Shown here piece after piece: positions 1 to 64,000 of a stretch of DNA of 64,000 nt. Below the pieces are notes generated by a model. It did no database searches. It saw only the letters and a list, made by a program, of their open reading frames with translations, and had not been told where the DNA came from. This DNA is from Pelosinus sp. UFO1 (GTDB taxonomy: Bacteria > Bacillota > Negativicutes > DSM-13327): assembly GCF_000725345.1 (NCBI RefSeq), contig NZ_CP008852.1, positions 3,712,001 through 3,776,000 of the forward strand, read 5' to 3'. The position numbers were made by a program, and so were the translations under genes. Numbering within the stretch: the first letter of the stretch is position 1; every line of letters begins with the position of its first letter.

Positions 1-22
1 AGACGAGTATATTTTTTAACAT
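1..22 (-). CDS. Start of an unidentified gene, cut by the window edge
   Basis: An ATG at 22 (minus strand) follows a strong AAAGGAGG site at 31-38 and opens a frame reading MLKNILV before the window ends. Seven residues are too few to name it; a hydrophobic first beta strand of a flavodoxin- or Rossmann-type protein would look like this. It lies 20 bases after the short ORF at 42-119 and is divergent from the HxlR gene. HxlR genes often sit beside the oxidoreductase they control, so that is a reasonable guess only. Confidence 0.4.
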
Positions 23-41
23 ATATAGATTCCTCCTTTAA

Positions 42-119
42 TTAACTCCCAATTTCTTCATTTGCATAGCCTGGAATGCTCCACAACTGTTGGGCTCCTT
101 CGATTACAGGCATTGTCAT
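42..119 (-). CDS. Short ORF (23-25 aa), unknown
   Basis: The frame encodes MTMPVIEGAQQLWSIPGYAN plus five residues and stops with TAA just before the ribosome site of the next gene. A GGAGG lies at 122-126; the second ATG (113) has the better spacing. I do not recognise the peptide. It could be a small translated ORF, a leader peptide for the next gene, or the remnant of a longer gene. It is the first ORF divergent from hxlR. Confidence 0.3.
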   Translation of the reverse strand: MTMPVIEGAQQLWSIPGYANEEIGS

Positions 120-196
120 TCCTCCTATAAGTTGTTGGTTGTTTTATCTAATTATATGTGTTACTCTTTCAATATAAAAGTATGCACTTTTGCGGT

Positions 197-225
197 AGAT
201 ACTATATACCAAGGAAGATACTATA
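197..225 (+). promoter_or_regulatory. Direct repeat upstream of the HxlR gene, possible operator
   Basis: The ten bases AGATACTATA occur twice, at 197-206 and 216-225, exactly 19 bp apart and directly before the AAAGGAG ribosome site of the HxlR gene. HxlR-type regulators usually bind repeats in the shared region with their divergent target. The repeats are seen; the operator role is inferred. Confidence 0.3.
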
Positions 226-243
226 CTAAAGGAGAGTGTCGAT

Positions 244-594
244 ATGGAAAAATGTGAGGAAATTAACTTCGATTGCCCTGTAATATATACTTTGTCTGTG
301 CTCGGTGGCAAATGGAAGTGGTTAATCATTTATATATTATCCGCGCACGGGATCTTAAGATACGGGGAGTTGAAGAGAAAACTCCCAGGTATTACTCACA
401 AAATGCTGAGCCAACAACTTAAAGAATTAGAAACTGATCAATTGATTGATCGCAAAGAATATCACCAAATTCCGCCTAAAGTTGAATACTCTTTAACCCA
501 AAAAGGAGAGACACTCGTTCCTATTTTGGACCTCATGTGTGACTGGGGCGAATTGAATTGGCCAAAGGCCAACCTTAGCTTTCCGAAGGAATAG
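244..594 (+). CDS. HxlR-family winged-helix transcriptional regulator
   Basis: The 116-residue protein has the whole HxlR (PF01638) pattern: Cys-Pro-Val near residue 15, LGGKWKWLIIYIL, then LRYGELKRKLPGITHKMLSQ as the recognition helix and the basic wing around EYHQIPPKVEYSLTQKG. The ATG at 244 follows AAAGGAG at 228-234. Family members act as dimers and often sense quinones, aldehydes or electrophiles through the N-terminal Cys, which is present here (two Cys, near residues 4 and 11). The gene is divergent from the partial gene at the left edge, its likely target. Function beyond DNA binding cannot be read. Confidence 0.9.
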   Translation: MEKCEEINFDCPVIYTLSVLGGKWKWLIIYILSAHGILRYGELKRKLPGITHKMLSQQLKELETDQLIDRKEYHQIPPKVEYSLTQKGETLVPILDLMCDWGELNWPKANLSFPKE

Positions 595-611
595 TGCATT
601 TTAAATATGGC

Positions 612-669
612 AAAAACACTAAAGAGAAACTCTGCATCTTTTTGTGCTGAGTTTCTCTTTAGTGTTTTT
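612..669 (+). terminator. Intrinsic terminator after the HxlR gene
   Basis: A perfect 21-bp stem (arms 612-632 and 649-669) with a 16-base loop carries A-rich and T-rich ends, so it can terminate from either side. It separates the HxlR gene from the convergent DJ-1/PfpI gene. Confidence 0.85.
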
Positions 670-777
670 GACTATAATAGTTTTAGATACTTTTACAACA
701 TTCTTCCTGAAAACATATTAAGTTCTAAAGATTATAACAGCTATACTATCGGCTACCAGAAAGCGAATGTGTTATAT

Positions 778-1359
778 TCATCTAAAGCCCATTGCATGTT
801 TTACAATCTCCATTTTTTCTATAGAGGTCAGCTTCTCTAAAAGTTTAAAAGCTACGCCTGAAGCAGTTTCAGGACAATAGGAGGTAATGATATTTTTATC
901 CTCGACGATAGGCTCATTTACTACATCAACACCAAATTCTTTCAACTGCTTTTGACGATATGCATCCCGCAAATGATAGGTAGTGGCTTTTCGTCCCATT
1001 AACACTCCACTTTTCCCCACGGGCAGCGCCGCTACGCAAACTGTAGCAATTATTTTTCCTTGTTTATCAAACTCACGAATAAGATTCAAAAATCGTTCAT
1101 CATAGGCTTCTTCGTAGAATCCGAATTCCTCAAACCCGCCCGGAATTGCCAAAGCGTCATAATCATTAACATTTATTTCATCAATTATTTTATCAACTAA
1201 AATTGGAATGTTAAAGGTGCTGGTTACCTCTTTTTGAAAGCCACATGTGACAACTGGCACATCAAACCCATAGTCATTTCTCGCCCATCCCATGACATCA
1301 ACAAAAACGCTGAATTCCATGGTTTCAAATCCTTTCAGCACAAACAATAATGTTTTCAT
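778..1359 (-). CDS. DJ-1/PfpI family protein
   Basis: The 193-residue protein has the DJ-1/PfpI fold markers: MKTLLFVLKGFETMEFSVF at the start, the IPGG turn near residue 72, and the nucleophile elbow ATVCVAALPVGKSGVLMGRK with the conserved Cys near residue 107, followed by the Thr-Thr-Tyr-His segment. Members include glyoxalase III/deglycase-like enzymes, chaperones and amidases, and sequence alone does not say which. The ATG at 1359 follows a GGGGGA site. It is a single gene with no operon partner, and the next gene upstream (1424-2281) is also on this strand. A second, more distant member lies at 49587-50198. Confidence 0.85.
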   Translation of the reverse strand: MKTLLFVLKGFETMEFSVFVDVMGWARNDYGFDVPVVTCGFQKEVTSTFNIPILVDKIIDEINVNDYDALAIPGGFEEFGFYEEAYDERFLNLIREFDKQGKIIATVCVAALPVGKSGVLMGRKATTYHLRDAYRQKQLKEFGVDVVNEPIVEDKNIITSYCPETASGVAFKLLEKLTSIEKMEIVKHAMGFR

Positions 1360-1423
1360 TGAATCTCCCCCATAAATGATAAATTGCCATCTTTAAAATA
1401 TACGATTCCCTCCCTGGGGTTTT

Positions 1424-2281
1424 CTATAAGCTCTCTTTTATAGCTCCAATTTCACTTAAGAAATTTACAACATGTGAATACCAGTTATCACGAGCATGCA
1501 CAAACGAACTATGACCATCTATTCCAGATGTTGGTAATGAAATGAACCTTGCTTGCCCGCCATTACCTACATAGACGTTTACCATTGCTTGAGCAAGAGA
1601 CGGTCCAAAGTAATGATCATTCACTGAATATAGCCATATCGTAGGCACCCTTGAAGTTTTCCCATAATGAGCCATCGAATTAATTAAGTTTTTCTCATCG
1701 CGTACTAAGTCTGGGGCATAAGACCCCCTCCCACCAGCGAAGTTTACAATCCCAATAACACCATCAATATGTAGCGCCCCTGCAGCAATCACAGAATGCC
1801 CTCCTGTAGATTGCCCTAATAAAACGATTCTCTTGCTGTCGACATACTGCTTAGTTTTCATATATTCAACAGTAGCGCTAATATCTTTTGCCGCTTCTAA
1901 CCCTGATTTAGTATAATTACGCGTCCCATCTGCATAAACCTTGTTTTCAACATATTCCCCTTCCGAACTACCGAAACCTCGACGTACAACAAATACTACT
2001 GTAAATCCTAAGTTAGCAAATGTCTCACACTGATTTTTATATCCAACCGAAGCGTTTGTTTTTGCCCTGTCTTCAGCAAGACGGGGTGTTCCATGGTTAA
2101 TCACCAGTAGAGGAAACGGTCCCTCTCCGACTGGTTTGTAAATCTTTGCATCTAACTGAAACGTTTTATTTTCTACTGTAAGTGGAATCTTAACCAACTC
2201 CGTTTCAAGAGCAGCAGCAAAGACTATTCCTTGAATACAAATCAGTACAATCAAAACTAGCAATACAATTCTTTTTTTCAA
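1424..2281 (-). CDS. Exported alpha/beta hydrolase (dienelactone hydrolase-like)
   Basis: The nucleophile elbow GQSTGGHSV, an HGTP oxyanion loop and a late IDGHSSF stretch supplying the likely catalytic His mark an alpha/beta-hydrolase. I chose the TTG at 2281. It follows GGGAGAG with good spacing and gives MKKRIVLLVLIVLICIQGIV, a clean signal peptide or N-terminal anchor ending near AAALE. A longer frame opens at a GTG at 2332 but would put 17 charged residues before the signal and has a weaker ribosome site. The enzyme probably acts in the periplasm; the substrate is unknown. Confidence 0.75.
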   Translation of the reverse strand: MKKRIVLLVLIVLICIQGIVFAAALETELVKIPLTVENKTFQLDAKIYKPVGEGPFPLLVINHGTPRLAEDRAKTNASVGYKNQCETFANLGFTVVFVVRRGFGSSEGEYVENKVYADGTRNYTKSGLEAAKDISATVEYMKTKQYVDSKRIVLLGQSTGGHSVIAAGALHIDGVIGIVNFAGGRGSYAPDLVRDEKNLINSMAHYGKTSRVPTIWLYSVNDHYFGPSLAQAMVNVYVGNGGQARFISLPTSGIDGHSSFVHARDNWYSHVVNFLSEIGAIKESL

Positions 2282-2525
2282 AAAAACACTCTCCCTATAA
2301 ATAGCGTTTCCTTTTTTATCATCTTTGTCCACATATTACAATAATCCTTCTTTATCAGTCATACTTATTTTATATCTTATCGTCTACGTGTGTTATTAAT
2401 CGGATCCATTAATATATATCTTTGGATAGATGAAAAAATTTTCAAAGTACAGTATTATACAAGAAGGTTAATTTAAAATGTTATGTAATATCTAAAGTTA
2501 ATTGAAATATAGAGGGGGCACTTCT

Positions 2526-3266
2526 TTGGGGATTTACAATGAACTACTTGAATCGAGTCCAGAATTATCAATCATAGAAATCCTCCACCTAAGTTGGAAA
2601 ATATTCAAAAAAAATATAGGCCCTATTATAGCAATTTCTTTTGCAATGTCACTACCATATTCAATTTCTCATGGAACTGTCAAAGACTACCATAGTTTTA
2701 ATTTCCTTGATGTTTTTTTGTTTGTAGTTGGATTTATCTCCCACATTATAGGATCATGTGCACTGATTCAATTTATTGCAGATATTGTATATAATAAAGC
2801 CATCAATTGGACAATAATAATGAGCTTCGCGCGTGCAAAATCTTCTACCGCCGCGATAACTTACGCAATATTTATGTTGAGAATCTTGCTTCTTGGTTTG
2901 CTTTTTGTCATCCCCGGAATCATCTATACTATATTATATATATTTACATTAGAAGCTGTTGTCTTGCGAGGCCTTCGAGGAATGAAAGCCCTAAAATATA
3001 GTAAAGAGTTGGTGAAAGGATATTGGTGGCGTGTATTTAGCTCATTATTATTAATAAAGGGCATAGAGATATTGTTTGCCTACATATTTAAAACTTATTT
3101 TACATATCTATCTTTTTATTTTCTTTTGGGACCAGTTTTTAAAGGGTTTGAAGTAGTTTTCACCCTCTTGCTATTTGTGCGGCTGGAACAACTCAATAAT
3201 CTCGCCCCCGGCACCATTGAGACCAAATCCTTTACAAACGATTCTCCTTTGAGCAGAGAAGAATAG
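2526..3266 (+). CDS. Multi-pass membrane protein of unknown function
   Basis: The protein (246 aa) has about five or six hydrophobic segments and no catalytic motif. The stretch LKYSKELVKGYWWRVFSSLL resembles the repeated region of GPDPase_memb/DUF975-type membrane proteins, a family without a clear function. I chose the TTG at 2526 because GAGGGGG lies 8 bases before it; an upstream TTG at 2502 lacks a site. It is monocistronic, with its own terminator at 3294-3333. Confidence 0.65.
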   Translation: MGIYNELLESSPELSIIEILHLSWKIFKKNIGPIIAISFAMSLPYSISHGTVKDYHSFNFLDVFLFVVGFISHIIGSCALIQFIADIVYNKAINWTIIMSFARAKSSTAAITYAIFMLRILLLGLLFVIPGIIYTILYIFTLEAVVLRGLRGMKALKYSKELVKGYWWRVFSSLLLIKGIEILFAYIFKTYFTYLSFYFLLGPVFKGFEVVFTLLLFVRLEQLNNLAPGTIETKSFTNDSPLSREE

Positions 3267-3293
3267 GCCAACATCCCTAAAAAACCATTAAGC

Positions 3294-3334
3294 AATAGCC
3301 ATAACTCACTTAAAAAGTAAGTTATGGCTATTTT
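3294..3334 (+). terminator. Intrinsic terminator of the membrane-protein gene
   Basis: The arms AATAGCCATAACTCACTT (3294-3311) and its near-perfect complement ending at 3333 are followed by TTTTCTCTT. Confidence 0.85.
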
Positions 3335-3415
3335 CTCTTAAGTTAAAGTTTATTATTGCCCAATTTTTGCCGAAGGACTTATTAATATCGAAAAAGGATC
3401 TAATATAATATTACC

Positions 3416-3452
3416 GTTCTCCTGCAAGGCTAGGCTGCTTTGCAGGAGTTTT
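3416..3452 (+). repeat. Hairpin repeat, copy 1
   Basis: Copy of the window-wide palindromic element: CTCCTGCAA and TTTGCAGGAG flank the loop GGCTAGGCTGC. It stands 140 bp after the terminator of the membrane-protein gene and 110 bp before pssA. Confidence 0.9.
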
Positions 3453-3560
3453 ATACTTTTTCCAGAATATGTTACGCTATATTGAAGTGCCTGGGAAACT
3501 TAATCGTTCTCGTGATTTAAGTGAAATATGTGGCAATTCACCTTTAAAGGAGTGGTTACT

Positions 3561-4082
3561 GTGACAATCATAATAAAAAGTGCTATACCGAATTCATTGA
3601 CTCTTGCCAATTTAGGGTGTGGCATAATGTCTATCATGATGCTATTTCAAGTAAATTACATATGGTCTTGCTTTTTTATATTATTAGCATGTCTCGCGGA
3701 CCGGTATGATGGACTCGTTGCTAGACGTCTAAATGTATCAAGTGAATTAGGAAAAGAGCTTGATTCTCTAGCCGATTTAATTTCTTTTGGCGTTGCCCCT
3801 TCTATTCTTGCTTTTAATCTTTATGGATTTTCCCAATTGGGGATTTGGGGATATATATTGGTATTATTATTCCCAATGGCTGGTGCTTATAGATTAGCTA
3901 GATTCAACGTGACTGAATTTGACGGAGAATTTTATGGTATTCCTATAACTTTTGCTGGTATGTTTATGGCCCTATACTGCCTAGCTACAATAAACTTCTT
4001 ATTACCTTTAGGAATTACTGTAATATTAATAATTACTTTATCTTATCTTATGGTCTGCAAACGCAAATTTAAAAAATTCTAA
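3561..4082 (+). CDS. pssA: CDP-diacylglycerol--serine O-phosphatidyltransferase
   Basis: The CDP-alcohol phosphotransferase signature D-x2-DG-x2-AR-x8-G-x3-D-x3-D is complete in DRYDGLVARR followed by GKELDSLADL, and the N-terminus (IPNSLTLANLGCG) is typical of PssA. The enzyme makes phosphatidylserine from CDP-diacylglycerol and serine in the inner membrane, the step before phosphatidylethanolamine. About 173 residues with several membrane helices is usual for the Firmicute type. I chose the GTG at 3561, 8 bases after AAAGGAG; the ATG at 3528 has no site. The usual partner psd is not next to it here. Confidence 0.88.
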   Translation: MTIIIKSAIPNSLTLANLGCGIMSIMMLFQVNYIWSCFFILLACLADRYDGLVARRLNVSSELGKELDSLADLISFGVAPSILAFNLYGFSQLGIWGYILVLLFPMAGAYRLARFNVTEFDGEFYGIPITFAGMFMALYCLATINFLLPLGITVILIITLSYLMVCKRKFKKF

Positions 4083-4102
4083 AAAGTAAATTCACTGTAA
4101 AA

Positions 4103-4254
4103 GGTGGCCAAGAGTGTGAGTACTGTTTTCGGTTATATGCAATGTGATGTAAAATCACCTGTTAATGCAGTCAAATTAGGTATTAACGGGATACATCTGT
4201 CCTTTTCTAAACAACTTCATACCGAAAAACAGCTACCAGAAACTCTTGGCAACC
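4103..4254 (+). ncRNA. Structured multi-branch leader RNA, unidentified riboswitch candidate
   Basis: Four nested or branched helices can be drawn by eye. The outer stem pairs 4103-4115 with 4242-4254 (12 of 13 pairs). An inner stem pairs CTGTTTTCGGT (4123-4133) with 4221-4232 through one bulge. Inside these are hairpins 4144-4148/4154-4158 and 4159-4166/4182-4189. Two terminator hairpins and a strong AGGAGG follow, the layout of a transcription-terminating riboswitch. The gene behind it is a deleted MATE efflux gene. Guanidine-IV (mepA) RNAs control MATE genes, but I could not match the sequence to that or any other class. Confidence 0.6.
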
Positions 4255-4291
4255 TATAAAGTACGGCAACTAGTGTATCTTCTTGCCATAT

Positions 4292-4320
4292 ACAGAAAAG
4301 TTATTACTCTTTTCTGTCTT
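4292..4320 (+). terminator. First terminator-like hairpin in the MATE leader
   Basis: ACAGAAAAG (4292-4300) pairs perfectly with CTTTTCTGT (4309-4317). The T-run after it is weak (CTTTAAAT), so it may be part of the expression platform rather than a full terminator. Confidence 0.55.
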
Positions 4321-4334
4321 TAAATACTTACTAC

Positions 4335-4363
4335 AAAGACGCCGGTTGTTCGGCGTCTTTTTA
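4335..4363 (+). terminator. Strong intrinsic terminator in the MATE leader
   Basis: AAAGACGCCG (4335-4344) and CGGCGTCTTT (4351-4360) form a perfect 10-bp stem with a six-base loop and TTT tail. It lies only 10 bases before the AGGAGG at 4371-4376, the position expected for conditional termination in a 5' leader. Confidence 0.85.
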
Positions 4364-4383
4364 CTTTCACAGGAGGAAATAAT

Positions 4384-4664
4384 ATGAAATAAATAATCAG
4401 TTACAAAAAAATTGGTGGGCTAGCTTCCCGATTATTATTTCAGACACTCGATTTATCCTTTATGAAGGATTGGTATCTGCTTATCTCGTATTTCTACCAT
4501 TGGCATATCTGTTGGCTGTAAAATTAGGCTACGGGGTGTACGGAGGTTATTTTGCCTTTTTATTATGGTGCATTACGGATTGCACAGCGCTTACCATTAG
4601 GTTTTATCTACAAAAAGGCTGGCGACAAAATCCACCACATACTAAAAGGAAAAATGCAACTTAA
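4384..4664 (+). pseudogene. Internally deleted MATE efflux transporter remnant
   Basis: AGGAGG at 4371 precedes ATG AAA TAA at 4384, a dead start. One base out of frame, an open frame continues with INNQLQKNWWASFPIII, which looks like a MATE N-terminus. It then runs straight into SDTRFILYEGLVSAYLVF and on to the C-terminal helices (GYGVYGGYFAF, RFYLQKGW) typical of the last MATE segment. About 340 middle residues are missing. This suggests one internal deletion plus a frameshift close to the start. The downstream piece from the TTG at 4470 (64 aa) is too short to transport anything. Confidence 0.7.
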
Positions 4665-4703
4665 TAGAAGTTCTAGCCACTATAACCAAAGCTTTTTTAG
4701 AAC

Positions 4704-4797
4704 TACTCCATGTATCTGATAACATGGAGTATGTTATAATAATGATTGAATATGCAGTTTGCGTGGAACAATAGTCTTTCGATTGTAGACTGCATAT
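4704..4797 (+). promoter_or_regulatory. Two stem-loops at the head of the rsgA leader
   Basis: TACTCCATGT (4704-4713) pairs perfectly with ACATGGAGTA (4722-4731). ATATGCAGT (4750-4758) pairs with ACTGCATAT (4789-4797), and an inner stem pairs 4768-4772 with 4782-4786. A TATAAT lies at 4735-4740, but no convincing -35 is seen, so the first palindrome could instead be an operator overlapping the promoter. Part of the long regulatory leader of the rsgA gene. Confidence 0.5.
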
Positions 4798-4820
4798 GAT
4801 TGACGAAAGGAGTTGTTATT

Positions 4821-4877
4821 ATGTTTAACAATAATATAGCGGGGATTGTAACAAGATGGGAGGTGCGTACAAAATAA
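4821..4877 (+). CDS. 18-aa leader peptide upstream of rsgA
   Basis: ATG at 4821 follows AAAGGAG with good spacing and encodes MFNNNIAGIVTRWEVRTK, then TAA. The ORF is placed so that codons 13-15 contain GGGAGGT, the first arm of the downstream attenuator (4858-4864). A strong ribosome site, short length and overlap with a switchable hairpin are typical of regulatory leader peptides. No homologue is recalled. Confidence 0.6.
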   Translation: MFNNNIAGIVTRWEVRTK

Positions 4878-4925
4878 TTTAGTGTATAGACCTCCCAAAA
4901 GCTTATGTTACAAAACTTTTGGAGG
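4858..4925 (+). promoter_or_regulatory. Mutually exclusive hairpins masking the rsgA ribosome site
   Basis: Arm 1 (GGGAGGT, 4858-4864) can pair with arm 2 (ACCTCCC, 4890-4896). Arm 2 extended (4891-4901) can instead pair with arm 3 (CTTTTGGAGG, 4916-4925), with one bulged C. Arm 3 contains the rsgA ribosome site. The two pairings cannot coexist, so rsgA translation should depend on whether a ribosome occupies arm 1 in the leader ORF. Confidence 0.7.
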
Positions 4926-4933
4926 ATATAAAA

Positions 4934-6022
4934 ATGAGTAAAATAGATATGAGTAATTTAGGATTCAGCCAAAGATTTATTACCGAGTCAACATTATATG
5001 ACAATCTCTATGTGGGTCGTATAATTTCCCAATACAAAGACTTATACAAGGTTGTAACAGGAAGTGGTGAGGTAACTGCTTCTATTTCCGGGAAGTTTCG
5101 TTTTGCTGTCAAAACCTCATCGGATTACCCTGCAGTTGGTGACTTCGCTATGCTCGACCGAAATGACGACATCGGCGGAAATGCAATTATTCACCACATT
5201 CTGACAAGAAAAAGCGCTTTTATTAGAAAGGCTGCGGGGACATCAAATGAGGAACAGGTGGTAGCATCAAATATTGATACGGTTTTTATCTGTATGTCGC
5301 TTAATAATGATTTTAATCTCCGTAGGTTAGAACGCTATCTTGGTGTTGCCTGGGACAGTCGAGCAATTCCGGTTATCGTCCTTACTAAGGCTGACTTATG
5401 TGATAATCTCCCTGAAAAGTTGGTAAAACTTGATGCTGTTGCCTGTGGTGTTGATGTGCTTGTTACTTCTAGTATGAATCAAGATGGATTCTTATCTGTC
5501 AATAATTATATTGGAAGCGGCAAAACTATTGCATTTATCGGCTCATCTGGTGTTGGGAAATCAACCTTGATCAATAAGCTCATGGGCAAAAACGCCCTTG
5601 AAACTCAAGAAATAAGAAATGATGATAAAGGCAGGCATACTACTACCAGACGGGAACTCATTATTCTTCCAAGCGGCGGCGTCGTTATTGATACCCCGGG
5701 GATGAGAGAACTTGGGGTTGAAAGTGCTGACCTATCAAAAACTTTTTCCGATATAGATGACCTTTCAACAGAGTGTAAATTTCATGATTGCACTCATACG
5801 AATGAGCCCAATTGTGCGGTACAAAAGGCCATAAACGATGGCTTATTATCTAATGAGCGGCTCGCAAATTATGTAAAGCTAAAAAAAGAGGCTAAGTATG
5901 AGGGCTTAAATTCTAAGCAGATTGAAGCTGAAAAGATTTCCACCATGTTCGCTGAAACAGGCGGAATGAAAAATGCACGAAAGTTTATCAAAGAGAAAAA
6001 CAACAAAAGACGGGGTTTTTAA
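4934..6022 (+). CDS. rsgA: RsgA-type ribosome small-subunit GTPase
   Basis: The circularly permuted GTPase order is clear: G4 (VLTKADLCD) comes before G1 (GSSGVGKSTLINKL) and G3 (DTPGMRELG), then the zinc-binding CKFHDCTHTNEPNC. An OB-like N-terminal domain precedes them. RsgA checks late 30S maturation and is released on GTP hydrolysis. This copy, with the N-terminus MSKIDMSNLGFSQRF and about 362 residues, resembles the accessory long type often found as a second paralogue. The ATG at 4934 follows GGAGG at 4921. Its attenuator leader is unusual for a housekeeping GTPase and suggests induction under ribosome stress. Confidence 0.9.
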   Translation: MSKIDMSNLGFSQRFITESTLYDNLYVGRIISQYKDLYKVVTGSGEVTASISGKFRFAVKTSSDYPAVGDFAMLDRNDDIGGNAIIHHILTRKSAFIRKAAGTSNEEQVVASNIDTVFICMSLNNDFNLRRLERYLGVAWDSRAIPVIVLTKADLCDNLPEKLVKLDAVACGVDVLVTSSMNQDGFLSVNNYIGSGKTIAFIGSSGVGKSTLINKLMGKNALETQEIRNDDKGRHTTTRRELIILPSGGVVIDTPGMRELGVESADLSKTFSDIDDLSTECKFHDCTHTNEPNCAVQKAINDGLLSNERLANYVKLKKEAKYEGLNSKQIEAEKISTMFAETGGMKNARKFIKEKNNKRRGF

Positions 6023-6042
6023 AATCACATACTTCCTTTGAA

Positions 6043-6082
6043 ACAAACTCCTGCAAGGCTAGGCCGCTTTGCAGGAGTTTGT
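6043..6082 (+). repeat. Hairpin repeat, copy 2
   Basis: ACAAACTCCTGCAA and TTTGCAGGAGTTTGT flank GGCTAGGCCGC. It lies between the convergent rsgA and porin genes, 20 bp past rsgA and 30 bp past the porin stop, and probably terminates both. Confidence 0.9.
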
Positions 6083-6113
6083 CATATATATTATTTTTAC
6101 ATTCCCTAGAATA

Positions 6114-7433
6114 TTAGAATTTGTAACTAAGATTAGTTATAAAATACTGCCGAGCATCTCTACTATTTCCAGCATAATTTTTCATATCACCATAACTCAC
6201 ATGAAGTAGTGCGCCTTTTAATGGAACATAATCTACAGCATACTCAATGCCTTGAATATCATTCATAGCATTGACCTCCATAGCGAAAGTAGCATCTGCT
6301 GTACTCCAGTACTCAGGATCAAATCCATTTCCAGCTTTTTTGTAAGTTACGCTAGTATCCCAAGAACCTACTTTTTTGCGGTCAGCCTGTCTAAATGTCA
6401 CACCGGTCATCCATGCTTTCGTCTTGCTAACATCATTTTTACCATATTCACCAACGACTGCGAGATTTTTTAAACCATTGTAGCCAAAGCCAACTGTCCA
6501 AGCTTTGTACTCGGCAGCCTCATACTTCGGCTTAGCAACGATTTCACCATAATGAGGTTTATTAGGATTGTTTTGAATTACCTGGTCAACCCCTGTATTA
6601 TTATAGTTGGAATCCTTTAAGTATGATGCTGTGATATCTAGATCCTTCGTTACATTGGTGGTAATATCAGTAAAGAAGTATTTTTTCTTGTCCCCTGCAC
6701 GAGCATAACCTACTTGGCCTTTTACCTTACTGCCAAAATCAAGCTTTGCACCATCCCAGTTGGAATCAGTATCTACCAGCAACCCCTTCCCCAATGCTAG
6801 AGGCATTCTGCCAAACATTACACCAACATCACCCATTTTGCCTGTCACATACGACAAATTGATCTTCGTAATAGAACTTCCACTATCATCATTTCCATCA
6901 TAGGAAGTAATATTATTACTATTGACAAAACGGGTATTAAACTTCCACGTATCACCTAAATCAACACCAACAACAAATCTTGTTCTAAAGTTTACGTCAT
7001 CAGAACTGCCTTTCGTATGCTCATAGCGAAAACGAGTGTCACCAGTTATTGTAACCTTTTCAGGCGCAGCGGCAACAGCAGGTGTTACGGTCTTAGGAGC
7101 GGTCGCAGCAGCATATACTCCCAGATTAGTAAGTTCCCCCTTGAATTCTACGGCTAATTTATCAATGGTTGCTTTTTGTTCAGCGCTTGCTTTCTCCTCA
7201 TTGGCTAGTGCTTTACCAACAAACGTAGCCAATTCATAACGAGTATAGGTTTGACTTTTGCTAAAATTAATGTCTCTATAGCCTTCAAAAACGCCAGCTT
7301 TGACTAGGTTTCCAATTGCATCATAAGTCCAGTTCGTTGTAGGAACAAGCTCGAAAGGATTCGCGGCAAAAGCTGTTGCGGACATACTCAACAACGCTCC
7401 TAAGACTACTGTTTTTAATATTTTGTTTCTCAT
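6114..7433 (-). CDS. SLH-domain outer membrane porin (OmpM-like)
   Basis: The 439-residue protein has a signal peptide (MRNKILKTVVLGALLSMSAT, cleaved after AFA), one SLH domain at about residues 25-85 (NWTYDAIGNLVKAGVFEGY, then YTRYELATFVGKAL), a short linker, and a long beta-rich part ending in NLSYKF with terminal Phe. In Negativicutes the SLH domain tethers the outer membrane to polyamine-decorated peptidoglycan while the barrel forms a diffusion pore. It lies 105 bp after oppF with no terminator between, so it may be co-transcribed with the peptide importer. Confidence 0.88.
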   Translation of the reverse strand: MRNKILKTVVLGALLSMSATAFAANPFELVPTTNWTYDAIGNLVKAGVFEGYRDINFSKSQTYTRYELATFVGKALANEEKASAEQKATIDKLAVEFKGELTNLGVYAAATAPKTVTPAVAAAPEKVTITGDTRFRYEHTKGSSDDVNFRTRFVVGVDLGDTWKFNTRFVNSNNITSYDGNDDSGSSITKINLSYVTGKMGDVGVMFGRMPLALGKGLLVDTDSNWDGAKLDFGSKVKGQVGYARAGDKKKYFFTDITTNVTKDLDITASYLKDSNYNNTGVDQVIQNNPNKPHYGEIVAKPKYEAAEYKAWTVGFGYNGLKNLAVVGEYGKNDVSKTKAWMTGVTFRQADRKKVGSWDTSVTYKKAGNGFDPEYWSTADATFAMEVNAMNDIQGIEYAVDYVPLKGALLHVSYGDMKNYAGNSRDARQYFITNLSYKF

Positions 7434-7538
7434 ATTCCACTCTCCATCTTTTTTGTTAAACGCTTTATGAATACCTTATAAGTTCGTGAGCTACACTCCT
7501 TGGTAAACATCACCCCCTCTACGTTCTCATATGCAAGA

Positions 7539-8507
7539 TCATTTTTTTAAATGACATGCTACAAAATGCCCATCTCTATCAATCAACTTTGGTTCTTCTT
7601 CAGCACAGACTGACATGACATGGGGGCAGCGGGTACGAAAGCGACAACCTGAAGGCGGATGAATTGGATTGGGTACATCTCCCTCTAAAGGTACGCGCTT
7701 TCTAGCGGCTTCTACTGTTGGATCAGGAATAGGAATAGCAGCGAGTAATGCCTGTGTATAAGGATGCTGTGGTGAACCGTATAACTGCGGGGTCTCAGCA
7801 AGTTCCACAATTTTCCCTAAATACATCACGGCTACCCGTGTACTAATATGCTTGACCATCGCCAAGTCATGAGCAATGAATAAATAGGTAAGCCCTAGCT
7901 CCCTCTGCAACTTTTCTAGTAAATTGACTACTTGAGCCTGAATGGAAACATCCAAGGCAGAAATAGGTTCATCGCAAATAATGAGGCTCGGATTGACGGC
8001 TAATGCTCTGGCAACGCCGATTCTCTGCCGTTGTCCACCACTGAACTCATGGGGAAAACGGTTGGCGTGTTCTTTATTGAGCCCTACTAGACTTAATAAC
8101 TCCATAATACGAGTACTTCGTTCTGTGCCGACAGCAAGCTTATGAATATCCAGTGGCTCGCCGACAATATCTCCTACCGTCATCCGCGGATTCAGAGAAG
8201 CGTAGGGATCTTGAAATATCATTTGTATATCACGGTATAGGGGCTGATTTTTACCACCAGCAGCAACAGATTTGCCTTTATATAAGACATCTCCTTCTGT
8301 TGGCTGATACAGACCAATAATCGTGCGACCTGTAGTAGACTTACCGCAGCCACTTTCCCCGACTAGACCTAAGGTTTCCCCTGCTCTAATACTAAAATTT
8401 ACATCATCAACTGCTTTTAAACAGCTTGTAGGTTTTCCCCAAAAATCAGTTGCTACCGTGAAATATTTTTTTAAATTGCGAACCTCCAATAATGGTTCTG
8501 CTGGCAT
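7539..8507 (-). CDS. oppF: Oligopeptide ABC transporter ATP-binding protein (OppF/DppF type)
   Basis: This 322-residue ATPase has Walker [10 protein letters not shown], the Q-loop, signature SGGQRQR, Walker B LIICDEP and the C-terminal Cys-rich extension ([20 protein letters not shown]) typical of Opp/Dpp ATPases. In related proteins this tail can bind an iron-sulfur cluster. It pairs with the OppD-like ATPase to drive peptide import through the OppBC channel. Its ATG overlaps the stop of the upstream gene (TAATG), so translation is coupled. Confidence 0.92.
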
Positions 8508-9511
8508 TATACCGTCACCTCCCGCCTATTTTTAGGTGCGCTCTCATGTTGTAACCAGCAACGAGTCATATGATGTTCATTGATCATACTATCCTCTGGA
8601 TACATTTCCATACACACCTGCATAACGTGAGGGCAACGGGGAGAAAATGGACACCCCTTTGGTAGGTTCAATAAGTCAGGTGGCTGTCCATCAATAACCG
8701 CCAAAGGTTCCTTGGTGCTTACATCCGTCCGCGGTAGAGATTTTAGCAAACCCCATGTATAGGGATGCTGAGGGTTGTGAAACACATCATATACAGAACC
8801 ACTCTCCGCAATTCTACCGGCATACATGACAATCACCCGACTGCATAGACTGGCGATAACTCCTAAATCGTGGGAAATCATAATAACAGACGTATTAAAT
8901 TTCTGATTGAGACTTTTTATCAAATCCAGGATTTGTGCTTGAATGGTAACATCTAAGGCAGTCGTTGGCTCATCGGCAATCAATAGCTTCGGGTTACATG
9001 CCAATGCCATGGCAATCATCGCCCTCTGCCTCATGCCACCACTGAACTGATGAGGATAATTTTTAACTCGTTCTTCTGGACAAGGAATGCCTACCACTCT
9101 TAGCATCTCTACAGCCTTCACCAAAGCTTCCTTCTTTGACATTTTTTGATGAAGCTCTAGGGATTCAGCAATCTGTCTTCCAATGGTTAAAACGGGATTT
9201 AAAGAACTCATAGGATCTTGAAAGATCATACCGATTTCATTACCGCGGATTTTTTCCATTTCCTTATTTGATTTTCCCAATAAATCCACACCATCAAATA
9301 GGATGCTACCTTCCACAATTCTTCCCGGGGGACTAGGGATTAGCCCCATGATCGCATGAGCCGTCACACTCTTGCCGCAACCTGACTCTCCAACAATACC
9401 AATCGCTTCCCCAGCCTTAACTGAAAAACTAACCTTCTGAACTGCCTTCACTTCACCAGCATAAGTATCAAAGGATACTGCTAAATTTTGTACTTTTAAT
9501 AATGTTTTCAT
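8507..9511 (-). CDS. oppD: Oligopeptide ABC transporter ATP-binding protein (OppD/DppD type)
   Basis: The 334-residue protein has Walker [11 protein letters not shown], signature [15 protein letters not shown], Walker B LLIADEPT, the switch His in ISHDLGV, and the Opp-type Cys cluster near the C-terminus ([15 protein letters not shown]). It is the second ATPase of the importer and lies 10 bp after the OppC gene. The SGGMRQR variant is the usual one for the OppD side. Confidence 0.92.
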
Positions 9512-9521
9512 AATTGACCTC

Positions 9522-10424
9522 CTAACGCCGCATACGAGGATCTAAGGCATCGCGCAGACCATCCCCGAGAAAGTTAAATGCAAGCATCGTAACGCTGATC
9601 GCCATCGCCGGGAAAAACAGTTGAAAAGGGTAGGAACGCAAACTGGTAATTCCCTCAGAAGCCAGTACGCCCCAGCTAGCCATTGGCGCAGAAACGCCAA
9701 GTCCAATAAAGCTTAAAAATGCTTCCGTAAAAATAGCCGTTGGTATTGCCAAGGTCATAGTAATAATAATGGGTCCCATAGTATTGGGGATCAAATGCCG
9801 AAGCAGTATACGCCAATTACTCGCACCAATTGTCCTGGCCGCCAACACATATTCCTGTTCTTTGAGACCTAGTATTTGACCACGTACAATACGAGCCATC
9901 TGTAGCCAGTAGGAAATCCCTAAGGCAATAAAAATATTGGTTAGTCCTGGCTTCAACACTACCATCAGCAATATTACATATAGTAAAACAGGAATGCTAT
10001 ATAGAACGTCCACGATGTTCATCATATATCTGTCAACTTTGCCGCCTGAAAAACCCGCTATGCCGCCATACAACACACCAACAGTAAAGTTAAGTAAACT
10101 GGCAACAATTCCAATAGACATGGAAATGCGGGCGCCATACAATACGCGAATAAAGAGATCTCGTCCCAAGTTATCCGTACCAAACCAGTGTTCAATACTC
10201 GGAGATTGATTTGCCTGTGATAAATCCTGGTCTGAATAAGAAGCATGAGACAATACAGGTCCGATTGCTGCTATTAGAATGACAAAAACAACAATGTATA
10301 GCCCTGCCATAGCCATTTTATTTTTTTGTAAACGCATCCAGGCATCCTGCCAATACGTAATACTTGGTCTAGTAATGTCAGCAGCCTGATTATAAATAGC
10401 TGGCTTAAATAATTCTAGATTCAC
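9522..10424 (-). CDS. oppC: Oligopeptide ABC transporter permease (OppC/DppC type)
   Basis: A 300-residue inner membrane permease. After a cytosolic N-terminus and one helix, the conserved HWFGTDNLGRDLFIRVLYGA leads into the BPD_transp_1 domain, with the EAA loop EYVLAARTIGASNWRILLRH contacting the ATPases. It ends DALDPRMRR as DppC proteins do. It follows the OppB gene with only 7 bp between. Confidence 0.92.
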   Translation of the reverse strand: MNLELFKPAIYNQAADITRPSITYWQDAWMRLQKNKMAMAGLYIVVFVILIAAIGPVLSHASYSDQDLSQANQSPSIEHWFGTDNLGRDLFIRVLYGARISMSIGIVASLLNFTVGVLYGGIAGFSGGKVDRYMMNIVDVLYSIPVLLYVILLMVVLKPGLTNIFIALGISYWLQMARIVRGQILGLKEQEYVLAARTIGASNWRILLRHLIPNTMGPIIITMTLAIPTAIFTEAFLSFIGLGVSAPMASWGVLASEGITSLRSYPFQLFFPAMAISVTMLAFNFLGDGLRDALDPRMRR

Positions 10425-10431
10425 CTGCCTG

Positions 10432-11364
10432 CTACTCCTCCCGCTTTGTGCTCAATTTTATTCGTGGATCTAACAAGGGATAGATAAGATCTACCAGCAT
10501 ATTTAATCCAACAACCAAAATGCTGTAAAAGACAGTTACGCCTAAAATAACCGTGTAATCACGATTATAGATACTTGTCACAAAATGACGCCCGAGACCT
10601 GGAATGGCAAAGATGGTTTCTATTATGAAACTACCTGTCAATATTCCGGCCGCCATAGGCCCAATATAAGTAACAACGGGAATCAAAGCATTTTTTAGCG
10701 CATGACGATAGAGAATGATATGCTGAGGCAAGCCTTTGGCTTTCGCAGTCTTAATATAATCCTGCCCCAGCACTTCCAGCATAGAGGAGCGGGTCAGGCG
10801 AGCGATAAAAGCCATAGGCATACCAGCCAAAGCAATAGCTGGTAAAATCATATACTCCACTCCACCCCACATAGCCGCCGGTAATAATTGCAATTTTATT
10901 GCAAATACATAAACAAGAGCAGTAGCAATAACAAAACTAGGTACGGATATACCAATTGTAGTAAAAAACATGGTCAGATAATCCTGCCATTTATTTTGCC
11001 GCAAAGCAGATATGACCCCTGCAGGTATACCGATAAAGATAGCGATGGCAATACTTGCCGCACCCAACTGTAGGGATACAGGAAAGCTTTCACCAATAAT
11101 ATCATTCACCGTACGACCAGGATATTTAAAAGAAGGGCCTAAATCAAAGTGAGCAAGGTTCACTAAATAGTCCGTATACTGTTTCCATAAAGGATCATTT
11201 AATTTATACCGTGCCTCAATATTTTTCATAATAGCATCGGGAATTTTCTTTTCATTGGTAAAAGGCCCCCCAGGAATGGAATGCATTAGGGCAAAGGTAA
11301 CGGTAATGATCACTAGCACTACGATTATTGAATTAAAAGTACGTTTAAGTGTGTAACTGAACAT
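10432..11364 (-). CDS. oppB: Oligopeptide ABC transporter permease (OppB/DppB type)
   Basis: A 310-residue permease with the family N-terminus (MFSYTLKRTFNSIIVVLVII), the GGP loop, and the EAA motif DYIKTAKAKGLPQHIILYRH. It forms the channel with OppC. The gene comes directly after the binding-protein gene (75 bp) and before oppC. The typical C-terminus DLIYPLLDPRIKL is present. Confidence 0.92.
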   Translation of the reverse strand: MFSYTLKRTFNSIIVVLVIITVTFALMHSIPGGPFTNEKKIPDAIMKNIEARYKLNDPLWKQYTDYLVNLAHFDLGPSFKYPGRTVNDIIGESFPVSLQLGAASIAIAIFIGIPAGVISALRQNKWQDYLTMFFTTIGISVPSFVIATALVYVFAIKLQLLPAAMWGGVEYMILPAIALAGMPMAFIARLTRSSMLEVLGQDYIKTAKAKGLPQHIILYRHALKNALIPVVTYIGPMAAGILTGSFIIETIFAIPGLGRHFVTSIYNRDYTVILGVTVFYSILVVGLNMLVDLIYPLLDPRIKLSTKREE

Positions 11365-11439
11365 TCTTTCACTCCTTCTTTATAAGGAAGATGCATACAC
11401 AATGCGTATACATCTTCCGCTACATACACTTAAATCCCA

Positions 11440-13044
11440 TTACTTCTCGAAATAGGCTTCCTTCCAATTGACCAAAGAAGTAGCAGATTTGATGAAACCT
11501 TTCAAATTTGCCTTAATACAATATGGATGACCATAGAAATAAATTGGAATAGACCCCATATCTTCTATAAAAATCTTCTCCGCATCACGCATGGCTTGCA
11601 TACGCACTTTAGAGTCATTACTCGTTTGCGCTGTTTCAATCAATTTATCATAGGCTATATTGCTATATTTCCCATGGTTATTGCCGCCATTAGTCATGAA
11701 ATAATCAGCAAAGGTCATTGGATCAGCATAATCTCCAATCCAACCGGCTCGGGCCATATGGAAATTACCACTTTTCCGGTTCTGTATGTAAACTTTCCAC
11801 TCTTGATTTTGAATTTCAATCGTAACGCCAAGATTTTTCTTCCACATTTCTTGAATTGTCTCAGCAATGGCTTTGTGGTTATCACTGGTATTATAAATCA
11901 AAGTAATAGGAGGTAATCCTTGACCTTCAGGATATCCAGCTTCGGCCAACAGTTTTTTTGCTTCCGCTATATCTGTTTTAAAATAACCGCCTGCTTCTTC
12001 TCTGAAATCTTTGCCGGTTACAGAATCCGTAAACCCAAACGGAATCCAGGCATCCGCCGGTTTGTGTATACCTTTTAGCACTGTTTTAGCTAGACTTTCG
12101 CGATCAATAGCCAAGGCAAGGGCTTTTCGAACCTTTGGATTATCAAAAGGAGCTTTCTTATTGTTAAGTTCATAATAATAAGTGCCCAGATATTTACCTA
12201 CAGATAGCTTGTTTTCCTTTTTCAAACGCTCAGCTTCTGCCATCGGAGGTTCATACACATAATCCAATTGGTTATTTTCAAACATAGATAAAGCTGTAGT
12301 ATTCGCTTCCAGCAATGCCCATTCCAATTTACTAACTTTCACTTTATCTTTATCCCAATATTGGTCATTTTTTACCATTTCTAACTTACTGCTATGCACC
12401 CAATTTGATACCTTGAAAGGCCCATTGCCAATTAGTGTCTTTATATCACTAGCCCATTTATCCCCATTGGCTTCCACAATCTTTTTATTAACAGGATAGA
12501 AGGAGTGATGAGTAGCAAGAGCTAAAAAATAGGCAGTCGGTTTATCTAATGCTACTTCCAATGTTTTATCATCAATAGCCTTTATCCCAACTTCCTCAAC
12601 TGGACCTTTTTTGCTGTTGTAATTTTCTGCCCCTTTAATAGGAAACAGCATATAGGCATATTCTGCCGCCAACTCCGGACTCAATATCCGCTTCCAAGCA
12701 TATTCAAAATCATGTGCTGTTAGTGGTTCACCATTAGACCATTTTGCATTGGCTCTGAGATGAAAGGTATATTTTAACCCATCTGGTGACACCTCCCATT
12801 TCTCGGCTGCGGCCGGCGCAGGCATGTCCTTAGCATCTAATACCACTAACCCCTCAAATAATGCCAACTCATAATTTGCTTCAGGTACACCTGTAGATTT
12901 TCCAGGATCAAGAATTTCCGGCTCAGACCCCTGCCATATCTTAACTACCTGTTCCTTGCCTCCCGTTGTAGAACTACAACCAGACAATAGTGCTCCTACT
13001 GCAAACACAATAACCAAAAAAGCAATCCATTTTTTTGACATCAT
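11440..13044 (-). CDS. oppA: Peptide-binding lipoprotein (OppA type)
   Basis: The 534-residue SBP_bac_5 protein starts with a lipoprotein signal ending in LLSGCSS, so Cys at about residue 23 would be lipidated and anchored to the inner membrane, facing the periplasm. Family features are EPEILDPGKSTGVPEANYEL, FHLRANAKWSNGEPLTAHDF and the internal ALAIDRESLAKTVL. It delivers oligopeptides to OppBCDF. It is first in the operon, with ATG at 13044 after AGGAGGAGAT. A terminator-like hairpin upstream at 13144-13174 lies in the same direction. Confidence 0.93.
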   Translation of the reverse strand: MMSKKWIAFLVIVFAVGALLSGCSSTTGGKEQVVKIWQGSEPEILDPGKSTGVPEANYELALFEGLVVLDAKDMPAPAAAEKWEVSPDGLKYTFHLRANAKWSNGEPLTAHDFEYAWKRILSPELAAEYAYMLFPIKGAENYNSKKGPVEEVGIKAIDDKTLEVALDKPTAYFLALATHHSFYPVNKKIVEANGDKWASDIKTLIGNGPFKVSNWVHSSKLEMVKNDQYWDKDKVKVSKLEWALLEANTTALSMFENNQLDYVYEPPMAEAERLKKENKLSVGKYLGTYYYELNNKKAPFDNPKVRKALALAIDRESLAKTVLKGIHKPADAWIPFGFTDSVTGKDFREEAGGYFKTDIAEAKKLLAEAGYPEGQGLPPITLIYNTSDNHKAIAETIQEMWKKNLGVTIEIQNQEWKVYIQNRKSGNFHMARAGWIGDYADPMTFADYFMTNGGNNHGKYSNIAYDKLIETAQTSNDSKVRMQAMRDAEKIFIEDMGSIPIYFYGHPYCIKANLKGFIKSATSLVNWKEAYFEK

Positions 13045-13143
13045 AACATCTCCTCCTTTTATAATCTTCTAACTTATACTTATTGCAATATTATGCTACG
13101 TTTTCCATATTATACATAATATGTATTCTACAAGAAGCAAAAA

Positions 13144-13174
13144 AAGCTTAAAAACACTGAGTGTCTTTAAGCTT
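13144..13174 (-). terminator. Terminator-like hairpin 100 bp before oppA
   Basis: AAGCTTAAA (13144-13152) pairs with TTTAAGCTT (13166-13174), extended by ACACT/GTGT. On the minus strand it is followed by a seven-T run. It ends a reading-frame remnant at 13177-13311, or could act as an attenuator in a long oppA leader. Confidence 0.65.
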
Positions 13175-13176
13175 CG

Positions 13177-13311
13177 TTATTTGATTGCCGTTAATTGGAT
13201 GTTACCATATAATTTTCCATTCTGTGACGTTCTCTGCACCTTGATTTGCAATCGCGTGAGAGGTGTTTTGACCTCAATGTAAGTTAAACATTTGGGTACG
13301 TTCCTAAATTG
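13177..13311 (-). pseudogene. Unidentified ORF remnant ending at a terminator
   Basis: An open frame with no ATG reads QFRNVPKCLTYIEVKTPLTR and on to GNIQLTAIK, then stops TAA three bases before the terminator hairpin. The tight stop-to-terminator junction looks like a true gene end. I do not recognise the peptide; it may be the tail of a lost gene or a translated piece of a non-coding repeat. Confidence 0.3.
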
Positions 13312-13390
13312 TTAACATTTTGCTACTATGCCACGTGATATTCCTATTACTCGATCAATGGGGTGGGAAGGGTATAAACAGTAAACAAAC

Positions 13391-13437
13391 AAAAAGGAGC
13401 TCCGAACCGGCGACCCTAGCGGATGCGGCGGAGCTCT
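13391..13437 (-). terminator. GC-rich hairpin with T-run on the minus strand
   Basis: GAGCTCCG (13397-13404) and CGGAGCTC (13429-13436) pair, followed on the minus strand by CTTTTTGTTTG. The interior, read on the minus strand as GGGTCGCCGGTTCG, resembles a tRNA T-arm, but no tRNA can be folded. No minus-strand gene ends here, so it may be left over from a deleted gene. Confidence 0.45.
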
Positions 13438-13534
13438 TGATGTTAACGAAATCAAAATTTCAAATTATATATTTTCGAATGACAACTAAGTAAAAAGGTT
13501 ATACTCCTAATATTAGTAGGTTAAGGAGGATTAT

Positions 13535-14164
13535 ATGGATATTGGCAGTACTATTCATCAGCTTAAAATAGATTTGTGGGATTTAAACTATACTCAATGG
13601 AAAACACAAATTCTTTTTTCACCTATATGGTGGAGTTATATTACCATTATCGTAATTTCTTATGCAATTTGGTGGAAGCTAGTAGATAAAAGACGTTTAA
13701 CCCAACTGCTTTTATTCGGTTCACTGGTATCTGTTGGAAGAATATTAATAGATATAATAGGAAGCAATATGAATCTTTGGAGCTATAATATTCGTGAGTC
13801 GCCCTTCATTCCCAGCCCGTTTCTTCATAACTTTACTATTTCCCCATTAGCATTTATGTTGCTCTTACAATATACTTCATCATGGAAATCTTTTATTATA
13901 TGGAATGCTGTAATTACGGGAGTCTATTCGTTTGTATTGAATCCAATAATGATTTCATTACATATTCTGACGCTATATAAATGGAATTATTTTTATGCTT
14001 TTGCTGTGGTATTTACAATGGTATCAGTTTGTCGTGCTGTATTAGTTGGAACATTATACCTGGAGAAGAAATATCAAGGCGTCTCTTCGGATAACTCTGT
14101 CAAAAATCTGAGTTGTCAACCTGCCATGAAACCATTAAACACCGATAAAGATAAAGACAAATGA
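13535..14164 (+). CDS. CBO0543-family membrane protein
   Basis: The 209-residue protein has about six hydrophobic segments with the family pattern: a W-rich first segment (IWWSYITIIVISYAIWWKLVDKRR as two pieces), IDIIGSNMNLW, the HNFTISPLAFMLLLQYT segment, then LYKWNYFYAF. Function is unknown. A paralogue lies at 62605-63234; both end in a soluble tail with the shared pattern QP-x-MK-x-LN/SN-x-D followed by charged residues. The ATG at 13535 follows AAGGAGG. It is monocistronic. Confidence 0.7.
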   Translation: MDIGSTIHQLKIDLWDLNYTQWKTQILFSPIWWSYITIIVISYAIWWKLVDKRRLTQLLLFGSLVSVGRILIDIIGSNMNLWSYNIRESPFIPSPFLHNFTISPLAFMLLLQYTSSWKSFIIWNAVITGVYSFVLNPIMISLHILTLYKWNYFYAFAVVFTMVSVCRAVLVGTLYLEKKYQGVSSDNSVKNLSCQPAMKPLNTDKDKDK

Positions 14165-14188
14165 TTAAAATACAAAACTCCTGCAAGT
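14164..14188 (+). repeat. Half copy of the hairpin repeat
   Basis: The usual left flank (ATTAAAATACAAAACTCCTG) and left arm CTCCTGCAAG are present just after the CBO0543 gene, but the loop and right arm are replaced by unrelated sequence. It shows that the element extends beyond the hairpin and can be broken. Confidence 0.7.
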
Positions 14189-14240
14189 TACGCTTAATTT
14201 CCTGACCATTTTTATCAACTCTTTTTTTCCTACCTTAAGC

Positions 14241-14272
14241 AGCCTCGCCCTTGTTCTAAAAGGGGCGAGGCT
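14241..14272 (+). terminator. Hairpin between the CBO0543 and HTH-SOR genes
   Basis: AGCCTCGCCC (14241-14250) pairs perfectly with GGGCGAGGCT (14263-14272). The tail is short, but the stem is strong; probable terminator for the gene ending at 14164. Confidence 0.7.
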
Positions 14273-14313
14273 ATTGTACTCTACGGTTCGTTTATTGATA
14301 GTATATTAAATAT

Positions 14314-14328
14314 ACTCTAAACTAGAGT
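14314..14328 (+). promoter_or_regulatory. Palindrome at the HTH-SOR gene start, likely self-operator
   Basis: ACTCTA-AAC-TAGAGT (14314-14328) is a perfect 6-3-6 inverted repeat directly before the GGAGG (14331). A TTGATA at 14295 and TAAACT at 14318 could form a promoter with 17-bp spacing, putting the palindrome over the -10. XRE-type repressors commonly bind such sites in their own promoter. Confidence 0.45.
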
Positions 14329-14343
14329 TCGGAGGTGATACTA

Positions 14344-14928
14344 GTGAATTGCGATAAAATTGGCAAGTTAATATATAACCTGCGAAAAGAAAAGGATATG
14401 ACGCAAAAGCAATTAGCTGATTTAATGAACATCAGCGACAAAACAATAAGTAAATGGGAACGTGGCCTTGGATGTCCGGATGTATCATTACTTCCAGAAC
14501 TATCACAAATACTTGGCGTTAATATTGAAGAAATCCTATCAGGTAAAATTGAATTAAACGAAACGATTGGAGGAAATATGAGAAAGCTTAAATTTTATGT
14601 CTGCCCGCAGTGTAATAATCTCATGACAGCGACAGGAGATGCCAATATTTCATGTTGCGGCAAAAGAATGGAAGCTTTAGTTGCAGAAAAAGCATCCGAA
14701 AACCATTTGCTAAATATAGAGCCTGTAGAAGATGAACTGTATGTTACATCAGCCCATGAGATGAAAAAGGAACATTCTATTACTTTTGTTGCTTATGTCA
14801 CGGGTGATAGAGTGATTATTGTGAAGCAATATCCTGAATGGAATATGCAATTTCGCTTTCATAAGCAAGGGCACGGCAAACTGTATTTCCATTGCTCAAA
14901 CCACGGGCTATTTTATCAATTAATTTAG
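14344..14928 (+). CDS. XRE DNA-binding domain fused to a complete desulfoferrodoxin/superoxide reductase
   Basis: Residues 5-60 are an HTH_3 domain (MTQKQLADLMNISDKTISKW). Residues 84-194 form a whole 2Fe-type superoxide reductase: a desulforedoxin-like centre (Cys87, Cys90, Cys104, Cys105), then the catalytic-iron ligands His121 (motif E-N-H), His138, His144, Cys184 and His187 (C-x2-H). The Lys of the usual E-K-H motif, which helps catalysis, is Asn here. All metal ligands are kept while the catalytic Lys is lost, so a redox-sensing repressor is more likely than an enzyme. I chose the GTG at 14344, 8 bases after GGAGG. It is monocistronic. Confidence 0.8.
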   Translation: MNCDKIGKLIYNLRKEKDMTQKQLADLMNISDKTISKWERGLGCPDVSLLPELSQILGVNIEEILSGKIELNETIGGNMRKLKFYVCPQCNNLMTATGDANISCCGKRMEALVAEKASENHLLNIEPVEDELYVTSAHEMKKEHSITFVAYVTGDRVIIVKQYPEWNMQFRFHKQGHGKLYFHCSNHGLFYQLI

Positions 14929-14948
14929 TGACGCAGAAAAATGAAGAA

Positions 14949-15002
14949 AACCAGGGAGAGGGACTTGTTTTATGAAACACGCCCTTGTTCCCCTGGCTTT
15001 TT
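14949..15002 (+). terminator. Terminator after the HTH-SOR gene
   Basis: A long imperfect stem with CCAGGG (14951-14956) against CCCTGG (14991-14996) and an inner GTTT/AAAC pair, followed by CTTTTT. Confidence 0.75.
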
Positions 15003-15028
15003 GACTGCTATTTTAAAGAATTAAGGGA

Positions 15029-15613
15029 CTAAAACATACCTTTTAATTTATTTTTTAACGTATCTAACATATCGCGCCGTGTAGCATCATCCACAGCAGG
15101 TACGGCACCAAAGAAAACATGCCCTAATGATTCGATGCCACAAAAACTCAATATACCAGTGTCGGATGTCTTTTTCAAAGCGTCGGTCATACCCGTAGAA
15201 TCATAATATTCCCCGGGAGTACCTTGGGTATTAATAACAAAGCCTTTCTTTCCTGCGAGTAATCCGACAGGAGTGCCTTCATCACCATACTTGTAAGCAA
15301 AACCATATGAGAATACACGATCTATATATCCTTTTATCATAGCTGGAAGTCCAGCCCACCAAATGGGATAAATCATCGTAATTACGTCAGCTGTGCTAAT
15401 ATAATTTTGTTCCTGCTTAATATCTGCCGGGACTGTGCCAGCATGGAATGCTTCAAAATCGCTGCCACTTAAAATCGGATTAAAGTGTAATGAGTACAAA
15501 TCTCTTACAACAACTTGATGACCTTTGTTTTCAAGCTCCTTCACTGTGGTTTCCAAGATTGCATGGTTGAAACTTTTAGGATTTGGATGAGCATAGACAA
15601 TAAGATGTTTCAT
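15029..15613 (-). CDS. Flavodoxin-fold NAD(P)H oxidoreductase (quinone/nitro reductase type)
   Basis: The 194-residue protein belongs to Flavodoxin_2: HPNPKSFNHAI binds the FMN phosphate, MIYPIWWAGLPAMIKGYIDRVF is the family hallmark, and GKKGFVINTQGTPGEYY forms the second flavin loop. Members reduce quinones or azo/nitro compounds by two electrons. It lies just downstream of a MarR gene on the same strand, with a MarR-type operator (15634-15647) before its ATG, so it is probably derepressed by an electrophile or quinone. Confidence 0.85.
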   Translation of the reverse strand: MKHLIVYAHPNPKSFNHAILETTVKELENKGHQVVVRDLYSLHFNPILSGSDFEAFHAGTVPADIKQEQNYISTADVITMIYPIWWAGLPAMIKGYIDRVFSYGFAYKYGDEGTPVGLLAGKKGFVINTQGTPGEYYDSTGMTDALKKTSDTGILSFCGIESLGHVFFGAVPAVDDATRRDMLDTLKNKLKGMF

Positions 15614-15633
15614 TTGTAATCCTCCTTCTTTTT

Positions 15634-15647
15634 ATTAGATATCTAAC
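15634..15647 (-). promoter_or_regulatory. MarR operator before the oxidoreductase gene
   Basis: ATTAGA-TA-TCTAAC is an inverted repeat with 6-2-6 spacing, the same design as GTTAGA-CA-TCTAAC at 16122-16135 in the marR promoter. Two matched copies flanking the two genes mark the binding site of the MarR protein encoded between them. Confidence 0.65.
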
Positions 15648-15683
15648 TTATTAGGTAAAAAATTAGCAACCTTCATAGGTTTA

Positions 15684-16109
15684 CTAATCTAGATTCTGAT
15701 TTATTTTTCGCAATGTCGCTTCGAAATATTCAGCCTCCTCATCTGCTAAATCTTTATAAACAACAGCGTTCAATTTTTCAGAAATCGCATTAAAACTAGT
15801 TCTTAATCCTAATCCTTTCTCTGTTAATTTAATAAATGTAACCCGACTATCCTCGTTACTTTTTTCTTTTGTGACATAACCCAAATTAACGAGTTTATCA
15901 ACTAATACTGTAACTGTTGGCTTAGTCCTATGAATTTTTTCGGCTAAATCCTTCATTGTATATTTCTCACCTGTAAGAAGATGAACTAAAATACTTCCAT
16001 GTGAAGGAACGATGCCATCAATTCCATGGGCTTCAAGTTCTTGGATGATTAGCCTGTGAGCTTTTTCTGTTATTCTGCTTAAAAGAGCAATTGCATTTCC
16101 TTGTCTCAT
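15684..16109 (-). CDS. MarR-family regulator, probably translated from a leaderless mRNA
   Basis: The winged helix runs IVPSHGSILVHLL, YTMKDLAEKIHRTKPTVTVL, then the wing TKEKSNEDSRVTFIKLTEKG. An ATG at 16130 would add seven residues, but a perfect promoter (TTGACA 16144-16139, 17-bp spacer, TATAAT 16121-16116) predicts a transcript start at about 16109, exactly at the second ATG. That start also aligns residue for residue with the N-terminus of the MarR paralogue at 62043. The operator lies in the promoter spacer, so the protein should repress itself and the oxidoreductase. Confidence 0.8.
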   Translation of the reverse strand: MRQGNAIALLSRITEKAHRLIIQELEAHGIDGIVPSHGSILVHLLTGEKYTMKDLAEKIHRTKPTVTVLVDKLVNLGYVTKEKSNEDSRVTFIKLTEKGLGLRTSFNAISEKLNAVVYKDLADEEAEYFEATLRKINQNLD

Positions 16110-16115
16110 GACTTT

Positions 16116-16144
16116 ATTATAGTTAGACATCTAACCTTTGTCAA
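16116..16144 (-). promoter_or_regulatory. Consensus promoter of the MarR gene with embedded operator
   Basis: TTGACA and TATAAT are both perfect and 17 bp apart on the minus strand. The spacer contains GTTAGA-CA-TCTAAC (16122-16135), so bound MarR would block RNA polymerase. Confidence 0.8.
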
Positions 16145-16180
16145 GTAGTCAGTTGGTTTAAGAAAAACTACTTATTATGA

Positions 16181-16223
16181 AGCTGCTGCAAATAGGGTCA
16201 AAGTACCTATTTGCAGCAGCTCC
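16181..16223. terminator. Strong hairpin between the coat and MarR genes
   Basis: GAAGCTGCTGCAAATAGG pairs with its complement ending at 16221 (loop GTCAAAGTA). It follows the coat gene at 16240 on the minus strand, so it probably terminates that gene. Confidence 0.75.
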
Positions 16224-16239
16224 TTATTCTTAATAAGTG

Positions 16240-16683
16240 TCAACTTCTGTACTGCCAATCCTCGGAATTTGTTTCTGGCCTTTGATTACTGAAGATACCA
16301 GATTTACCAGACCGCTGTTCACGAGGCAAATGTCTGCCAAATTTTCTTGTACCAGAAGATACCGCATATTTACTGTCTGCGGTTGTGTCAAAAAATTCGT
16401 TTGATTGCTTTTGTGTTCCTCTTGAGAGACGCTCAGTTCTTCCAGTACGTTCTGGATTATACCAGCCGCGTTGCTGCATAGCAGTAAAAATAGTGCGAGC
16501 GTTATCGTGACTACTAGCCTGTAATCGTTCAAAAGTATTAGATATCATAGGTGAGGTAGATTCCAACACACCTTGATCATACAGTCTTGATAAATGTTTT
16601 TCCGTAATCATCAAATCCAGCAACATATCGCGGTCTGAAAGCCGGTTTCTGCTTATTGGTGAAGATTTCTTTGGGTTGTCCAT
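16240..16683 (-). CDS. Spore coat protein, CotF family
   Basis: The 147-residue protein has the Coat_F (PF07875) core: DRDMLLDLMITEKHLSRLYD, then a second helix ending NTFERLQASSHDNARTIFTA and MQQRGWYNP. The C-terminal third is polar, low-complexity and rich in Arg, Ser and Gln, as in disordered coat proteins. It follows a 70-residue coat-like gene by 15 bp, so the two form an operon. Its presence implies sporulation. The second ORF in another frame over the same stretch is a shadow. Confidence 0.82.
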   Translation of the reverse strand: MDNPKKSSPISRNRLSDRDMLLDLMITEKHLSRLYDQGVLESTSPMISNTFERLQASSHDNARTIFTAMQQRGWYNPERTGRTERLSRGTQKQSNEFFDTTADSKYAVSSGTRKFGRHLPREQRSGKSGIFSNQRPETNSEDWQYRS

Positions 16684-16698
16684 TATCTAGCCTCCCTA

Positions 16699-16911
16699 CT
16701 ATTGATACAGGAACTCGGAATTACCAAGTTCTTGCTTAATCATATTGGCATTATGACGTTTATTTTTAGTAATACTAAACATCATATTTTTTAATTCATG
16801 GTCCGCACATTGGTCAGCATAAACACTATATTTCGCGATACAAAGGTTTTCCAATTCAAGCGCATCTTTTAAGTAAGCGCGTTCTTTCTGAGTAAGACTA
16901 TTTTGTTGCAA
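16699..16911 (-). CDS. Small CotF-like/ferritin-like helical protein
   Basis: A 70-residue, mostly helical protein (YLKDALELENLCIAKYSVYA, then DHELKNMMFSITKNKRHNAN). The E-x2-CIAKY and NKRHN segments resemble half of a four-helix bundle and match the short partner often found beside CotF genes in Clostridia. It is probably the companion coat subunit of the gene 15 bp downstream. The ATG follows AGGGAGG. Confidence 0.7.
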   Translation of the reverse strand: MQQNSLTQKERAYLKDALELENLCIAKYSVYADQCADHELKNMMFSITKNKRHNANMIKQELGNSEFLYQ

Positions 16912-17016
16912 CTTAAAGCACCTCCCTGTTTTTTTATCAAATGTAGTTTGAGATAATTAGGAAATAAATATACATTAAAAGAGACTAGGTAAAATCACAG
17001 GAACGATTCTAAATAC

Positions 17017-17053
17017 AAAAGTCCTGCAAGGCTAGGCTGCTTGCAGGACTTTT
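17017..17053 (+). repeat. Hairpin repeat, copy 3
   Basis: AAAAGTCCTGCAA and TTGCAGGACTTTT flank GGCTAGGCTGC. The CTCCTG arm has changed to GTCCTG and the opposite arm to CAGGAC, a compensatory pair that keeps the stem. It lies about 100 bp past the stop of the SDR gene. Confidence 0.9.
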
Positions 17054-17155
17054 TCGTTATATATTGTTTTCATTTGGATATCTGTAATCTTCGAAGATGC
17101 TTATTGATTTCAGGGTTATCATCATATAAATTGCATTTAATTCTAACATTCTAGG

Positions 17156-17914
17156 CTACTTTACTAGATAACCGCCATCAACAGGAATAATCGCTCCACT
17201 TACATAGTCACTTGCCGCTGAAGCCAAATAAATTACTGCCCCTTTCATATCATCGCCAGTCCCCCATCGACCTGCAGGAATCCGCTCCGAAATTTGTTGG
17301 TATCTTGTCTCATTATTTATGATTGCTTCATTCATGTCTGTTGCCATGTAGCCAGGGGCGATGGCATTGACATTAACACCTCTACCTACCCAATCATTTG
17401 ACATTTCCTTGGTAAGCTGTGCCACGCCTCCCTTAGCTGCTGAGTAAGCTGGAACTGTTTGTCCGCCAAAGAAGGAGGCCATGGAGGCAACATTAATAAT
17501 CTTCCCATAGCCCTTCTTAAGCATAATGCGTCCTGCTAATTGGCACATAATAAATACCGAATGAAGATTGATACTCATAACCTCATCCCATTCCTCAATG
17601 GGAAAATCCTCTGCACTATGTCTTCGTTGGATGCCTGCCGCGGTCACAAGAATATCCAAATCACCGCCCAGTGCTGCTAGACAATCAGCAAAAGCTCGAT
17701 GATTGTCTTCCCTATCTCTTAAATCTGCTTTTACGCCATAACATTTATAGCCTTTTTCAGCAAATGCCACTGCTGCTGCAAAGGTTTTATCAGAGGAACC
17801 AATAATTGCCACTTCACAACCAGCTTCTAACAGTCCTTCCGCCATTCCATAGCCCAGGCCTCTACTCCCTCCTGTTACAATAGCTTTTTTACCTTTGATA
17901 TCAAACAATTTCAT
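17156..17914 (-). CDS. SDR oxidoreductase (gluconate/deoxygluconate dehydrogenase type)
   Basis: Classical short-chain dehydrogenase of 252 residues: TGGSRGLGYGMAEGL binds NAD(P), with the NVAS strand and the catalytic Tyr-Lys in YSAAKGG. The pattern GDLDILVTAAGIQRRHSAEDF is shared with KduD and gluconate 5-dehydrogenase. In this operon with an MFS sugar-acid transporter and a mannonate-dehydratase-like enzyme it would oxidise or reduce a hexonate or ketodeoxy sugar acid. It is the last gene of the operon. Confidence 0.85.
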   Translation of the reverse strand: MKLFDIKGKKAIVTGGSRGLGYGMAEGLLEAGCEVAIIGSSDKTFAAAVAFAEKGYKCYGVKADLRDREDNHRAFADCLAALGGDLDILVTAAGIQRRHSAEDFPIEEWDEVMSINLHSVFIMCQLAGRIMLKKGYGKIINVASMASFFGGQTVPAYSAAKGGVAQLTKEMSNDWVGRGVNVNAIAPGYMATDMNEAIINNETRYQQISERIPAGRWGTGDDMKGAVIYLASAASDYVSGAIIPVDGGYLVK

Positions 17915-18029
17915 AATAGCACCTCTTTTTTATCGTTTTCTCCCCTCAATTTCCCGAGAGACTACATAATAACTATGGCTTCGTCAATCAAACTAAGTGC
18001 AAAGAAGGATAACAGAATAAACAACTAGT

Positions 18030-19310
18030 TTATCCGGAAACAATCTCTGACGCTGACGATGCCTTACTTGTTGAGAACTTCGTCATTGCTGTTAATATTA
18101 CAGCTATCACCAATGAACCTGCCATAAACATATAGGATGCACTTGGGCTACCAGTAGCACCATTTAAATATCCTACGATATATGCCCCGACAAAGGAACC
18201 CAATGCTCCAAAACTAACAATCAAAGCTGTTGCTCCAGCAGCCACATTTCTCGGTATAATTTCCGGAATAGCGGCAAAAAATGGGCCGTAGGGAGTATAC
18301 ATACAAGCACCAGCAATAACAAGCAGGAAGTAGGACAGCCAGAAATTAGACGTACCAATGGCGTAAGACCCGAAAAAGCAAATTGCACCGGTTAATAAGA
18401 ATGTCACAACCACCCCTTTACGATTTTGACTGCGGTCAGAATAATAAGACACCGTAAGCATAAACAGCACCGCTAACGCATAAGGCCCTGCCGAAAGCCA
18501 GCCGGTTGCAACAATTCCCATGTTAGAGGCAGTTTTAAGAATGGATGGAAGCCACATAATAAAACCATACATACCAATATTCCAGAAGAAATGTACGAAG
18601 GAAAATGCGATCACTTTACCAGATCTGAAAGCTTCGCCATAATTCTTAATAGGCTTCAACCCTTTTTGTTCTTCCATTAAAGCTTGTTCCAGATCTTCTT
18701 TCTCCTCTGCTGTTAGCCACTTTGCATCTTTGGGACGATCTACAAATACCATCCACCAAATGAAAGCCCAAATAATCGCTGGAAACCCTTCAATAATGAA
18801 CATGTGCCGCCAGCCAAAAGAATCAACTAAATAGCCAGATAAAACAGACATCCATAATACTGTAATAGGATTACCTAGAAAAAGAAAGGTATTGGCTTTT
18901 GAACGCTCTTGCTTCGTAAACCAGTGACTTAAAAAAACAAGCATCGCCGGCATTACAACGCTTTCTGCCACACCCAGCATAAATCGAATCACATATAAAG
19001 TAGAAATATCATTCACCATACCGGTTGCAACAGCAAAAATACCCCAGAAAATCAAGCTCCAAAATACTAGTTTTTTGGAGCTGCGTTTTTCCGCATAAAT
19101 GCCGCCAGGTATTTGAAAAAAGAAGTATCCCAGGAAAAATAATGCACCCAATAACGAAGATGTGGCAGGAGTAATGTGTAAATCATTTGCCAGACCGGCA
19201 GCTGCTCCGAAGCCGTAATTTGCCCGGTCAAGGTACGCCAAACTATAAGTGATGAACGCTAATGGAATCAGTCTTGCCCAGCGTGCGGGAGCCAATTGTT
19301 TCATTTCCAT
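18030..19310 (-). CDS. MFS transporter for hexuronates/hexonates (ACS family)
   Basis: The 426-residue protein has twelve hydrophobic segments and ACS-family motifs: ITYSLAYLDRANYGFG in helix 1 and FLGYFFFQIPGGIYAEKRSSKK at loop 2-3. ExuT, GudP and DgoT belong to the same family, so a sugar-acid:proton symporter is likely. It sits between the SDR and dehydratase genes of one operon. The exact substrate cannot be read. Confidence 0.85.
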   Translation of the reverse strand: MEMKQLAPARWARLIPLAFITYSLAYLDRANYGFGAAAGLANDLHITPATSSLLGALFFLGYFFFQIPGGIYAEKRSSKKLVFWSLIFWGIFAVATGMVNDISTLYVIRFMLGVAESVVMPAMLVFLSHWFTKQERSKANTFLFLGNPITVLWMSVLSGYLVDSFGWRHMFIIEGFPAIIWAFIWWMVFVDRPKDAKWLTAEEKEDLEQALMEEQKGLKPIKNYGEAFRSGKVIAFSFVHFFWNIGMYGFIMWLPSILKTASNMGIVATGWLSAGPYALAVLFMLTVSYYSDRSQNRKGVVVTFLLTGAICFFGSYAIGTSNFWLSYFLLVIAGACMYTPYGPFFAAIPEIIPRNVAAGATALIVSFGALGSFVGAYIVGYLNGATGSPSASYMFMAGSLVIAVILTAMTKFSTSKASSASEIVSG

Positions 19311-19636
19311 AATAAACTCTCCTTCTTTTTAATTGAAGTACTCTTTCGAAAATCTGAATTGTTTTATAAATTAAGGCTTTCTCTTTATACTTTTTGCATT
19401 TCCCTTCACCCATAGCTGTAGTGTTAGAAAACAACTTGACAGATTAGAATCGCCCTAATAATCGCGATGAAGACATTTTTAGCCTGTCTTAGCAATGATG
19501 GTAATTTTTCAAAGAATTTTTCTGATTGATTTTATTTTCCTTTTTTCTCTTTTTTTGCTTCAAAAGTCCTTTTCTACTGATTTTTGCTCTCAATTTTTCG
19601 AAAGACTATATATGAATCTCTCGAAGGTTTCCGTTC
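19311..19636. other. Gap between the transporter and dehydratase genes
   Basis: No credible gene is seen; plus-strand ORFs here lack ribosome sites. A short stem (TCCGT/ACGGA near 19630) follows the dehydratase stop. CTTGACAG at 19435-19442 resembles the CTTGTCAG half-site found near the GntR gene and might be a weak operator for the transporter. Confidence 0.4.
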
Positions 19637-20884
19637 TCACGGAGTGTTCAGTGTTCCATCGATCCTCCTTGTCTGCGTCCAGGTTGTCACTGTATTTTCA
19701 CAGGGGTATTTTGCTGCTTCGGCTTCATTAATATCAACCCCTAAACCTGGTTTATCATTTGCATATACATAACCATTCTTATATTCTGGCAGACCAGGAA
19801 ATACATCGAGCAAGGCTTCCCTTGGTCCTTTTAGCTCTTGTATGACAAAATTAGGAGGCTCTGTTCCTGACCACTCCTGCACCCCAAAATTAGGAGCAGC
19901 TAAATCAATATGAATATTAGCCGCATGCCCTAATGGTGACATATCACCTGGACCATGCCACGCAGTTCTTACACCAAATTGCTCGGCAAAAATCTGTAAT
20001 TTTCGGCCTGCTGTAATACCACCAATTTGACTGATATGAACGCGAATATAATCAATTAATCGGTCAGTAATCAACGTCTTCCATTCATATGGATTGTTAA
20101 ATAATTCGCCCTGAGCTAGCGGAATTGTAGTCTTAGCACGAAGCTGACGTATCCATTCACCCTCTTCTAGCGAAATAGCATCTTCTAAGAAAAACAGGTC
20201 ATATTGCTCTAGCTCACACGCAAATTTAATGGCCTCAATCGGTTTTAACCGCTCATGTACATCATGGCACAAAGCAATATCAAATCCGATTTTACTACGA
20301 ATGCCATCAAACAATTTTAGTGTATCCCGCATATATTTTTTGCTGTCAAGGTAAATTCCATCCAATGCGCCATTAGGTGAATTAGCAGGCGCCTTGCCAT
20401 AGCCACTACCACCATAGCCACCATTTTGACAGCGAATATGAGTTATGCCTTGCTCTTTATATTTTTGGATATTCTCGCATAACTCGTTTAAATCTTTTCC
20501 ATCAGCGTGGCGATAAATAGGCACTCCTTCGCGACACTTGCCACCAAACAGTTGATACAATGGCATATTTGCCATTTTTCCCTTGATATCCCAAAGTGCC
20601 ATATCCACACCAGAGATAGCGTTGTTTTCAATCGGTCCATTACGCCAATAGGCATTTTGATGCATCAACTGCCACAATTCTTCGATTTTCTCTGCGCTTT
20701 TGCCAACTAGAAGCGGCTTTAAATATTCTTCAATCACGCACTTAACTGCTACATGTCGATAGGCAAAAGTTGCGCAGCCTAAACCGTATAATCCATCTTG
20801 GTTTGTTTCTACTTTTACGACAATTAGATTGATCCCCTCAGGTGCTGTAAGAATAACTTTAATATCAGTAATTTTAGTATCCAT
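19637..20884 (-). CDS. Enolase-superfamily sugar-acid dehydratase (RspA/mannonate dehydratase-like)
   Basis: The 415-residue protein has the MR_MLE fold. WRNGPIENNAISGVDMALWD is the capping-domain end, then KGKMANMPLYQLFGGKCREG and the RHADG motif typical of RspA/ManD proteins. The metal ligands lie in the barrel (Asp in DIALCHDVH, Glu in LFFLEDAI and AQGELF), and AWHGPGDMSPLGHAA is near the end. Reaction: dehydration of D-mannonate or a related aldonate to 2-keto-3-deoxygluconate; some RspA members are nearly inactive. First structural gene of the operon, next to its likely GntR regulator. Confidence 0.85.
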   Translation of the reverse strand: MDTKITDIKVILTAPEGINLIVVKVETNQDGLYGLGCATFAYRHVAVKCVIEEYLKPLLVGKSAEKIEELWQLMHQNAYWRNGPIENNAISGVDMALWDIKGKMANMPLYQLFGGKCREGVPIYRHADGKDLNELCENIQKYKEQGITHIRCQNGGYGGSGYGKAPANSPNGALDGIYLDSKKYMRDTLKLFDGIRSKIGFDIALCHDVHERLKPIEAIKFACELEQYDLFFLEDAISLEEGEWIRQLRAKTTIPLAQGELFNNPYEWKTLITDRLIDYIRVHISQIGGITAGRKLQIFAEQFGVRTAWHGPGDMSPLGHAANIHIDLAAPNFGVQEWSGTEPPNFVIQELKGPREALLDVFPGLPEYKNGYVYANDKPGLGVDINEAEAAKYPCENTVTTWTQTRRIDGTLNTP

Positions 20885-20933
20885 TTTTTCCTCCTTTTAA
20901 TAGTAACAAAATTCGATTTTAGATGTAAGTCAT

Positions 20934-20947
20934 TAGTCGTCTGACAA
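20934..20947 (-). promoter_or_regulatory. Possible GntR/FCD operator before the dehydratase gene
   Basis: On the minus strand TTGTCAGACGACTA fits the FCD-type consensus T-N-G-T-N3-A-C-N-A. It lies 50 bp before the dehydratase start. A related CTTGTCAG is found at 21682-21689 upstream of the regulator itself. Confidence 0.45.
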
Positions 20948-20991
20948 GTAAGAATAAAAAAATATATAAAATATTTCTTTATTCTTACTTT
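20946..20991 (-). terminator. Terminator overlapping the GntR stop
   Basis: AAGTAAGAATAAA (20946-20958) pairs perfectly with TTTATTCTTACTT (20979-20991). It overlaps the last codons of the regulator gene and separates it from the sugar-acid operon. Confidence 0.65.
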
Positions 20992-21656
20992 AAACGCTCT
21001 ATGGCTTGCTGCAAATGCTCTTTCATCAAATTCTTTGCTTTTCTAGCATCTTTATTTTTAATCGCCTTCAACAGTAAAGTATGATAGTAGATTCCATCAT
21101 TATAGCCAAACGCTTCATTCATCTGTTTGTGATTTTTCGCCGTCTGCTGGAAAACTTCTTTTAAACAATTTTCCAACAAACGATTACCAGTAGCATGGCA
21201 AATTTCTTCATGAAAAAGCATATCTTGTTTAACAAATTCTTCGGATTGATCAATACTGTTTTTCATATTTCCTAGATATTTCTTTAGGTTGTTTATCGTC
21301 TCATCTGTTGCCTGTTGAGCGGCAATATACGCACATTCGGTCTCAATAATTCTTCTAAACTCTAAAACTTGGATTATATCATCATAGTTAGCTTCATCAA
21401 TTGCATTTAAGTTACTACTAACTCCCGTAATATTATTCGTCTTTACAAATGTACCTTTCCCTTGAATACTCTGCAAAGCATCTAAGGCAATAAACTGCTG
21501 AATAGCTACCCTTACACTTGCTCGGCTCACACCTAGAATTTCCGTTAGATTATTTTCGGAAGGAATTTTTTCTCCAACTGCCCAGGTACCATTCTCAATA
21601 TTTTTCTTTAAATATTCAATAACTTGTTGTGTAATATTTGCTTTAAGAATTTGCAA
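20985..21656 (-). CDS. GntR/FadR-family (FCD) transcriptional regulator
   Basis: Residues 8-70 are the GntR winged helix (GTWAVGEKIPSENNLTEILG, SRASVRVAIQQFIALDAL, then IQGKGTFV). The rest is a helical FCD effector domain with the metal-binding His/Asp pattern (EEICHATGNRL, MNEAFGYNDGIYYHTLLLKA). FCD regulators of this type usually sense sugar acids. It sits directly upstream of the dehydratase/transporter/SDR operon and is its likely repressor. Confidence 0.87.
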   Translation of the reverse strand: MQILKANITQQVIEYLKKNIENGTWAVGEKIPSENNLTEILGVSRASVRVAIQQFIALDALQSIQGKGTFVKTNNITGVSSNLNAIDEANYDDIIQVLEFRRIIETECAYIAAQQATDETINNLKKYLGNMKNSIDQSEEFVKQDMLFHEEICHATGNRLLENCLKEVFQQTAKNHKQMNEAFGYNDGIYYHTLLLKAIKNKDARKAKNLMKEHLQQAIERLK

Positions 21657-21810
21657 TAATAATACCCTCTATTCTCTTCCAACTTGTCAGTTGTTACTCT
21701 TCATACAAGTTTTTCTTTATTATAAACTAAGATTCTAATTTAATCAATAGAAAACACAGAAAATTGTGACATACTTTTACAACTCCTTCTATTCTTTTAA
21801 TCATTAAAAT

Positions 21811-21852
21811 GACAAACTCCTGCAAAGCTAGTTTGCTTTGCAGGAGTTTGTC
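21811..21852 (+). repeat. Hairpin repeat, copy 4
   Basis: A perfect 18-bp palindrome: GACAAACTCCTGCAAAGC and GCTTTGCAGGAGTTTGTC around TAGTTT. It lies 45 bp past the TetR stop. Confidence 0.9.
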
Positions 21853-21897
21853 ATGTATATTCGTTTATATTTTCTTTCGTATTTATGGAGTCTTCAC

Positions 21898-22476
21898 TTA
21901 CTTTGACTTAATCCCCTCAAAAGCATAGTTTACTAAAATTTCTATAACAGATTCATCTAACTTTTCACCTGTAACTAATAACCGATAAAAAAGAGGTCCG
22001 TAAATTAGGTCAATGCACAATTCAATATCCAAGTCTTTCTTCAATTCGCCTCGCTGCACGCCTCGCTCTAAAATGCGCCGTGAATCAAGTCGTCGAGGAT
22101 TGAAATATCGTAATCGATATTCCTCAGCCAACTTTAAATCAGCTTGCCCTTCTGCAATTAATTCATTGATTACTTTTCCTTCACGGCTAGTTAAAAATCG
22201 AGCTAAATTAGTAGCTTGTATAACTATATCAGTAATAGCTGATCCTGTATCCGGTACTGGAAGCCTTGCCATAGCAGCAGATAAAAAGCCGTCCATTACA
22301 ACAGCAGCTTTATTAGGCCACCATTTATAAATTGTGGCTTTACTTACCTTGGCTCTTTCTGCAATTTTATCCACAGTTACAGTTCCAAAACCATTCTCGA
22401 TTAATAAGTCATAAGAAGCAGCAAGAATCGCTTTTTCTGTTTCGACGTTACGGGGACGCCCCTTTTTCTTCTCCAA
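21898..22476 (-). CDS. TetR-family repressor of the divergent MFS pump
   Basis: The N-terminal TetR domain reads ILAASYDLLIENGFGTVTVD, then KIAERAKVSKATIYKWWPNK, and the C-terminal TetR_C11-like domain follows. I chose the TTG at 22476 (MEKKKGRPRN), which has GAAGG before it; a further TTG at 22515 would add 13 residues. It is divergent from the MFS gene, and three copies of ACTRWACGTWYAGT in the shared region are its probable operators. Confidence 0.85.
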   Translation of the reverse strand: MEKKKGRPRNVETEKAILAASYDLLIENGFGTVTVDKIAERAKVSKATIYKWWPNKAAVVMDGFLSAAMARLPVPDTGSAITDIVIQATNLARFLTSREGKVINELIAEGQADLKLAEEYRLRYFNPRRLDSRRILERGVQRGELKKDLDIELCIDLIYGPLFYRLLVTGEKLDESVIEILVNYAFEGIKSK

Positions 22477-22519
22477 AAAAACACCTTCTTTATATATTAT
22501 GCCAGAATATATCAATAAA

Positions 22520-22533
22520 ACTATACGTACAGT
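22520..22533 (-). promoter_or_regulatory. TetR operator O1 near the tetR start
   Basis: ACTATACGTACAGT is a near-perfect palindrome matching the two larger sites at 22578-22628. It overlaps TATACT on the minus strand, the likely -10 of tetR, so it would mediate autorepression. Confidence 0.6.
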
Positions 22534-22570
22534 ATACTAAATATTTTCTCTCAAGAAAAGAAAGTTTATC

Positions 22571-22628
22571 TTTACAAATACTAAACGTTCAGTTTATAAT
22601 ACTATTATAGAAACTGAACGTTTAGTAT
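22571..22628 (+). promoter_or_regulatory. MFS promoter with paired TetR operators
   Basis: TTTACA (22571) and TATAAT (22595) are 18 bp apart. The operator ATACTAAACGTTCAGTTT (22578-22595) fills the spacer, and its exact inverse lies at 22611-22628 in the early transcribed region. Each half is itself a palindrome around AACGTT. The spacing suggests two TetR dimers blocking the MFS promoter. Confidence 0.7.
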
Positions 22629-22665
22629 CTATGATAAGAATATAAACTAAGGAAGGGATCACCAT

Positions 22666-23862
22666 ATGAATCACGTACAAATGAAAACGAATACAGTCCC
22701 AAACTGGGTTACACTCCTACTAGCAATTGCATGCGGGGTTATTGTTGCCAATCTTTATTATGCACAACCTTTAATTGGGCTCATCAGTGTAGATACAAAT
22801 CTTTCTGCAGCGTCAGCAGGATTAATTGTAACATTAACCCAAGTTGGCTATGTTGTTGGCTTATTATTTATTGTTCCACTTAGCGATCTCATTGAAAATC
22901 GACGGTTAGTTGTATCAGCATTAGCAGTCGTGATTTGTGCATTAGTCGCAGCACCTTTAGCACATAATGCGCTGTTCTTTCTTGTGGCAGCAATGTTTAT
23001 CGGACTCGGCTCAGTCGCAGCTCAAATATTAGTACCATATGCCGCCCATTTGGCAACGGAAGATCGGCGAGGCCAAGTGGTAGGAAATATTATGAGTGGA
23101 CTGTTGCTTGGAATTATGCTTGCCCGACCTATAGCCAGCTTTATTACTGATCTTTGGGGATGGCAGGCAGTCTTTGCTCTCTCTGCTATCATTACAACTG
23201 TATTGACTGTGTTGTTAGCCCTTGTTCTTCCTGAGCGCAAACCTTCGCCTACCATGAATTATGGTGAACTAATTGGTTCTTTGTGGCTACTTTTTAAAAC
23301 CAAAAGTATTTTGCGTCGTCGCGCCTTTTATCAAGCTTGTTTATTCGGTGCTTTTAGTCTGTTTTGGACAGTAGTTCCTTTATGGTTAACTAATCATTTT
23401 CATTTGTCACAGCAGGGGATTGCATTCTTTGCATTGGCTGGTGTGTCTGGTGCTATAGCAGCTCCTATTGCAGGAAGGTTGGCTGATAAAGGTTGGACGC
23501 GAGTATTGACTGGTTCAGCAATCGTAATTGCGGCTCTATCCTTCTTACTTCCCCTTATCGTTCAAGATGACTCAGCAATTGCTTTAGCTATACTAGTCGT
23601 TGCAGCTATTATGTTGGATATGGCAGTATCGGGTAATCTCGTTCTCGGTCAGCGGGCAATTTATTCTCTAGGAAACGAAATACGCGGACGCTTAAATGGC
23701 GTATTCATGGCAGTTTTCTTTATTGGTGGAGCAATCGGTTCTTCGTTAGGCGGCTGGGCATATGCCTCAGGCGGCTGGATGCTTGCTTCTATGTTAGGAC
23801 TTAGTATGCCAATTGCAGCATTACTTTACTATTTCACTGAAAAAAATGTGGATACTTTATGA
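22666..23862 (+). CDS. MFS drug/metabolite exporter (DHA1-like)
   Basis: A 398-residue protein with twelve hydrophobic segments. The loop 2-3 motif appears as [12 protein letters not shown], helix 1 as [18 protein letters not shown], and the C-terminal half repeats the fold with [10 protein letters not shown]. The sequence resembles YnfM/NepI-type exporters. The ATG at 22666 follows AAGGAAGGG. The divergent TetR and operators say the pump is induced by its substrate, which is unknown. Confidence 0.87.
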
Positions 23863-23878
23863 TGCCACGATAAAATTT

Positions 23879-23918
23879 TAAAGCTCACATTTGCCAAATG
23901 GCAAGCGTGAGCTTTATT
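23879..23918 (+). terminator. Terminator of the MFS gene
   Basis: AAAGCTCAC and GTGAGCTTT form the outer stem and TTGCC/GGCAA the inner one, with ATTTTA following. Confidence 0.85.
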
Positions 23919-23978
23919 TTATAACTTTTAAATTTCAGATTGGGAATAGTGAAGGTAAGACGTTACTTAGCCAGTCAT

Positions 23979-24179
23979 TTATTTTGCTAGTAATATTTCC
24001 ACGACTTCTTTAAGCGTATTTTCCTCGCCAACATTACCAGGGACTTTGGCGTAACGCTGGTTTTTTGGGTTGTACATGAGACAACATTTCCTATCAACGA
24101 GATGATGCCTTATTTCTACGGTACTATGCCAGTTATGACAAGCTGGGTGCTCAAATTTACCTTCGGTAATTTTTCTCAT
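23979..24179 (-). CDS. Small Cys/His-containing protein, unknown
   Basis: A 66-residue frame with Cys14, His16, His25, His26, Cys32 and Cys33 that could bind a metal, and a charged C-terminus (TLKEVVEILLAK). No ribosome site precedes the ATG, but TATAAT ends about 12 bp before it, so a nearly leaderless message is possible. It may also be a gene fragment. The DNA just upstream is the left flank of the window-wide repeat. Confidence 0.35.
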   Translation of the reverse strand: MRKITEGKFEHPACHNWHSTVEIRHHLVDRKCCLMYNPKNQRYAKVPGNVGEENTLKEVVEILLAK

Positions 24180-24262
24180 CTCGTGACATCAATTATATAA
24201 TCATAAGCTTTTCCTCGAAAAATAGTATCCAATATTTCTATTCTATTTACATAGAGAAATAC
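24180..24262 (+). repeat. Orphan left flank of the hairpin repeat
   Basis: The stretch from ATAATCATAAGCTTTTCCTC to TTTCTATTCTATTTAC matches the DNA before the hairpins at 29840 and 34773, but no hairpin follows. This points to a longer composite element of which the palindrome is one module. Confidence 0.55.
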
Positions 24263-24287
24263 ACAGACAGGATTTTTTCCTGGCCGG

Positions 24288-24443
24288 TTGCATATTTTAC
24301 AATCCATGGGTATAATATAAGAAAAGGACTGACGTGCTCGACACACGCCAGCCCAGCAGGTTGCCTAACCGAAGGGTTAGCCCTAAATTACGGAGTTAAA
24401 GAATAACCGCCGCTATTGAGCCAGGGGCGGTTATTTCTTTTTT
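24288..24443 (+). ncRNA. Antitoxin RNA candidate (RatA-like) with its promoter
   Basis: TTGCAT (24288-24293) and TATAAT (24311-24316) are 17 bp apart, giving a start near 24323. The transcript would form hairpins at 24330-24350 (CGTG/CACG) and 24366-24381 (CTAACC/GGGTTAG). It ends at a strong terminator (AATAACCGCC 24402-24411, GGCGGTTATT 24426-24435, then TCTTTTTT). No ORF is present. Its 3' end overlaps the 3' end of a holin-like toxin ORF on the other strand, the TxpA/RatA arrangement, so it should pair with the toxin mRNA. Confidence 0.65.
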
Positions 24444-24505
24444 ACGACTAAAACCATGAGCGTGGCAAATGCAATAGCAAATGTCAGGGCTTCATAAATA
24501 GTCAT
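24431..24505 (-). CDS. Type I toxin candidate, 24-aa holin-like membrane peptide
   Basis: The peptide MTIYEALTFAIAFATLMVLV plus VKKK matches the putative holin-like toxin pattern (PF16935/TxpA group): a short Met-x3-Glu-Ala-Leu start, one membrane helix and a Lys-rich tail. AAAGGGGG with good spacing precedes the ATG. That site is held in a small hairpin (24515-24520 with 24524-24529), a usual brake on type I toxin mRNAs. An extended -10 (TGTTATAAT) lies upstream at about 24566-24574. The convergent RNA at 24323-24443 overlaps its 3' end. Confidence 0.7.
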   Translation of the reverse strand: MTIYEALTFAIAFATLMVLVVKKK

Positions 24506-24627
24506 AAAACCACCCCCTTTCTAAAAGGGTATGGCTAACCGCTCCCAAGACAACCTGTTACGCTCATTATAACATAATTTACCATATAAGAAGATAGAAA
24601 ATATGTTTTCTATCTTCCTATATAATT

Positions 24628-24667
24628 CAAAACTCCTGCAAGGCTAGGCTGCTTTGCAGGAGTTTGT
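24628..24667 (+). repeat. Hairpin repeat, copy 5
   Basis: AAACTCCTGCAA and TTTGCAGGAGTTTG around GGCTAGGCTGC. It lies 95 bp past the MscS stop. Confidence 0.9.
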
Positions 24668-24761
24668 TTGTCGTATATCTTGACTTGAATCCATATCTTA
24701 TTGTGTATAGTGCTTTTTTTTGATCAGCTCTTCTTCGGAGTCTACAATGTTCTTTTATCGT

Positions 24762-25790
24762 TCATTTCTGTACCGGGATTATTATTCCCTCCTGCTGGTA
24801 ACGCTTATAAATTCTCTTGATGAATTCGTGGCGAACAAGGTGTTGGTCCGTTACGGTCTTTACCCGCATGATAACATTGAAGTTAATACTGGAACCGGCG
24901 AAACTGCCATACCGAACAAAGGGTTCAAAATTTTCGACGCCTCCCTCAGTTTCTTGGAGAATTTCTTTTGCAACCGCAGCAGTAACTTCTTCCACATGAT
25001 CTAAATCACTTTCATAACTGACTCCTATGGGGATGGAGATAGAACATTCAGCAAAGGGCTGGGCATAATTGGTGATTATAGCTGAGGCAATTGTTTTGTT
25101 GGGTACGACCGCCATGTTCTCAGTAGGAGTTTTTATTGTGGTATTGCGCCAGTTCATGTCCACTACATGCCCCTCTTCGCCGGTGGACAGTTTAACGAAG
25201 TCACCCATCTTGATTTGTTTGGATACCAGAATGTTGATGCCGGAAAATAAATTCGCCAACGTGTCCTGCAGTGCCAAAGCTGTAGCCAAACCACCAACAC
25301 CCAAAGCAGTGATCAACGGAGATATCGAAACTCCAAAAGATTCAAGCAAAATCAATATGCCGATGGCATAAACAGTCAAATCGATTGCCGTGACTATGAT
25401 CGAAGTGGAAGCGAAGTTTTTGGATGTTTTCCCGAGCTTATGTTTAAGATAGCCGGAACCCAAATGGGCAACCATGAGGGTCAGGGACAAAATGACAATA
25501 GAATGGAACAAATTTTGGACAAAAAGTAGCGGTCTCGGCGGAATTGTTAGGATTTCCATGACAGCATAAAGGCCAATGAGAATGCCCAGCAAGGTAGGTA
25601 TTCCCCGAAATGTTTGCTGCAGCAAGGGATAAGAAATTTTTGTTTTATTTGCGATTATTTTGAGCAATTTAGAAAATACCAACCGTAGTATGATGATGCC
25701 TAACGCTAAACTAATGAAGAAAATTACCAAATGCATTTTGAAGCCACCATTTATAATTCTATTTCCTATTTCAGTAAAAAATTCGAACAT
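24762..25790 (-). CDS. MscS-family mechanosensitive channel
   Basis: The 342-residue protein has about four N-terminal membrane helices. The pore helix is GVGGLATALALQDTLANLFS, and the beta domain opens with KQIKMGDFVKLSTGEEGHVVDMNWRNT. It ends in the alpha/beta domain with QQEGIIIPVQK. Such channels in the inner membrane open on osmotic downshock to release solutes. The gene stands alone. The family is diverse and ion preference cannot be read. Confidence 0.9.
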   Translation of the reverse strand: MFEFFTEIGNRIINGGFKMHLVIFFISLALGIIILRLVFSKLLKIIANKTKISYPLLQQTFRGIPTLLGILIGLYAVMEILTIPPRPLLFVQNLFHSIVILSLTLMVAHLGSGYLKHKLGKTSKNFASTSIIVTAIDLTVYAIGILILLESFGVSISPLITALGVGGLATALALQDTLANLFSGINILVSKQIKMGDFVKLSTGEEGHVVDMNWRNTTIKTPTENMAVVPNKTIASAIITNYAQPFAECSISIPIGVSYESDLDHVEEVTAAVAKEILQETEGGVENFEPFVRYGSFAGSSINFNVIMRVKTVTDQHLVRHEFIKRIYKRYQQEGIIIPVQK

Positions 25791-26140
25791 TGTTTCCTCC
25801 CATAATATAGAAAGTTTATTTTACATAATATATATTATTCGTTAAGCACCCCTTTTTCCCCTGCCATTGTATGTTCTCATTATCTGGGAATATAAACATA
25901 TTATGTTTACTAAGTACAGACACAACTATATATTACAGAGACTCACAGAATTTATTTCACAAGAATTATACATGAAAATTATGTCAAATTCATGACAATT
26001 AAAAACCTTGATACCCGAAGGAGCGGTTCATAGTAATCGGTATGACCATTGAATCTAGCGAAGGGTTTATTACTATTACATAATTAATCCAATTCCAACA
26101 AGACAAGCCTGCCCTCCCCAAAAGCATCCCCATAAAATAC
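25791..26140. other. AT-rich gap upstream of the MscS gene
   Basis: No gene is seen. A perfect palindrome TAAACATA-T-TATGTTTA lies at 25893-25909 and could be a regulator site or part of the channel promoter region. Confidence 0.4.
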
Positions 26141-26141
26141 G

Positions 26142-26173
26142 AAATCCTGCAAAGCTAAGTTGCTTTGCAGGAG
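26142..26173 (+). repeat. Hairpin repeat, copy 6
   Basis: AATCCTGCAAAGC and GCTTTGCAGGAGT around TAAGTT. It lies 28 bp past the ABC-F stop. Confidence 0.85.
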
Positions 26174-26201
26174 TAGAACAGATAAGCGTGGAGAGGCCGA
26201 T

Positions 26202-27683
26202 TCATGAAAGTTCAAAAATCTTTGTTGCGACATTTTGGCAAAATTCAGTGTCATGTTCCACAAATAGAATCGTTGGTGAGTATTCAAGCAGTAATTCTTC
26301 TATTTGCATGCGAGAGATAACATCTATAAAATTAAGTGGCTCATCCCAGATATACAAATGAGCTTTCTCACAAAGGCTTTTTGCAATCAGCACTTTTTTC
26401 TTTTGCCCACCGCTAAAATCACACATATCTTTTTCAAATTGAATTCTTGAAAAATCAAGTTTTCTTAAAATAGCCTTAAAAAGACTTTCATCAATATCAT
26501 TCTCTGTGGCATAGTCGGTTAAGTTGCCCCTAAGATAAGAGGTATCCTGTGAAACATAGGATATTTTCAGCTGACTTGCTTTTCTGAAAGTGCCTGTATA
26601 GGTGATGTTTTCTCCACAAATCAGCTTAATAAGGCTTGACTTTCCTGAGCCGTTTTTACCGTAAAGCGCTACCCTATCCCCCTGTTCAATGGTGAAACTT
26701 ACGCTCTCACAAGCTGTCTTCTTGCCATAGAATATAGATACATTTTCAAGTTCTACAAGGCGGTCTGCATGAAAGTTAATTTGGGAAATTTTCAACCTCT
26801 CAGAGCTTTCCATATTTTTGAGAAGCTTAGACTTGTCATCAATCGCTGCTTGTTGTCTTGATTCGATTGCCTTAGAACGTTTCATCATCTTTGCGGACTT
26901 GTGACCTATATAACCTGTATCTGGTCTTAAACCTGAATCCCTTGTACCCAACTTTGTTTTTTCCACTTTATCCGACCAATCAGATGTACGTTTTGCAGCG
27001 GATGACAAACGTATAATATCTTTTCGGAGTTTTTCATTTTCTGCAAACTCAAAGTTGTCCTGCATTTTTTTGTTTTCCCACCAAGATGAAAAGTTCCCTT
27101 TTTGAATTTCAATATTTGTTTTGTTAATTGAAAGGATGTGGTCAACACAATTATCAAGAAATGCTCTGTCGTGGGATACCAAAATAAAGCCACGCTTAGA
27201 GCTGAGATAGTCACTGACAATTTTTCTTGCATTCATATCAAGATGGTTCGTCGGCTCATCAATCAGCAAGAAGCTATTTTCTTTAAGGAACAAAGTAGCA
27301 AGCAATACCTTTGTTTGCTCCCCATTTGAAAGTGTATCAAAAGGGCGATATAAAACGTCCTCAGAAACTTGTAGCAGTGAAAGCTCACGCATAACCTTCC
27401 AAAGAAGGTAGTCTGGATAGATGTTGTCAATTACATCAATGGTGTTGTTTTCTGTGTTAGTTACCTCAAAAGGAAAATATTCGAAGTTTACTTTTGTCGA
27501 AATCGTACCGCTGTATTCATATTTACCAAGCAACAAGTTGAGAAATGAAGTTTTGCCTCTACCATTTCTTCCTGTGAAGCCTAATTTCCAATCTGTATCG
27601 ATTTGAAAACTCACGTTTTCAAATATGTTATCATAACTGCCGTCATAACCAAAGGTCAGATTTGTAACGCTTATTAAAGACAT
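26202..27683 (-). CDS. ABC-F ribosome-protection ATPase (Lsa/CplR-like)
   Basis: Two ABC modules without membrane segments: Walker A GRNGRGKTS and GKNGSGKSS, signatures LSNGEQTK and FSGGQKKK, Walker B LLIDEPTNHLD and IWDEPLNFID. The linker of about 80 residues between them is basic and longer than in housekeeping ABC-F proteins, as in antibiotic-resistance types that reach into the peptidyl-transferase centre. The 493-residue length and order fit Lsa/CplR proteins (lincosamide, streptogramin A, pleuromutilin). An attenuator leader with its own ORF precedes it, as in known inducible members. Confidence 0.88.
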   Translation of the reverse strand: MSLISVTNLTFGYDGSYDNIFENVSFQIDTDWKLGFTGRNGRGKTSFLNLLLGKYEYSGTISTKVNFEYFPFEVTNTENNTIDVIDNIYPDYLLWKVMRELSLLQVSEDVLYRPFDTLSNGEQTKVLLATLFLKENSFLLIDEPTNHLDMNARKIVSDYLSSKRGFILVSHDRAFLDNCVDHILSINKTNIEIQKGNFSSWWENKKMQDNFEFAENEKLRKDIIRLSSAAKRTSDWSDKVEKTKLGTRDSGLRPDTGYIGHKSAKMMKRSKAIESRQQAAIDDKSKLLKNMESSERLKISQINFHADRLVELENVSIFYGKKTACESVSFTIEQGDRVALYGKNGSGKSSLIKLICGENITYTGTFRKASQLKISYVSQDTSYLRGNLTDYATENDIDESLFKAILRKLDFSRIQFEKDMCDFSGGQKKKVLIAKSLCEKAHLYIWDEPLNFIDVISRMQIEELLLEYSPTILFVEHDTEFCQNVATKIFELS

Positions 27684-27685
27684 AA

Positions 27686-27844
27686 TTATCCTCCTGTATA
27701 AAAATTACAAAGCTGCAAGAAAGTCAATTCTTGCAGCTCATAAATACAGCAAAGCCAAGCCCAATAATTGGGCATGACGAGAATATATTCTTGAGTGAAA
27801 AGAATTATAACTTTCTTGCATAAGCACAACAAATCAAGCAGCAT
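27686..27844 (-). CDS. 52-aa upstream ORF of the ABC-F gene
   Basis: ATG at 27844 follows GGGAGCGG, and the frame (MLLDLLCLCKKVIILFTQEY, later MPNYWAWLCCIYEL) ends TAA within the ABC-F ribosome site. Codons 9-12 form the antiterminator arm (27810-27820). It is probably a regulatory leader rather than a functional protein. A start-stop pair (ATG TAA, 27895-27890) with its own GGAG lies just upstream. Confidence 0.5.
   Translation of the reverse strand: MLLDLLCLCKKVIILFTQEYILVMPNYWAWLCCIYELQELTFLQLCNFYTGG
27711..27820 (-). promoter_or_regulatory. Terminator/antiterminator pair in the ABC-F leader
   Basis: The terminator pairs 27728-27738 with 27711-27721 (11 bp, perfect) and is followed by TTTGTAATTTTT. 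Its 3' arm (minus strand, ACTTTCTTGCA at 27724-27714) is also perfectly complementary over 11 bases to TGCAAGAAAGT at 27820-27810 inside the upstream ORF. Only one pairing can form. Confidence 0.72.
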
Positions 27845-27926
27845 TTTCCGCTCCCATCATTTTATTATGCTTTATAATAGCAAGAAAAATTACATCTCTT
27901 CCACTCCAATCACTTTATTTGCGATC

Positions 27927-27955
27927 ATTATATCATACTGCTTTTCAAAATTCAA
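27927..27955 (-). promoter_or_regulatory. Promoter of the ABC-F transcript
   Basis: TTGAAT (27955-27950), a 17-bp spacer and TATAAT (27932-27927) on the minus strand. The start would be near 27920, giving a leader of about 240 bases. Confidence 0.7.
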
Positions 27956-28049
27956 CAAACGTAAACGCTCCATCTCCGTGTATCACTCTATTAGTACTAA
28001 CTGCATAACATATTATGTAAAAATTTTACAAAATAGAGGAGGGTTGTAT

Positions 28050-28862
28050 GTGGGATTCTATATTAAAGTAGAACCAGGCGTAAGAATTTATGTAGAAGAC
28101 CTTAACCCTGAGGGCGAGAAAACAATTGTTTTTATACACGGTTGGCCGGCAAATCATAAGATGTTTGAATATCAGTTCGATCAATTACCTAAGATGGGAT
28201 ATCGCTGTATAGGAATTGATTCTCGAGGGTTCGGTAATTCCGATAAGCCTTGGAGAGGATATGACTACGATACGTCGGCGGACGATATTCGCTGTGTGGT
28301 TCAAGCACTCGATTTGCAAGATTTCACCCTAGGAGGTCATTCCACGGGAGGAGCGATTGCTGTTCGTTACATGGCTCGCCACAAGGGATATGGGGTATCC
28401 AAGCTTGCCCTTTTTGCAGCTGCAGCTCCCAGTCTTATTCAGCGTCCATATTTTCCTCATGGTCTAAAAAAAGATGATGTGATTAAAATCATTCAAGGAA
28501 CAAATAATGACCGTCCAGAAATGTTACGGGGATTTGGAGACATGTTTTTCTTCCAGCATGTAACTCAGGCCTTCTCAGATTGGTTCTTCCAAATGGGCCT
28601 TCAGGCGGCAGGTTGGTCCACCGCAGCAGTTGCAGCCTCTTGGATAAAGGAAGAACTATTTTCCGATCTTGGAGAAATACAAGTTCCCACTTTAATTCTT
28701 CATGGCATTCATGATAAAGTTTGTTTGTTCCCATTGGCTATTGCACAGAATGAAGGAATTAGAAACTCCAAGCTTGTTCCCTTTAAATACAGCGGTCACG
28801 GATTATTCTATGACGAGCGCGATAAATTCAATAAAGAATTAGTGCAATTTATTGAGGAATAA
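28050..28862 (+). CDS. Alpha/beta hydrolase (haloperoxidase/esterase type)
   Basis: Cytosolic alpha/beta-hydrolase of 270 residues: HGWP oxyanion loop, the DSRGFGNSDKP strand, nucleophile elbow GGHSTGGA, Asp in HGIHDKV and final His in YSGHGLFYDE. The pattern matches non-haem chloroperoxidase/arylesterase-like proteins. I chose the GTG at 28050, six bases after AGAGGAGGG; a longer frame opening at 27795 runs across the ABC-F promoter and lacks a site. Substrate unknown. Confidence 0.82.
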   Translation: MGFYIKVEPGVRIYVEDLNPEGEKTIVFIHGWPANHKMFEYQFDQLPKMGYRCIGIDSRGFGNSDKPWRGYDYDTSADDIRCVVQALDLQDFTLGGHSTGGAIAVRYMARHKGYGVSKLALFAAAAPSLIQRPYFPHGLKKDDVIKIIQGTNNDRPEMLRGFGDMFFFQHVTQAFSDWFFQMGLQAAGWSTAAVAASWIKEELFSDLGEIQVPTLILHGIHDKVCLFPLAIAQNEGIRNSKLVPFKYSGHGLFYDERDKFNKELVQFIEE

Positions 28863-28907
28863 CGTTCTCATCAGCTAATATTTGACTCAAGCTTACATCA
28901 TAAAACA

Positions 28908-28949
28908 ACATACTAATACCCTCGCTGACTAGCGAGGGTATTAGTATGT
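28908..28949. terminator. Perfect 19-bp hairpin after the hydrolase
   Basis: The arms 28908-28926 and 28931-28949 are exact complements with a GACT loop. No T-run follows, so termination may be weak or the hairpin may protect the mRNA end. Confidence 0.6.
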
Positions 28950-29048
28950 GTAATCATAAAAACAATCATAGGGACGTCAGAGCGTGTGAAAAGTGACCTC
29001 ACCTTTCACAATATTGTACTACAACGTCTTTCAAAGCAACCAATATAA

Positions 29049-29717
29049 TCAAATCTCCTCAATAGTTGCTACCGTAATTACTTTCGTAGCTTTTTGGCGA
29101 GTTTGAATAATCAATTCTGCATTAGGTGCATCCGTAGAGTTAATTTTACTTAATGCTTCTTCAACAGAACGACCCGTAAGTACATGCCGACTAATAAGAC
29201 GCTCTTTTGTCGTAGTGAGCGGCGTCTCAATAAACCAGCTTTCATTAAACAAGTCCCCAAGTTCACTCCAAGGGTAAGTATCTAATAGTAAGTAATTACC
29301 TTCAACAATGATAATTTTATGTTTATTCTCAATTACTATTGAACGTTCAACTGGATTATGAAGACGTCTATCATAAGATGGACAATATATTTTCTCTTGT
29401 TTTTCGGATGCTATTTCCTTTATCAACATTACGAATCTCTGAGAATCAAATGTTTGAGGTATTCCTTTTAGTGGTAGTAAGTCTTTTTCCAATAATATGT
29501 CATTGTGATAATGATACCCATCCATTGGGATCACGATTGCGATCTCTTCTTGTAAGACTTCATTCGTATTTTTCATTAACAAATTTGCCAACGTGCTTTT
29601 CCCTGCGCCTGGAACCCCTGTAATAGCTAGCAAAAATCGTTTATTTTGACTGTTAGCATACGTTTTTATTAGTAGATTTGTTAGCATCGTCAAATCCGCA
29701 TTATTAATAAATTCCAC
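29049..29717 (-). CDS. P-loop nucleoside/sugar kinase-like protein
   Basis: Walker A GVPGAGKST, the PMDGYHYHN motif of uridine kinase/phosphoribulokinase-type enzymes, and IIIVEGNYLLLD as the second conserved strand identify the family (as in bacterial nucleoside/nucleotide kinase family proteins). The C-terminus carries the lid Arg residues (RLISRHVLTGR). I chose the GTG at 29717, eight bases after GAGGAGGGG. The substrate is not clear. Single gene. Confidence 0.8.
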   Translation of the reverse strand: MEFINNADLTMLTNLLIKTYANSQNKRFLLAITGVPGAGKSTLANLLMKNTNEVLQEEIAIVIPMDGYHYHNDILLEKDLLPLKGIPQTFDSQRFVMLIKEIASEKQEKIYCPSYDRRLHNPVERSIVIENKHKIIIVEGNYLLLDTYPWSELGDLFNESWFIETPLTTTKERLISRHVLTGRSVEEALSKINSTDAPNAELIIQTRQKATKVITVATIEEI

Positions 29718-29839
29718 TCTATGGGCCCCTCCTCTTACATTCACGGGCACGCTTCTTTTGAGTCGCTCCCATCATGTAATCAATTATAAGCTTTTTGAAA
29801 ACAGTATCATATGTTTTTATTCTATTTACTATTATAATG

Positions 29840-29905
29840 CAAAACTCCTGCAAAGCTAGGTTACCTTGCAGTGAGAATCACAGGGACGGTTCTTTCAATT
29901 GGACT
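29840..29905 (+). repeat. Hairpin repeat, copy 7 (degenerate) with GGGACGGTTCT module
   Basis: The left arm CTCCTGCAAAGC is intact but the right arm is decayed (CCTTGCAGTGAG). It runs directly into ATCACAGGGACGGTTCT, a motif found in fragments elsewhere in the window and common in REP-like elements of Firmicutes. Confidence 0.7.
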
Positions 29906-30001
29906 TCAATCTCTTGGTTCATGTCATAAATGTATGCGATTATGTCTATTAATTTTGGGGGAATATTTTACTTAGCGCAATATTTTTTTCGCCACCTATT
30001 A

Positions 30002-30022
30002 TTACAGAATATAATTCTGTAA
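30002..30022 (+). promoter_or_regulatory. Lrp-type operator upstream of the Lrp gene
   Basis: TTACAGAAT-ATA-ATTCTGTAA is a perfect 9-3-9 inverted repeat. Related AT-rich boxes (AGAATTATATT near 30067, AGAATTATAAT near 30101) follow closer to the start, as expected for an octameric Lrp wrapping its own promoter. Confidence 0.5.
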
Positions 30023-30127
30023 ACTTTATTTTTTTCAGAACAATATTCTCTATATCGACCATTATGTAGAATTATATTGTTTACATTAGACTATTGATAG
30101 AATTATAATTATCTTGAGGTGAAGATA

Positions 30128-30559
30128 TTGGACAATATAGATAAAAAAATTCTTTGTTTACTACAAAATAATGCACGAATCTCGAATGCAGATATAGCTC
30201 GCGAAGTGAAGCTTGCTCCTTCAGTTACTTTAACTCGTATCCGCAAACTAGAGGAAAAGGGAGTTATCGCAGGTTATGAAGCTAAGCTAAACCCCCACGA
30301 AATCGGCTTGGATATGCTTGCATTTGTCTTAATTAAAGTATCAGGAGACAAAGATATTGAAGGTTTATTAGTTGATATTCCAGGTGTCCAGGAAGTTCAT
30401 AATGTTGCTGGTGACGATTGTTACCTTATCAAGATCAGGACTCGTAACACAGAATCCCTGAGCTTATTACTAAAAGAAAAAGTTCGCGGAGAGTCAATAT
30501 CAACAAAGACAATCATTGTTCTAAATACACTCAAAGAAACTACACAACTACTATTTTAA
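30128..30559 (+). CDS. Lrp/AsnC-family regulator
   Basis: The 143-residue protein opens with IDKKILCLLQNNARISNADI, then the HTH with SVTLTRIRKLEEKGVIAGYE, followed by the RAM effector domain (GLDMLAFVLIKVSG, VQEVHNVAGDDCYLIKIRTR). I chose the TTG at 30128 (MDNIDKK), six bases after GAGGTG; a GTG at 30119 overlaps that site. It lies 33 bp before a DMT transporter, a common pairing in which the Lrp protein controls amino acid export. Confidence 0.88.
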   Translation: MDNIDKKILCLLQNNARISNADIAREVKLAPSVTLTRIRKLEEKGVIAGYEAKLNPHEIGLDMLAFVLIKVSGDKDIEGLLVDIPGVQEVHNVAGDDCYLIKIRTRNTESLSLLLKEKVRGESISTKTIIVLNTLKETTQLLF

Positions 30560-30592
30560 TTTAAACTATTATTGAAAATGGAGGTTTTGAAA

Positions 30593-31570
30593 ATGAATAT
30601 GTCAAATCGTATCTCATATCCTATTGTGTTGGCCTTACTAGCAGTTTATTTTCCCTGGGGCGGAACTTATTTAGCGATGAAATTTGCAGTCGAAACCTTA
30701 CCTCCGTTTTTATTGGCAGGTATTCGTTTTTTAATTGCTGGCGCTTTAATGTACCTGTGGGAAGCTTCGAGAGGAACGAAAAATCCCGAAAAAATTCATT
30801 GGCGCAATGCCACGATAATTGGAGGGCTAATGCTTTTAGGTGGTAACTCCTTAGTAGTTTACGCTGAACAAATGGTTTCATCAGGAATTGCAGCGATAAT
30901 CATTGCTACCGTACCTTTATGGATGACCTTATTCGCTTGGTTATGGCAAGGGGGCACAAAACCTAATAGTTATGTGGTATTCGGTTTATTATTGGGTTTC
31001 TTAGGCCAAATATTACTTGTTAGCAATTCTTTTCAGTCTATTAGCTACAATCCCTCACAAACTTCTGGATATCTAATCTTAACATTTGCATCATTATTCT
31101 GGGCAGTAGGTTCTTTATATTCACGTAAAGCACAATTGCCAAACTCTGCGATAATGTCGATAGCCATTCAAAATTTAATGGGTGGATTGCTTTGCCTAAT
31201 CGTTGGAATCTCATTGGGTGAATTAAGTCAATTACATATTGAACACGTATCAACTCGTTCGATACTGTCATTAGCGTACTTAATTTTTTTCGGGTCTATT
31301 ATTGGGTTTAGTGCTTATATCTGGGTTCTTAAGAAAGCGGAGCCAACTATTGTTTCAACTTACGCTTATGTCAACCCTGTAGTTGCCGTCTTTCTGGGTT
31401 GGATATTTGCAAATGAGCAATTAAACTCTACAGATGCTATCGCAGCGTTTATTATATTAGTATCTGTGCTATTAATTACCAGAAATTCTACTCCCAAAAA
31501 GATAGATACTCCTCTTAAAAAGGGATCAAATACTTGCTCACTTTCAGGACTAGATGGGGAAGGAATATAG
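30593..31570 (+). CDS. EamA/DMT-family transporter
   Basis: Ten hydrophobic segments in two EamA repeats (residues about 5-140 and 155-290), with typical WGGTYLAMKFAVETLPPFLL and the second-repeat end AYVNPVVAVFLGWIFANE. It probably exports an amino acid or metabolite and is co-transcribed with the Lrp gene. I chose the ATG at 30593, seven bases after GGAGG. The last 30 residues are polar and probably cytosolic. Confidence 0.87.
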   Translation: MNMSNRISYPIVLALLAVYFPWGGTYLAMKFAVETLPPFLLAGIRFLIAGALMYLWEASRGTKNPEKIHWRNATIIGGLMLLGGNSLVVYAEQMVSSGIAAIIIATVPLWMTLFAWLWQGGTKPNSYVVFGLLLGFLGQILLVSNSFQSISYNPSQTSGYLILTFASLFWAVGSLYSRKAQLPNSAIMSIAIQNLMGGLLCLIVGISLGELSQLHIEHVSTRSILSLAYLIFFGSIIGFSAYIWVLKKAEPTIVSTYAYVNPVVAVFLGWIFANEQLNSTDAIAAFIILVSVLLITRNSTPKKIDTPLKKGSNTCSLSGLDGEGI

Positions 31571-31619
31571 AAACAGCGAAGGTGCATAATACTAACCTTT
31601 CTTTTGTGCCATCCAATAC

Positions 31620-31660
31620 AAGAACTCCTGAAAAGCTAGGCTGCTTTCCAGGAGTTTGTC
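31620..31660 (+). repeat. Hairpin repeat, copy 8
   Basis: AACTCCTG and CAGGAGTT pair, with one mismatch inside the stem, around the usual GGCTGC loop. It lies between the convergent DMT and GNAT genes, within 50 bp of both stops. Confidence 0.85.
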
Positions 31661-31687
31661 GCTATTATATTACTTTGAAAATACGAT

Positions 31688-32173
31688 CTATATATCCAAC
31701 TCATATAATGATACTGTTCTTCCTTCAATACTGGATGGGGATTCACCTAAATAACAGGCCCCTAATTTGTCGTAAAAACCTTTGGCATTTGGATCGGAAA
31801 AAATCTTAACTTTATTAATATTTATTTCACTACATTTTAGTTTGAGAACAGCTACTAATTTTGTCCCAATACTTTTTCCTATGTGCTCTGGCAAAATAAA
31901 AATATGCTCCAGCCAAAATCCCTTACTAACGAATACCTTACCTGCCCAAAAGTCGTTCTTTATTTCTACTAGAGAGAAATAACCTACAATTCGCTCATTC
32001 GCCTCCGCTACGTAAACTCTGTTATTTTTTATATAGGCAGGTGTTATGGTTAATTCCTCTTTCCAGCTATCAAAATATTGATCAGGATAATTCCAATGCC
32101 GCTTTGCTGCAAAAGATATCTGTGTCAAAATCTCGCTATCACTTACCATTGCTTCCCGAATGAAGATTTTCAT
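31688..32173 (-). CDS. GNAT-family N-acetyltransferase
   Basis: The 161-residue protein has the GNAT fold: FIREAMVSDSEILTQISFAA at the start, YVAEANERIVGYFSLVEI as strands 2-4, the acetyl-CoA loop LPEHIGKSIGTKLVAVL, and FYDKLGACYLGE near the end. I chose the ATG at 32173 after GGAGGAG; a longer frame from 32272 overlaps the upstream pentapeptide gene. The acceptor substrate is unknown. Confidence 0.82.
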   Translation of the reverse strand: MKIFIREAMVSDSEILTQISFAAKRHWNYPDQYFDSWKEELTITPAYIKNNRVYVAEANERIVGYFSLVEIKNDFWAGKVFVSKGFWLEHIFILPEHIGKSIGTKLVAVLKLKCSEININKVKIFSDPNAKGFYDKLGACYLGESPSSIEGRTVSLYELDI

Positions 32174-32205
32174 TAACTCTCCTCCATATAATGAATCCAA
32201 GCAAT

Positions 32206-32862
32206 CTATTCGTTGATGATCAAGCCAAATAGTTTTGAGAAGCCAACTGCTTGTTGTGGAGAAACGATACACCCTTGCACATCCTCTATGGTAACACCAA
32301 TCTGTCTAAACTCACAGCTGCTTAAATCAATGCCTGCTAATTTAGTACCCGACAATTGAATCTGTTCCAAGCTTGAATTAGAAAAATACACCTTGAGTAG
32401 TGTGGATCTATAAAAATCGGCATTGGCTAATGAACTGTTATGAAACTTCACTTGTTTGCAATTTACATTACGAAAGTTAGCATAATCCCCATAGCAGTTG
32501 TCAAATAACACATTGCGCAATGTTGCTCCCATTAAATTTATTCCTACAATTTTACAATTTCGCATTTCGACTTGATGCATAATGGCTTCACTAAAGTCTA
32601 CATTTGATAAATCACACTTTTCAAAAATAACATCAGTACATTCTAATCCGCTAAAATCAACTTTTTTTAAAATTACATTCTTAAATATGACCTTATCAAA
32701 AAACACATGCGCTGCCATTTCATTTTCAATTATACAATTACTGATTATTCCCATTTCGAAATAGTCTTCATTACAAATCTTTCTATCTGGAAATATAACT
32801 TCGGCTAATTCTTTCGGGATATCGGGTGATAAAATCTTAGAGTTTGTTTGTAGCTTCTTAAT
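32206..32862 (-). CDS. Pentapeptide-repeat protein, apparently starting at ATT
   Basis: Repeats of the A/C-D/N-L/F-x-x type run through most of the protein (VDFSG, CDLSN, VDFSE, ANFRN, ADFYR, IDLSS), forming a right-handed beta helix. The first ATG (32754) has no ribosome site and would begin mid-fold. The frame stays open upstream for 36 codons (IKKLQTNSKILSPDIPKELA and on) to an ATT at 32862, placed eight bases after a perfect AAGGAGG (32871-32877). Some pentapeptide proteins protect gyrase from quinolones; others have no known role. Confidence 0.7.
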   Translation of the reverse strand: MKKLQTNSKILSPDIPKELAEVIFPDRKICNEDYFEMGIISNCIIENEMAAHVFFDKVIFKNVILKKVDFSGLECTDVIFEKCDLSNVDFSEAIMHQVEMRNCKIVGINLMGATLRNVLFDNCYGDYANFRNVNCKQVKFHNSSLANADFYRSTLLKVYFSNSSLEQIQLSGTKLAGIDLSSCEFRQIGVTIEDVQGCIVSPQQAVGFSKLFGLIINE

Positions 32863-32969
32863 CCGACTAACCTCCTTAGTTTAGGTTATTAAATTCCATC
32901 TTTTATTATGATCTTTCTAAATAGCACTATAAAGGACGAAGGCTGATACAATGCATCACAGTGACGGTT

Positions 32970-33437
32970 CTAGCGAGTCATAAACTTTTTGTATTTGCCT
33001 TCCAAAATCATGTCAATATGTGGAATATCATCATCTAAATAGACCTCCGATACGGCTTTGAAACCAAAAGAAGCATAAAAAGTCTGCAGATAAGCTTGTG
33101 CCTGGATTTTAATAACTTTTTCGTGCAATTGGGTTTGCATAAAATAAAGCGCTCTTTTAATTAATTCCTGGGCAATACCTTGATTTCTATATTCTTTTTG
33201 AACAAATACTCGCCCAAAAGAAGCTTGGGGATACACCAACCCACAGGAAAAAATCCTTAAATACGCAACAATTTCTTCGTCTTCTTCTTTAAACAGATGA
33301 TATGCCACCTTATCTTTTCCATCAAGTTCAGAATAAAAACATTTTTGTTCTATAACGAAAACACTCATTCTTGCTTGTAAAATTTTGTATAACTCATCAA
33401 TCGAAAGATCTTCAAATCTTTTTAAATTCCAGCTCAT
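32970..33437 (-). CDS. elaA: ElaA-like GNAT acetyltransferase
   Basis: The 155-residue protein matches ElaA: the N-terminus WNLKRFEDLSIDELYKILQA, then RMSVFVIEQKCFYSELDGKD, the acetyl-CoA motif VQKEYRNQGIAQELI, and the end FYASFGFKAVSEVYLDDDIP. The substrate of ElaA proteins is not settled. Stands alone; the repeat at 33512 lies upstream of its start. Confidence 0.87.
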   Translation of the reverse strand: MSWNLKRFEDLSIDELYKILQARMSVFVIEQKCFYSELDGKDKVAYHLFKEEDEEIVAYLRIFSCGLVYPQASFGRVFVQKEYRNQGIAQELIKRALYFMQTQLHEKVIKIQAQAYLQTFYASFGFKAVSEVYLDDDIPHIDMILEGKYKKFMTR

Positions 33438-33511
33438 ATAGCTACTCCTATTTCCTCACATTGAAAAAGCTTGTCTCATATTTCATTTCTTTTTATTTAC
33501 CATTAGAATAC

Positions 33512-33542
33512 AAAACTCCTGCAAAGCTAAGCTTGCAGGAGG
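33512..33542 (+). repeat. Hairpin repeat, copy 9 (shortened)
   Basis: CTCCTGCAAAGC and GCTTGCAGGAG close directly with almost no loop; part of the loop and arm is deleted. It lies 50 bp past the stop of the dehydrogenase gene. Confidence 0.8.
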
Positions 33543-33592
33543 CTATCGTTACATATTGTTTTAGACACTTCTTATTTAGAGTCTACAAGCGC

Positions 33593-34495
33593 TTATAGGT
33601 TTTCTTTTAGAAATGTTTCGATATTTTTCAATACTTTTTCGCTGAGGCGGTCAAAAGCCTGACTAGTAAGGCCGGATGACTTGTTCATGCAATTTACGTG
33701 GGGGCTGGCAAGAAGTCTGCCGGTATTATCCCCAAGAGCGGCTGCAGTATCACAGAAAAATTCGTTATCACCGTGTTCAAGCCATTTGGTAAGGGCAGGG
33801 ATATCGTGGGACGGGCCGATAGAGGTGTTGAACATTATTTTGTGATTGCCAAGCCATTCAAATTGTTCATCATGGAATAAGATGACGTTCTTATTCAGGC
33901 AACTGCAAACAACATCAACTGTATTCAGCAGTTCTTTTAACGGTCGGTATTTGATATTTTTTGCTTCCTGATCTGGCCTGCGGGTACGGCTGAAATAATA
34001 TAAATCAGCTCCTAATGATTGAAGGCCGGTGGCAATCAGCTGACCAGAAGTTCCTAGGCCAACTATACCGACTTTTAAATCAGTAAGCTCTACCGGCATC
34101 TCCTGCCACTGTTTATCGCCGAAACCGTGAAGATAGCGGATAAGCTCGCTGGCTATGTATTCGACAACGCCCTGGTCACCGTAATCGCGAACGCCGTACA
34201 CTGTGATATCTCTGGTACGGGCAGTGAGAATATCAACATTGGCACTTGCTTCGGAATATAGGCTGCAACACATTCCGATATAACGGATATTGGGGCAGGC
34301 ATCAAATACGCTCTTTTCTATACGGCTGGTATAACTGACCAGTACGGCATCAGCATCGCCAATTCGATGGATTATTTCCGCATCGTCCTTTGGAACATCA
34401 TCAAACAACACTACTTCTTTTGCATAATTATGGAGTTTCTGCTTCGCTGATGGAATCAGATTTACCGGTTCTATGGCAACTAATTTTTTAAACAT
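33593..34495 (-). CDS. D-2-hydroxyacid dehydrogenase family protein
   Basis: The 300-residue protein has the NAD-binding domain of this family (VGIVGLGTSGQLIATGLQSL, then YYFSRTRRPD) after an N-terminal part with DADAVLVSYTSRIEKSVFDA. The usual catalytic Arg (in the CLNKNVILFH region) and Glu/His triad are poorly preserved: where active members have L-x-T-R or P-L-x3-T-x-G-x-I, this has SCLNKNVILF. Function may therefore differ. Single gene on the minus strand. Confidence 0.75.
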   Translation of the reverse strand: MFKKLVAIEPVNLIPSAKQKLHNYAKEVVLFDDVPKDDAEIIHRIGDADAVLVSYTSRIEKSVFDACPNIRYIGMCCSLYSEASANVDILTARTRDITVYGVRDYGDQGVVEYIASELIRYLHGFGDKQWQEMPVELTDLKVGIVGLGTSGQLIATGLQSLGADLYYFSRTRRPDQEAKNIKYRPLKELLNTVDVVCSCLNKNVILFHDEQFEWLGNHKIMFNTSIGPSHDIPALTKWLEHGDNEFFCDTAAALGDNTGRLLASPHVNCMNKSSGLTSQAFDRLSEKVLKNIETFLKENL

Positions 34496-34772
34496 AATAC
34501 CTCCTAAAATACAATCAGCGCTACGGCATTTTGTAAAACTTCTATTACACTCCAGGGGGTGATAGCGCTGGTACGAGAATAGATGTTGAGATCAGCACAT
34601 ACTTGTTCGCTTCTATCTCAATTTTGAATTCATCGCCTTTGAATCCTGCCACAGCTGACGAGGACGGTTCTGCTAGTCTAATCATTTTTTTGTGTTTCGT
34701 GCGAACAATATATCATAAGCTTTTTCTTTCAAAGAACAGTCCATATTTCTATTCTATTTACCATTAAAATAG
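34496..34772. other. Gap with a GGACGGTTCT fragment
   Basis: Besides the dehydrogenase ribosome site, it holds GAGGACGGTTCTGCTAGTC near 34657 and the conserved left flank of the hairpin repeat (from ATCATAAGCTTTTTC to ATTTACCATTAAAAT). No gene is seen. Confidence 0.5.
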
Positions 34773-34813
34773 AAAACTCCTGCAAGGAAGGACTTTCTTT
34801 GCAAGAGTTTGTC
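34773..34813 (+). repeat. Hairpin repeat, copy 10
   Basis: AAAACTCCTGCAA(GG) and CTTTGCAAGAGTTTGTC with a changed loop (AAGGACTTT). One arm mismatch. Lies 120 bp past the stop of the AlbA_2 gene. Confidence 0.8.
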
Positions 34814-34911
34814 TTTATCATTGGATATTTGACGCAGCGGTAACAACTCTATCAAGATAGGGTGCTGTCAATTGATGAAACACGCTTGTTTCTATTAGTA
34901 TTTTAATTGCC

Positions 34912-34944
34912 AATTAATCGCCAATAATCGCCAACTAATCGCCA
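34912..34944. repeat. Short tandem repeat spanning a stop codon
   Basis: AATCGCCA occurs three times in 33 bp in units of 10-11 bp (a variant ATTGCCA precedes). The last unit contains the stop of the gene at 34935-36347. Confidence 0.65.
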
Positions 34945-36347
34945 ACTTCATTTAATTTATAGTGGCTGCTACGCCCTTTTCCATAGTTCTTTAAAACACC
35001 TTTTTCCATTAAATCTTTAAACGTAACACGAGCAGATTCATCTGATTGTCCAGTTATCTGGCGATAATCTTTATTGGTGATTTTACCGTTTTCCTTAACA
35101 AAAACAATTACTTTTTTTTGCTGCTCCGTTAATTCTACTTCAAGTATCCGTTTTTCTTGAAAGAGACCTTTATGTAAAGTAATTGCAAATCGCGTGGATG
35201 AAGCTTCAAATTCAGGTTCAAGCAATCCCTGATCACGAAAAGCCGTTCGGAGCCGCGTTATGCCAGTACCCCACTTTTCGATAAGATTGGCGTAATAAAC
35301 CACTTGAGCAAGCAAAGGATTTCGTGGTACAGATGGATGTTCATCTTTCTTTAAATCTTCAATCGTCAGCCCTTCTGGTAAGCCACCAGGATTAGTAATA
35401 ACTACGCGGTCATCAAATACACGAATATGAATGTTTTCCATACTCATATAATCTCTATGTACCAAGGCATTCATCACCGCTTCACGCAAACCATCAATCG
35501 GATAATCCCAGATTTCTCGTCGTTGAACCGTTGCTAAACCAGCAGTCTTTTGGATTTCTTTTGGTATCTCATAGCGCACCTGAATATATTGCATTAATTG
35601 TTTCATAACACTGTCAACTTGCTGCCACAAATTACCGTCTACTATTTTATCATCAACCATCGTTACAGCATCTTTAAATCTCCCGATACGTACCTGCGTA
35701 TTCGGAAAATATAACTGCGGATTTATGGTGAATAAGAAAACTGCTGCCCGGGTTAGCTTACCGTCCACAATTAACCTTAATTTCTCCAACATATTTCTTG
35801 TTTCTTCTGTAGTTGAAATCGAAGGCAGACGATTTCGAGCCAACTTCACAAACGTTTCTATCGCATTATCATCAATATCTGTTTTATATTCACCAATTAA
35901 AGAATCCCAAGATGTTCCCAGACGTTCTAGTAAAAAATTCCCCAGATCACTTGGTAAAATTTCACGAGAGCTATTACCAACGCGACGATAGTAACGTCCT
36001 AGAAATGGCATGGGAATCGGAGCTACTGGCATCTTAATCAAGAGGATTTCGCTCTCTTCAGATGCCGTGATACGTTGGATCTCCTGCGGGTGAATCCTAA
36101 GTACATCATGAATTTTACCAACAATTTGCTCTAACTCTCTATCCGATACTTTCCATCTTCCTAGCTGATGATCATCTGTCACTCCAACAAGAAGTAATCC
36201 ACCTCTGGTATTTGCAAATGCGGACAACGCTTTTAAACCACTGTTATCTTCCCACTTCTCTTTGAACTCAACGGTTTCGCTTTCACGCATCTGCAAAAAA
36301 TCCTGGATATTCTGCGCCTCAACCATATGATAGCTTTCTTGCGGCAT
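34935..36347 (-). CDS. AlbA_2-domain (divergent AAA-4) putative transcriptional regulator
   Basis: The N-terminal part has the AlbA_2 pattern (ESETVEFKEKWEDNSGLKAL, then FANTRGGLLLVGVTDD). The centre carries the HATPase_c_4-like block (GLREAVMNALVHRDYMSMEN, then VVITNPGGLPEGL and EKWGTGITRLR). The C-terminus is a winged helix (VKENGKITNKDYRQITGQSD). Such proteins are often called RecG-like or Schlafen-like and some act in phage defence or regulation. It is 470 residues, monocistronic, with ATG at 36347 after AAAGGAGAG. Confidence 0.82.
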   Translation of the reverse strand: MPQESYHMVEAQNIQDFLQMRESETVEFKEKWEDNSGLKALSAFANTRGGLLLVGVTDDHQLGRWKVSDRELEQIVGKIHDVLRIHPQEIQRITASEESEILLIKMPVAPIPMPFLGRYYRRVGNSSREILPSDLGNFLLERLGTSWDSLIGEYKTDIDDNAIETFVKLARNRLPSISTTEETRNMLEKLRLIVDGKLTRAAVFLFTINPQLYFPNTQVRIGRFKDAVTMVDDKIVDGNLWQQVDSVMKQLMQYIQVRYEIPKEIQKTAGLATVQRREIWDYPIDGLREAVMNALVHRDYMSMENIHIRVFDDRVVITNPGGLPEGLTIEDLKKDEHPSVPRNPLLAQVVYYANLIEKWGTGITRLRTAFRDQGLLEPEFEASSTRFAITLHKGLFQEKRILEVELTEQQKKVIVFVKENGKITNKDYRQITGQSDESARVTFKDLMEKGVLKNYGKGRSSHYKLNEVGD

Positions 36348-36574
36348 AATACTCTCCTTTCTCGCTATTAGTATAAGTCCAAATTATGCTATCATTCATC
36401 ACATAGAAAATCTTATCAATATTTTTTGTCAATTCAAGCATCTTTATTATGTACTAGTAAGCTAACTTACATCATATAGCAACCTCATTATTTTAGAAGT
36501 AAGCGTCAAATCCTTTTGGTAAACCTTGATTACACTATCTCCCCCATAGAGACGGCGCGAGTTTATTTACAAAA
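36348..36574. other. Gap between the AlbA_2 gene and the starch locus
   Basis: No gene or clear structure is seen apart from the ribosome site of the AlbA_2 gene and AT-rich promoter-like DNA. Confidence 0.5.
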
Positions 36575-36613
36575 AAGATAACTCCTATCAGTTAAATAAA
36601 CTGATAGGAGCTC
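36575..36613 (-). terminator. Terminator of the starch/maltodextrin operon
   Basis: AACTCCTATCAGTT pairs with AACTGATAGGAGCT, followed on the minus strand by ATCTTTTTTG. It lies 20 bp after the last gene of the operon. Confidence 0.87.
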
Positions 36614-36633
36614 ATCGTGTATTTTTTTCTTTT

Positions 36634-37989
<1,356 letters not shown>

Positions 37990-37997
37990 CTATATTC

Positions 37998-40900
37998 TCA
38001 TTTATTTATCATCATTCTTGCCTTGCACTTTTCTAAATTTATCGTTATCTTGCCATTTTGCACGGAAGCCGTATAGCTGTCGTCTAAAGCATCTGTAAAT
38101 ACCGTGCCATCGGCGTATTGCGGTACATCAAGTGTTATTTCTGTCGCATTGCCTCTATTCATGGCAACTACAGCATTTTCACCAGCGCAAGAACGACCGT
38201 ATACATACAGATCCCCCTCAGCTTTCAGCGTAGATATATCACCGTAAGCAAAAAGCTTTTTGTTATCATTTCTTACCTTGATCACCTTCTTATAATACTT
38301 GAGCAAATCTTGGTCTTCATGTCCCCACGGATATGCTCTGCGGCAGTCAGGGTCCGCACTACCATACAGGCCGGCTTCGTCGCCATAATAGATTGTTGGC
38401 ATTCCAGGATACCCCATCAAGAAGGTCGCTGCCAGCTTGAGTTTTGCCTTGCCTTCATCATAGTTGAAATCTTTCAAAGAAGCCTGGGTCACACTATCTT
38501 TTCCACCGCCAAATTTGAAAATGGCACGGACTACATCATGTGAATCCACGATATTCATCAAATCGTACAGAGCTTCTTTCGGATAGTTCTGCTGCAAGGT
38601 CTTGAGTTCAACATCAGCTGCCGCAGCATCCCCCTTATTCAAGAAAAGATCACCTACAGCAAAGCTGAGCTTATAATTCATGACCGAATCAAACTGGTCG
38701 CCGGTAAGGAACTGCGAGCCATCCTGCCAGATTTCACCAAGCAATAATGGTTCATCGCCTTGCCTGGTCTTTAGTGTCTTCACCTTATCCCTCACTGCTG
38801 CCCAAAATTCTGCCGGAACTTCTTTTGCCACATCAATCCGCCAGCCGGATAAACCTTTTTTGAACCAGCTTGTGATTACGGCATTATCATCATAGATAAG
38901 ATAGTTATCAAGATCGATATTATTTAGCTGACTTGGCGCATCTTTAACCGGTGAAGTAGCCGTTGGCGGGAAATCCTTGAACGGTACGAGGTTCGAATAG
39001 CCCTGCCAAGAATGGTAGTTATATTTGGTTCCCATTTCATCAGCCGCTTTTTCATTATAGATATCAAACCAATTCTGCCAATTATATGGACTGAACACTT
39101 GACCTTCTGCTAGCAAAGACTTTTTAGCAGCCTCTTCGGCTTTATCTTGCTTCATATGTTTGGTATTCATCAAATCGTAAACTCGTGACCAGTATTCATA
39201 AGCACCCACAGTTTTGTATTTGCTATAACGGTCGAAATAGATTGAATCATCACCGACATGGTTGAACACGCCATCCATGATCAAATGCATACCACGTTTA
39301 TCCATTTCCTTCACCAACGTATCAAAATCTTTTTGTGTGCCGAGGAATGGATCAATATTTTCATAGTTTACAGCATCATAACGATGGTTGGATGCTGCTT
39401 CCATGATTGGGTTCACATAGATAGCTGTTATGCCTAGATCCTGCAAATAGTCTAGTTTTTTCGTAATGCCAGCGAGATCGCCGCCGAAGAAATCATTGCT
39501 TTCATATTGATCGCTGTCAAGCTCTGGTGTCCTCGCATGATTGGTCGGCAGCTGAATCCAGCTCTTATGCTGGATTGGCTGCAAACCACGAGCTGTCGAT
39601 TTCGCATTGTCATTGCTTGTATCACCATTATAAAAACGATCTGGAAAGATTTGATAGGTAACGGCTTCTTTCGCCCAATTTGGCGTCTTATAATCAGCCC
39701 GATAAACGGTAAGCTGAAATGGTTTAGCATCCCGCAAGGTTACCATACCCGTTTGCCCTGGTTTCGCATCATCACCGTATTCTTTTATTCCATTGATGAT
39801 AAATTTATAGCCATAAATACCGTTTTCATTGATCTGAATTTTTTTTGACCAAACATCTTTGTCATTTTTATTGCCAGTAAAATCAAGATCATATACCGTT
39901 GTTGTACCAGCACTGTAGTCGATATTGTATTCATCGCCGCCTTTTGCTACAATTTTTGATTTGAGCAAAACGAGCTGTGCATTTTTGATATCGCCTTTTT
40001 GACCGCTGATCGAAAGATTCACGCTGTCGCCGGCTTTGATGGCTTCAAACGGCTGGCGGCTCGAAAGCTCCCAGGTATTATGATAAAGCTTATCTTCATG
40101 GATACTGCCATCATCGACGATCAACTTATCAGCCTTACTGTCAAAATAGATCGCTACCTTGCCATCTTTGTTTAAGGTAATTGACTGAGCCGCAATCTGC
40201 TTACCTTTCTGCATGATTGCTACATTATAAGTACCGGCTTTAGCGTCAATACTTGTTGCATAAAATCCATCAAGTATTGTATCACGCATGATGAAGTCAC
40301 CTTTAGCAGTTTTCGCAAAATCACCACTAACCGTTGGCAATTCCTTATCTGACAGCAATTTATAGCTGCTGCTGTCTTTGATTTTATGGGTTGTGTCATT
40401 ATAATAGAATGTCACCGCTTGCGGTTTCACCAATGTTAACTGCAAATTAGCCCCGTCGGCATTGCCACCTAAACCATAGTTTTCATTCCAACTTCCATTG
40501 ACAGCAATTTTGTAACTATAAGACCCCGCTGGCAGATTGGCTGTATAGCTATAAAATCCATGGCCTAGATCTGTCATCTGCGTTTTCATATCCGATGGAT
40601 CCCAATCTTTCATTGCGCCGAGTTGACGCTGCAGATTACCAGCAATCATTATTTTGCGCTCTTGCACAGCTGCCGCTACAGTTTCTTTTATCGCTGCTTC
40701 CTGCTCTGCTGCCATCCCCTCATAAGTATACGTAGCAAGATGGGTAGCCGCATCATAATCAAACGTCACTTCATGCGCGGCTTTGAGGTGCATGGCGATA
40801 TTTGCTCCATTCAGCTGACCTTTGTCGCCGTAATTTTCATTCCAACTGCCGCCAACTGCAATCTTAAACTCATAATTTCCTGCGGGGAGCTTGCCTTTGA

Positions 40901-41147
40901 GCTGATATTTCCCGTTGCCAAGATCTTTCATCATCGTTTTGTGGTCACTCGGATCCCATTCCTTACTACCACCTAACTCGTCTTGCAAACTGCCGGTAAG
41001 GATAACCACTTGCCCAACTGCCTGCGCTGCTTCTGCTCTTGCTATAAAGGTCGTTGCCGTTGCAGCCGGTGCCAGCAGCGGAGCCGCAAACATGCCAAAT
41101 GAACCTGCTAATACAACAGCACGCACTAGATTTTTTTTATGTATCAT
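37998..41147 (-). CDS. Large exported GH13 alpha-amylase/neopullulanase with two X25-like domains
   Basis: The 1049-residue protein has a signal peptide (to about residue 41). Two similar X25-type domains follow (about 47-140 and 165-255; each has WDPSDxKTxMxDLGxG and GSWNENYG), then a further beta-rich part, and the GH13 barrel from about residue 490 (VTYQIFPDRFYNGDT). Catalytic sites are GWRIDVAKE (Asp nucleophile), LLGEIW (Glu) and MNIVDSHDV (Asp). It should cut starch or pullulan outside the inner membrane, providing maltodextrins for the porin and PTS. It ends with an all-beta domain. Middle gene of the operon. Confidence 0.9.
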   Translation of the reverse strand: MIHKKNLVRAVVLAGSFGMFAAPLLAPAATATTFIARAEAAQAVGQVVILTGSLQDELGGSKEWDPSDHKTMMKDLGNGKYQLKGKLPAGNYEFKIAVGGSWNENYGDKGQLNGANIAMHLKAAHEVTFDYDAATHLATYTYEGMAAEQEAAIKETVAAAVQERKIMIAGNLQRQLGAMKDWDPSDMKTQMTDLGHGFYSYTANLPAGSYSYKIAVNGSWNENYGLGGNADGANLQLTLVKPQAVTFYYNDTTHKIKDSSSYKLLSDKELPTVSGDFAKTAKGDFIMRDTILDGFYATSIDAKAGTYNVAIMQKGKQIAAQSITLNKDGKVAIYFDSKADKLIVDDGSIHEDKLYHNTWELSSRQPFEAIKAGDSVNLSISGQKGDIKNAQLVLLKSKIVAKGGDEYNIDYSAGTTTVYDLDFTGNKNDKDVWSKKIQINENGIYGYKFIINGIKEYGDDAKPGQTGMVTLRDAKPFQLTVYRADYKTPNWAKEAVTYQIFPDRFYNGDTSNDNAKSTARGLQPIQHKSWIQLPTNHARTPELDSDQYESNDFFGGDLAGITKKLDYLQDLGITAIYVNPIMEAASNHRYDAVNYENIDPFLGTQKDFDTLVKEMDKRGMHLIMDGVFNHVGDDSIYFDRYSKYKTVGAYEYWSRVYDLMNTKHMKQDKAEEAAKKSLLAEGQVFSPYNWQNWFDIYNEKAADEMGTKYNYHSWQGYSNLVPFKDFPPTATSPVKDAPSQLNNIDLDNYLIYDDNAVITSWFKKGLSGWRIDVAKEVPAEFWAAVRDKVKTLKTRQGDEPLLLGEIWQDGSQFLTGDQFDSVMNYKLSFAVGDLFLNKGDAAAADVELKTLQQNYPKEALYDLMNIVDSHDVVRAIFKFGGGKDSVTQASLKDFNYDEGKAKLKLAATFLMGYPGMPTIYYGDEAGLYGSADPDCRRAYPWGHEDQDLLKYYKKVIKVRNDNKKLFAYGDISTLKAEGDLYVYGRSCAGENAVVAMNRGNATEITLDVPQYADGTVFTDALDDSYTASVQNGKITINLEKCKARMMINK

Positions 41148-41189
41148 GGATCTTTCCTCCTCTACATGTTGATAAAAACATCTACGTTA

Positions 41190-42581
41190 TTAGAAATGAT
41201 AATCGAGTTGCGTACGAATGATTTTTCTGTCTGATTCGCCATCGGCTGCTGCTACACTTGTACCTTCTTTTACTTTAGCATACATCGTTGACCATTCTAC
41301 ATTCTGCCAAGGAACATAATTTATGCCTACATACCAGCCTTTATTACCATTCGAGTATGAAGGTCCGCGTGTTGTCCATTCATCATCATGACCAAAGTCA
41401 CCAGTTGCACCCATATCGACATATTTTGCATACATACCGAAGGAACCCACATTACTAGTATTCGTCCCCTTATAATCCAAGCGATAAGCAAAGTCACGGT
41501 CAAGATCGCTTTTATCTTTCCAGTAACCGCCGCCTTGATCCGCATTGGTCTTTACATAGGAAGCTGTTGCTGTCAAAGTTGGCGTCAAATGTGCTCGGAG
41601 GTCTATCGAATACGCCATATCCGCCCCTGTCCAGTAATCTTCTTTATTATTTACGATTTTAGCATAAGCCACATTGGCATCCACTGTCTTCGTCAGTTTG
41701 CCGAATATGTTTCCAGCAGCCATGGTGTACTTGGCGCCATCCCAAGTTGGTGACCAAACGAGTCCACTGATCATCCAATCTTTGCTTACTGGGTGATAGA
41801 ACGCTGCACCATCGGCTGGATTACCCCATAACAGATTCTGATAACCAATTCCATTCCACTTTCTACCAGCATTGACATACCAGTTGCCTGCAATCGTACC
41901 TTCTACCCACACATTGGAAACGGAACCGTTGTGATCCTGGTCATTAGCTGAGTTATCCTTCCCGGCATGTGTATGCGCAACTTTTGACCATTTTCCACCA
42001 GTTGCAGTTCCATCTGACACCCATTTATTTTCATAAACAGGCTCACTGGATTTATACTGCGCATTTTTTTCAATAGTAAATCTGGCCCGCCACATATCAG
42101 ATACTTTCATTTCACCTTCCAAATCCATGTAAAAACGGTTATTATAGTTCATGTTTTTTCCGTCATCACTGCCTGCTTGCACCCTTGTTAAACCAGATAT
42201 TTTAAATTTATCGACAAGCGCATTTGTAGCATTGACTTTTTTATCTAAAGCATCAACTTTCTTATTGAGTGCTTCAAGTTCATTGCCATATTCTTTTTCT
42301 AGCTTTTCCACTAGTGCTTGATCGCCGAGCGAGCCGGATTTTACTTTGTCCATCGCCTTGGCAACAATGGTCGCCATTTCATAACGACTCATCATACGGT
42401 TTCCTTCGAACTTACTATCTCCATAACCTTCAATAATACCGTCTTTAGCTAATTCGTCAAGTGCTGCATAACTCCAGTGATTCTTCGGTACATCGGAAAA
42501 ACTGTCTGCAGATGCCGCAAACGCTGTTGTCGATGCTCCCAATGCCAAAGTAATTGCCAATGTAGTTAAACTTTTTTTCAT
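41190..42581 (-). CDS. SLH-domain outer membrane porin of the starch locus
   Basis: Signal peptide (MKKSLTTLAITLALGASTTA), SLH domain (FSDVPKNHWSYAALDELAKD, then SRYEMATIVAKAMDKV), a coiled-coil-like stretch (LEALNKKVDALDKKVNATNA), and a C-terminal barrel ending RTQLDYHF. It is 463 residues and only distantly similar to the porin at 6114-7433. Its place between amylase and HAD genes suggests it admits maltodextrins through the outer membrane. The ATG at 42581 follows AAAGGAAG. Confidence 0.88.
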   Translation of the reverse strand: MKKSLTTLAITLALGASTTAFAASADSFSDVPKNHWSYAALDELAKDGIIEGYGDSKFEGNRMMSRYEMATIVAKAMDKVKSGSLGDQALVEKLEKEYGNELEALNKKVDALDKKVNATNALVDKFKISGLTRVQAGSDDGKNMNYNNRFYMDLEGEMKVSDMWRARFTIEKNAQYKSSEPVYENKWVSDGTATGGKWSKVAHTHAGKDNSANDQDHNGSVSNVWVEGTIAGNWYVNAGRKWNGIGYQNLLWGNPADGAAFYHPVSKDWMISGLVWSPTWDGAKYTMAAGNIFGKLTKTVDANVAYAKIVNNKEDYWTGADMAYSIDLRAHLTPTLTATASYVKTNADQGGGYWKDKSDLDRDFAYRLDYKGTNTSNVGSFGMYAKYVDMGATGDFGHDDEWTTRGPSYSNGNKGWYVGINYVPWQNVEWSTMYAKVKEGTSVAAADGESDRKIIRTQLDYHF

Positions 42582-42638
42582 TTTATGTCAACTTCCTTTA
42601 CTTTTTTTTAGAGATATAATTCCAATGTTCTAAATGTT

Positions 42639-43412
42639 CTATAAATTATTTTGTAGCATACTGCCAACCGAAGAAAAACTCTGTTTCGCATCTCTTCTTA
42701 TAACTTCTCTTGCTGATTCTACAGCATAGCCATCAAACCTATGTATCATTGGTAAATCATTGATTTCGTCACCAATAACATACACCTCTGCATCCTGCCA
42801 TGCTTTTAGTTCTAATAATTTTTCAATTCCCTTACTTTTGTCGATGCCAATTGGAGTAATATCTACGCTACCACGGTTCTGGCAAGCATACACTGTATCA
42901 CCAAACAGTAGGTTGATTTGCCGGGCAGCTTCCGCTGCCCCATCCAGACTAGCAAACCCCAATGCAATTTGATGTACCCGACTAAGTTCATTGATTTCAG
43001 CAACTTCTATTATCTTTAATAAAAATTGCCATTGTTTTGCCTCACGGACCATCCAAGACCCTTCCCTTTCGCGATAAATACAACTGCTCTCTGCCTGAGA
43101 AAATGCAACATGCAGGCTATCTGCCACGCAGGGATGTGTCGCTACTACATAGAGTGCTTGCTCTGGAATCTCAGCTTGATAAAGCACTTTACCATTTTCA
43201 CCGAAAATGATCGCACCATTATTGCATATTGCAAAATCATAATCTATGCCAAAATATTCTAGCTGTGGAACTAACATGCCGTAATCGCGTCCTGTGACTA
43301 CGCCAAACTTATTACCAGCTGCCCGCCATAGACGAACCCCCTCTACATTTTCTGGACAAATTCCATTATCGATAAACAGCGTTCCATCAAAATCACTGGC
43401 TGCAACCTTCAA
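42639..43412 (-). CDS. HAD-superfamily Cof-type phosphatase
   Basis: HAD motif I is ASDFDGTLF, motif II VVTGRD, motif IV GDEINDLPMI, with the C2B cap typical of Cof/YidA hydrolases. I chose the TTG at 43412, seven bases after GGGAGG; it overlaps the end of the glucosidase gene by 20 bp, implying coupled translation. In the operon it may dephosphorylate a sugar phosphate formed during maltodextrin breakdown, but the true substrate cannot be told. Confidence 0.85.
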   Translation of the reverse strand: MKVAASDFDGTLFIDNGICPENVEGVRLWRAAGNKFGVVTGRDYGMLVPQLEYFGIDYDFAICNNGAIIFGENGKVLYQAEIPEQALYVVATHPCVADSLHVAFSQAESSCIYREREGSWMVREAKQWQFLLKIIEVAEINELSRVHQIALGFASLDGAAEAARQINLLFGDTVYACQNRGSVDITPIGIDKSKGIEKLLELKAWQDAEVYVIGDEINDLPMIHRFDGYAVESAREVIRRDAKQSFSSVGSMLQNNL

Positions 43413-45087
43413 AGGGATTCCTCCCTTCGCAGAGATATACCCTAGCTTCATAGGCACGCAGAACCAGATTTGGCGCATCTCTATAATTGCTGATCAGCAG
43501 TTTTCCATTGTCTTCAATTTCAGTCAAGTTGCACGCTTTTTCTCGTCCAGAAAAATTACAAAGAATGATCATTTTGTTTTTATCCAACACACGCCTATAA
43601 GCAAAAATCTGTTCATCCGCTTCCAACAGTTCTTCATAACTGCCAATGAGCAAGATATCATATTCTTGACGTAGCTTTGCCAGACGGTGATAATACCGCA
43701 ATACAGAACCTTCATCCTGTAACTCTTGCTTGGCATTTAACTCATCATAATTTTCATTGACCGGCAGCCATGGCTCACCGCTCGTAAAACCAGCGTGTTT
43801 TTCACTAGTCCACTGCATAGGCGTTCGCGCATTATCTCTGCTGTAATTCCAGACAAATTCTAGTGCTTGTTGCCTGGAGAATCCCTCCTGCAAAGCAATT
43901 TCATATTGTCCTTTAGAAGCGATATCGTCATAACATTCAATGGAAGACAACTTGATATTTGTCATGCCCAGTTCTTCGCCTTCATAGATAAACGGTGTTC
44001 CTTTCAAGGTAAATAACACAGTGGCCAATACTTTTGCCACTAGCTTTTGATCTGCATGATATGGAAAAAATTTATTCACTGAGCGCGGCTGGTCATGATT
44101 TTCAAAAAATGCTGGATACCAACCGTTTTCTGACGTTGCCCGCTGGCTATTGCTGAGCGCCTTTTTGAGCTTTGTTAACTTCCAGTCAACTGGACGACAC
44201 CAAAGACTGGATGCTTCCATATCTAGGTCCATATGACTAAACTCAAGTAGCATATCAAAGGCACCATTCCTGCCTACCCATTGTGGCAACTCTTCAGTTG
44301 ATACGCCATTTGCTTCTGCCACCGTAAATATATCTTTTCCTGCAAAAACCTCCCGCTTAAACTCATGTAAAAATTCCAATATACCGGGCTGATTCGCTGT
44401 TGCAACATGCACATTGCTCATACCATCTGGACCATCGGCTGGTAGATCCTTAAATTCTTCCGGCTTCTTGATATAGGTAATCGCATCAATACGGAACCCG
44501 CCTACACCCTTATCCAGCCAGAAATTTGCTATCTCATACAACACGTTACGCACTTCAGGATTTTCCCAGTTTAAATCTGGCTGTTCCTTCGCAAAGGTAT
44601 GTAAATAATACTGTTTAGTAGCTTCATCGAAAGTCCAAGCTGAGCCGCCGAAGATACCTCGCCAGTTTGTCGGTGGCGCCCCGTCTGGTCTGGCATCACG
44701 CCATATATACCAGTCACGTTTACAGTTTCCGTGATCTACTCGCGATTCCTTGAACCAGCTGTGCTGATCTGATGTGTGATTGAACACCAAGTCCATGACA
44801 ATGCGAATACCACGCTTCTTTGCTTCGCCAATGAGCTTCTCCATATCTGTCATTGTGCCATACTCTGGTGCAATGTTTCGATAGTCGGCAATATCATAGC
44901 CATTATCAACCATTGGCGATACATACACTGGTGTTAACCAGATTGCGCCTACTCCTAAATCACGAATATAATCCAGTTTTTCCGTTATACCGTTTAAATC
45001 CCCGCTACCATCGCCGCTACTATCACAAAAGCTCTTTGGATAAATCTGATATACCAGCGTCTTTTGCCACCATTTTAAATTGTCCAT
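43393..45087 (-). CDS. GH13 alpha-glucosidase (oligo-1,6-glucosidase/phosphotrehalase type)
   Basis: Cytosolic GH13 enzyme of 564 residues: the start WWQKTLVYQIYPKSFCDSSG, FNHTSDQHSWFKES, GGFRIDAIT (Asp), FTVAEANG (Glu) and FFENHDQPR (Asp). The subgroup (GH13_29/31) includes oligo-1,6-glucosidase, trehalose-6-phosphate hydrolase and alpha-glucosidase; the sequence does not decide among them. I chose the ATG at 45087 after AGAAGGGG. It lies 16 bp after the PTS gene. Confidence 0.88.
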   Translation of the reverse strand: MDNLKWWQKTLVYQIYPKSFCDSSGDGSGDLNGITEKLDYIRDLGVGAIWLTPVYVSPMVDNGYDIADYRNIAPEYGTMTDMEKLIGEAKKRGIRIVMDLVFNHTSDQHSWFKESRVDHGNCKRDWYIWRDARPDGAPPTNWRGIFGGSAWTFDEATKQYYLHTFAKEQPDLNWENPEVRNVLYEIANFWLDKGVGGFRIDAITYIKKPEEFKDLPADGPDGMSNVHVATANQPGILEFLHEFKREVFAGKDIFTVAEANGVSTEELPQWVGRNGAFDMLLEFSHMDLDMEASSLWCRPVDWKLTKLKKALSNSQRATSENGWYPAFFENHDQPRSVNKFFPYHADQKLVAKVLATVLFTLKGTPFIYEGEELGMTNIKLSSIECYDDIASKGQYEIALQEGFSRQQALEFVWNYSRDNARTPMQWTSEKHAGFTSGEPWLPVNENYDELNAKQELQDEGSVLRYYHRLAKLRQEYDILLIGSYEELLEADEQIFAYRRVLDKNKMIILCNFSGREKACNLTEIEDNGKLLISNYRDAPNLVLRAYEARVYLCEGRNPFEGCSQ

Positions 45088-45103
45088 TTTGACTTTCCCC
45101 TTC

Positions 45104-47188
45104 TTAGAATGTTGCAATTACTGTTTCATCGGCTTTTGCTGTCATGCCAGAATATAGCTTCATCAGCGGGTATTCTGAAGAATTTGTAACAGCTAATATA
45201 ACAATTGAAGAATAGCCTTCCTTCTCAATCAATTTCTTATCAAACTTCACAAGCGTTTCGCCTGCTTTTACTTTCTGTCCTTGTTTTACAAATACATTGA
45301 AACCGCGACCTTCCATTTTTACCGTATCAATACCGATATGGATAAGGATTTCGACGCCGCTTGACAAACGCATACCGACTGCGTGACCAGATCCGTCCAT
45401 TACCATAGTGATTTCACCATCTGCTGGTGCTGTCACTATTTCAGTTTCCGGATATACAGCGATACCGTCACCCATCATTTTTTGTGAAAACATTTCATCT
45501 TTAACTTTCGTAATTGGAATGACTTTACCACTGATAAACGCCTTCAATGTTGTAGATTTATCTGTGCCAGATGCAGTTTCTGCGTCTGATGTATCTTGCA
45601 ATAATGCTTCAAAACGCTCTCTTACCTGTGGTACGGATAAGCCAACAATCACCTGTACCGCATGCCCATTTTTTACAAGTCCATGCGCGCCGGCTTTTGT
45701 AAATGTGCTTACTCCTTTGATCAGCGAATCATCTACGACTGTTACGCGAAGACGCGTAGCACAATTTGTTACATCCTTAATATTTTCCTTGCCACCAAGA
45801 GCTCCAAGAAATACCGCTGCCTTAATATCGCGTTCATCGACATTAATCATTCCTTCCATCGCTATCTTGGCTTTATACTCAGCTTTGGAATAAAGTTTAT
45901 CTTCTGCATCATCTTCGGTACGGCCTGGAGTTTTATAATCATTCTTCACAATAAGGTAACGGAACACGAAGAAGTAAATCGCTGTAAAACAAAGACCAAC
46001 TACGATTTGCATAATATAAGTTGTGGAATGATATTTAAATAATGGAATCCAGTTCTGTACGATGGCATCAATAAGTCCGCCACCGAAAGAACCAACTACA
46101 CCGAATAAGAAAAATGTTGCAGCAAGTGTTGCAGCAAGTACTGCATGCACTGCAAACAGTACAGGAGCGATGAATAGGAATGTAAATTCAAGCGGTTCTG
46201 TAATCCCGCAGATCACTGCCGTAATCGTTGCTGGAATCAACAGCCCGGCAACAGCTTTCTTTTTCGCTGGTTTCGCCGTAGCATAAATAGCAAGTGCAAT
46301 TCCTGGAACACCAAATATTTTGGAAGAACCATGTAAAGAGAAACCAGCCCCCGGGAACATTTCTTTCAACGATTGGGCTGAAGTCGCAAAATCTTGCAAA
46401 TGTTGCAACCAATACTGTTGAATTCCACCATCAACAATCGCTGGTCCAAAAATAAATGGCGTGTAAATGAAGTGATGTAGCCCCGTCGGAATTAAAATTC
46501 TTTCGCAGAAAGTATACATCCATACGCCAAGCGCATCACTCGCTTTTAAAAATTCCTGAAAAGTTCCAATTGTGTGCTGCACCGATGGCCATACCAAACA
46601 GAAAAAATACGCAACTGGCAACATGAAGAAGAATCCGGCTGCAACTACGAGAGACGACCCTTTGAATATGCCAAGATAATCGGGAAGATCTACATCAAAG
46701 AGACGATTATGCAGCCATACCGTAATTGCTGAAATCAAGATGGCTCCAAGCATACCAATGTCAAGCGTCTTGATATTCGCAATCATTGCAAGACCTGTGC
46801 CGCCACCTGCTTTGAGACTATAATCTACACCGAATGAAGGACCTGCTAGTGTGAGAATCCCTGAAACAAAATAATTGAACACAACATAGATTACAAATGA
46901 TTCCATACAGGCCCTTGCTTGATTTTTCTTTGCCAGACCAATTGGCAGAGAAATTGCAAATAAAAGTGGCATTTGCGCAAAGACTGTCCAAGATCCCTGT
47001 TCAATAACATACCAAACGTTGTACCAGAATGTACCCTTTGTCGCTATACTGCCGACAATATCCGGGTTCTTGAAAATAATGGATAATGACACCATGATAC
47101 CAAAGAAGGAAAACAGTATAACTGGCGTAAACATTGCTCCGCCGAACCGCTGTACATTTTGCATGACAATGTCCTTGTTGATCGACAT
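45104..47188 (-). CDS. PTS alpha-glucoside/maltose EIICBA
   Basis: One polypeptide holds all domains: IIC with about ten helices (MQNVQRFGGAMFTPVILFSF, later FGVPGIALAIYATAKPAKKK), IIB with the phosphorylated Cys in DVTNCATRLRV, and a C-terminal IIA with His in EILIHIGIDT. It imports and phosphorylates maltose-type sugars. About 694 residues; I chose the ATG at 47188 after GGAGGTGGGG. An extended frame to 47332 has no ribosome site. The adjacent GH4 enzyme handles the phosphorylated product. Confidence 0.9.
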   Translation of the reverse strand: MSINKDIVMQNVQRFGGAMFTPVILFSFFGIMVSLSIIFKNPDIVGSIATKGTFWYNVWYVIEQGSWTVFAQMPLLFAISLPIGLAKKNQARACMESFVIYVVFNYFVSGILTLAGPSFGVDYSLKAGGGTGLAMIANIKTLDIGMLGAILISAITVWLHNRLFDVDLPDYLGIFKGSSLVVAAGFFFMLPVAYFFCLVWPSVQHTIGTFQEFLKASDALGVWMYTFCERILIPTGLHHFIYTPFIFGPAIVDGGIQQYWLQHLQDFATSAQSLKEMFPGAGFSLHGSSKIFGVPGIALAIYATAKPAKKKAVAGLLIPATITAVICGITEPLEFTFLFIAPVLFAVHAVLAATLAATFFLFGVVGSFGGGLIDAIVQNWIPLFKYHSTTYIMQIVVGLCFTAIYFFVFRYLIVKNDYKTPGRTEDDAEDKLYSKAEYKAKIAMEGMINVDERDIKAAVFLGALGGKENIKDVTNCATRLRVTVVDDSLIKGVSTFTKAGAHGLVKNGHAVQVIVGLSVPQVRERFEALLQDTSDAETASGTDKSTTLKAFISGKVIPITKVKDEMFSQKMMGDGIAVYPETEIVTAPADGEITMVMDGSGHAVGMRLSSGVEILIHIGIDTVKMEGRGFNVFVKQGQKVKAGETLVKFDKKLIEKEGYSSIVILAVTNSSEYPLMKLYSGMTAKADETVIATF

Positions 47189-47454
47189 AACCCCACCTCC
47201 ATCAAATAGTGTTCCTTCACTCGCAAGCATTTCTTTAATTTTGAATTTTGCAAATTTTCTTTGCAGATACATAAAATTAATTCTCCTTATTGCAGGAATC
47301 TGTAGTACATGGTCTTTTGTCATGACAAACATTTTTTAGCTCAATTTGAAATCTTCTATTTCAAATTGCTTTATAAGATATCTTGGTTTTATCATAGCCC
47401 CTTATCACCACACATTCAATAGATTCAAAGCATTACGGCCCTATGACACAAATG

Positions 47455-47487
47455 TGTACCAAAGTACATTTTGCGTACTTTAGTACA
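47455..47487 (-). promoter_or_regulatory. Operator of the starch/maltodextrin operon
   Basis: TGTACCAAAGTAC (47455-47467) and GTACTTTAGTACA (47475-47487) are inverted 13-base arms with one mismatch and a 7-bp spacer. Each arm also has internal GTAC symmetry. The site lies between the RpiR gene and the PTS gene, as expected for the RpiR regulator. Confidence 0.6.
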
Positions 47488-47542
47488 TGTATATAAAAAT
47501 ATAAAACTGCCCTAAACTTTCGTCGAAGACAGTCTCATTTTT

Positions 47543-48313
47543 CTACTTTATTTTATTCTTGCGGTACAACTTATACTTTACATACCATATCTCTATCAGC
47601 AGGAAATACGGCAGCATTGACTGATACGGCATCTTGTCCTCATCTGCCTCATAGAGCTGAAACGTCGCCGGTGTAACATATAGATTCTCTGTACTCAGAC
47701 CCGCCAGTGTATTATCATGTAACCGAGTAATCGATATAAGCGGTACATCCTTGAGCTGCAGCTTCTGCGCAAACTCCACCGCCATCGGCGTCTCACCGCT
47801 CAATGAAACAATAATAACCAGATCATCCGGCGTCATCATCTTGGCCAACGAATGAAACTCCTCCTGCCCTCGCACCTCGTAGATCAATACATCATCAAAA
47901 AAGAAAAGCCTCTTTATCTCCTGTACAACATTGCTCTGTACGTACCCCGAGGCATAAGCAAATACCCGCTTGGCACCGTACATGAGCCTGCTGGCACCAT
48001 CAAAATTGCGTTTAACGATTTCCTTCCAGCTATGCTGATAAAAGCTTGTTATAGCCTCAAGCACATCCTTCTCATCACCAATGTTTCGTTCCTCTTCCAT
48101 CTTCAATACAGCCTTCAGGTCGCCGAATCCGTCAAACGAAAGTTTCTTGGCAAACCGTACCACGGTCGTACTCGATACGCAGCATTCCTTGGCTAAATCA
48201 TGGATCGACATATGCCGGCATCTTTGCTTATGATTAAAAATATACTTCCATATCCCCATATCAGTCTGGTTCAAAGACGCTTTACGCTTATTAATCATTT
48301 CTTCTAATTTCAT
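47543..48313 (-). CDS. RpiR-family regulator of the starch/maltodextrin operon
   Basis: The N-terminal HTH_6 domain (HMSIHDLAKECCVSSTTVVR, then FAKKLSFDGFGDLKAVL) is followed by a SIS domain (RVFAYASGYVQSNVVQEIKR, then VIIVSLSGETPMAVEFA) that binds a sugar phosphate. RpiR-type MalR/GlvR proteins control GH4/PTS operons. I chose the ATG at 48313, seven bases after GGAG. The operon begins 350 bp downstream behind an inverted-repeat operator. Confidence 0.87.
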   Translation of the reverse strand: MKLEEMINKRKASLNQTDMGIWKYIFNHKQRCRHMSIHDLAKECCVSSTTVVRFAKKLSFDGFGDLKAVLKMEEERNIGDEKDVLEAITSFYQHSWKEIVKRNFDGASRLMYGAKRVFAYASGYVQSNVVQEIKRLFFFDDVLIYEVRGQEEFHSLAKMMTPDDLVIIVSLSGETPMAVEFAQKLQLKDVPLISITRLHDNTLAGLSTENLYVTPATFQLYEADEDKMPYQSMLPYFLLIEIWYVKYKLYRKNKIK

Positions 48314-48630
48314 CTTCAAGCTCCTATTTTGCAAACAATTGCATTAGTCAAAATCCATTTTCGCTTCTATCCTTTTATTTCTCCGACAGGAATGACTTTC
48401 CACATACACTACATATTCCCGGAAAATTGCAGATAAGTAACCTTTTCTTGAATCGATTTTTGCAATTGTTCAAGGCTCGAAAAAATTGAATTGCTCCAGT
48501 CATGTATATATTCCCTTTTTATTACATGATTCCTCCCAGAAGATTTAAGCCAGTTTACAAATTTATCTCCCGATACCTAACATCATTTGTTATCGTTTTG
48601 ATTAATACGCCTAATTCTGTTGATTAAAAT
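48314..48630. other. Gap upstream of the RpiR gene
   Basis: No gene is seen. AACAATTGCA (about 48339) and TGCAATTGTT (about 48450) are inverted copies 110 bp apart and could be regulator sites in the promoter region. Confidence 0.35.
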
Positions 48631-48672
48631 ACAAAGCTCCTGCAAGGCTAGGCTGCCTTGCAGGAGTTTGTC
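48631..48672 (+). repeat. Hairpin repeat, copy 11
   Basis: ACAAAGCTCCTGCAAGGC and GCCTTGCAGGAGTTTGT around TAGGCT. It directly follows the short minus-strand ORF at 48674. Confidence 0.9.
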
Positions 48673-48673
48673 T

Positions 48674-48745
48674 TTACTTCTTGTTTACTATAGGAATTTG
48701 CTTTTTTGCTACTACTTTCCTAATACTATAAATTAGACTTAGCAT
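48674..48745 (-). CDS. 23-aa ORF with a strong ribosome site
   Basis: ATG at 48745 follows AAGGGGGTGAG and encodes MLSLIYSIRKVVAKKQIPIV plus NKK. The stop is two bases before the hairpin repeat, which would act as terminator. The basic amphipathic sequence could be a small membrane peptide or regulatory ORF. No homologue is recalled. Confidence 0.35.
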   Translation of the reverse strand: MLSLIYSIRKVVAKKQIPIVNKK

Positions 48746-48858
48746 ACTCACCCCCTTGTATTGTCTCTCAAAGCTAACTATTAGACATATAATGAATAAT
48801 ACACTATTGACTCTTATATACCATATTATATATTGACTAATAGAAAGGAGGAAGACTT

Positions 48859-49455
48859 GTGCTCAAGAACACTTATTATTCATCTAAAAACAATTATGCA
48901 TGTCCGTCCTCATGCACGCCTGATATGGATGAGTGTCCAAATCATCCTGACTTATATTTGCTTAGAGATGCTGCAGCGGATGAACGGGGAGCAATTGCAG
49001 ATTATTTGACCTGTGCAGTAGACACTTGTTTAGAAATTTTCCTGGACGTAGCCAAAGATGAAATGCAACATTTTGTAGAAACCATGAGACTTATATCCTT
49101 ATTCGATCCTATACAGGCTCAAAGGCTTCAAGAAGAAGACCTTGGAGTATTAACGATGGAGAGAACTATCCGTAAACCAAAATGGGTCCCCTCAAAAATT
49201 ACCCAATATGACCAAGACGTGCAGGTAACTCCCCCTAATAAAAAAGACCTACCCGCAATACGTTGCCTTACCAAAGCAATACAAGATGAACTTCATGCAA
49301 TAAATAAGTATCAGAAATATATGAACCAAGCTGATGACCCTCGCGTAATGGAACATTTTTGTAAACTCATGAATGAAGAAAAGGAACACGTCGCAGAATT
49401 TACTGCTGCATTATTTAAAATAACTCATGAACCGCTGCAAGAGGAAAATGATTGA
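48859..49455 (+). CDS. Ferritin-like di-iron protein
   Basis: Two halves each supply E-x6-Y and E-x2-H elements: DERGAIADYLT and DEMQHFVE in the first, DELHAINKYQKYM and EEKEHVAEF in the second. This is the four-helix di-metal site of rubrerythrin or Mn-catalase-like proteins, without a rubredoxin domain. The N-terminus has four Cys (CPSSCTPDMDECPNH) that may bind a metal. The GTG at 48859 follows AAAGGAGG. A role in peroxide defence or as a spore-associated protein is plausible. Confidence 0.8.
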   Translation: MLKNTYYSSKNNYACPSSCTPDMDECPNHPDLYLLRDAAADERGAIADYLTCAVDTCLEIFLDVAKDEMQHFVETMRLISLFDPIQAQRLQEEDLGVLTMERTIRKPKWVPSKITQYDQDVQVTPPNKKDLPAIRCLTKAIQDELHAINKYQKYMNQADDPRVMEHFCKLMNEEKEHVAEFTAALFKITHEPLQEEND

Positions 49456-49458
49456 ATT

Positions 49459-49507
49459 TGAAAAGAAGTGAAGTATCTTAAAGAATAAGACACTTCACTT
49501 CTTTTAG
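49459..49507 (+). terminator. Terminator of the ferritin-like gene
   Basis: AAAAGAAGTGAAGT and ACTTCACTTCTTTT are perfect arms with an inner TCTT/AAGA pair. Confidence 0.87.
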
Positions 49508-49586
49508 GAAAGGATATTCGTATTGAGAGACTCCCAGCCACGACCTTGAAAATCCGATCATTTAAATACTATGAAGTTAAATTTAA

Positions 49587-50198
49587 CTATTTATTTCCAT
49601 CATTTCTATAAGCAGTACTTTCATACTCCATAATATCAATCGTATGTAAAACGACTTTTTCACCAAATATCCTTAACACAATGTGTAACGCTGCATCGAT
49701 ACCAGCAGAGATTCCCGCAGAAGTGACGATCTTCCCAGTATCAACATAGCGACTCTTCTGAACGACATTAATAGATAAATCGATTTCAGATAGTTTGTCA
49801 TAAAAGTAATGATGGGTAGTAGCCGCCAAGCCTTTAAGCAAACCTGCCTTGGCAAGCAACATCGCCCCATTGCATACAGAAAAAGTGATTTCTGTATGCC
49901 GATTTTGGCTTTCAATCCATTTCGAGATTGCATCATTGGAAATAAGCTCCGGTCGAATATCACCTCCAGGTATCACTAGTACATCTGTCTGTGGGCAATC
50001 AGAAAAATCGTAATCGGCTTTTACGATCAGTCCATTGCTAGTGCGAATCTCTCCCTTTTGTGCACTCACTGTAAAAACATCAAAATACTGTTGTGGTGCC
50101 ATAAGATTTGCAGCTGTAAATACTTCATATGGCCCAGCAAAATCCATTAATTCTACACCATTAAATAAGAAAATACCTACCCTTTTAATTAGTCCCAT
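49587..50198 (-). CDS. DJ-1/PfpI family protein (isonitrile hydratase-like)
   Basis: The fold starts RVGIFLFNGVELMDFAGPYE, has VLVIPGGDIRPEL, and the nucleophile FSVCNGAMLLAKAGLLKG (Cys at about residue 110), then ATTHHYFYD. The Asp-Phe-Ala-Gly-Pro and Cys-Asn-Gly-Ala pattern is shared with isonitrile hydratase InhA and the GATase domain of GlxA/AraC regulators; here no AraC domain follows. I chose the ATG at 50198 after GGGAGG. Confidence 0.85.
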   Translation of the reverse strand: MGLIKRVGIFLFNGVELMDFAGPYEVFTAANLMAPQQYFDVFTVSAQKGEIRTSNGLIVKADYDFSDCPQTDVLVIPGGDIRPELISNDAISKWIESQNRHTEITFSVCNGAMLLAKAGLLKGLAATTHHYFYDKLSEIDLSINVVQKSRYVDTGKIVTSAGISAGIDAALHIVLRIFGEKVVLHTIDIMEYESTAYRNDGNK

Positions 50199-50329
50199 TG
50201 TAACCTCCCGAATCTCGTTTTTAATCTCGTGCACGTGATACTTCTATTACAACATGCAAACTGGTCTTAGAAAAGGTCCAGATTTCATTCTCTTAACATA
50301 GCCAGTTTTAGAATGTTTACAATGTCCTT

Positions 50330-50390
50330 ACTACAGAATCGCGGGGACGATCCTTTGACTAGCAAAAAAATAAAGCCATGATAATCATGG
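50330..50390. repeat. GGGACGATCCT fragment plus small hairpin
   Basis: ACAGAATCGCGGGGACGATCC at 50333-50353 (split here as motif core GGGGACGATCC) matches the GGGACGGTTCT fragments elsewhere. GCCATGAT/ATCATGGC at 50373-50389 forms a short hairpin. Confidence 0.45.
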
Positions 50391-50468
50391 CACAAATTCA
50401 AAATCGTCTATTCTCTTATGGGGTGAATCCCTAAACTATTCAGATAGTAAAATAGCTGGTTTGCCGTA

Positions 50469-51068
50469 TTAGATTGTACCACCAAGTTCTCTTATTTGTT
50501 GTTTCGCTTTTTCAATATTAGGGTCAGCAGAAGGTGCATAGCGTATAAATAAGTTATAAGCCTCTAACGCCTCGGAGTTATGTCCTGATTTTTTACAAAT
50601 CGTTGCCTTATTAAAATAAGAATCCGCATCTTGTGGATTTAATTCAATGGCTTTCGTATAGTCCACTAGCGCTAAGTCGGATTTACCTTTATTATCATAA
50701 ATAACTCCACGATTCGCATAAGCATCAGCACCCTGTGGATTTAATTCAATGGCCTTGGTATAATCTAGAATCGCTAGGTCATATTCGCCTTTGTTATCGT
50801 AAATAACGCCTCGATTAGTATAACTATCGGCATCTAGCGGATCTAACTCAATTGCTTTTGTATAATCCATAATCGCTAGATCATATTCGCCTTTAATATC
50901 ATAAATAACCCCACGATTAATGAAAGCATCCGGATCTTGTGGGTTTAACTCAATCGCCTTAGTATACGCGAAAAGGGCATTATCATAATCCTCTTTAATG
51001 TCATAATCATACCCTTTATTAAACCATTGAATAGCAGTTAAAGAATGCTCATCTTCATTCGCAATCAT
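50469..51068 (-). CDS. TPR-repeat protein
   Basis: Five tetratricopeptide repeats fill almost all 199 residues, each close to NRGVIYDNKGEYDLAILDYT with KAIELNPQ between. The central repeats are nearly identical, also at DNA level (about 102-bp units), suggesting recent duplication. TPRs bind other proteins; no signal peptide or catalytic domain is present. The ATG at 51068 follows AAAGGAG. Confidence 0.87.
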   Translation of the reverse strand: MIANEDEHSLTAIQWFNKGYDYDIKEDYDNALFAYTKAIELNPQDPDAFINRGVIYDIKGEYDLAIMDYTKAIELDPLDADSYTNRGVIYDNKGEYDLAILDYTKAIELNPQGADAYANRGVIYDNKGKSDLALVDYTKAIELNPQDADSYFNKATICKKSGHNSEALEAYNLFIRYAPSADPNIEKAKQQIRELGGTI

Positions 51069-51271
51069 ATCAATATACTCCTTTTCCTATATAAAATATT
51101 TACTTAAAGTATATCATCTACACATTAATAGAGCCAGCTTATACCAATACGAAATAAGATCCCCATAGCTACCATGTAGCAACATTAACACATACATTAT
51201 TATTGACCAGTAATAAATTTTCACTCGGTAGCAATTTGCTTAATTTTAATATTGGTCGATACTTAGCAAAA

Positions 51272-51313
51272 AACAAATTCCTGCAAGGCTGGGCTGCTTT
51301 GCAGGAGTTTGTC
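51272..51313 (+). repeat. Hairpin repeat, copy 12
   Basis: ACAAATTCCTGCAA and TTTGCAGGAGTTTGTC around GGCTGGGCTGC. Lies 30 bp past the last gene of the oxoacid operon. Confidence 0.9.
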
Positions 51314-51341
51314 GTTATATTATTATTTATTCATAAGACGA

Positions 51342-51890
51342 CTATTCAATACCTATGTTCTCTACTGCTTTGTAGCCTCTTATCATGGCTTCTTTATTTA
51401 GCTCCACAATCTGAGGTTTAGAGGCGAACTTTTTAGCAAAAGCAGTAACAGCCGCTTCCATTTCGACGGCATGCGTAGCGGCTAGCAGGGCTCCTAAAGC
51501 AACCACATTGATCACCTTAGGGCTGCCTAGTTCTGTCGCAATGTCATTTATCGGTACATTATAAACATGAATATCAGAACGCTGAACAGGTTTATCAATG
51601 AGTGAACTATTGATAATGAGAACTCCCTTGCTCTGTACTGTTTGCTCAAATCGATCAAGAGAGGGTAAATTTAAAACCACTGCGGCCGTCGGCTCAGTAA
51701 CCATCGGCGCACCTATGGATCTTTCATCAATAATGACGGAGCAATTTGCGGTCCCCCCCCTCATTTCAGGACCATAAGAAGGCATCCAAGACACGTGCTT
51801 GCCTTCCAGCATCCCTGCATAAGTTAACAACTGGCCCATAACCATAACCCCTTGACCGCCAAATCCTGAAATAATAATCTCGTGTCGCAT
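51342..51890 (-). CDS. 2-oxoacid:ferredoxin oxidoreductase, gamma subunit
   Basis: The POR_gamma domain is clear: EIIISGFGGQGVMVMGQLLT at the start, SWMPSYGPEMRGGTANCSVI, then VNVVALGALLAATHAV. About 182 residues. It forms the heterotetramer with the ferredoxin, alpha and beta subunits encoded just upstream. The ATG at 51890 follows GGGGTGAG, four bases after the beta stop. Last gene of the operon. Confidence 0.9.
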   Translation of the reverse strand: MRHEIIISGFGGQGVMVMGQLLTYAGMLEGKHVSWMPSYGPEMRGGTANCSVIIDERSIGAPMVTEPTAAVVLNLPSLDRFEQTVQSKGVLIINSSLIDKPVQRSDIHVYNVPINDIATELGSPKVINVVALGALLAATHAVEMEAAVTAFAKKFASKPQIVELNKEAMIRGYKAVENIGIE

Positions 51891-51894
51891 CTTC

Positions 51895-52638
51895 TCACCC
51901 CTGAATATTTTTATAAACATTGAGCGGAAATTGTGGAATCATATTTTCTTTCAGCCATTTTTTTGCTTCTATCGGGGATTTACCCCAGTTAGTTGGGCAA
52001 GTAGCCAAAACCTCTACCATGGCAAACCCTTCTCCGCGAATTTGTACTTGGAAGGCCGTTTTAATTGCAGTCTTAGCCTTCGCCATATTGGCAGGATCAT
52101 TGACACAAACACGGGCAATAAACTTTGCCCCATCAAGAGTTGCCAGCATTTCTGACAAACGTATGGGCCAACCAGCCGAGGAGCTTTGGCGTCCATAAGG
52201 GCTGGTAGCCGTTACTTGATCTACTAATGTAGTCGGTGCCAATTGACCACCGGTCATGCCATAAATAGCATTATTCACAAATATTGCTGTTATTCTCTCG
52301 CCCCGGGCAGCCGCATGGACCATTTCTGCTGTGCCAATGGCTGCAGCATCACCGTCTCCTTGGTAAGTAAACACGACTTTATCTGGATGTACCCGTTTTA
52401 TCCCAGTGGCCACTGCTGGCGCGCGGCCATGAGCCGCTTGCTGGGTGTCCACATTAAAATAGTTATATGCCAAAACCGAACATCCTACTGGTACCACACC
52501 GATTGCTGTCTTCTGTATTTCTAGTTCATCAATCACCTCAGCTACCAAGCGGTGAATGATTCCGTGCTGGCAACCTGGGCAATAATGAGTTGCTACATCA
52601 ACTAGGGAATCAGGTCTTGCAAACAACTTTTCCACCAT
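51895..52638 (-). CDS. 2-oxoacid:ferredoxin oxidoreductase, beta (TPP) subunit
   Basis: CPGCQHGIIHRLVAE binds the cofactor region, FTYQGDGDAAAIGTAEMVHA is the thiamine-diphosphate motif (GDG...N with IFVNNAIYGMTGGQ). It converts the branched-chain 2-oxoacid to acyl-CoA, CO2 and reduced ferredoxin. I chose the ATG at 52638 after AAAGGGGG, one base after the alpha stop. Confidence 0.9.
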   Translation of the reverse strand: MVEKLFARPDSLVDVATHYCPGCQHGIIHRLVAEVIDELEIQKTAIGVVPVGCSVLAYNYFNVDTQQAAHGRAPAVATGIKRVHPDKVVFTYQGDGDAAAIGTAEMVHAAARGERITAIFVNNAIYGMTGGQLAPTTLVDQVTATSPYGRQSSSAGWPIRLSEMLATLDGAKFIARVCVNDPANMAKAKTAIKTAFQVQIRGEGFAMVEVLATCPTNWGKSPIEAKKWLKENMIPQFPLNVYKNIQG

Positions 52639-52639
52639 G

Positions 52640-53707
52640 TTATTTGCCCCCTTTGGTCTCAAATATTTTGATTATCTGCTCATAAATTTCTTTGGGGCTC
52701 ATTATCATACCACCGGTGCGGCCATAAAAATGAACCGGTTTAGCACATTGAATCGCAAGACTTACATCTTCCACCATTTGTCCGGCGCTAAGTTCAACCG
52801 TTAGAACAGCAATTGCTTTTCTTACAGCATTCGCTAACGCAGCCTTAGGAAAGGGCCACAAGGTGATAGGTCGGAATAAACCTACTTTTAGACCCTCCGA
52901 TCTAGCCATTTCTACAGCTGTAAACGCAATGCGAGAGGCGATTCCGTAAGCAACAAGTATTAGCTCAGCATCTTCAGTATGAATTTCTTCCCAACGAGTT
53001 TCTTTTTCTTGGAGTAAGGCATACTTCTTTTGCAGTCTATTGTTGGCCTGCTCCAGCATTTCTGGCTTTAATTGTAGGGTATTGATGATGTTAGGTTCAC
53101 TCCGTTCACCCATGCCAGTTGTCGCCCACGGTTTTTCCACTGCTATTACAGGCATGTCATGAAAGCTGGCCGGTTCCATCATTTGCCCTAGAGCACCATC
53201 GCCTAAGATCATTACTGGATTTAAATATTGGTCTGCCAAATTAAAAGCGTGTATTGTTAGCTCAGCCATTTCCTGCACACTGTTAGGAGCTACTACAATT
53301 ACATGGTAGTCTCCATGGCCACCACCTTTGGTAGCTTGGAAATAATCCGCCTGCCCAGGTTGTATGCCACCTAATCCTGGACCGCCTCTCATAATATTAA
53401 CAATTACACAAGGTAACTCCGCAGCCGCAATATAGGAAATCCCTTCCTGCTTAAGGCTCATTCCAGGACTGGATGAAGAAGTCATTACTCTGCCACCGGC
53501 ACCAGCGGCACCATATACCATATTAATTGCTGCAATTTCACTTTCTGCCTGTAAAAAAGTACCGCCAACTTCAGGCAAACGCTTGGCCATATATTCAATC
53601 AACTCCGACTGGGGGGTAATCGGGTATCCAAAGTAATATTTGCAACCCGCAACTACCGCAGCCTCACCAATCGCTTCGTTGCCTTTCATTAATATTTTTT
53701 CGGCCAT
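52640..53707 (-). CDS. vorB: 2-oxoacid:ferredoxin oxidoreductase, alpha subunit (VorB type)
   Basis: The N-terminus (MKGNEAIGEAAVVAGCKYYF, GYPITPQSELIEYMAKRLPE) and VMTSSSSPGMSLKQEGISYI are typical of KorA/VorB alpha subunits, and the C-terminal domain (GLFRPITLWPFPKAAL) completes it. The single-domain alpha of 355 residues and the neighbouring leucine-type dehydrogenase favour 3-methyl-2-oxobutanoate (branched-chain) oxidoreductase over the 2-oxoglutarate type. Confidence 0.88.
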   Translation of the reverse strand: MAEKILMKGNEAIGEAAVVAGCKYYFGYPITPQSELIEYMAKRLPEVGGTFLQAESEIAAINMVYGAAGAGGRVMTSSSSPGMSLKQEGISYIAAAELPCVIVNIMRGGPGLGGIQPGQADYFQATKGGGHGDYHVIVVAPNSVQEMAELTIHAFNLADQYLNPVMILGDGALGQMMEPASFHDMPVIAVEKPWATTGMGERSEPNIINTLQLKPEMLEQANNRLQKKYALLQEKETRWEEIHTEDAELILVAYGIASRIAFTAVEMARSEGLKVGLFRPITLWPFPKAALANAVRKAIAVLTVELSAGQMVEDVSLAIQCAKPVHFYGRTGGMIMSPKEIYEQIIKIFETKGGK

Positions 53708-53723
53708 CTTTTCTCACTCCAAT

Positions 53724-53927
53724 CTACTTGTAAATTTCAATGACTACGTCTGGACAAGCTTTTGCGCACAAAGCACATCCAATACATTTGAGATTATCGG
53801 GACAGGTGGCCGGCTGGTAGCCCTTGCTGTTAAATGTATCAGACATAACAATAATCTTTTGCGGACAAGCATCACGACAAAGTTCACAGCCCTTACAGCG
53901 TTCTTCTCGAAACACCGGTTTTGGCAC
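53724..53927 (-). CDS. 2-oxoacid:ferredoxin oxidoreductase, delta (2x4Fe-4S) subunit
   Basis: A 67-residue ferredoxin with two C-x2-C-x2-C-x3-C-P motifs: CKGCELCRDACP and CIGCALCAKACP. It passes electrons from the TPP centre to ferredoxin. Starts with GTG at 53927 after GGGGGAA and lies 16 bp before the alpha gene. Confidence 0.9.
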   Translation of the reverse strand: MPKPVFREERCKGCELCRDACPQKIIVMSDTFNSKGYQPATCPDNLKCIGCALCAKACPDVVIEIYK

Positions 53928-53960
53928 AATACATTCCCCCTAATCACTTTTTAAAATTAT

Positions 53961-55307
53961 TTATAAATGCAGTTTATTGGTTCTGCGCCATATCCCTAGT
54001 CTCTCAGCACCACGTATCAGTTCTTCACGAAACCCTGGATGAGCAATGTTAATCAACCTTTCTGCTCTCTCCCAGGTAGATCGCCCTGCTAAATCAGCAA
54101 TACCCCACTCTGTTACAAAATAGTGGGCCTGGGTACGAGGATTTGTCACAATCGAACTCTCTGGTAAACTTGGCAAGACACGCGACCTCGTTAGTCCCGT
54201 TTTTTTATCTTTAAAGGTGGACGTAAAGCAAATGAAGCTTTTTCCTCCTGATGATAAATAACCCCCAGTTAAAAAATCCAATTGCCCTCCGGTACCGCTA
54301 ATCTGACGGCTACCAGACGTTTCCGAGGTAACTTGACCAAATATATCAATTTCAACACAATTATTGATTGTTACCAAATTATCAATTTGCGCCATAACAT
54401 GGGGATCATTGGTGTAATCAATCGGGTAAGAGGAGAGCTTAGGGTTGCCCTTAACCCAGTCATACAGCTCTTTACTACCAGCGCAAAACGAGAACACACC
54501 TTGACCCTTGTTACTATTTTTTAGTTGATTTGTTATTTTACCAGCCCGACTCATCATCATATAAGCATCGACCAACATCTCTGTATGTAAGCCCAAATTC
54601 TTTAAATCGGATCCCGCAATCATTGTCCCCACTGCATTAGGCAGCGCGCCAACCCCCAGTTGAATTGTCGCGCCATCACCTATTTCCCCCATGATATATT
54701 GAGCAATCTTCTCATCAGTCTCCGAGGCCTTTACAGGGTTAATAACTGGCAATTCCGGATTATCACCTTCAACGATGTAATCCACTTCACTGATATGGAT
54801 CGAATTTTCCCGCCCACCTGCAACAATCGGAAGTTTTTCATTGATTTCAAGAATTATGGTTTTGGCTTGATCCGTTAGTGCTTTGGTTGCGGAATTTGTC
54901 AGAGAAAAATTAAAGTAACCATCTGCGTCCATTGGTGGAACAGTAAACATCGCCACGTCTACTTCCAAACTTTTGCGATAAAACAGTGGCAAGTTACGGT
55001 ATATCATCGGGATATAATTGCAAAGCCCTTGTGCATTTAACTGCCGCTCATAACCACTAAAGTGCCAGCTGTTATAGCAAAAATGTTCTCTGGTAGGATC
55101 TAGTTCAACAATTCTTAAAGGACTTAGTATTAATCCGCCCCTAACCTTAACATCCCAAAGTTCATCCTTACGCGCCGCCAAGGCCTTATCCAATAAGATA
55201 GGCTGGGCCAATGCAAAATTGTAATCAACCCAATCGCCAGATTTGACGATCTTTACTGCTTGTTCCGCCGAAACAAGCTTGGTTTTATATTCTTGTGTGG
55301 GAACCAT
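53961..55307 (-). CDS. Acyl-CoA:acetate/butyrate CoA-transferase
   Basis: Acetyl-CoA hydrolase/transferase family (448 residues): AVKIVKSGDWVDYNFALAQP at the N-terminus, the GVGALPNAVGTMI loop, the active-site Glu around LHTEMLVDAYM, and GGQLDFLTGG at the C-terminal domain. It can swap CoA from the branched-chain acyl-CoA to acetate, releasing isovalerate or isobutyrate and saving the thioester for ATP synthesis. I chose the ATG at 55307 after GGGAGGG. Confidence 0.88.
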   Translation of the reverse strand: MVPTQEYKTKLVSAEQAVKIVKSGDWVDYNFALAQPILLDKALAARKDELWDVKVRGGLILSPLRIVELDPTREHFCYNSWHFSGYERQLNAQGLCNYIPMIYRNLPLFYRKSLEVDVAMFTVPPMDADGYFNFSLTNSATKALTDQAKTIILEINEKLPIVAGGRENSIHISEVDYIVEGDNPELPVINPVKASETDEKIAQYIMGEIGDGATIQLGVGALPNAVGTMIAGSDLKNLGLHTEMLVDAYMMMSRAGKITNQLKNSNKGQGVFSFCAGSKELYDWVKGNPKLSSYPIDYTNDPHVMAQIDNLVTINNCVEIDIFGQVTSETSGSRQISGTGGQLDFLTGGYLSSGGKSFICFTSTFKDKKTGLTRSRVLPSLPESSIVTNPRTQAHYFVTEWGIADLAGRSTWERAERLINIAHPGFREELIRGAERLGIWRRTNKLHL

Positions 55308-55337
55308 GAATGACCCTCCCATAGGAAACTTCATCTA

Positions 55338-56417
55338 TTACTTTGCCTTCAGATATGTCTTTTTCACTTGGCGCATAACCCTTATTCGCTCTTCGGCTAG
55401 AGTATTAGCAGCTTTATAAGTCGGAACATTATCTCTTTGGGATATGGCAATGACTTTTTTTACATTTTCATAAATGGTTTCCACTTTACGAATCGCCCGT
55501 TCCCGATTATACCCACCTTCCAGCAGTTCATCACATACGTTTATTACCCCACCGGCATTGATGATAAAGTCAGGAGCATAAAGAATTCCCATTCTTTGTA
55601 GAACATCTCCATGACGCTCTTCTTTTAGCTGATTATTCGCAGCCCCAGCGATAATACGACAATTCAGTCTTGGGATTGTATTATCATTGATAATAGCCCC
55701 TAAGGCACATGGTGAAAAAATATCACAGTTAACATCATAGATTGCTTCTGGCTTAACAGCGGTGGCACTAAAATCTTTTACTACCCGCATTACATTGTCT
55801 TCGCTAATATCAGTGACATAAAGAATAGCTCCCTCATCATGTAACAGTTTGCAAAGAGCATATCCGACGTGACCTAACCCTTGTACTGCAATCACTTTTC
55901 TCGAAAGAGAATCACTTCCCCATACAGCATTAGCACATGCCTTGATACCTTTCCATGTGCCATAAGCCGTCATCGGTGAAGGATCACCGCTCGAGCCGGC
56001 AACTGAGCCCAAGCCTGCCACGTTATGGGTTTCCATACGAATATAATCCATATCTTCAACACAGGTACCAACATCTTCTGCTGTAATATAACGCCCGCCT
56101 AACCCCTCTACATATCGTCCAAAGGCTCGGAACAAGGCTTCACTTTTGTCCTTTTTAGAGTCACCGATAATGACTGCTTTGGCACCACCAATATTGAGTC
56201 CCGCCGCTGCATTTTTATATGTCATTCCCCGCGCTAGACGCAAAGCGTCCATAATAGCCTCTTCTTCGCTGGCATAATTCCACATTCTCGTGCCACCTAA
56301 TGCCGGGCCAAGAGTCGTATCATGAACACAAATAATAGCTTTTAGTCCGGAAGCAGGATCATGACACAATAGCAATTGTTCATACTCGTTTTTCTCAAGA
56401 TATTCAAAGATCTCCAT
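55338..56417 (-). CDS. Leucine/valine-type amino acid dehydrogenase
   Basis: Glu/Leu/Phe/Val dehydrogenase family (359 residues): substrate site [20 protein letters not shown], the catalytic Lys in [18 protein letters not shown], Rossmann motif [16 protein letters not shown], and [20 protein letters not shown]. The G-L-N-I-G-G-A-K pattern marks leucine/phenylalanine types rather than glutamate dehydrogenase. It deaminates branched-chain amino acids to the 2-oxoacids used by the downstream oxidoreductase. I chose the ATG at 56417 after AGAGGGGG; a frame from 56471 would start inside the promoter. Confidence 0.9.
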
Positions 56418-56465
56418 TAATATCCCCCTCTTTATTAAACCAGTTTTTTCCTCTACTACTATTGA

Positions 56466-56483
56466 TTGCAATAAATATGCCAG
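56466..56483 (-). promoter_or_regulatory. Sigma-54 promoter of the branched-chain operon
   Basis: CTGGCATATTTATTGCAA on the minus strand has GG and GC exactly 10 bp apart, the -24/-12 pattern of RpoN promoters (TGGCA...TTGCA). It lies 50 bp before the leucine dehydrogenase ATG and just after the activator gene. Confidence 0.88.
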
Positions 56484-56515
56484 TCCTTACGCTCAATGTA
56501 AATAACATTGAATAC

Positions 56516-56547
56516 AAAAAACACCTGCAAAAGTTTGCAGGTGTTGA
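56516..56547 (-). terminator. Terminator of the sigma-54 activator gene
   Basis: AACACCTGCAAA pairs with TTTGCAGGTGTT through a tight loop; the minus strand continues TTTTTTG. It separates the activator gene from the operon promoter. Confidence 0.87.
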
Positions 56548-56588
56548 AGAAATTTGCATTCTATTTGTGCAATATTTTTCAAAATTAA

Positions 56589-58364
56589 TTATCCAGAAGC
56601 AATGTTATATTTCTTAATTTTATAGTAAAGATTACGCAGAGATATGCCTAATTGTTTAGCAGTATTCTCCCTGCAGCCTCTATTTGCCGCTAGTGCCGCG
56701 ACTACTGCCTCATGCTCAGCCCTTTCCAGCGCCTCAGCTAGGGTACTGGTATTCACTGTTGATATTTTAGCCATGTCACAACTCCCAGCCAAAGGTAATA
56801 AGGGTGGCAAATGGGAAAATAACATGGTACTTTCACTAAACCGCATGTTAATCATGCCACGGGCTAAAACATTTTCTAGTTCACGAATATTCCCCGGCCA
56901 AAGATAGCTGCTTAGAATCCGTAAAGCTTCGTTTGATACCGATTGTACATTACGTCCATATTCTTGATTTAGTTTTTTAAGTAAAAAATCTACTAAGTGG
57001 GGCATCTCATCCAACCTTTGACGCAATGGCGGAATAGCGATAGGAAAAATATTAAGACGGTAGTATAAATCTTCCCGGAATAAACCCCTTTTTACATCAA
57101 GGAACAAATCACGATTCGTAGCAGCAATAACACGTATTTGGACAGGTATGGGCTTGACTCCGCCAACCCGCACAATTTCCTTTTCTTGCAATACTCTGAG
57201 TAGCTTAACTTGCACCGCCAATGAAATTTCTCCGATTTCATCTAAAAGAATGCTGCCACCGTCGGCTTCTTCAAATAGACCCTTTTTACCACCTTTACGA
57301 CCACCAGTAAAGGCACCTTCTTCATAGCCAAACAATTCACTTTCCAGTAGTGATTCGGTAAGAGCAGCACAATTGACTCGTACGAAAAGGTTATTTTTAC
57401 GTTGACTAGCATGGTGAATGGCATGGGCAAAAAGTTCCTTGCCTGTCCCAGTTTCACCAGTTAACAAGACGGTCACCGGCGTATTAGCAGCCCTCCGGGC
57501 TAATTCGACCGTATTTAACATGGCTGAGCCTTGAGCTACAATGTCATCAAAGGTATAACGACTTTGAATTTTGCGGATAAGACATTTCATCCGTCCTAAT
57601 TCTTCGTTTAGTTGCCGTATTTCCGAAACATCATGCACAACGGCTACACTGCCTTGTAATTCGCCATTTATAATGAGGGGAGCAGCATTAACAATGACCT
57701 CTTTACTTTGAGGTCCTACTTGCAAGGGAACACCACGCACAGGTACTAAGGTCTTCATTACCTTAATATGCATACTTTCGCCTTCACAAATATCAATCGT
57801 TGGAGATTTCCCCAACACCTCGTCCTTACTCAGACCAATAAGACTTGTATAGGCCGGATTGACTAGAATGATTTTCCCATTTCGATCCACAACCGAAATA
57901 GCATCTTGCGAGGATTCAATAATTGATTCTAATAGTATTTTCATTTCTTTTATACTAGTAATTTCTCCCGATAAATTGATTATATCGGTAATATCCCGGA
58001 AGACAGCTACAGCCCCGATAATCTTATTGTCACTATCACGTACTGGCATACGATTGGTTACAATTCGCAAATGACCAATCGTTTGTTGTTGGTTAAGTTC
58101 AGAAATACCCGAACTGAGCACTAAAGGTAAACGAGTACCAGGAACCACCTCACTTACCGGCCTTCCTAGCATGTCCTCAGCTTTAACCATCAAAAGCCGT
58201 TCGGCAGCACAATTAAACAAGCTAATAATTCCATGTTCATCCACCGCAATCATGGCATCATAGGTAGAATTTAAGAATACTTCCAGCTTCCGGTCATGGG
58301 GATCCCATGCAACATAATCCTGTTTTTTTTGAGGTGTATACACAGATCTCTTTTCCTGGCTCAT
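56589..58364 (-). CDS. Sigma-54-dependent enhancer-binding regulator (PAS-PAS-AAA+-Fis)
   Basis: Two PAS domains (about residues 35-140 and 155-265) precede an AAA+ domain with Walker A GETGTGKELFA, the loop EGAFTGGRKGG (GAFTGG in place of the common GAFTGA), Walker B GGSILLDEIGE, and a C-terminal Fis HTH (NTAKQLGISLRNLYYKIKKY). It should remodel RpoN polymerase at the promoter at 56466. BkdR-type regulators of branched-chain catabolism have this layout. I chose the ATG at 58364 after GGAGG. Confidence 0.9.
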   Translation of the reverse strand: MSQEKRSVYTPQKKQDYVAWDPHDRKLEVFLNSTYDAMIAVDEHGIISLFNCAAERLLMVKAEDMLGRPVSEVVPGTRLPLVLSSGISELNQQQTIGHLRIVTNRMPVRDSDNKIIGAVAVFRDITDIINLSGEITSIKEMKILLESIIESSQDAISVVDRNGKIILVNPAYTSLIGLSKDEVLGKSPTIDICEGESMHIKVMKTLVPVRGVPLQVGPQSKEVIVNAAPLIINGELQGSVAVVHDVSEIRQLNEELGRMKCLIRKIQSRYTFDDIVAQGSAMLNTVELARRAANTPVTVLLTGETGTGKELFAHAIHHASQRKNNLFVRVNCAALTESLLESELFGYEEGAFTGGRKGGKKGLFEEADGGSILLDEIGEISLAVQVKLLRVLQEKEIVRVGGVKPIPVQIRVIAATNRDLFLDVKRGLFREDLYYRLNIFPIAIPPLRQRLDEMPHLVDFLLKKLNQEYGRNVQSVSNEALRILSSYLWPGNIRELENVLARGMINMRFSESTMLFSHLPPLLPLAGSCDMAKISTVNTSTLAEALERAEHEAVVAALAANRGCRENTAKQLGISLRNLYYKIKKYNIASG

Positions 58365-58419
58365 CGCTGCGCCTCCCATATCAAGTCCACGCATAATTTC
58401 CTTACTATTTTTTATAAAA

Positions 58420-58451
58420 TAGCTCCTAAAATAATCATATTCTAGGAGCTA
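58420..58451 (-). terminator. Hairpin in the leader of the activator gene
   Basis: TAGCTCCTA (58420-58428) and TAGGAGCTA (58443-58451) pair, followed on the minus strand by TTTTAT. It lies upstream of the activator ATG and downstream of a complete terminator, so it may be an attenuator. Confidence 0.5.
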
Positions 58452-58581
58452 CATAACTAGAACAAAATCGGTTTTAGCAGTGGAACTCTCAAAGCCCTTT
58501 AAACTATACAAAGCAAAAAAACATGAAATTTTGGGCTTCAGAATTAGTCTTAAACCAAATACGAAATTTATCTTAAATAGA

Positions 58582-58606
58582 AAACCCAGCATTAAAATGC
58601 TGGGTT
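58582..58606 (-). terminator. Terminator of the DUF6263-like gene
   Basis: AACCCAGCAT and ATGCTGGGTT pair with a four-base loop; the minus strand continues TTTTCTATTT. Confidence 0.87.
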
Positions 58607-58613
58607 ACTTAAT

Positions 58614-59549
58614 TTATTGTTTTGCTGTTTCACAGGTAATCTTTGCGACTATTTTTATTGGTAGTTTGACTTCTTCTGATTTTGCCGGGTTCGATACTTC
58701 TATTTCCCCAATTATGTTCTCGACCATAGTTCCATTTTGAATAAGACCGTTACTCTTATTAATATTAAAACTTCCCACACAGTCACCACTTAAATTTATA
58801 TTAGACTTTACGCCCATAAACTCTACCCCCTGACTATCTGGCGTAGTAGTTATCCTTGCCTGCAGGTCAGCAGATAGGAGCCCATTTTTTTCCCCTAATA
58901 GCTTCCATGTACTCGTCATTGTCATAGGATAAACCGCTTTTATTTCGTAAGTACTCTCCCATGAATCACCAATCTGGATGCTTTTCTCAGGATAGTAACC
59001 CATTGAGCTTTTGAGCATTGTTTTGATAGCATCATCGCCAAAGCTCTGAACTACTATTTTTCTAAACGCTTTCTTTTGTTCTTCATTTCCTGGCATGCTA
59101 TCTGCCATTCCATTTAGGATGTCATTAGCCCCATTGATTTCTAATAAATGTCCTTTTTTATCTAATTTAACAGTAAAACCCTTCCCAATCATACTGCTAT
59201 ATATGGCACTCAACGGAGTTTGGGGGTTACTCTGACTTGAATCGTACTCCATTTTCTGTCCCGCAGCTTCTGAAGAAACTTTGATAGAATCATACTTATA
59301 ATATATGGTTGCATTTTTATCTTTATCGACATCTTGCACATTCAAAGTATAATTCATATCTACGATCTGCTTTAATTGTACTTCCCTATTGTTTACACTC
59401 ATATTTGTTTCAATGTTATTTACTATATGAACATTGTACTTGTCGCCTGTATGTACATTAAGATTTAATTCAAAAGCATCTGCAAATCCACAGGCTAGAA
59501 ACGTCAATAATACCGTACAGAATATTGTTAGCCAATTTTTCAACTTCAT
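58614..59549 (-). CDS. Exported DUF6263-like protein
   Basis: The protein (311 aa) has a signal peptide (MKLKNWLTIFCTVLLTFLAC ending before FADAFEL) and a mostly beta-strand body with NNIETNMSVNNREVQLKQIV, YYPEKSIQIGDSWEST and a C-terminal LPIKIVAKITCE. This pattern matches DUF6263, a family of exported proteins without known function. A Cys lies in the signal (LACGFADA), but this is not a convincing lipobox. I chose the ATG at 59549 after GGAGGG. Confidence 0.75.
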   Translation of the reverse strand: MKLKNWLTIFCTVLLTFLACGFADAFELNLNVHTGDKYNVHIVNNIETNMSVNNREVQLKQIVDMNYTLNVQDVDKDKNATIYYKYDSIKVSSEAAGQKMEYDSSQSNPQTPLSAIYSSMIGKGFTVKLDKKGHLLEINGANDILNGMADSMPGNEEQKKAFRKIVVQSFGDDAIKTMLKSSMGYYPEKSIQIGDSWESTYEIKAVYPMTMTSTWKLLGEKNGLLSADLQARITTTPDSQGVEFMGVKSNINLSGDCVGSFNINKSNGLIQNGTMVENIIGEIEVSNPAKSEEVKLPIKIVAKITCETAKQ

Positions 59550-59639
59550 TTTTCCCTCCAAAATATACATTTATTATCCGCAGTCTACTATCCTTTAACT
59601 ACCTACACGAGCACAAGAACTACCCCTTAAATCGTTGAA

Positions 59640-60569
59640 TTACGTCTCTACATCAGGCTGTTTCTTATTTTTCACGCCACTTGGTACGTGCCCTGTAGGA
59701 ACAACCTTCGAAGCATTAAGGCAATATGTATGCTGATCATCAAAAAAGATATGAGGGTTAAAACTTTCTAAAATAGCAGCCTTATCCAATCCACCTAAGA
59801 AAAATGCTTCATCAACACCAATCCCCCATGCTCGCAATGTTTTTATTGCTCTTTTATGTGCTGGTGCACTACGAGCCGTCACCAATGCTGTTCTTATTGG
59901 TTTCTGGCTTTCATTTTTATAAGTTTTTTGTAAATTGTGTAATGCCGCTAAAAACATTTTAAAAGGACCAGGAGCTAAAGGTACTTCACACTTTTCACTC
60001 TCATTCCTTTGAAACTCAATTAATCCCATGTCTTGATATATTTTCTCAGCTTCATCACTAAAAATAACAGCATCACCATCAAAAGCTATTCTAATTTCTT
60101 CCAAATCATCATTACCCTCGGAATAAATTCCCTCATAAATCGTAGCACTGGCGTATCCGTTTTCCAGCGCGAGCATTACATCCTCTGGATTAGCAGATAA
60201 AAACAAATCTGTCTTAAATGCTTGTAGATATTTATAAGGTGATCTCCCTCTAGAAAATGCTGCTCGAGTAATTTTTAGACCATGTTTTTCAATCGAATTA
60301 AATACCCTTAGCCCGGTATTAGGGTCATTCTTAGAAATCAAAATTATTTCTACCATAGTATCTTGGGTTATAGGATTACGAAGCTCTAATAATTTTTTTA
60401 TCAATGGAAATGCTACGCCACACTGTAGTAATTCATTTTCGTGTTCTATCTGATATTTGGTATACTCTTCCTCTCCCTTTTCTTCAAAAATCTTATTGCT
60501 TGCAGCTAAATCAAAAAGAGCACGGGAAGATATAGCAATTACCAGTTTTCCCTCTAATGTAATAGACAC
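59640..60569 (-). CDS. Cytosolic 5'-nucleotidase (PF06189)
   Basis: The 309-residue protein opens VIAISSRALFDL, has EIILISKNDPNTGLRVFNSI, FLSANPEDV, RIAFDGDAVIFSDEAEK, and ends in THE HAD-like Asp pair region FLGGLDKAAILESFNPHIFF-D-D. These are the marks of the NT5C1-like 5'-nucleotidase family, which dephosphorylates nucleoside monophosphates such as AMP. The ATG at 60569 follows AAGGAGG. Single gene. Confidence 0.88.
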   Translation of the reverse strand: MSITLEGKLVIAISSRALFDLAASNKIFEEKGEEEYTKYQIEHENELLQCGVAFPLIKKLLELRNPITQDTMVEIILISKNDPNTGLRVFNSIEKHGLKITRAAFSRGRSPYKYLQAFKTDLFLSANPEDVMLALENGYASATIYEGIYSEGNDDLEEIRIAFDGDAVIFSDEAEKIYQDMGLIEFQRNESEKCEVPLAPGPFKMFLAALHNLQKTYKNESQKPIRTALVTARSAPAHKRAIKTLRAWGIGVDEAFFLGGLDKAAILESFNPHIFFDDQHTYCLNASKVVPTGHVPSGVKNKKQPDVET

Positions 60570-60604
60570 AGCAATCCTCCTTGAATCTAAATTTTTTGTT
60601 AACT

Positions 60605-60732
60605 ACAGAATCAAAGGGACTGTTCTACTAAGTCAAATCCCTTTTCTTGTCATATACCATCAATATTTGTATCCTATTTACCATTAAAATACAAAACTCC
60701 TGCAAGGCTAGACTACTTTACAGGAGTTTGTC
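60605..60732 (+). repeat. Hairpin repeat, copy 13, with left modules
   Basis: The hairpin at 60691-60732 (ACTCCTGCAA, loop GGCTAGACTAC, TTTACAGGAG) is preceded by the conserved ATTTACCATTAAAATAC flank and, 70 bp earlier, by AAAGGGACTGTTCT. It lies 130 bp past the stop of the oxidoreductase gene. Confidence 0.85.
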
Positions 60733-60865
60733 GTATATATTTTTCTTTGATCAGCACTTCTTATTCGAAATCTACAATGGCTCATTTAGCAAAACAAAGA
60801 GCTTTTCCGTTGTCTTATGTTGGCATGTCTTAAGATCGCATTTACTTATAGATCTTTCTAGTTGT

Positions 60866-61867
60866 TTATAAATCAAGATTAACTATAGTTCTACCCTGGA
60901 GTTTCCCTTGTAGAATTAAGTCAATTTTTTTATTTAAATTATCTAAAGATACTTCTTCTACATTTTGTTCTAAGTTATGAGGCTTCCATTCATTAGCTAA
61001 CAAAGACCAAATCTCTAACCTTAAATCCATAGGACACATTACTGAATCTACTCCATATAGAGTGATCCCCCTTAAAATAAAAGGATAGACAGAGGTTAAT
61101 AGTTCAGGAGAGGCTACATTTCCGCAACATGTTACACTTCCTCCATAGTTAGTAGCTTTTAGCGCAGTTGCTAACATATTTCCACCTACTGTATCGATTA
61201 CACCAGCCCAATTTCCCTTTAAGAGTATTTTACCAGATTTGTCATCTAGTTCTTCTCTGAGAATAATATCTTTGGCTCCTATTTGTAATAACATATCCTT
61301 TGCGTCAGGCTTTCCTGTAGCTGCAATGACACTATAACCAAGCTTATGAAGAATACCCACAGCAATACTACCTACGCCACCTGTTGCTCCTGTTACTAAG
61401 ATATTACCAGCCGATGGTGTAACACCCCCATGTATCAATTTATAAACAGAGAGAGCAGCAGTGAAACCAGCGGTACCATATATCATAGTTTCTTGTAGCG
61501 AAAGATTCGTGGGTAATTTAACAACCCAGTCAGCAGGGACCTGAATATACTGACCATACCCCCCAGATGTATTCATCCCTAGATCATATCCTGTAACGAG
61601 TACTTTATCTCCAGCATGAAACTTTTCATTTTTGCTTTCGGCAATAATACCTGCAGCATCTATTCCTGGAGTATGAGGATACTTCCTCGTTACTCCTTTA
61701 TTGCCAGAAGAAGAAAGAGCATCTTTATAATTTAAAGAAGAATACTTTACATTGATTAAAACATCACCATCAGGAAGAGTGCTGACCTCTCTATTGACAA
61801 TTTTTCTTGAGAATTGATTGTCATCCCCCTCTGTGACTACTAGCGCTTTAAATTGAGTTATAGACAT
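60866..61867 (-). CDS. YhdH/YhfP-type quinone oxidoreductase (MDR family)
   Basis: Medium-chain reductase of 333 residues without zinc ligands: NYKDALSSSGNKGVTRKYPH, PGIDAAGIIAES, the nucleotide loop VTGATGGVGSIAVGIL, and C-terminal LQGRTIVNLDL. The type includes AcuI acrylyl-CoA reductase and electrophile-reducing quinone oxidoreductases. I chose the ATG at 61867; the predicted promoter (TTGACG 61935-61930, TATAAT 61913-61908) rules out the frame start at 61921. Divergent from a MarR gene with three shared operators. Confidence 0.87.
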   Translation of the reverse strand: MSITQFKALVVTEGDDNQFSRKIVNREVSTLPDGDVLINVKYSSLNYKDALSSSGNKGVTRKYPHTPGIDAAGIIAESKNEKFHAGDKVLVTGYDLGMNTSGGYGQYIQVPADWVVKLPTNLSLQETMIYGTAGFTAALSVYKLIHGGVTPSAGNILVTGATGGVGSIAVGILHKLGYSVIAATGKPDAKDMLLQIGAKDIILREELDDKSGKILLKGNWAGVIDTVGGNMLATALKATNYGGSVTCCGNVASPELLTSVYPFILRGITLYGVDSVMCPMDLRLEIWSLLANEWKPHNLEQNVEEVSLDNLNKKIDLILQGKLQGRTIVNLDL

Positions 61868-61889
61868 ACATCCACATTCCTTTCGGCAA

Positions 61890-61940
61890 ATAGTTTGATA
61901 CAAAACTATTATACCACGCAATAGTTTTGCGTCAAACTAT
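61890..61940 (-). promoter_or_regulatory. Two MarR operators at the oxidoreductase promoter
   Basis: ATAGTTTGATACAAAACTAT (61890-61909) and ATAGTTTTGCGTCAAACTAT (61921-61940) are inverted repeats 31 bp apart centre to centre, about three helix turns. They overlap the -10 (61913-61908) and -35 (61935-61930). Confidence 0.65.
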
Positions 61941-61964
61941 ATTGATTATTTAAAGATTATTGTA

Positions 61965-61994
61965 TTGACATGAAGTTTTACGTAAAACTATAAT
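61965..61994 (+). promoter_or_regulatory. MarR gene promoter with embedded operator
   Basis: TTGACA (61965-61970) and TATAAT (61989-61994) are 18 bp apart. The spacer contains the perfect 16-bp palindrome AGTTTTACGTAAAACT (61974-61989), matching the two sites on the other side. Confidence 0.72.
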
Positions 61995-62042
61995 TAACTA
62001 GTTATAAAATATAGGCTTACGAGTCATGATGAGGTTGCTAAG

Positions 62043-62477
62043 ATGAAGGATAAATACATAGTCTACTTTATAAGTAGAACGAAGAACAAAATGTTACATT
62101 TTATTGAGGAACAATTACAGGAAAATCAATTGGATGATTTAATTCCTTCTCATGGAAATATTCTTACAGCACTTTATGAGAATCATGGCAAACTAACCAT
62201 GAAACAAATTGCCAAAATAATCGGCAAGGATAAATCAACGATAACACCACTAGTCAACAAACTATTAGATTTGGGTTATATCACAAAAGAGAAAAATGAA
62301 ATAGATAAAAGAGTCACTTATATTATACTTACTGAAAGAGGAAAGCAAATAGAAGCAAAGTTTAATGCTATTTCAAGAGAGGTATCTGTGACGGCTTATA
62401 AAGGTTTTTCGGCAGAGGAAAAGGAAGTCTTTCTACGATTACTCAAGAAATTAAATAACAATTTTGATTACAATTAG
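62043..62477 (+). CDS. MarR-family regulator
   Basis: The 144-residue protein has LIPSHGNILTALYENHGKLT, MKQIAKIIGKDKSTITPLVN and the wing KEKNEIDKRVTYIILTERG. It is paralogous to the MarR protein at 15684-16109 over its full length. The ATG at 62043 follows GAGG. With operators in its own promoter and the divergent oxidoreductase promoter, it should repress both until an electrophile or phenolic ligand binds. Confidence 0.88.
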   Translation: MKDKYIVYFISRTKNKMLHFIEEQLQENQLDDLIPSHGNILTALYENHGKLTMKQIAKIIGKDKSTITPLVNKLLDLGYITKEKNEIDKRVTYIILTERGKQIEAKFNAISREVSVTAYKGFSAEEKEVFLRLLKKLNNNFDYN

Positions 62478-62563
62478 AGGATGTTAACTTATGGTAATCG
62501 TTGTAAAAAAAATAAAATGACGGTAAACAGTATCCTATATTTATATTTTGTTTACTAAAATAT

Positions 62564-62602
62564 AAAACTCCTAGAAGGCTAAGCTGCCTTGGAGGAGCTT
62601 AT
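62564..62602 (+). repeat. Hairpin repeat, copy 14
   Basis: AACTCCTAGAAGGC pairs with GCCTTGGAGGAGCTT. The arm has drifted (CTAGAAGG/CCTTGGAG) while most of the stem is kept. It lies between the convergent MarR and CBO0543 genes. Confidence 0.8.
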
Positions 62603-62604
62603 AA

Positions 62605-63234
62605 TTATTCTTTTGGGTTCTCATTGTCTTCATTTGAGAGCTTCATAACTGGTTGTAACTTTGGCAATAAAGAGGCACGACTTGATTCTTTCACATGCTT
62701 CTGTTCTATATTTGCTAACCAAATAACCACAGCCCTCACAAAGGAGGTAATGATCACTCCAAGAATAAACGAGTAAACATAGTTCCATTTTCCAAGCCAT
62801 AAAACTTGAGACCATACATAAAATGGATGAGCAATAAAGGCAAAAAAAACTGTCCCTAAGGTATTCCATATTGCGAAACTTCGCCAGGAGTCAGTGTACT
62901 GATATATAAGTAAATGGACTATGGGATGGACTGTATAAGTAAAGGGAAAAAGACTAGGTACAAATGGTAAAAAATGTGTCTTGTATTCCCATAAACCAAC
63001 ATTAGTTCCAATTACATCAATATAGCCGAAGGCTACCGAAAGAAGTGCTCCATAAAGGATAATTTCTCTCAGCCTGCTTTTATCAATCAATAAGAACAAC
63101 GCAATGTAGATAAGAAACATACTTCCCAGAATTACAAACCAGCTGAACGAGAAAAGTTCCTCTGATAACCAGCGTGTAAATAAAAGATTCCATAGATCAG
63201 CTGCTACATTGGTAATCTCTTCAAAACTTGACAC
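62605..63234 (-). CDS. CBO0543-family membrane protein (second copy)
   Basis: Paralogue of the protein at 13535-14164: matching segments are LIDKSRLREIILYGALLSVA, IDVIGTNVGLW, FTYTVHPIVHLLIYQYTDSW, and LGKWNYVYSF, and the C-terminal tail LQPVMKLSNEDNEN parallels CQPAMKPLNTDKD. Several membrane helices; function unknown. I chose the GTG at 63234 after GGAGGGG (209 residues); a frame from 63339 has no ribosome site. Confidence 0.72.
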   Translation of the reverse strand: MSSFEEITNVAADLWNLLFTRWLSEELFSFSWFVILGSMFLIYIALFLLIDKSRLREIILYGALLSVAFGYIDVIGTNVGLWEYKTHFLPFVPSLFPFTYTVHPIVHLLIYQYTDSWRSFAIWNTLGTVFFAFIAHPFYVWSQVLWLGKWNYVYSFILGVIITSFVRAVVIWLANIEQKHVKESSRASLLPKLQPVMKLSNEDNENPKE

Positions 63235-63326
63235 GAATTCCCCTCCAAAACACGAATTATCTATAGTAGTTTCTCGTATTGATCGGTATTTATTCATAGA
63301 GAGGTTTCCAGATACCATTAAAATAC

Positions 63327-63365
63327 AAAACTCCTGCAATGCTAAGTGCGTCGCAGGAGTTTGTC
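63327..63365 (+). repeat. Hairpin repeat, copy 15
   Basis: AAAACTCCTGC and GCAGGAGTTTGTC around AATGCTAAGTGCGTC; the left flank ATACCATTAAAATAC is kept. It lies 50 bp past the stop of the next minus-strand gene. Confidence 0.85.
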
Positions 63366-63413
63366 GTATATTTTGTTTTTGATCAGCTCTTTTTATTCAG
63401 TAGATGATTGGGA

Positions 63414-63935
63414 TTAAGGAATACTAGCCAGTATTCTTTGCATGATGGGTCGCCAATACTGGGTGTCACTATCCGCGCACATATAGCCGAACATCTTAAG
63501 TCCATCGGCTCCCGGGATTATTGTCATATCCATATTCGCTACAATGCCAGCACCAGGTATGCCTAACTTCACTGTGGTTGTGGCACACTCTCTTCCACCG
63601 ATCATCACTCGCCTGGCCTTTTCTGTCGACAAAACATCATTGCTTTTGCTGATCTTTTCCTCAATAACTCGATTTAAAAGCACGTCCGTTTTTATTATAT
63701 CCCCAAACTCATTAGAGGACATATTACTGATCGGCATTAGTATAGCCCCTCGCCAAACTGCACCGTCCTTAGCCCTGAAGCTATAGTTTATTTGTCCCTT
63801 CTTATCATGACCTTCCGTCATAACAATGTCTTGTCCAAGTTCCACCTGACCGATACCTAAAATTACTACCGGATTGGCTGCAACTGGCCCACAGATCAGT
63901 AACATCAGACAGATTACTAATATTATCTTTCGCAT
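63414..63935 (-). CDS. Small exported protein, unknown
   Basis: The 173-residue protein has a signal peptide (MRKIILVICLMLLICGPVAA) and a compact body: VVILGIGQVELGQDI, INYSFRAKDGAVWRGAILMP, and a Cys-containing KMFGYMCADSDTQYW near the end. Cys in RECATTTVKLG and in YMCADS could form a disulfide in the periplasm. I do not recognise the family. Confidence 0.65.
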   Translation of the reverse strand: MRKIILVICLMLLICGPVAANPVVILGIGQVELGQDIVMTEGHDKKGQINYSFRAKDGAVWRGAILMPISNMSSNEFGDIIKTDVLLNRVIEEKISKSNDVLSTEKARRVMIGGRECATTTVKLGIPGAGIVANMDMTIIPGADGLKMFGYMCADSDTQYWRPIMQRILASIP

Positions 63936-64000
63936 AGTATCACATCCCTCATAGTTATGGAGTATCCCAGTAAAAAATATTCAATGGTTAATTTCACCAT

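Follow-up and report, generated by a model that had tools for sequence, protein, structure and literature searches.

The accessory rsgA gene of Pelosinus sp. UFO1 is preceded by a real and conserved translational attenuator, built from a short upstream open reading frame (uORF) and RNA stems that exclude one another, which is part of a wider family of leaders and whose switching has been computed only. The leader and its gene lie in a 64,000-nucleotide stretch of the genome that was analysed at its full length (the window; positions are counted from its first nucleotide). Taken as a whole, we regard a uORF-controlled translational attenuator of this rsgA as the best explanation of the data and as probably correct: the uORF, the exclusive stems, their conservation and an in-silico switch are observed, and switching in vivo, the inducer and the role of the protein are inferred. 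The attenuator is apparently undescribed so far; a sequence-only reading of the same DNA had suspected as much, and we found no published description of an rsgA leader in the open-access literature searched or in Rfam.

The regulated gene (4934–6022, + strand, with its ATG at 4934) encodes a long-type RsgA GTPase of 362 amino acids (RsgA2), recognised by TIGR00157 (160.9 bits against a cut-off of 100), by PF03193 (176.6 against 30) and by its likeness to solved RsgA homologues. Its sequence carries the circularly permuted G motifs TKAD, GSSGVGKST, HTTT and DTPG and a C-terminal zinc cluster, CKFHDCTHTNEPNC, features read from the sequence and supported by alignment to 1T9H. By profile and motifs RsgA2 is a member of the RsgA family, and a GTPase activity stimulated by the 30S subunit is inferred only. 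A second, canonical RsgA of 292 amino acids is encoded elsewhere in the 5.1-Mb genome (C1:2532960-2533811), so that the gene at 4934–6022 is an accessory copy, as had been supposed from the letters alone; Pelosinus propionicus is among the relatives of this genome, and of 31 relatives compared almost all carry the canonical form and some the long type. An intrinsic terminator with a 17-pair stem follows rsgA2 (6043–6082, + strand), and from its sequence context the gene looks monocistronic. Upstream of the rsgA promoter, at 4384–4664, lies the remnant of a membrane-protein gene with an early stop and a 64-residue open tail.

The presumed promoter of the leader–rsgA transcript is an extended -10 element, TGTTATAAT (4732–4740, + strand), inferred by reading in the absence of data on the transcription start, and the same element is similarly placed in the relatives L005 and L087. 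Directly 5' of it stands a perfect 10-bp palindrome, TACTCCATGT-N8-ACATGGAGTA (4704–4731), which these two relatives do not share and which is a possible operator. The minimum free energy (MFE) fold places a 5' hairpin, ATATGCAG...CTGCATAT (4750–4797, + strand), ahead of the uORF; it recurs only in the same two close relatives and is therefore not core to the switch. The uORF itself (4821–4877, + strand; ATG at 4821–4823, stop codon TAA at 4875–4877) consists of 18 sense codons encoding MFNNNIAGIVTRWEVRTK, is supported by reading and by comparison with orthologues, and has its own Shine-Dalgarno (SD) sequence, AAAGGAG (4806–4812, + strand), conserved as GAAAGGAG in A1. Codons 8–10, at which the switch turns, read GGG ATT GTA (Gly-Ile-Val) in the window; most relatives have Glu-Ile-Val.

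Three arms on the + strand make up the core of the leader. Arm 1 (4857–4871), the anti-masking strand, comprises TGGGAGGT (4857–4864) and GTACA (4867–4871), and its core (4858–4864) lies inside uORF codons. Arm 2 (4883–4897), formed by TGTAT (4883–4887) and ACCTCCCA (4890–4897) with its core at 4890–4896, is the strand common to both structures and has arm 1 and arm 3 as alternative partners, and arm 3, CTTTTGGAGG (4916–4925), holds the rsgA SD, GGAGG (4921–4925). Direct reading upholds the proposal of the sequence-only reading that an 18-codon uORF with a ribosome site encloses arm 1, and reading, folding and the swap tests described below agree with its claim that arm 2 pairs either with arm 1 or with the arm that carries the rsgA SD. 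Absent from it were the extension of stem 1:2, in which GTACA pairs with TGTAT, the extension of stem 2:3, in which CAAAAG pairs with CTTTTG, and a further pairing, S3, between TTGTAACA (4846–4853, + strand, within uORF codons 9–11) and TGTTACAA (4906–4913, + strand, in the loop between arms 2 and 3), the latter pairing being worth -10.5 kcal/mol in the window.

The leader of the window folds more stably than chance (z = -4.94), and stem 1:2 is present in its MFE structure. No intrinsic terminator was found on the + strand within 4600–4933, the sequence after stem 2:3 being ATATAAAAATG, and transcription attenuation of the hflXr or vmlR type can be ruled out because the leader has no terminator with a U-tract. 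No Rfam family reached its gathering score anywhere in the window; a match to ctRNA_pT181 on the minus strand at 4654–4751 (34.3 bits against a gathering score of 56, E 0.0036) is sub-threshold and was taken as chance.

Conservation was assessed in an orthologue set of 80 loci from genome contigs together with further loci from relatives, using a covariance model (R1) built on 54 leaders. A leader with uORF and arms precedes 73 of 105 orthologues at E <= 0.01, mainly in Bacillota and Synergistota; this count includes the leaders on which the model was trained and the E-values are rough, and 19 of the 73 lay outside the training set. It would have spoken against the attenuator had orthologous leaders lacked the uORF or the three-arm complementarity, and this did not occur: most have the uORF as well as the arms, and the arms co-vary. 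Distant orthologues keep the order of SD, uORF, GGGAGGT inside the uORF, ACCTCCC and rsgA SD; their uORFs mostly have 15–21 codons, with the consensus MfnnntxEIVtnxEVcaK before the stop, and ACCTCCC usually lies 6–16 nt past the uORF stop. The leader is also found in Cetobacterium (Fusobacteriota) and in plasmid copies of Peptoclostridium, and its losses are clustered, mainly in one clade of Trichococcus and relatives with about 18 leader-less orthologues. The gene tree mixes phyla, with Synergistaceae grouped with Pelosinus and Virgibacillus nested in a Terrisporobacter-type clade, both of the latter having a shortened uORF of 15 codons, and from this phylogenetic pattern rsgA2 and its leader seem to travel together horizontally. 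At one locus (L127) the leader is kept before an apparent degraded remnant of rsgA, with about 30 residues of the start followed by stops.

Within the uORF, the start codon, the SD and in-frame changes of length are conserved, and codons 2–7 are little conserved, with Asn frequent among the early ones. In the codon table of the long leaders, Ile at the switch is encoded by ATT in 45 of 45 cases and Glu by GAG in 32 of 33, and the Ile position is taken by Ser in 6/54 leaders and by Leu elsewhere. Conservation of the peptide only is excluded by this table, which shows a constraint at the RNA level too.

The arms themselves co-vary across orthologues, so far as alignment and permutation can establish it. 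When halves were swapped between loci for stem 1:2 beyond the arms, for stem 2:3 beyond the arms and for S3, cognate halves beat swapped ones in every case, with none of 2000 permutations as good in each. S3 joins uORF codons 8–11 to the arm 2–3 loop across loci, as with TTGTAGT:ACTACAA in L012. In a MAFFT alignment, 83.5% of cells are paired in the structure combining 1:2 with S3 and 83.5% in structure 2:3, these counts exceeding those of shuffles and slid controls; in the former structure 34 cells changed on both sides, compared with 14.4 +/- 7.0 after shuffling (1 of 500 as high). The SD-like core pairs hardly vary and are little informative, and the counts for S3 are lower bounds, since S3 is missing in some loci and was misplaced by the alignment in the window.

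To model a ribosome at a given codon of the uORF, the nucleotides from -13 to +14, counted from the first base of the codon in the P site, were kept unpaired; the fold energies are model estimates, and co-transcriptional kinetics were ignored. Over 54 loci the rsgA SD is predicted to be open when the RNA is bare or a ribosome stands at codons 1–8 and shut from codon 10 to the stop: mean openness is 0.60 bare, 0.62–0.65 with the ribosome at codons 1–7, and 0.05–0.16 throughout the final nine codons of the uORF, with about 0.4 at the codon just before them. In the window the corresponding values are 0.53 bare, 0.9 at codons 1–6 and 0.0–0.2 from codon 10 on, and the amplitude of the switch, 0.76, was not reached in any of 150 shuffles of the stretch from uORF stop to SD (0.08 +/- 0.15). 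Shuffling likewise abolished the switch in L030, L021 and L009 (0/150 each); bare openness falls below 0.4 in 15 of the 54 loci, and switching is not clean in L078 and L062. In silico only, then, a completed leader masks the rsgA SD and an early stop exposes it, and the logic first put forward from sequence, that a finished leader hides the gene and an early or absent ribosome opens it, finds support in the window and in most of the 54 orthologues. A long-type rsgA of Listeria monocytogenes, about 44% identical and adjoining pnp and rpsO, has a uORF (L218:2870-3010, MAIVKMENLIINTGVFYL before the stop) that is unrelated to that of the window and shows a similar SD switch in silico; no papers were found on lmo1332, which we presume to be the Listeria locus tag.

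The switch stands before rsgA2 orthologues, and it is not specific to rsgA, since related leaders precede genes for GNAT, RNHCP, methyltransferase and HTH proteins. A search of 398 Bacillota genomes with R1 gave matches in 30, and 19 of the loci examined precede RsgA2. GNAT acetyltransferases (PF00583/PF13527) follow the leader at L123, L128, L136 and L139 and, among loci found later, at L163, L164 and L176; RNHCP-domain zinc proteins (PF12647) follow it at L130, L131 and L135 and, later, at L206, in the Acetobacterium genome of L082. Weaker relatives were found before a methyltransferase in Anaerovirgula (L213, uORF MFKHIKNESV) and, as diverged ESV-type leaders, before a small HTH protein of about 91 amino acids (L165, L166, L167); at L109, which has no leader, an HTH coding sequence of the latter type lies directly upstream of rsgA2. 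Matches at L138, L140 and L141 (E 0.002–0.008) sit at ordinary gene starts and were put down to chance.

Leaders of the GNAT and RNHCP genes are of a short type, in which the uORF (for instance MKKNYKMEIVY, MTKYFQEEIVR or MKNNNISEIVD) stops right after Glu-Ile-Val-x and ahead of arm 1, arm 1 lies in a different frame from the uORF, and the Glu-Ile-Val codons are able to pair with a strand 3' of arm 1. Masked folding predicts that in most of these loci the SD is shut when the RNA is bare or a ribosome is at codon 1, that only a ribosome near codons 6–9 frees it, with the maximum at Glu8, and that it shuts again at the end; none of 100 shuffles was as strong in the four loci tested (L123, L128, L130 and L163), and switching is weak in L135, L164 and L176. 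A ribosome with Glu8, or a neighbour of it, in the P site is the one state on which the two designs agree. Ser at the second motif position is encoded by TCT, TCG or AGT, which favours some selection on the amino acid, and the invariant ATT for Ile points to selection on the RNA; both may act.

Several observations concern the proteins and replicons of these relatives. In five Bacillota genomes RsgA carries an RNHCP domain as a C-terminal fusion (L226–L230; confirmed with Pfam for L226), and our literature search found no work on the function of RNHCP. GNAT relatives of about 560 amino acids are fused to an APH-type kinase, as confirmed with Pfam for L250 and judged by length and sequence for L252, L257, L258 and L260, a layout reminiscent of bifunctional aminoglycoside-modifying enzymes. 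In three phage contigs (L219:4139-4863, L220:6047-6771 and, on the minus strand, L221) a GNAT gene with its short-type leader lies beside tail tape-measure-like genes, placed like a cargo gene; the long-type pattern was not found in viral contigs, a blastn search of plasmids with a GNAT leader gave no match, and neither did the models when applied to the regions ahead of more distant GNATs and of the RsgA–RNHCP fusions.

The mechanism that we propose would work as follows. With no ribosome past codon 8, arm 1 would pair with arm 2 and leave the rsgA SD free; a ribosome anywhere from codon 10 to the stop would cover arm 1, so that arm 2 would pair with the SD and mask rsgA. Efficient translation of the leader would keep RsgA2 low, and failed initiation or a stall within the first 8–9 codons would turn it on, whereupon RsgA2 would help 30S subunits to cope. 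The likeliest inducer would be an antibiotic that halts ribosomes at initiation or early elongation, or at Glu-Ile/Ser-Val with Glu in the P site, where the leading edge of the ribosome would end just short of arm 1. The Glu codon lies 16 nt from arm 1 in 43 of 54 long leaders and, by reading, 17 nt in L130, and 16–17 nt is about the distance from the P site to the leading edge. From this spacing, and from Glu8 being the only point on which the two designs agree, we infer from the modelling that Glu-Ile/Ser-Val is the stall site; the almost fixed choice of ATT and GAG is a constraint on the RNA, so peptide-dependent arrest is not proven, and codon 8 of the window itself is Gly, not Glu. Induction by drugs or starvation is likewise an inference, made without expression, probing or profiling data. 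Going further, one may tentatively picture a mobile family of leaders that share a new Glu-Ile/Ser-Val arrest site, a single drug-sensing switch in default-on and default-off wirings whose cargo comprises accessory RsgA, RNHCP, GNATs (with APH-fused relatives) and a methyltransferase, and in which RsgA2, together with RNHCP, is a protection or rescue factor against 30S inhibitors; we consider this possible, with well under half of our confidence behind it.

The leader might also be a sensor of its own initiation rate, or of 30S supply, without any drug-specific stall: scarce 30S subunits would leave the uORF empty, the open default would prevail, and RsgA2 would mature 30S subunits in a feedback on assembly. 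That the rsgA2 type is open both as bare RNA and with a ribosome on its first codon fits this, as does the slight conservation of codons 2–7, whereas the default-off GNAT and RNHCP leaders need a ribosome at codons 6–9, which a lack of initiation cannot supply, and scarcity of 30S would cut initiation on rsgA2 as well; on balance we think it rather unlikely, though worth keeping in mind. Much harder to sustain is an amino-acid starvation attenuator reading charged tRNA at Asn, Ile or Val codons: Ile-Val (or Leu/Ala) codons do lie at the switch point and Asn is frequent early on, but Ile gives way to Ser in 6/54 leaders and to Leu in others, the uORFs lack codon runs, and none of the genes that follow the leaders is biosynthetic.

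Codon-level conservation of the uORF RNA could instead reflect direct binding of the leader by RsgA2 itself (autoregulation) or by a ligand, the uORF being incidental, and the GTAACAA...ACCTCC of the leader, which we take to resemble the 3' end of 16S rRNA, might be counted in its favour. However, GTAACAA varies along with its pairing partner (GTAGT/ACTAC in L012), which rules out mimicry of 16S rRNA, genes for proteins that are not related to RsgA carry this leader too, and the uORF has kept its start codon and SD and varies in length in frame, so that direct binding is very improbable. Least credible of all, and close to dismissed, is an RNA thermometer in which heat melts the SD hairpin 2:3; its sole support, a match to ROSE_3 (18.5 bits, E 0.15), falls below the gathering score of 43 and was taken as chance, and a thermometer leaves the conserved uORF and the competing stem 1:2 unexplained.

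Among known systems, the attenuator described here meets the defining features of the erm/cat type: a short uORF with its own SD before the regulated gene, mutually exclusive stems of which one masks the downstream SD, and, in silico only, access to the SD flipped by the position of a ribosome on the uORF. The ermC leader is shut without a ribosome. The erm-like logic first attributed to rsgA therefore holds for the uORF, the exclusive arms and the positional switch, but not for the four-arm, default-off subtype of ermC: the rsgA2 leader has three arms, is open when bare (0.53 in the window, mean 0.60 over 54 loci) and, in comparison with ermCL–ermC, keeps arm 1 inside the translated uORF, carries a ribosome-assembly GTPase as cargo, has no drug shown to act on it and has in E-I/S-V no known arrest motif. 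Most short-type GNAT and RNHCP leaders do meet the default-off subtype.

The nearest precedent is Listeria hflXr/rli80, a uORF-based attenuator on a copy of a ribosomal GTPase that relies on an RLR peptide and on a terminator of transcription (PMC6310831), and a uORFC-6-1 motif is known upstream of hflX (PMC8632094). Both resemble rsgA2 in placing an accessory ribosome-associated GTPase under a uORF attenuator, whereas the target in rsgA2 is the SD, without terminator or RLR motif, and RsgA belongs to another GTPase family and acts on 30S. In E. coli toiL–topAI, too, access to the SD depends on a uORF, which responds to several drugs that target the ribosome, among them tetracycline and retapamulin, which cause stalling at the uORF start codon (PMC12121999). 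The proposal for toiL is that a stall at any position frees the SD, whereas in the rsgA2 leader only one before about codon 9 would do so, and sequence, structure and cargo all differ; by our modelling, a start-codon stall would open the rsgA2 leader and not the short type. A link to translation stress is known for other rsgA genes: the accessory RsgA/EngC SCO6149 of Streptomyces is among the paralogues activated by WblC under tetracycline (PMC7157823), and in Anabaena TrcR represses the rsgA gene alr8077 along with other translation genes, a repression that translation stress relieves (PMC10272220). The link is similar, but control there is by transcription factors and here by an RNA leader.

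An attenuator of this kind before a second RsgA, and before RNHCP, which is fused to RsgA elsewhere, points to an uncharacterised role of accessory RsgA in ribosome stress or drug tolerance, which would concern Bacillota, Synergistota and Fusobacteriota. Attenuators with a uORF often flag ribosome-protecting genes, hflXr among them. The occurrence of two wirings on related leaders makes the stall codon predictable ahead of experiment, and conservation across many bacteria and several genes suggests a response to blocked ribosomes that has not been described.
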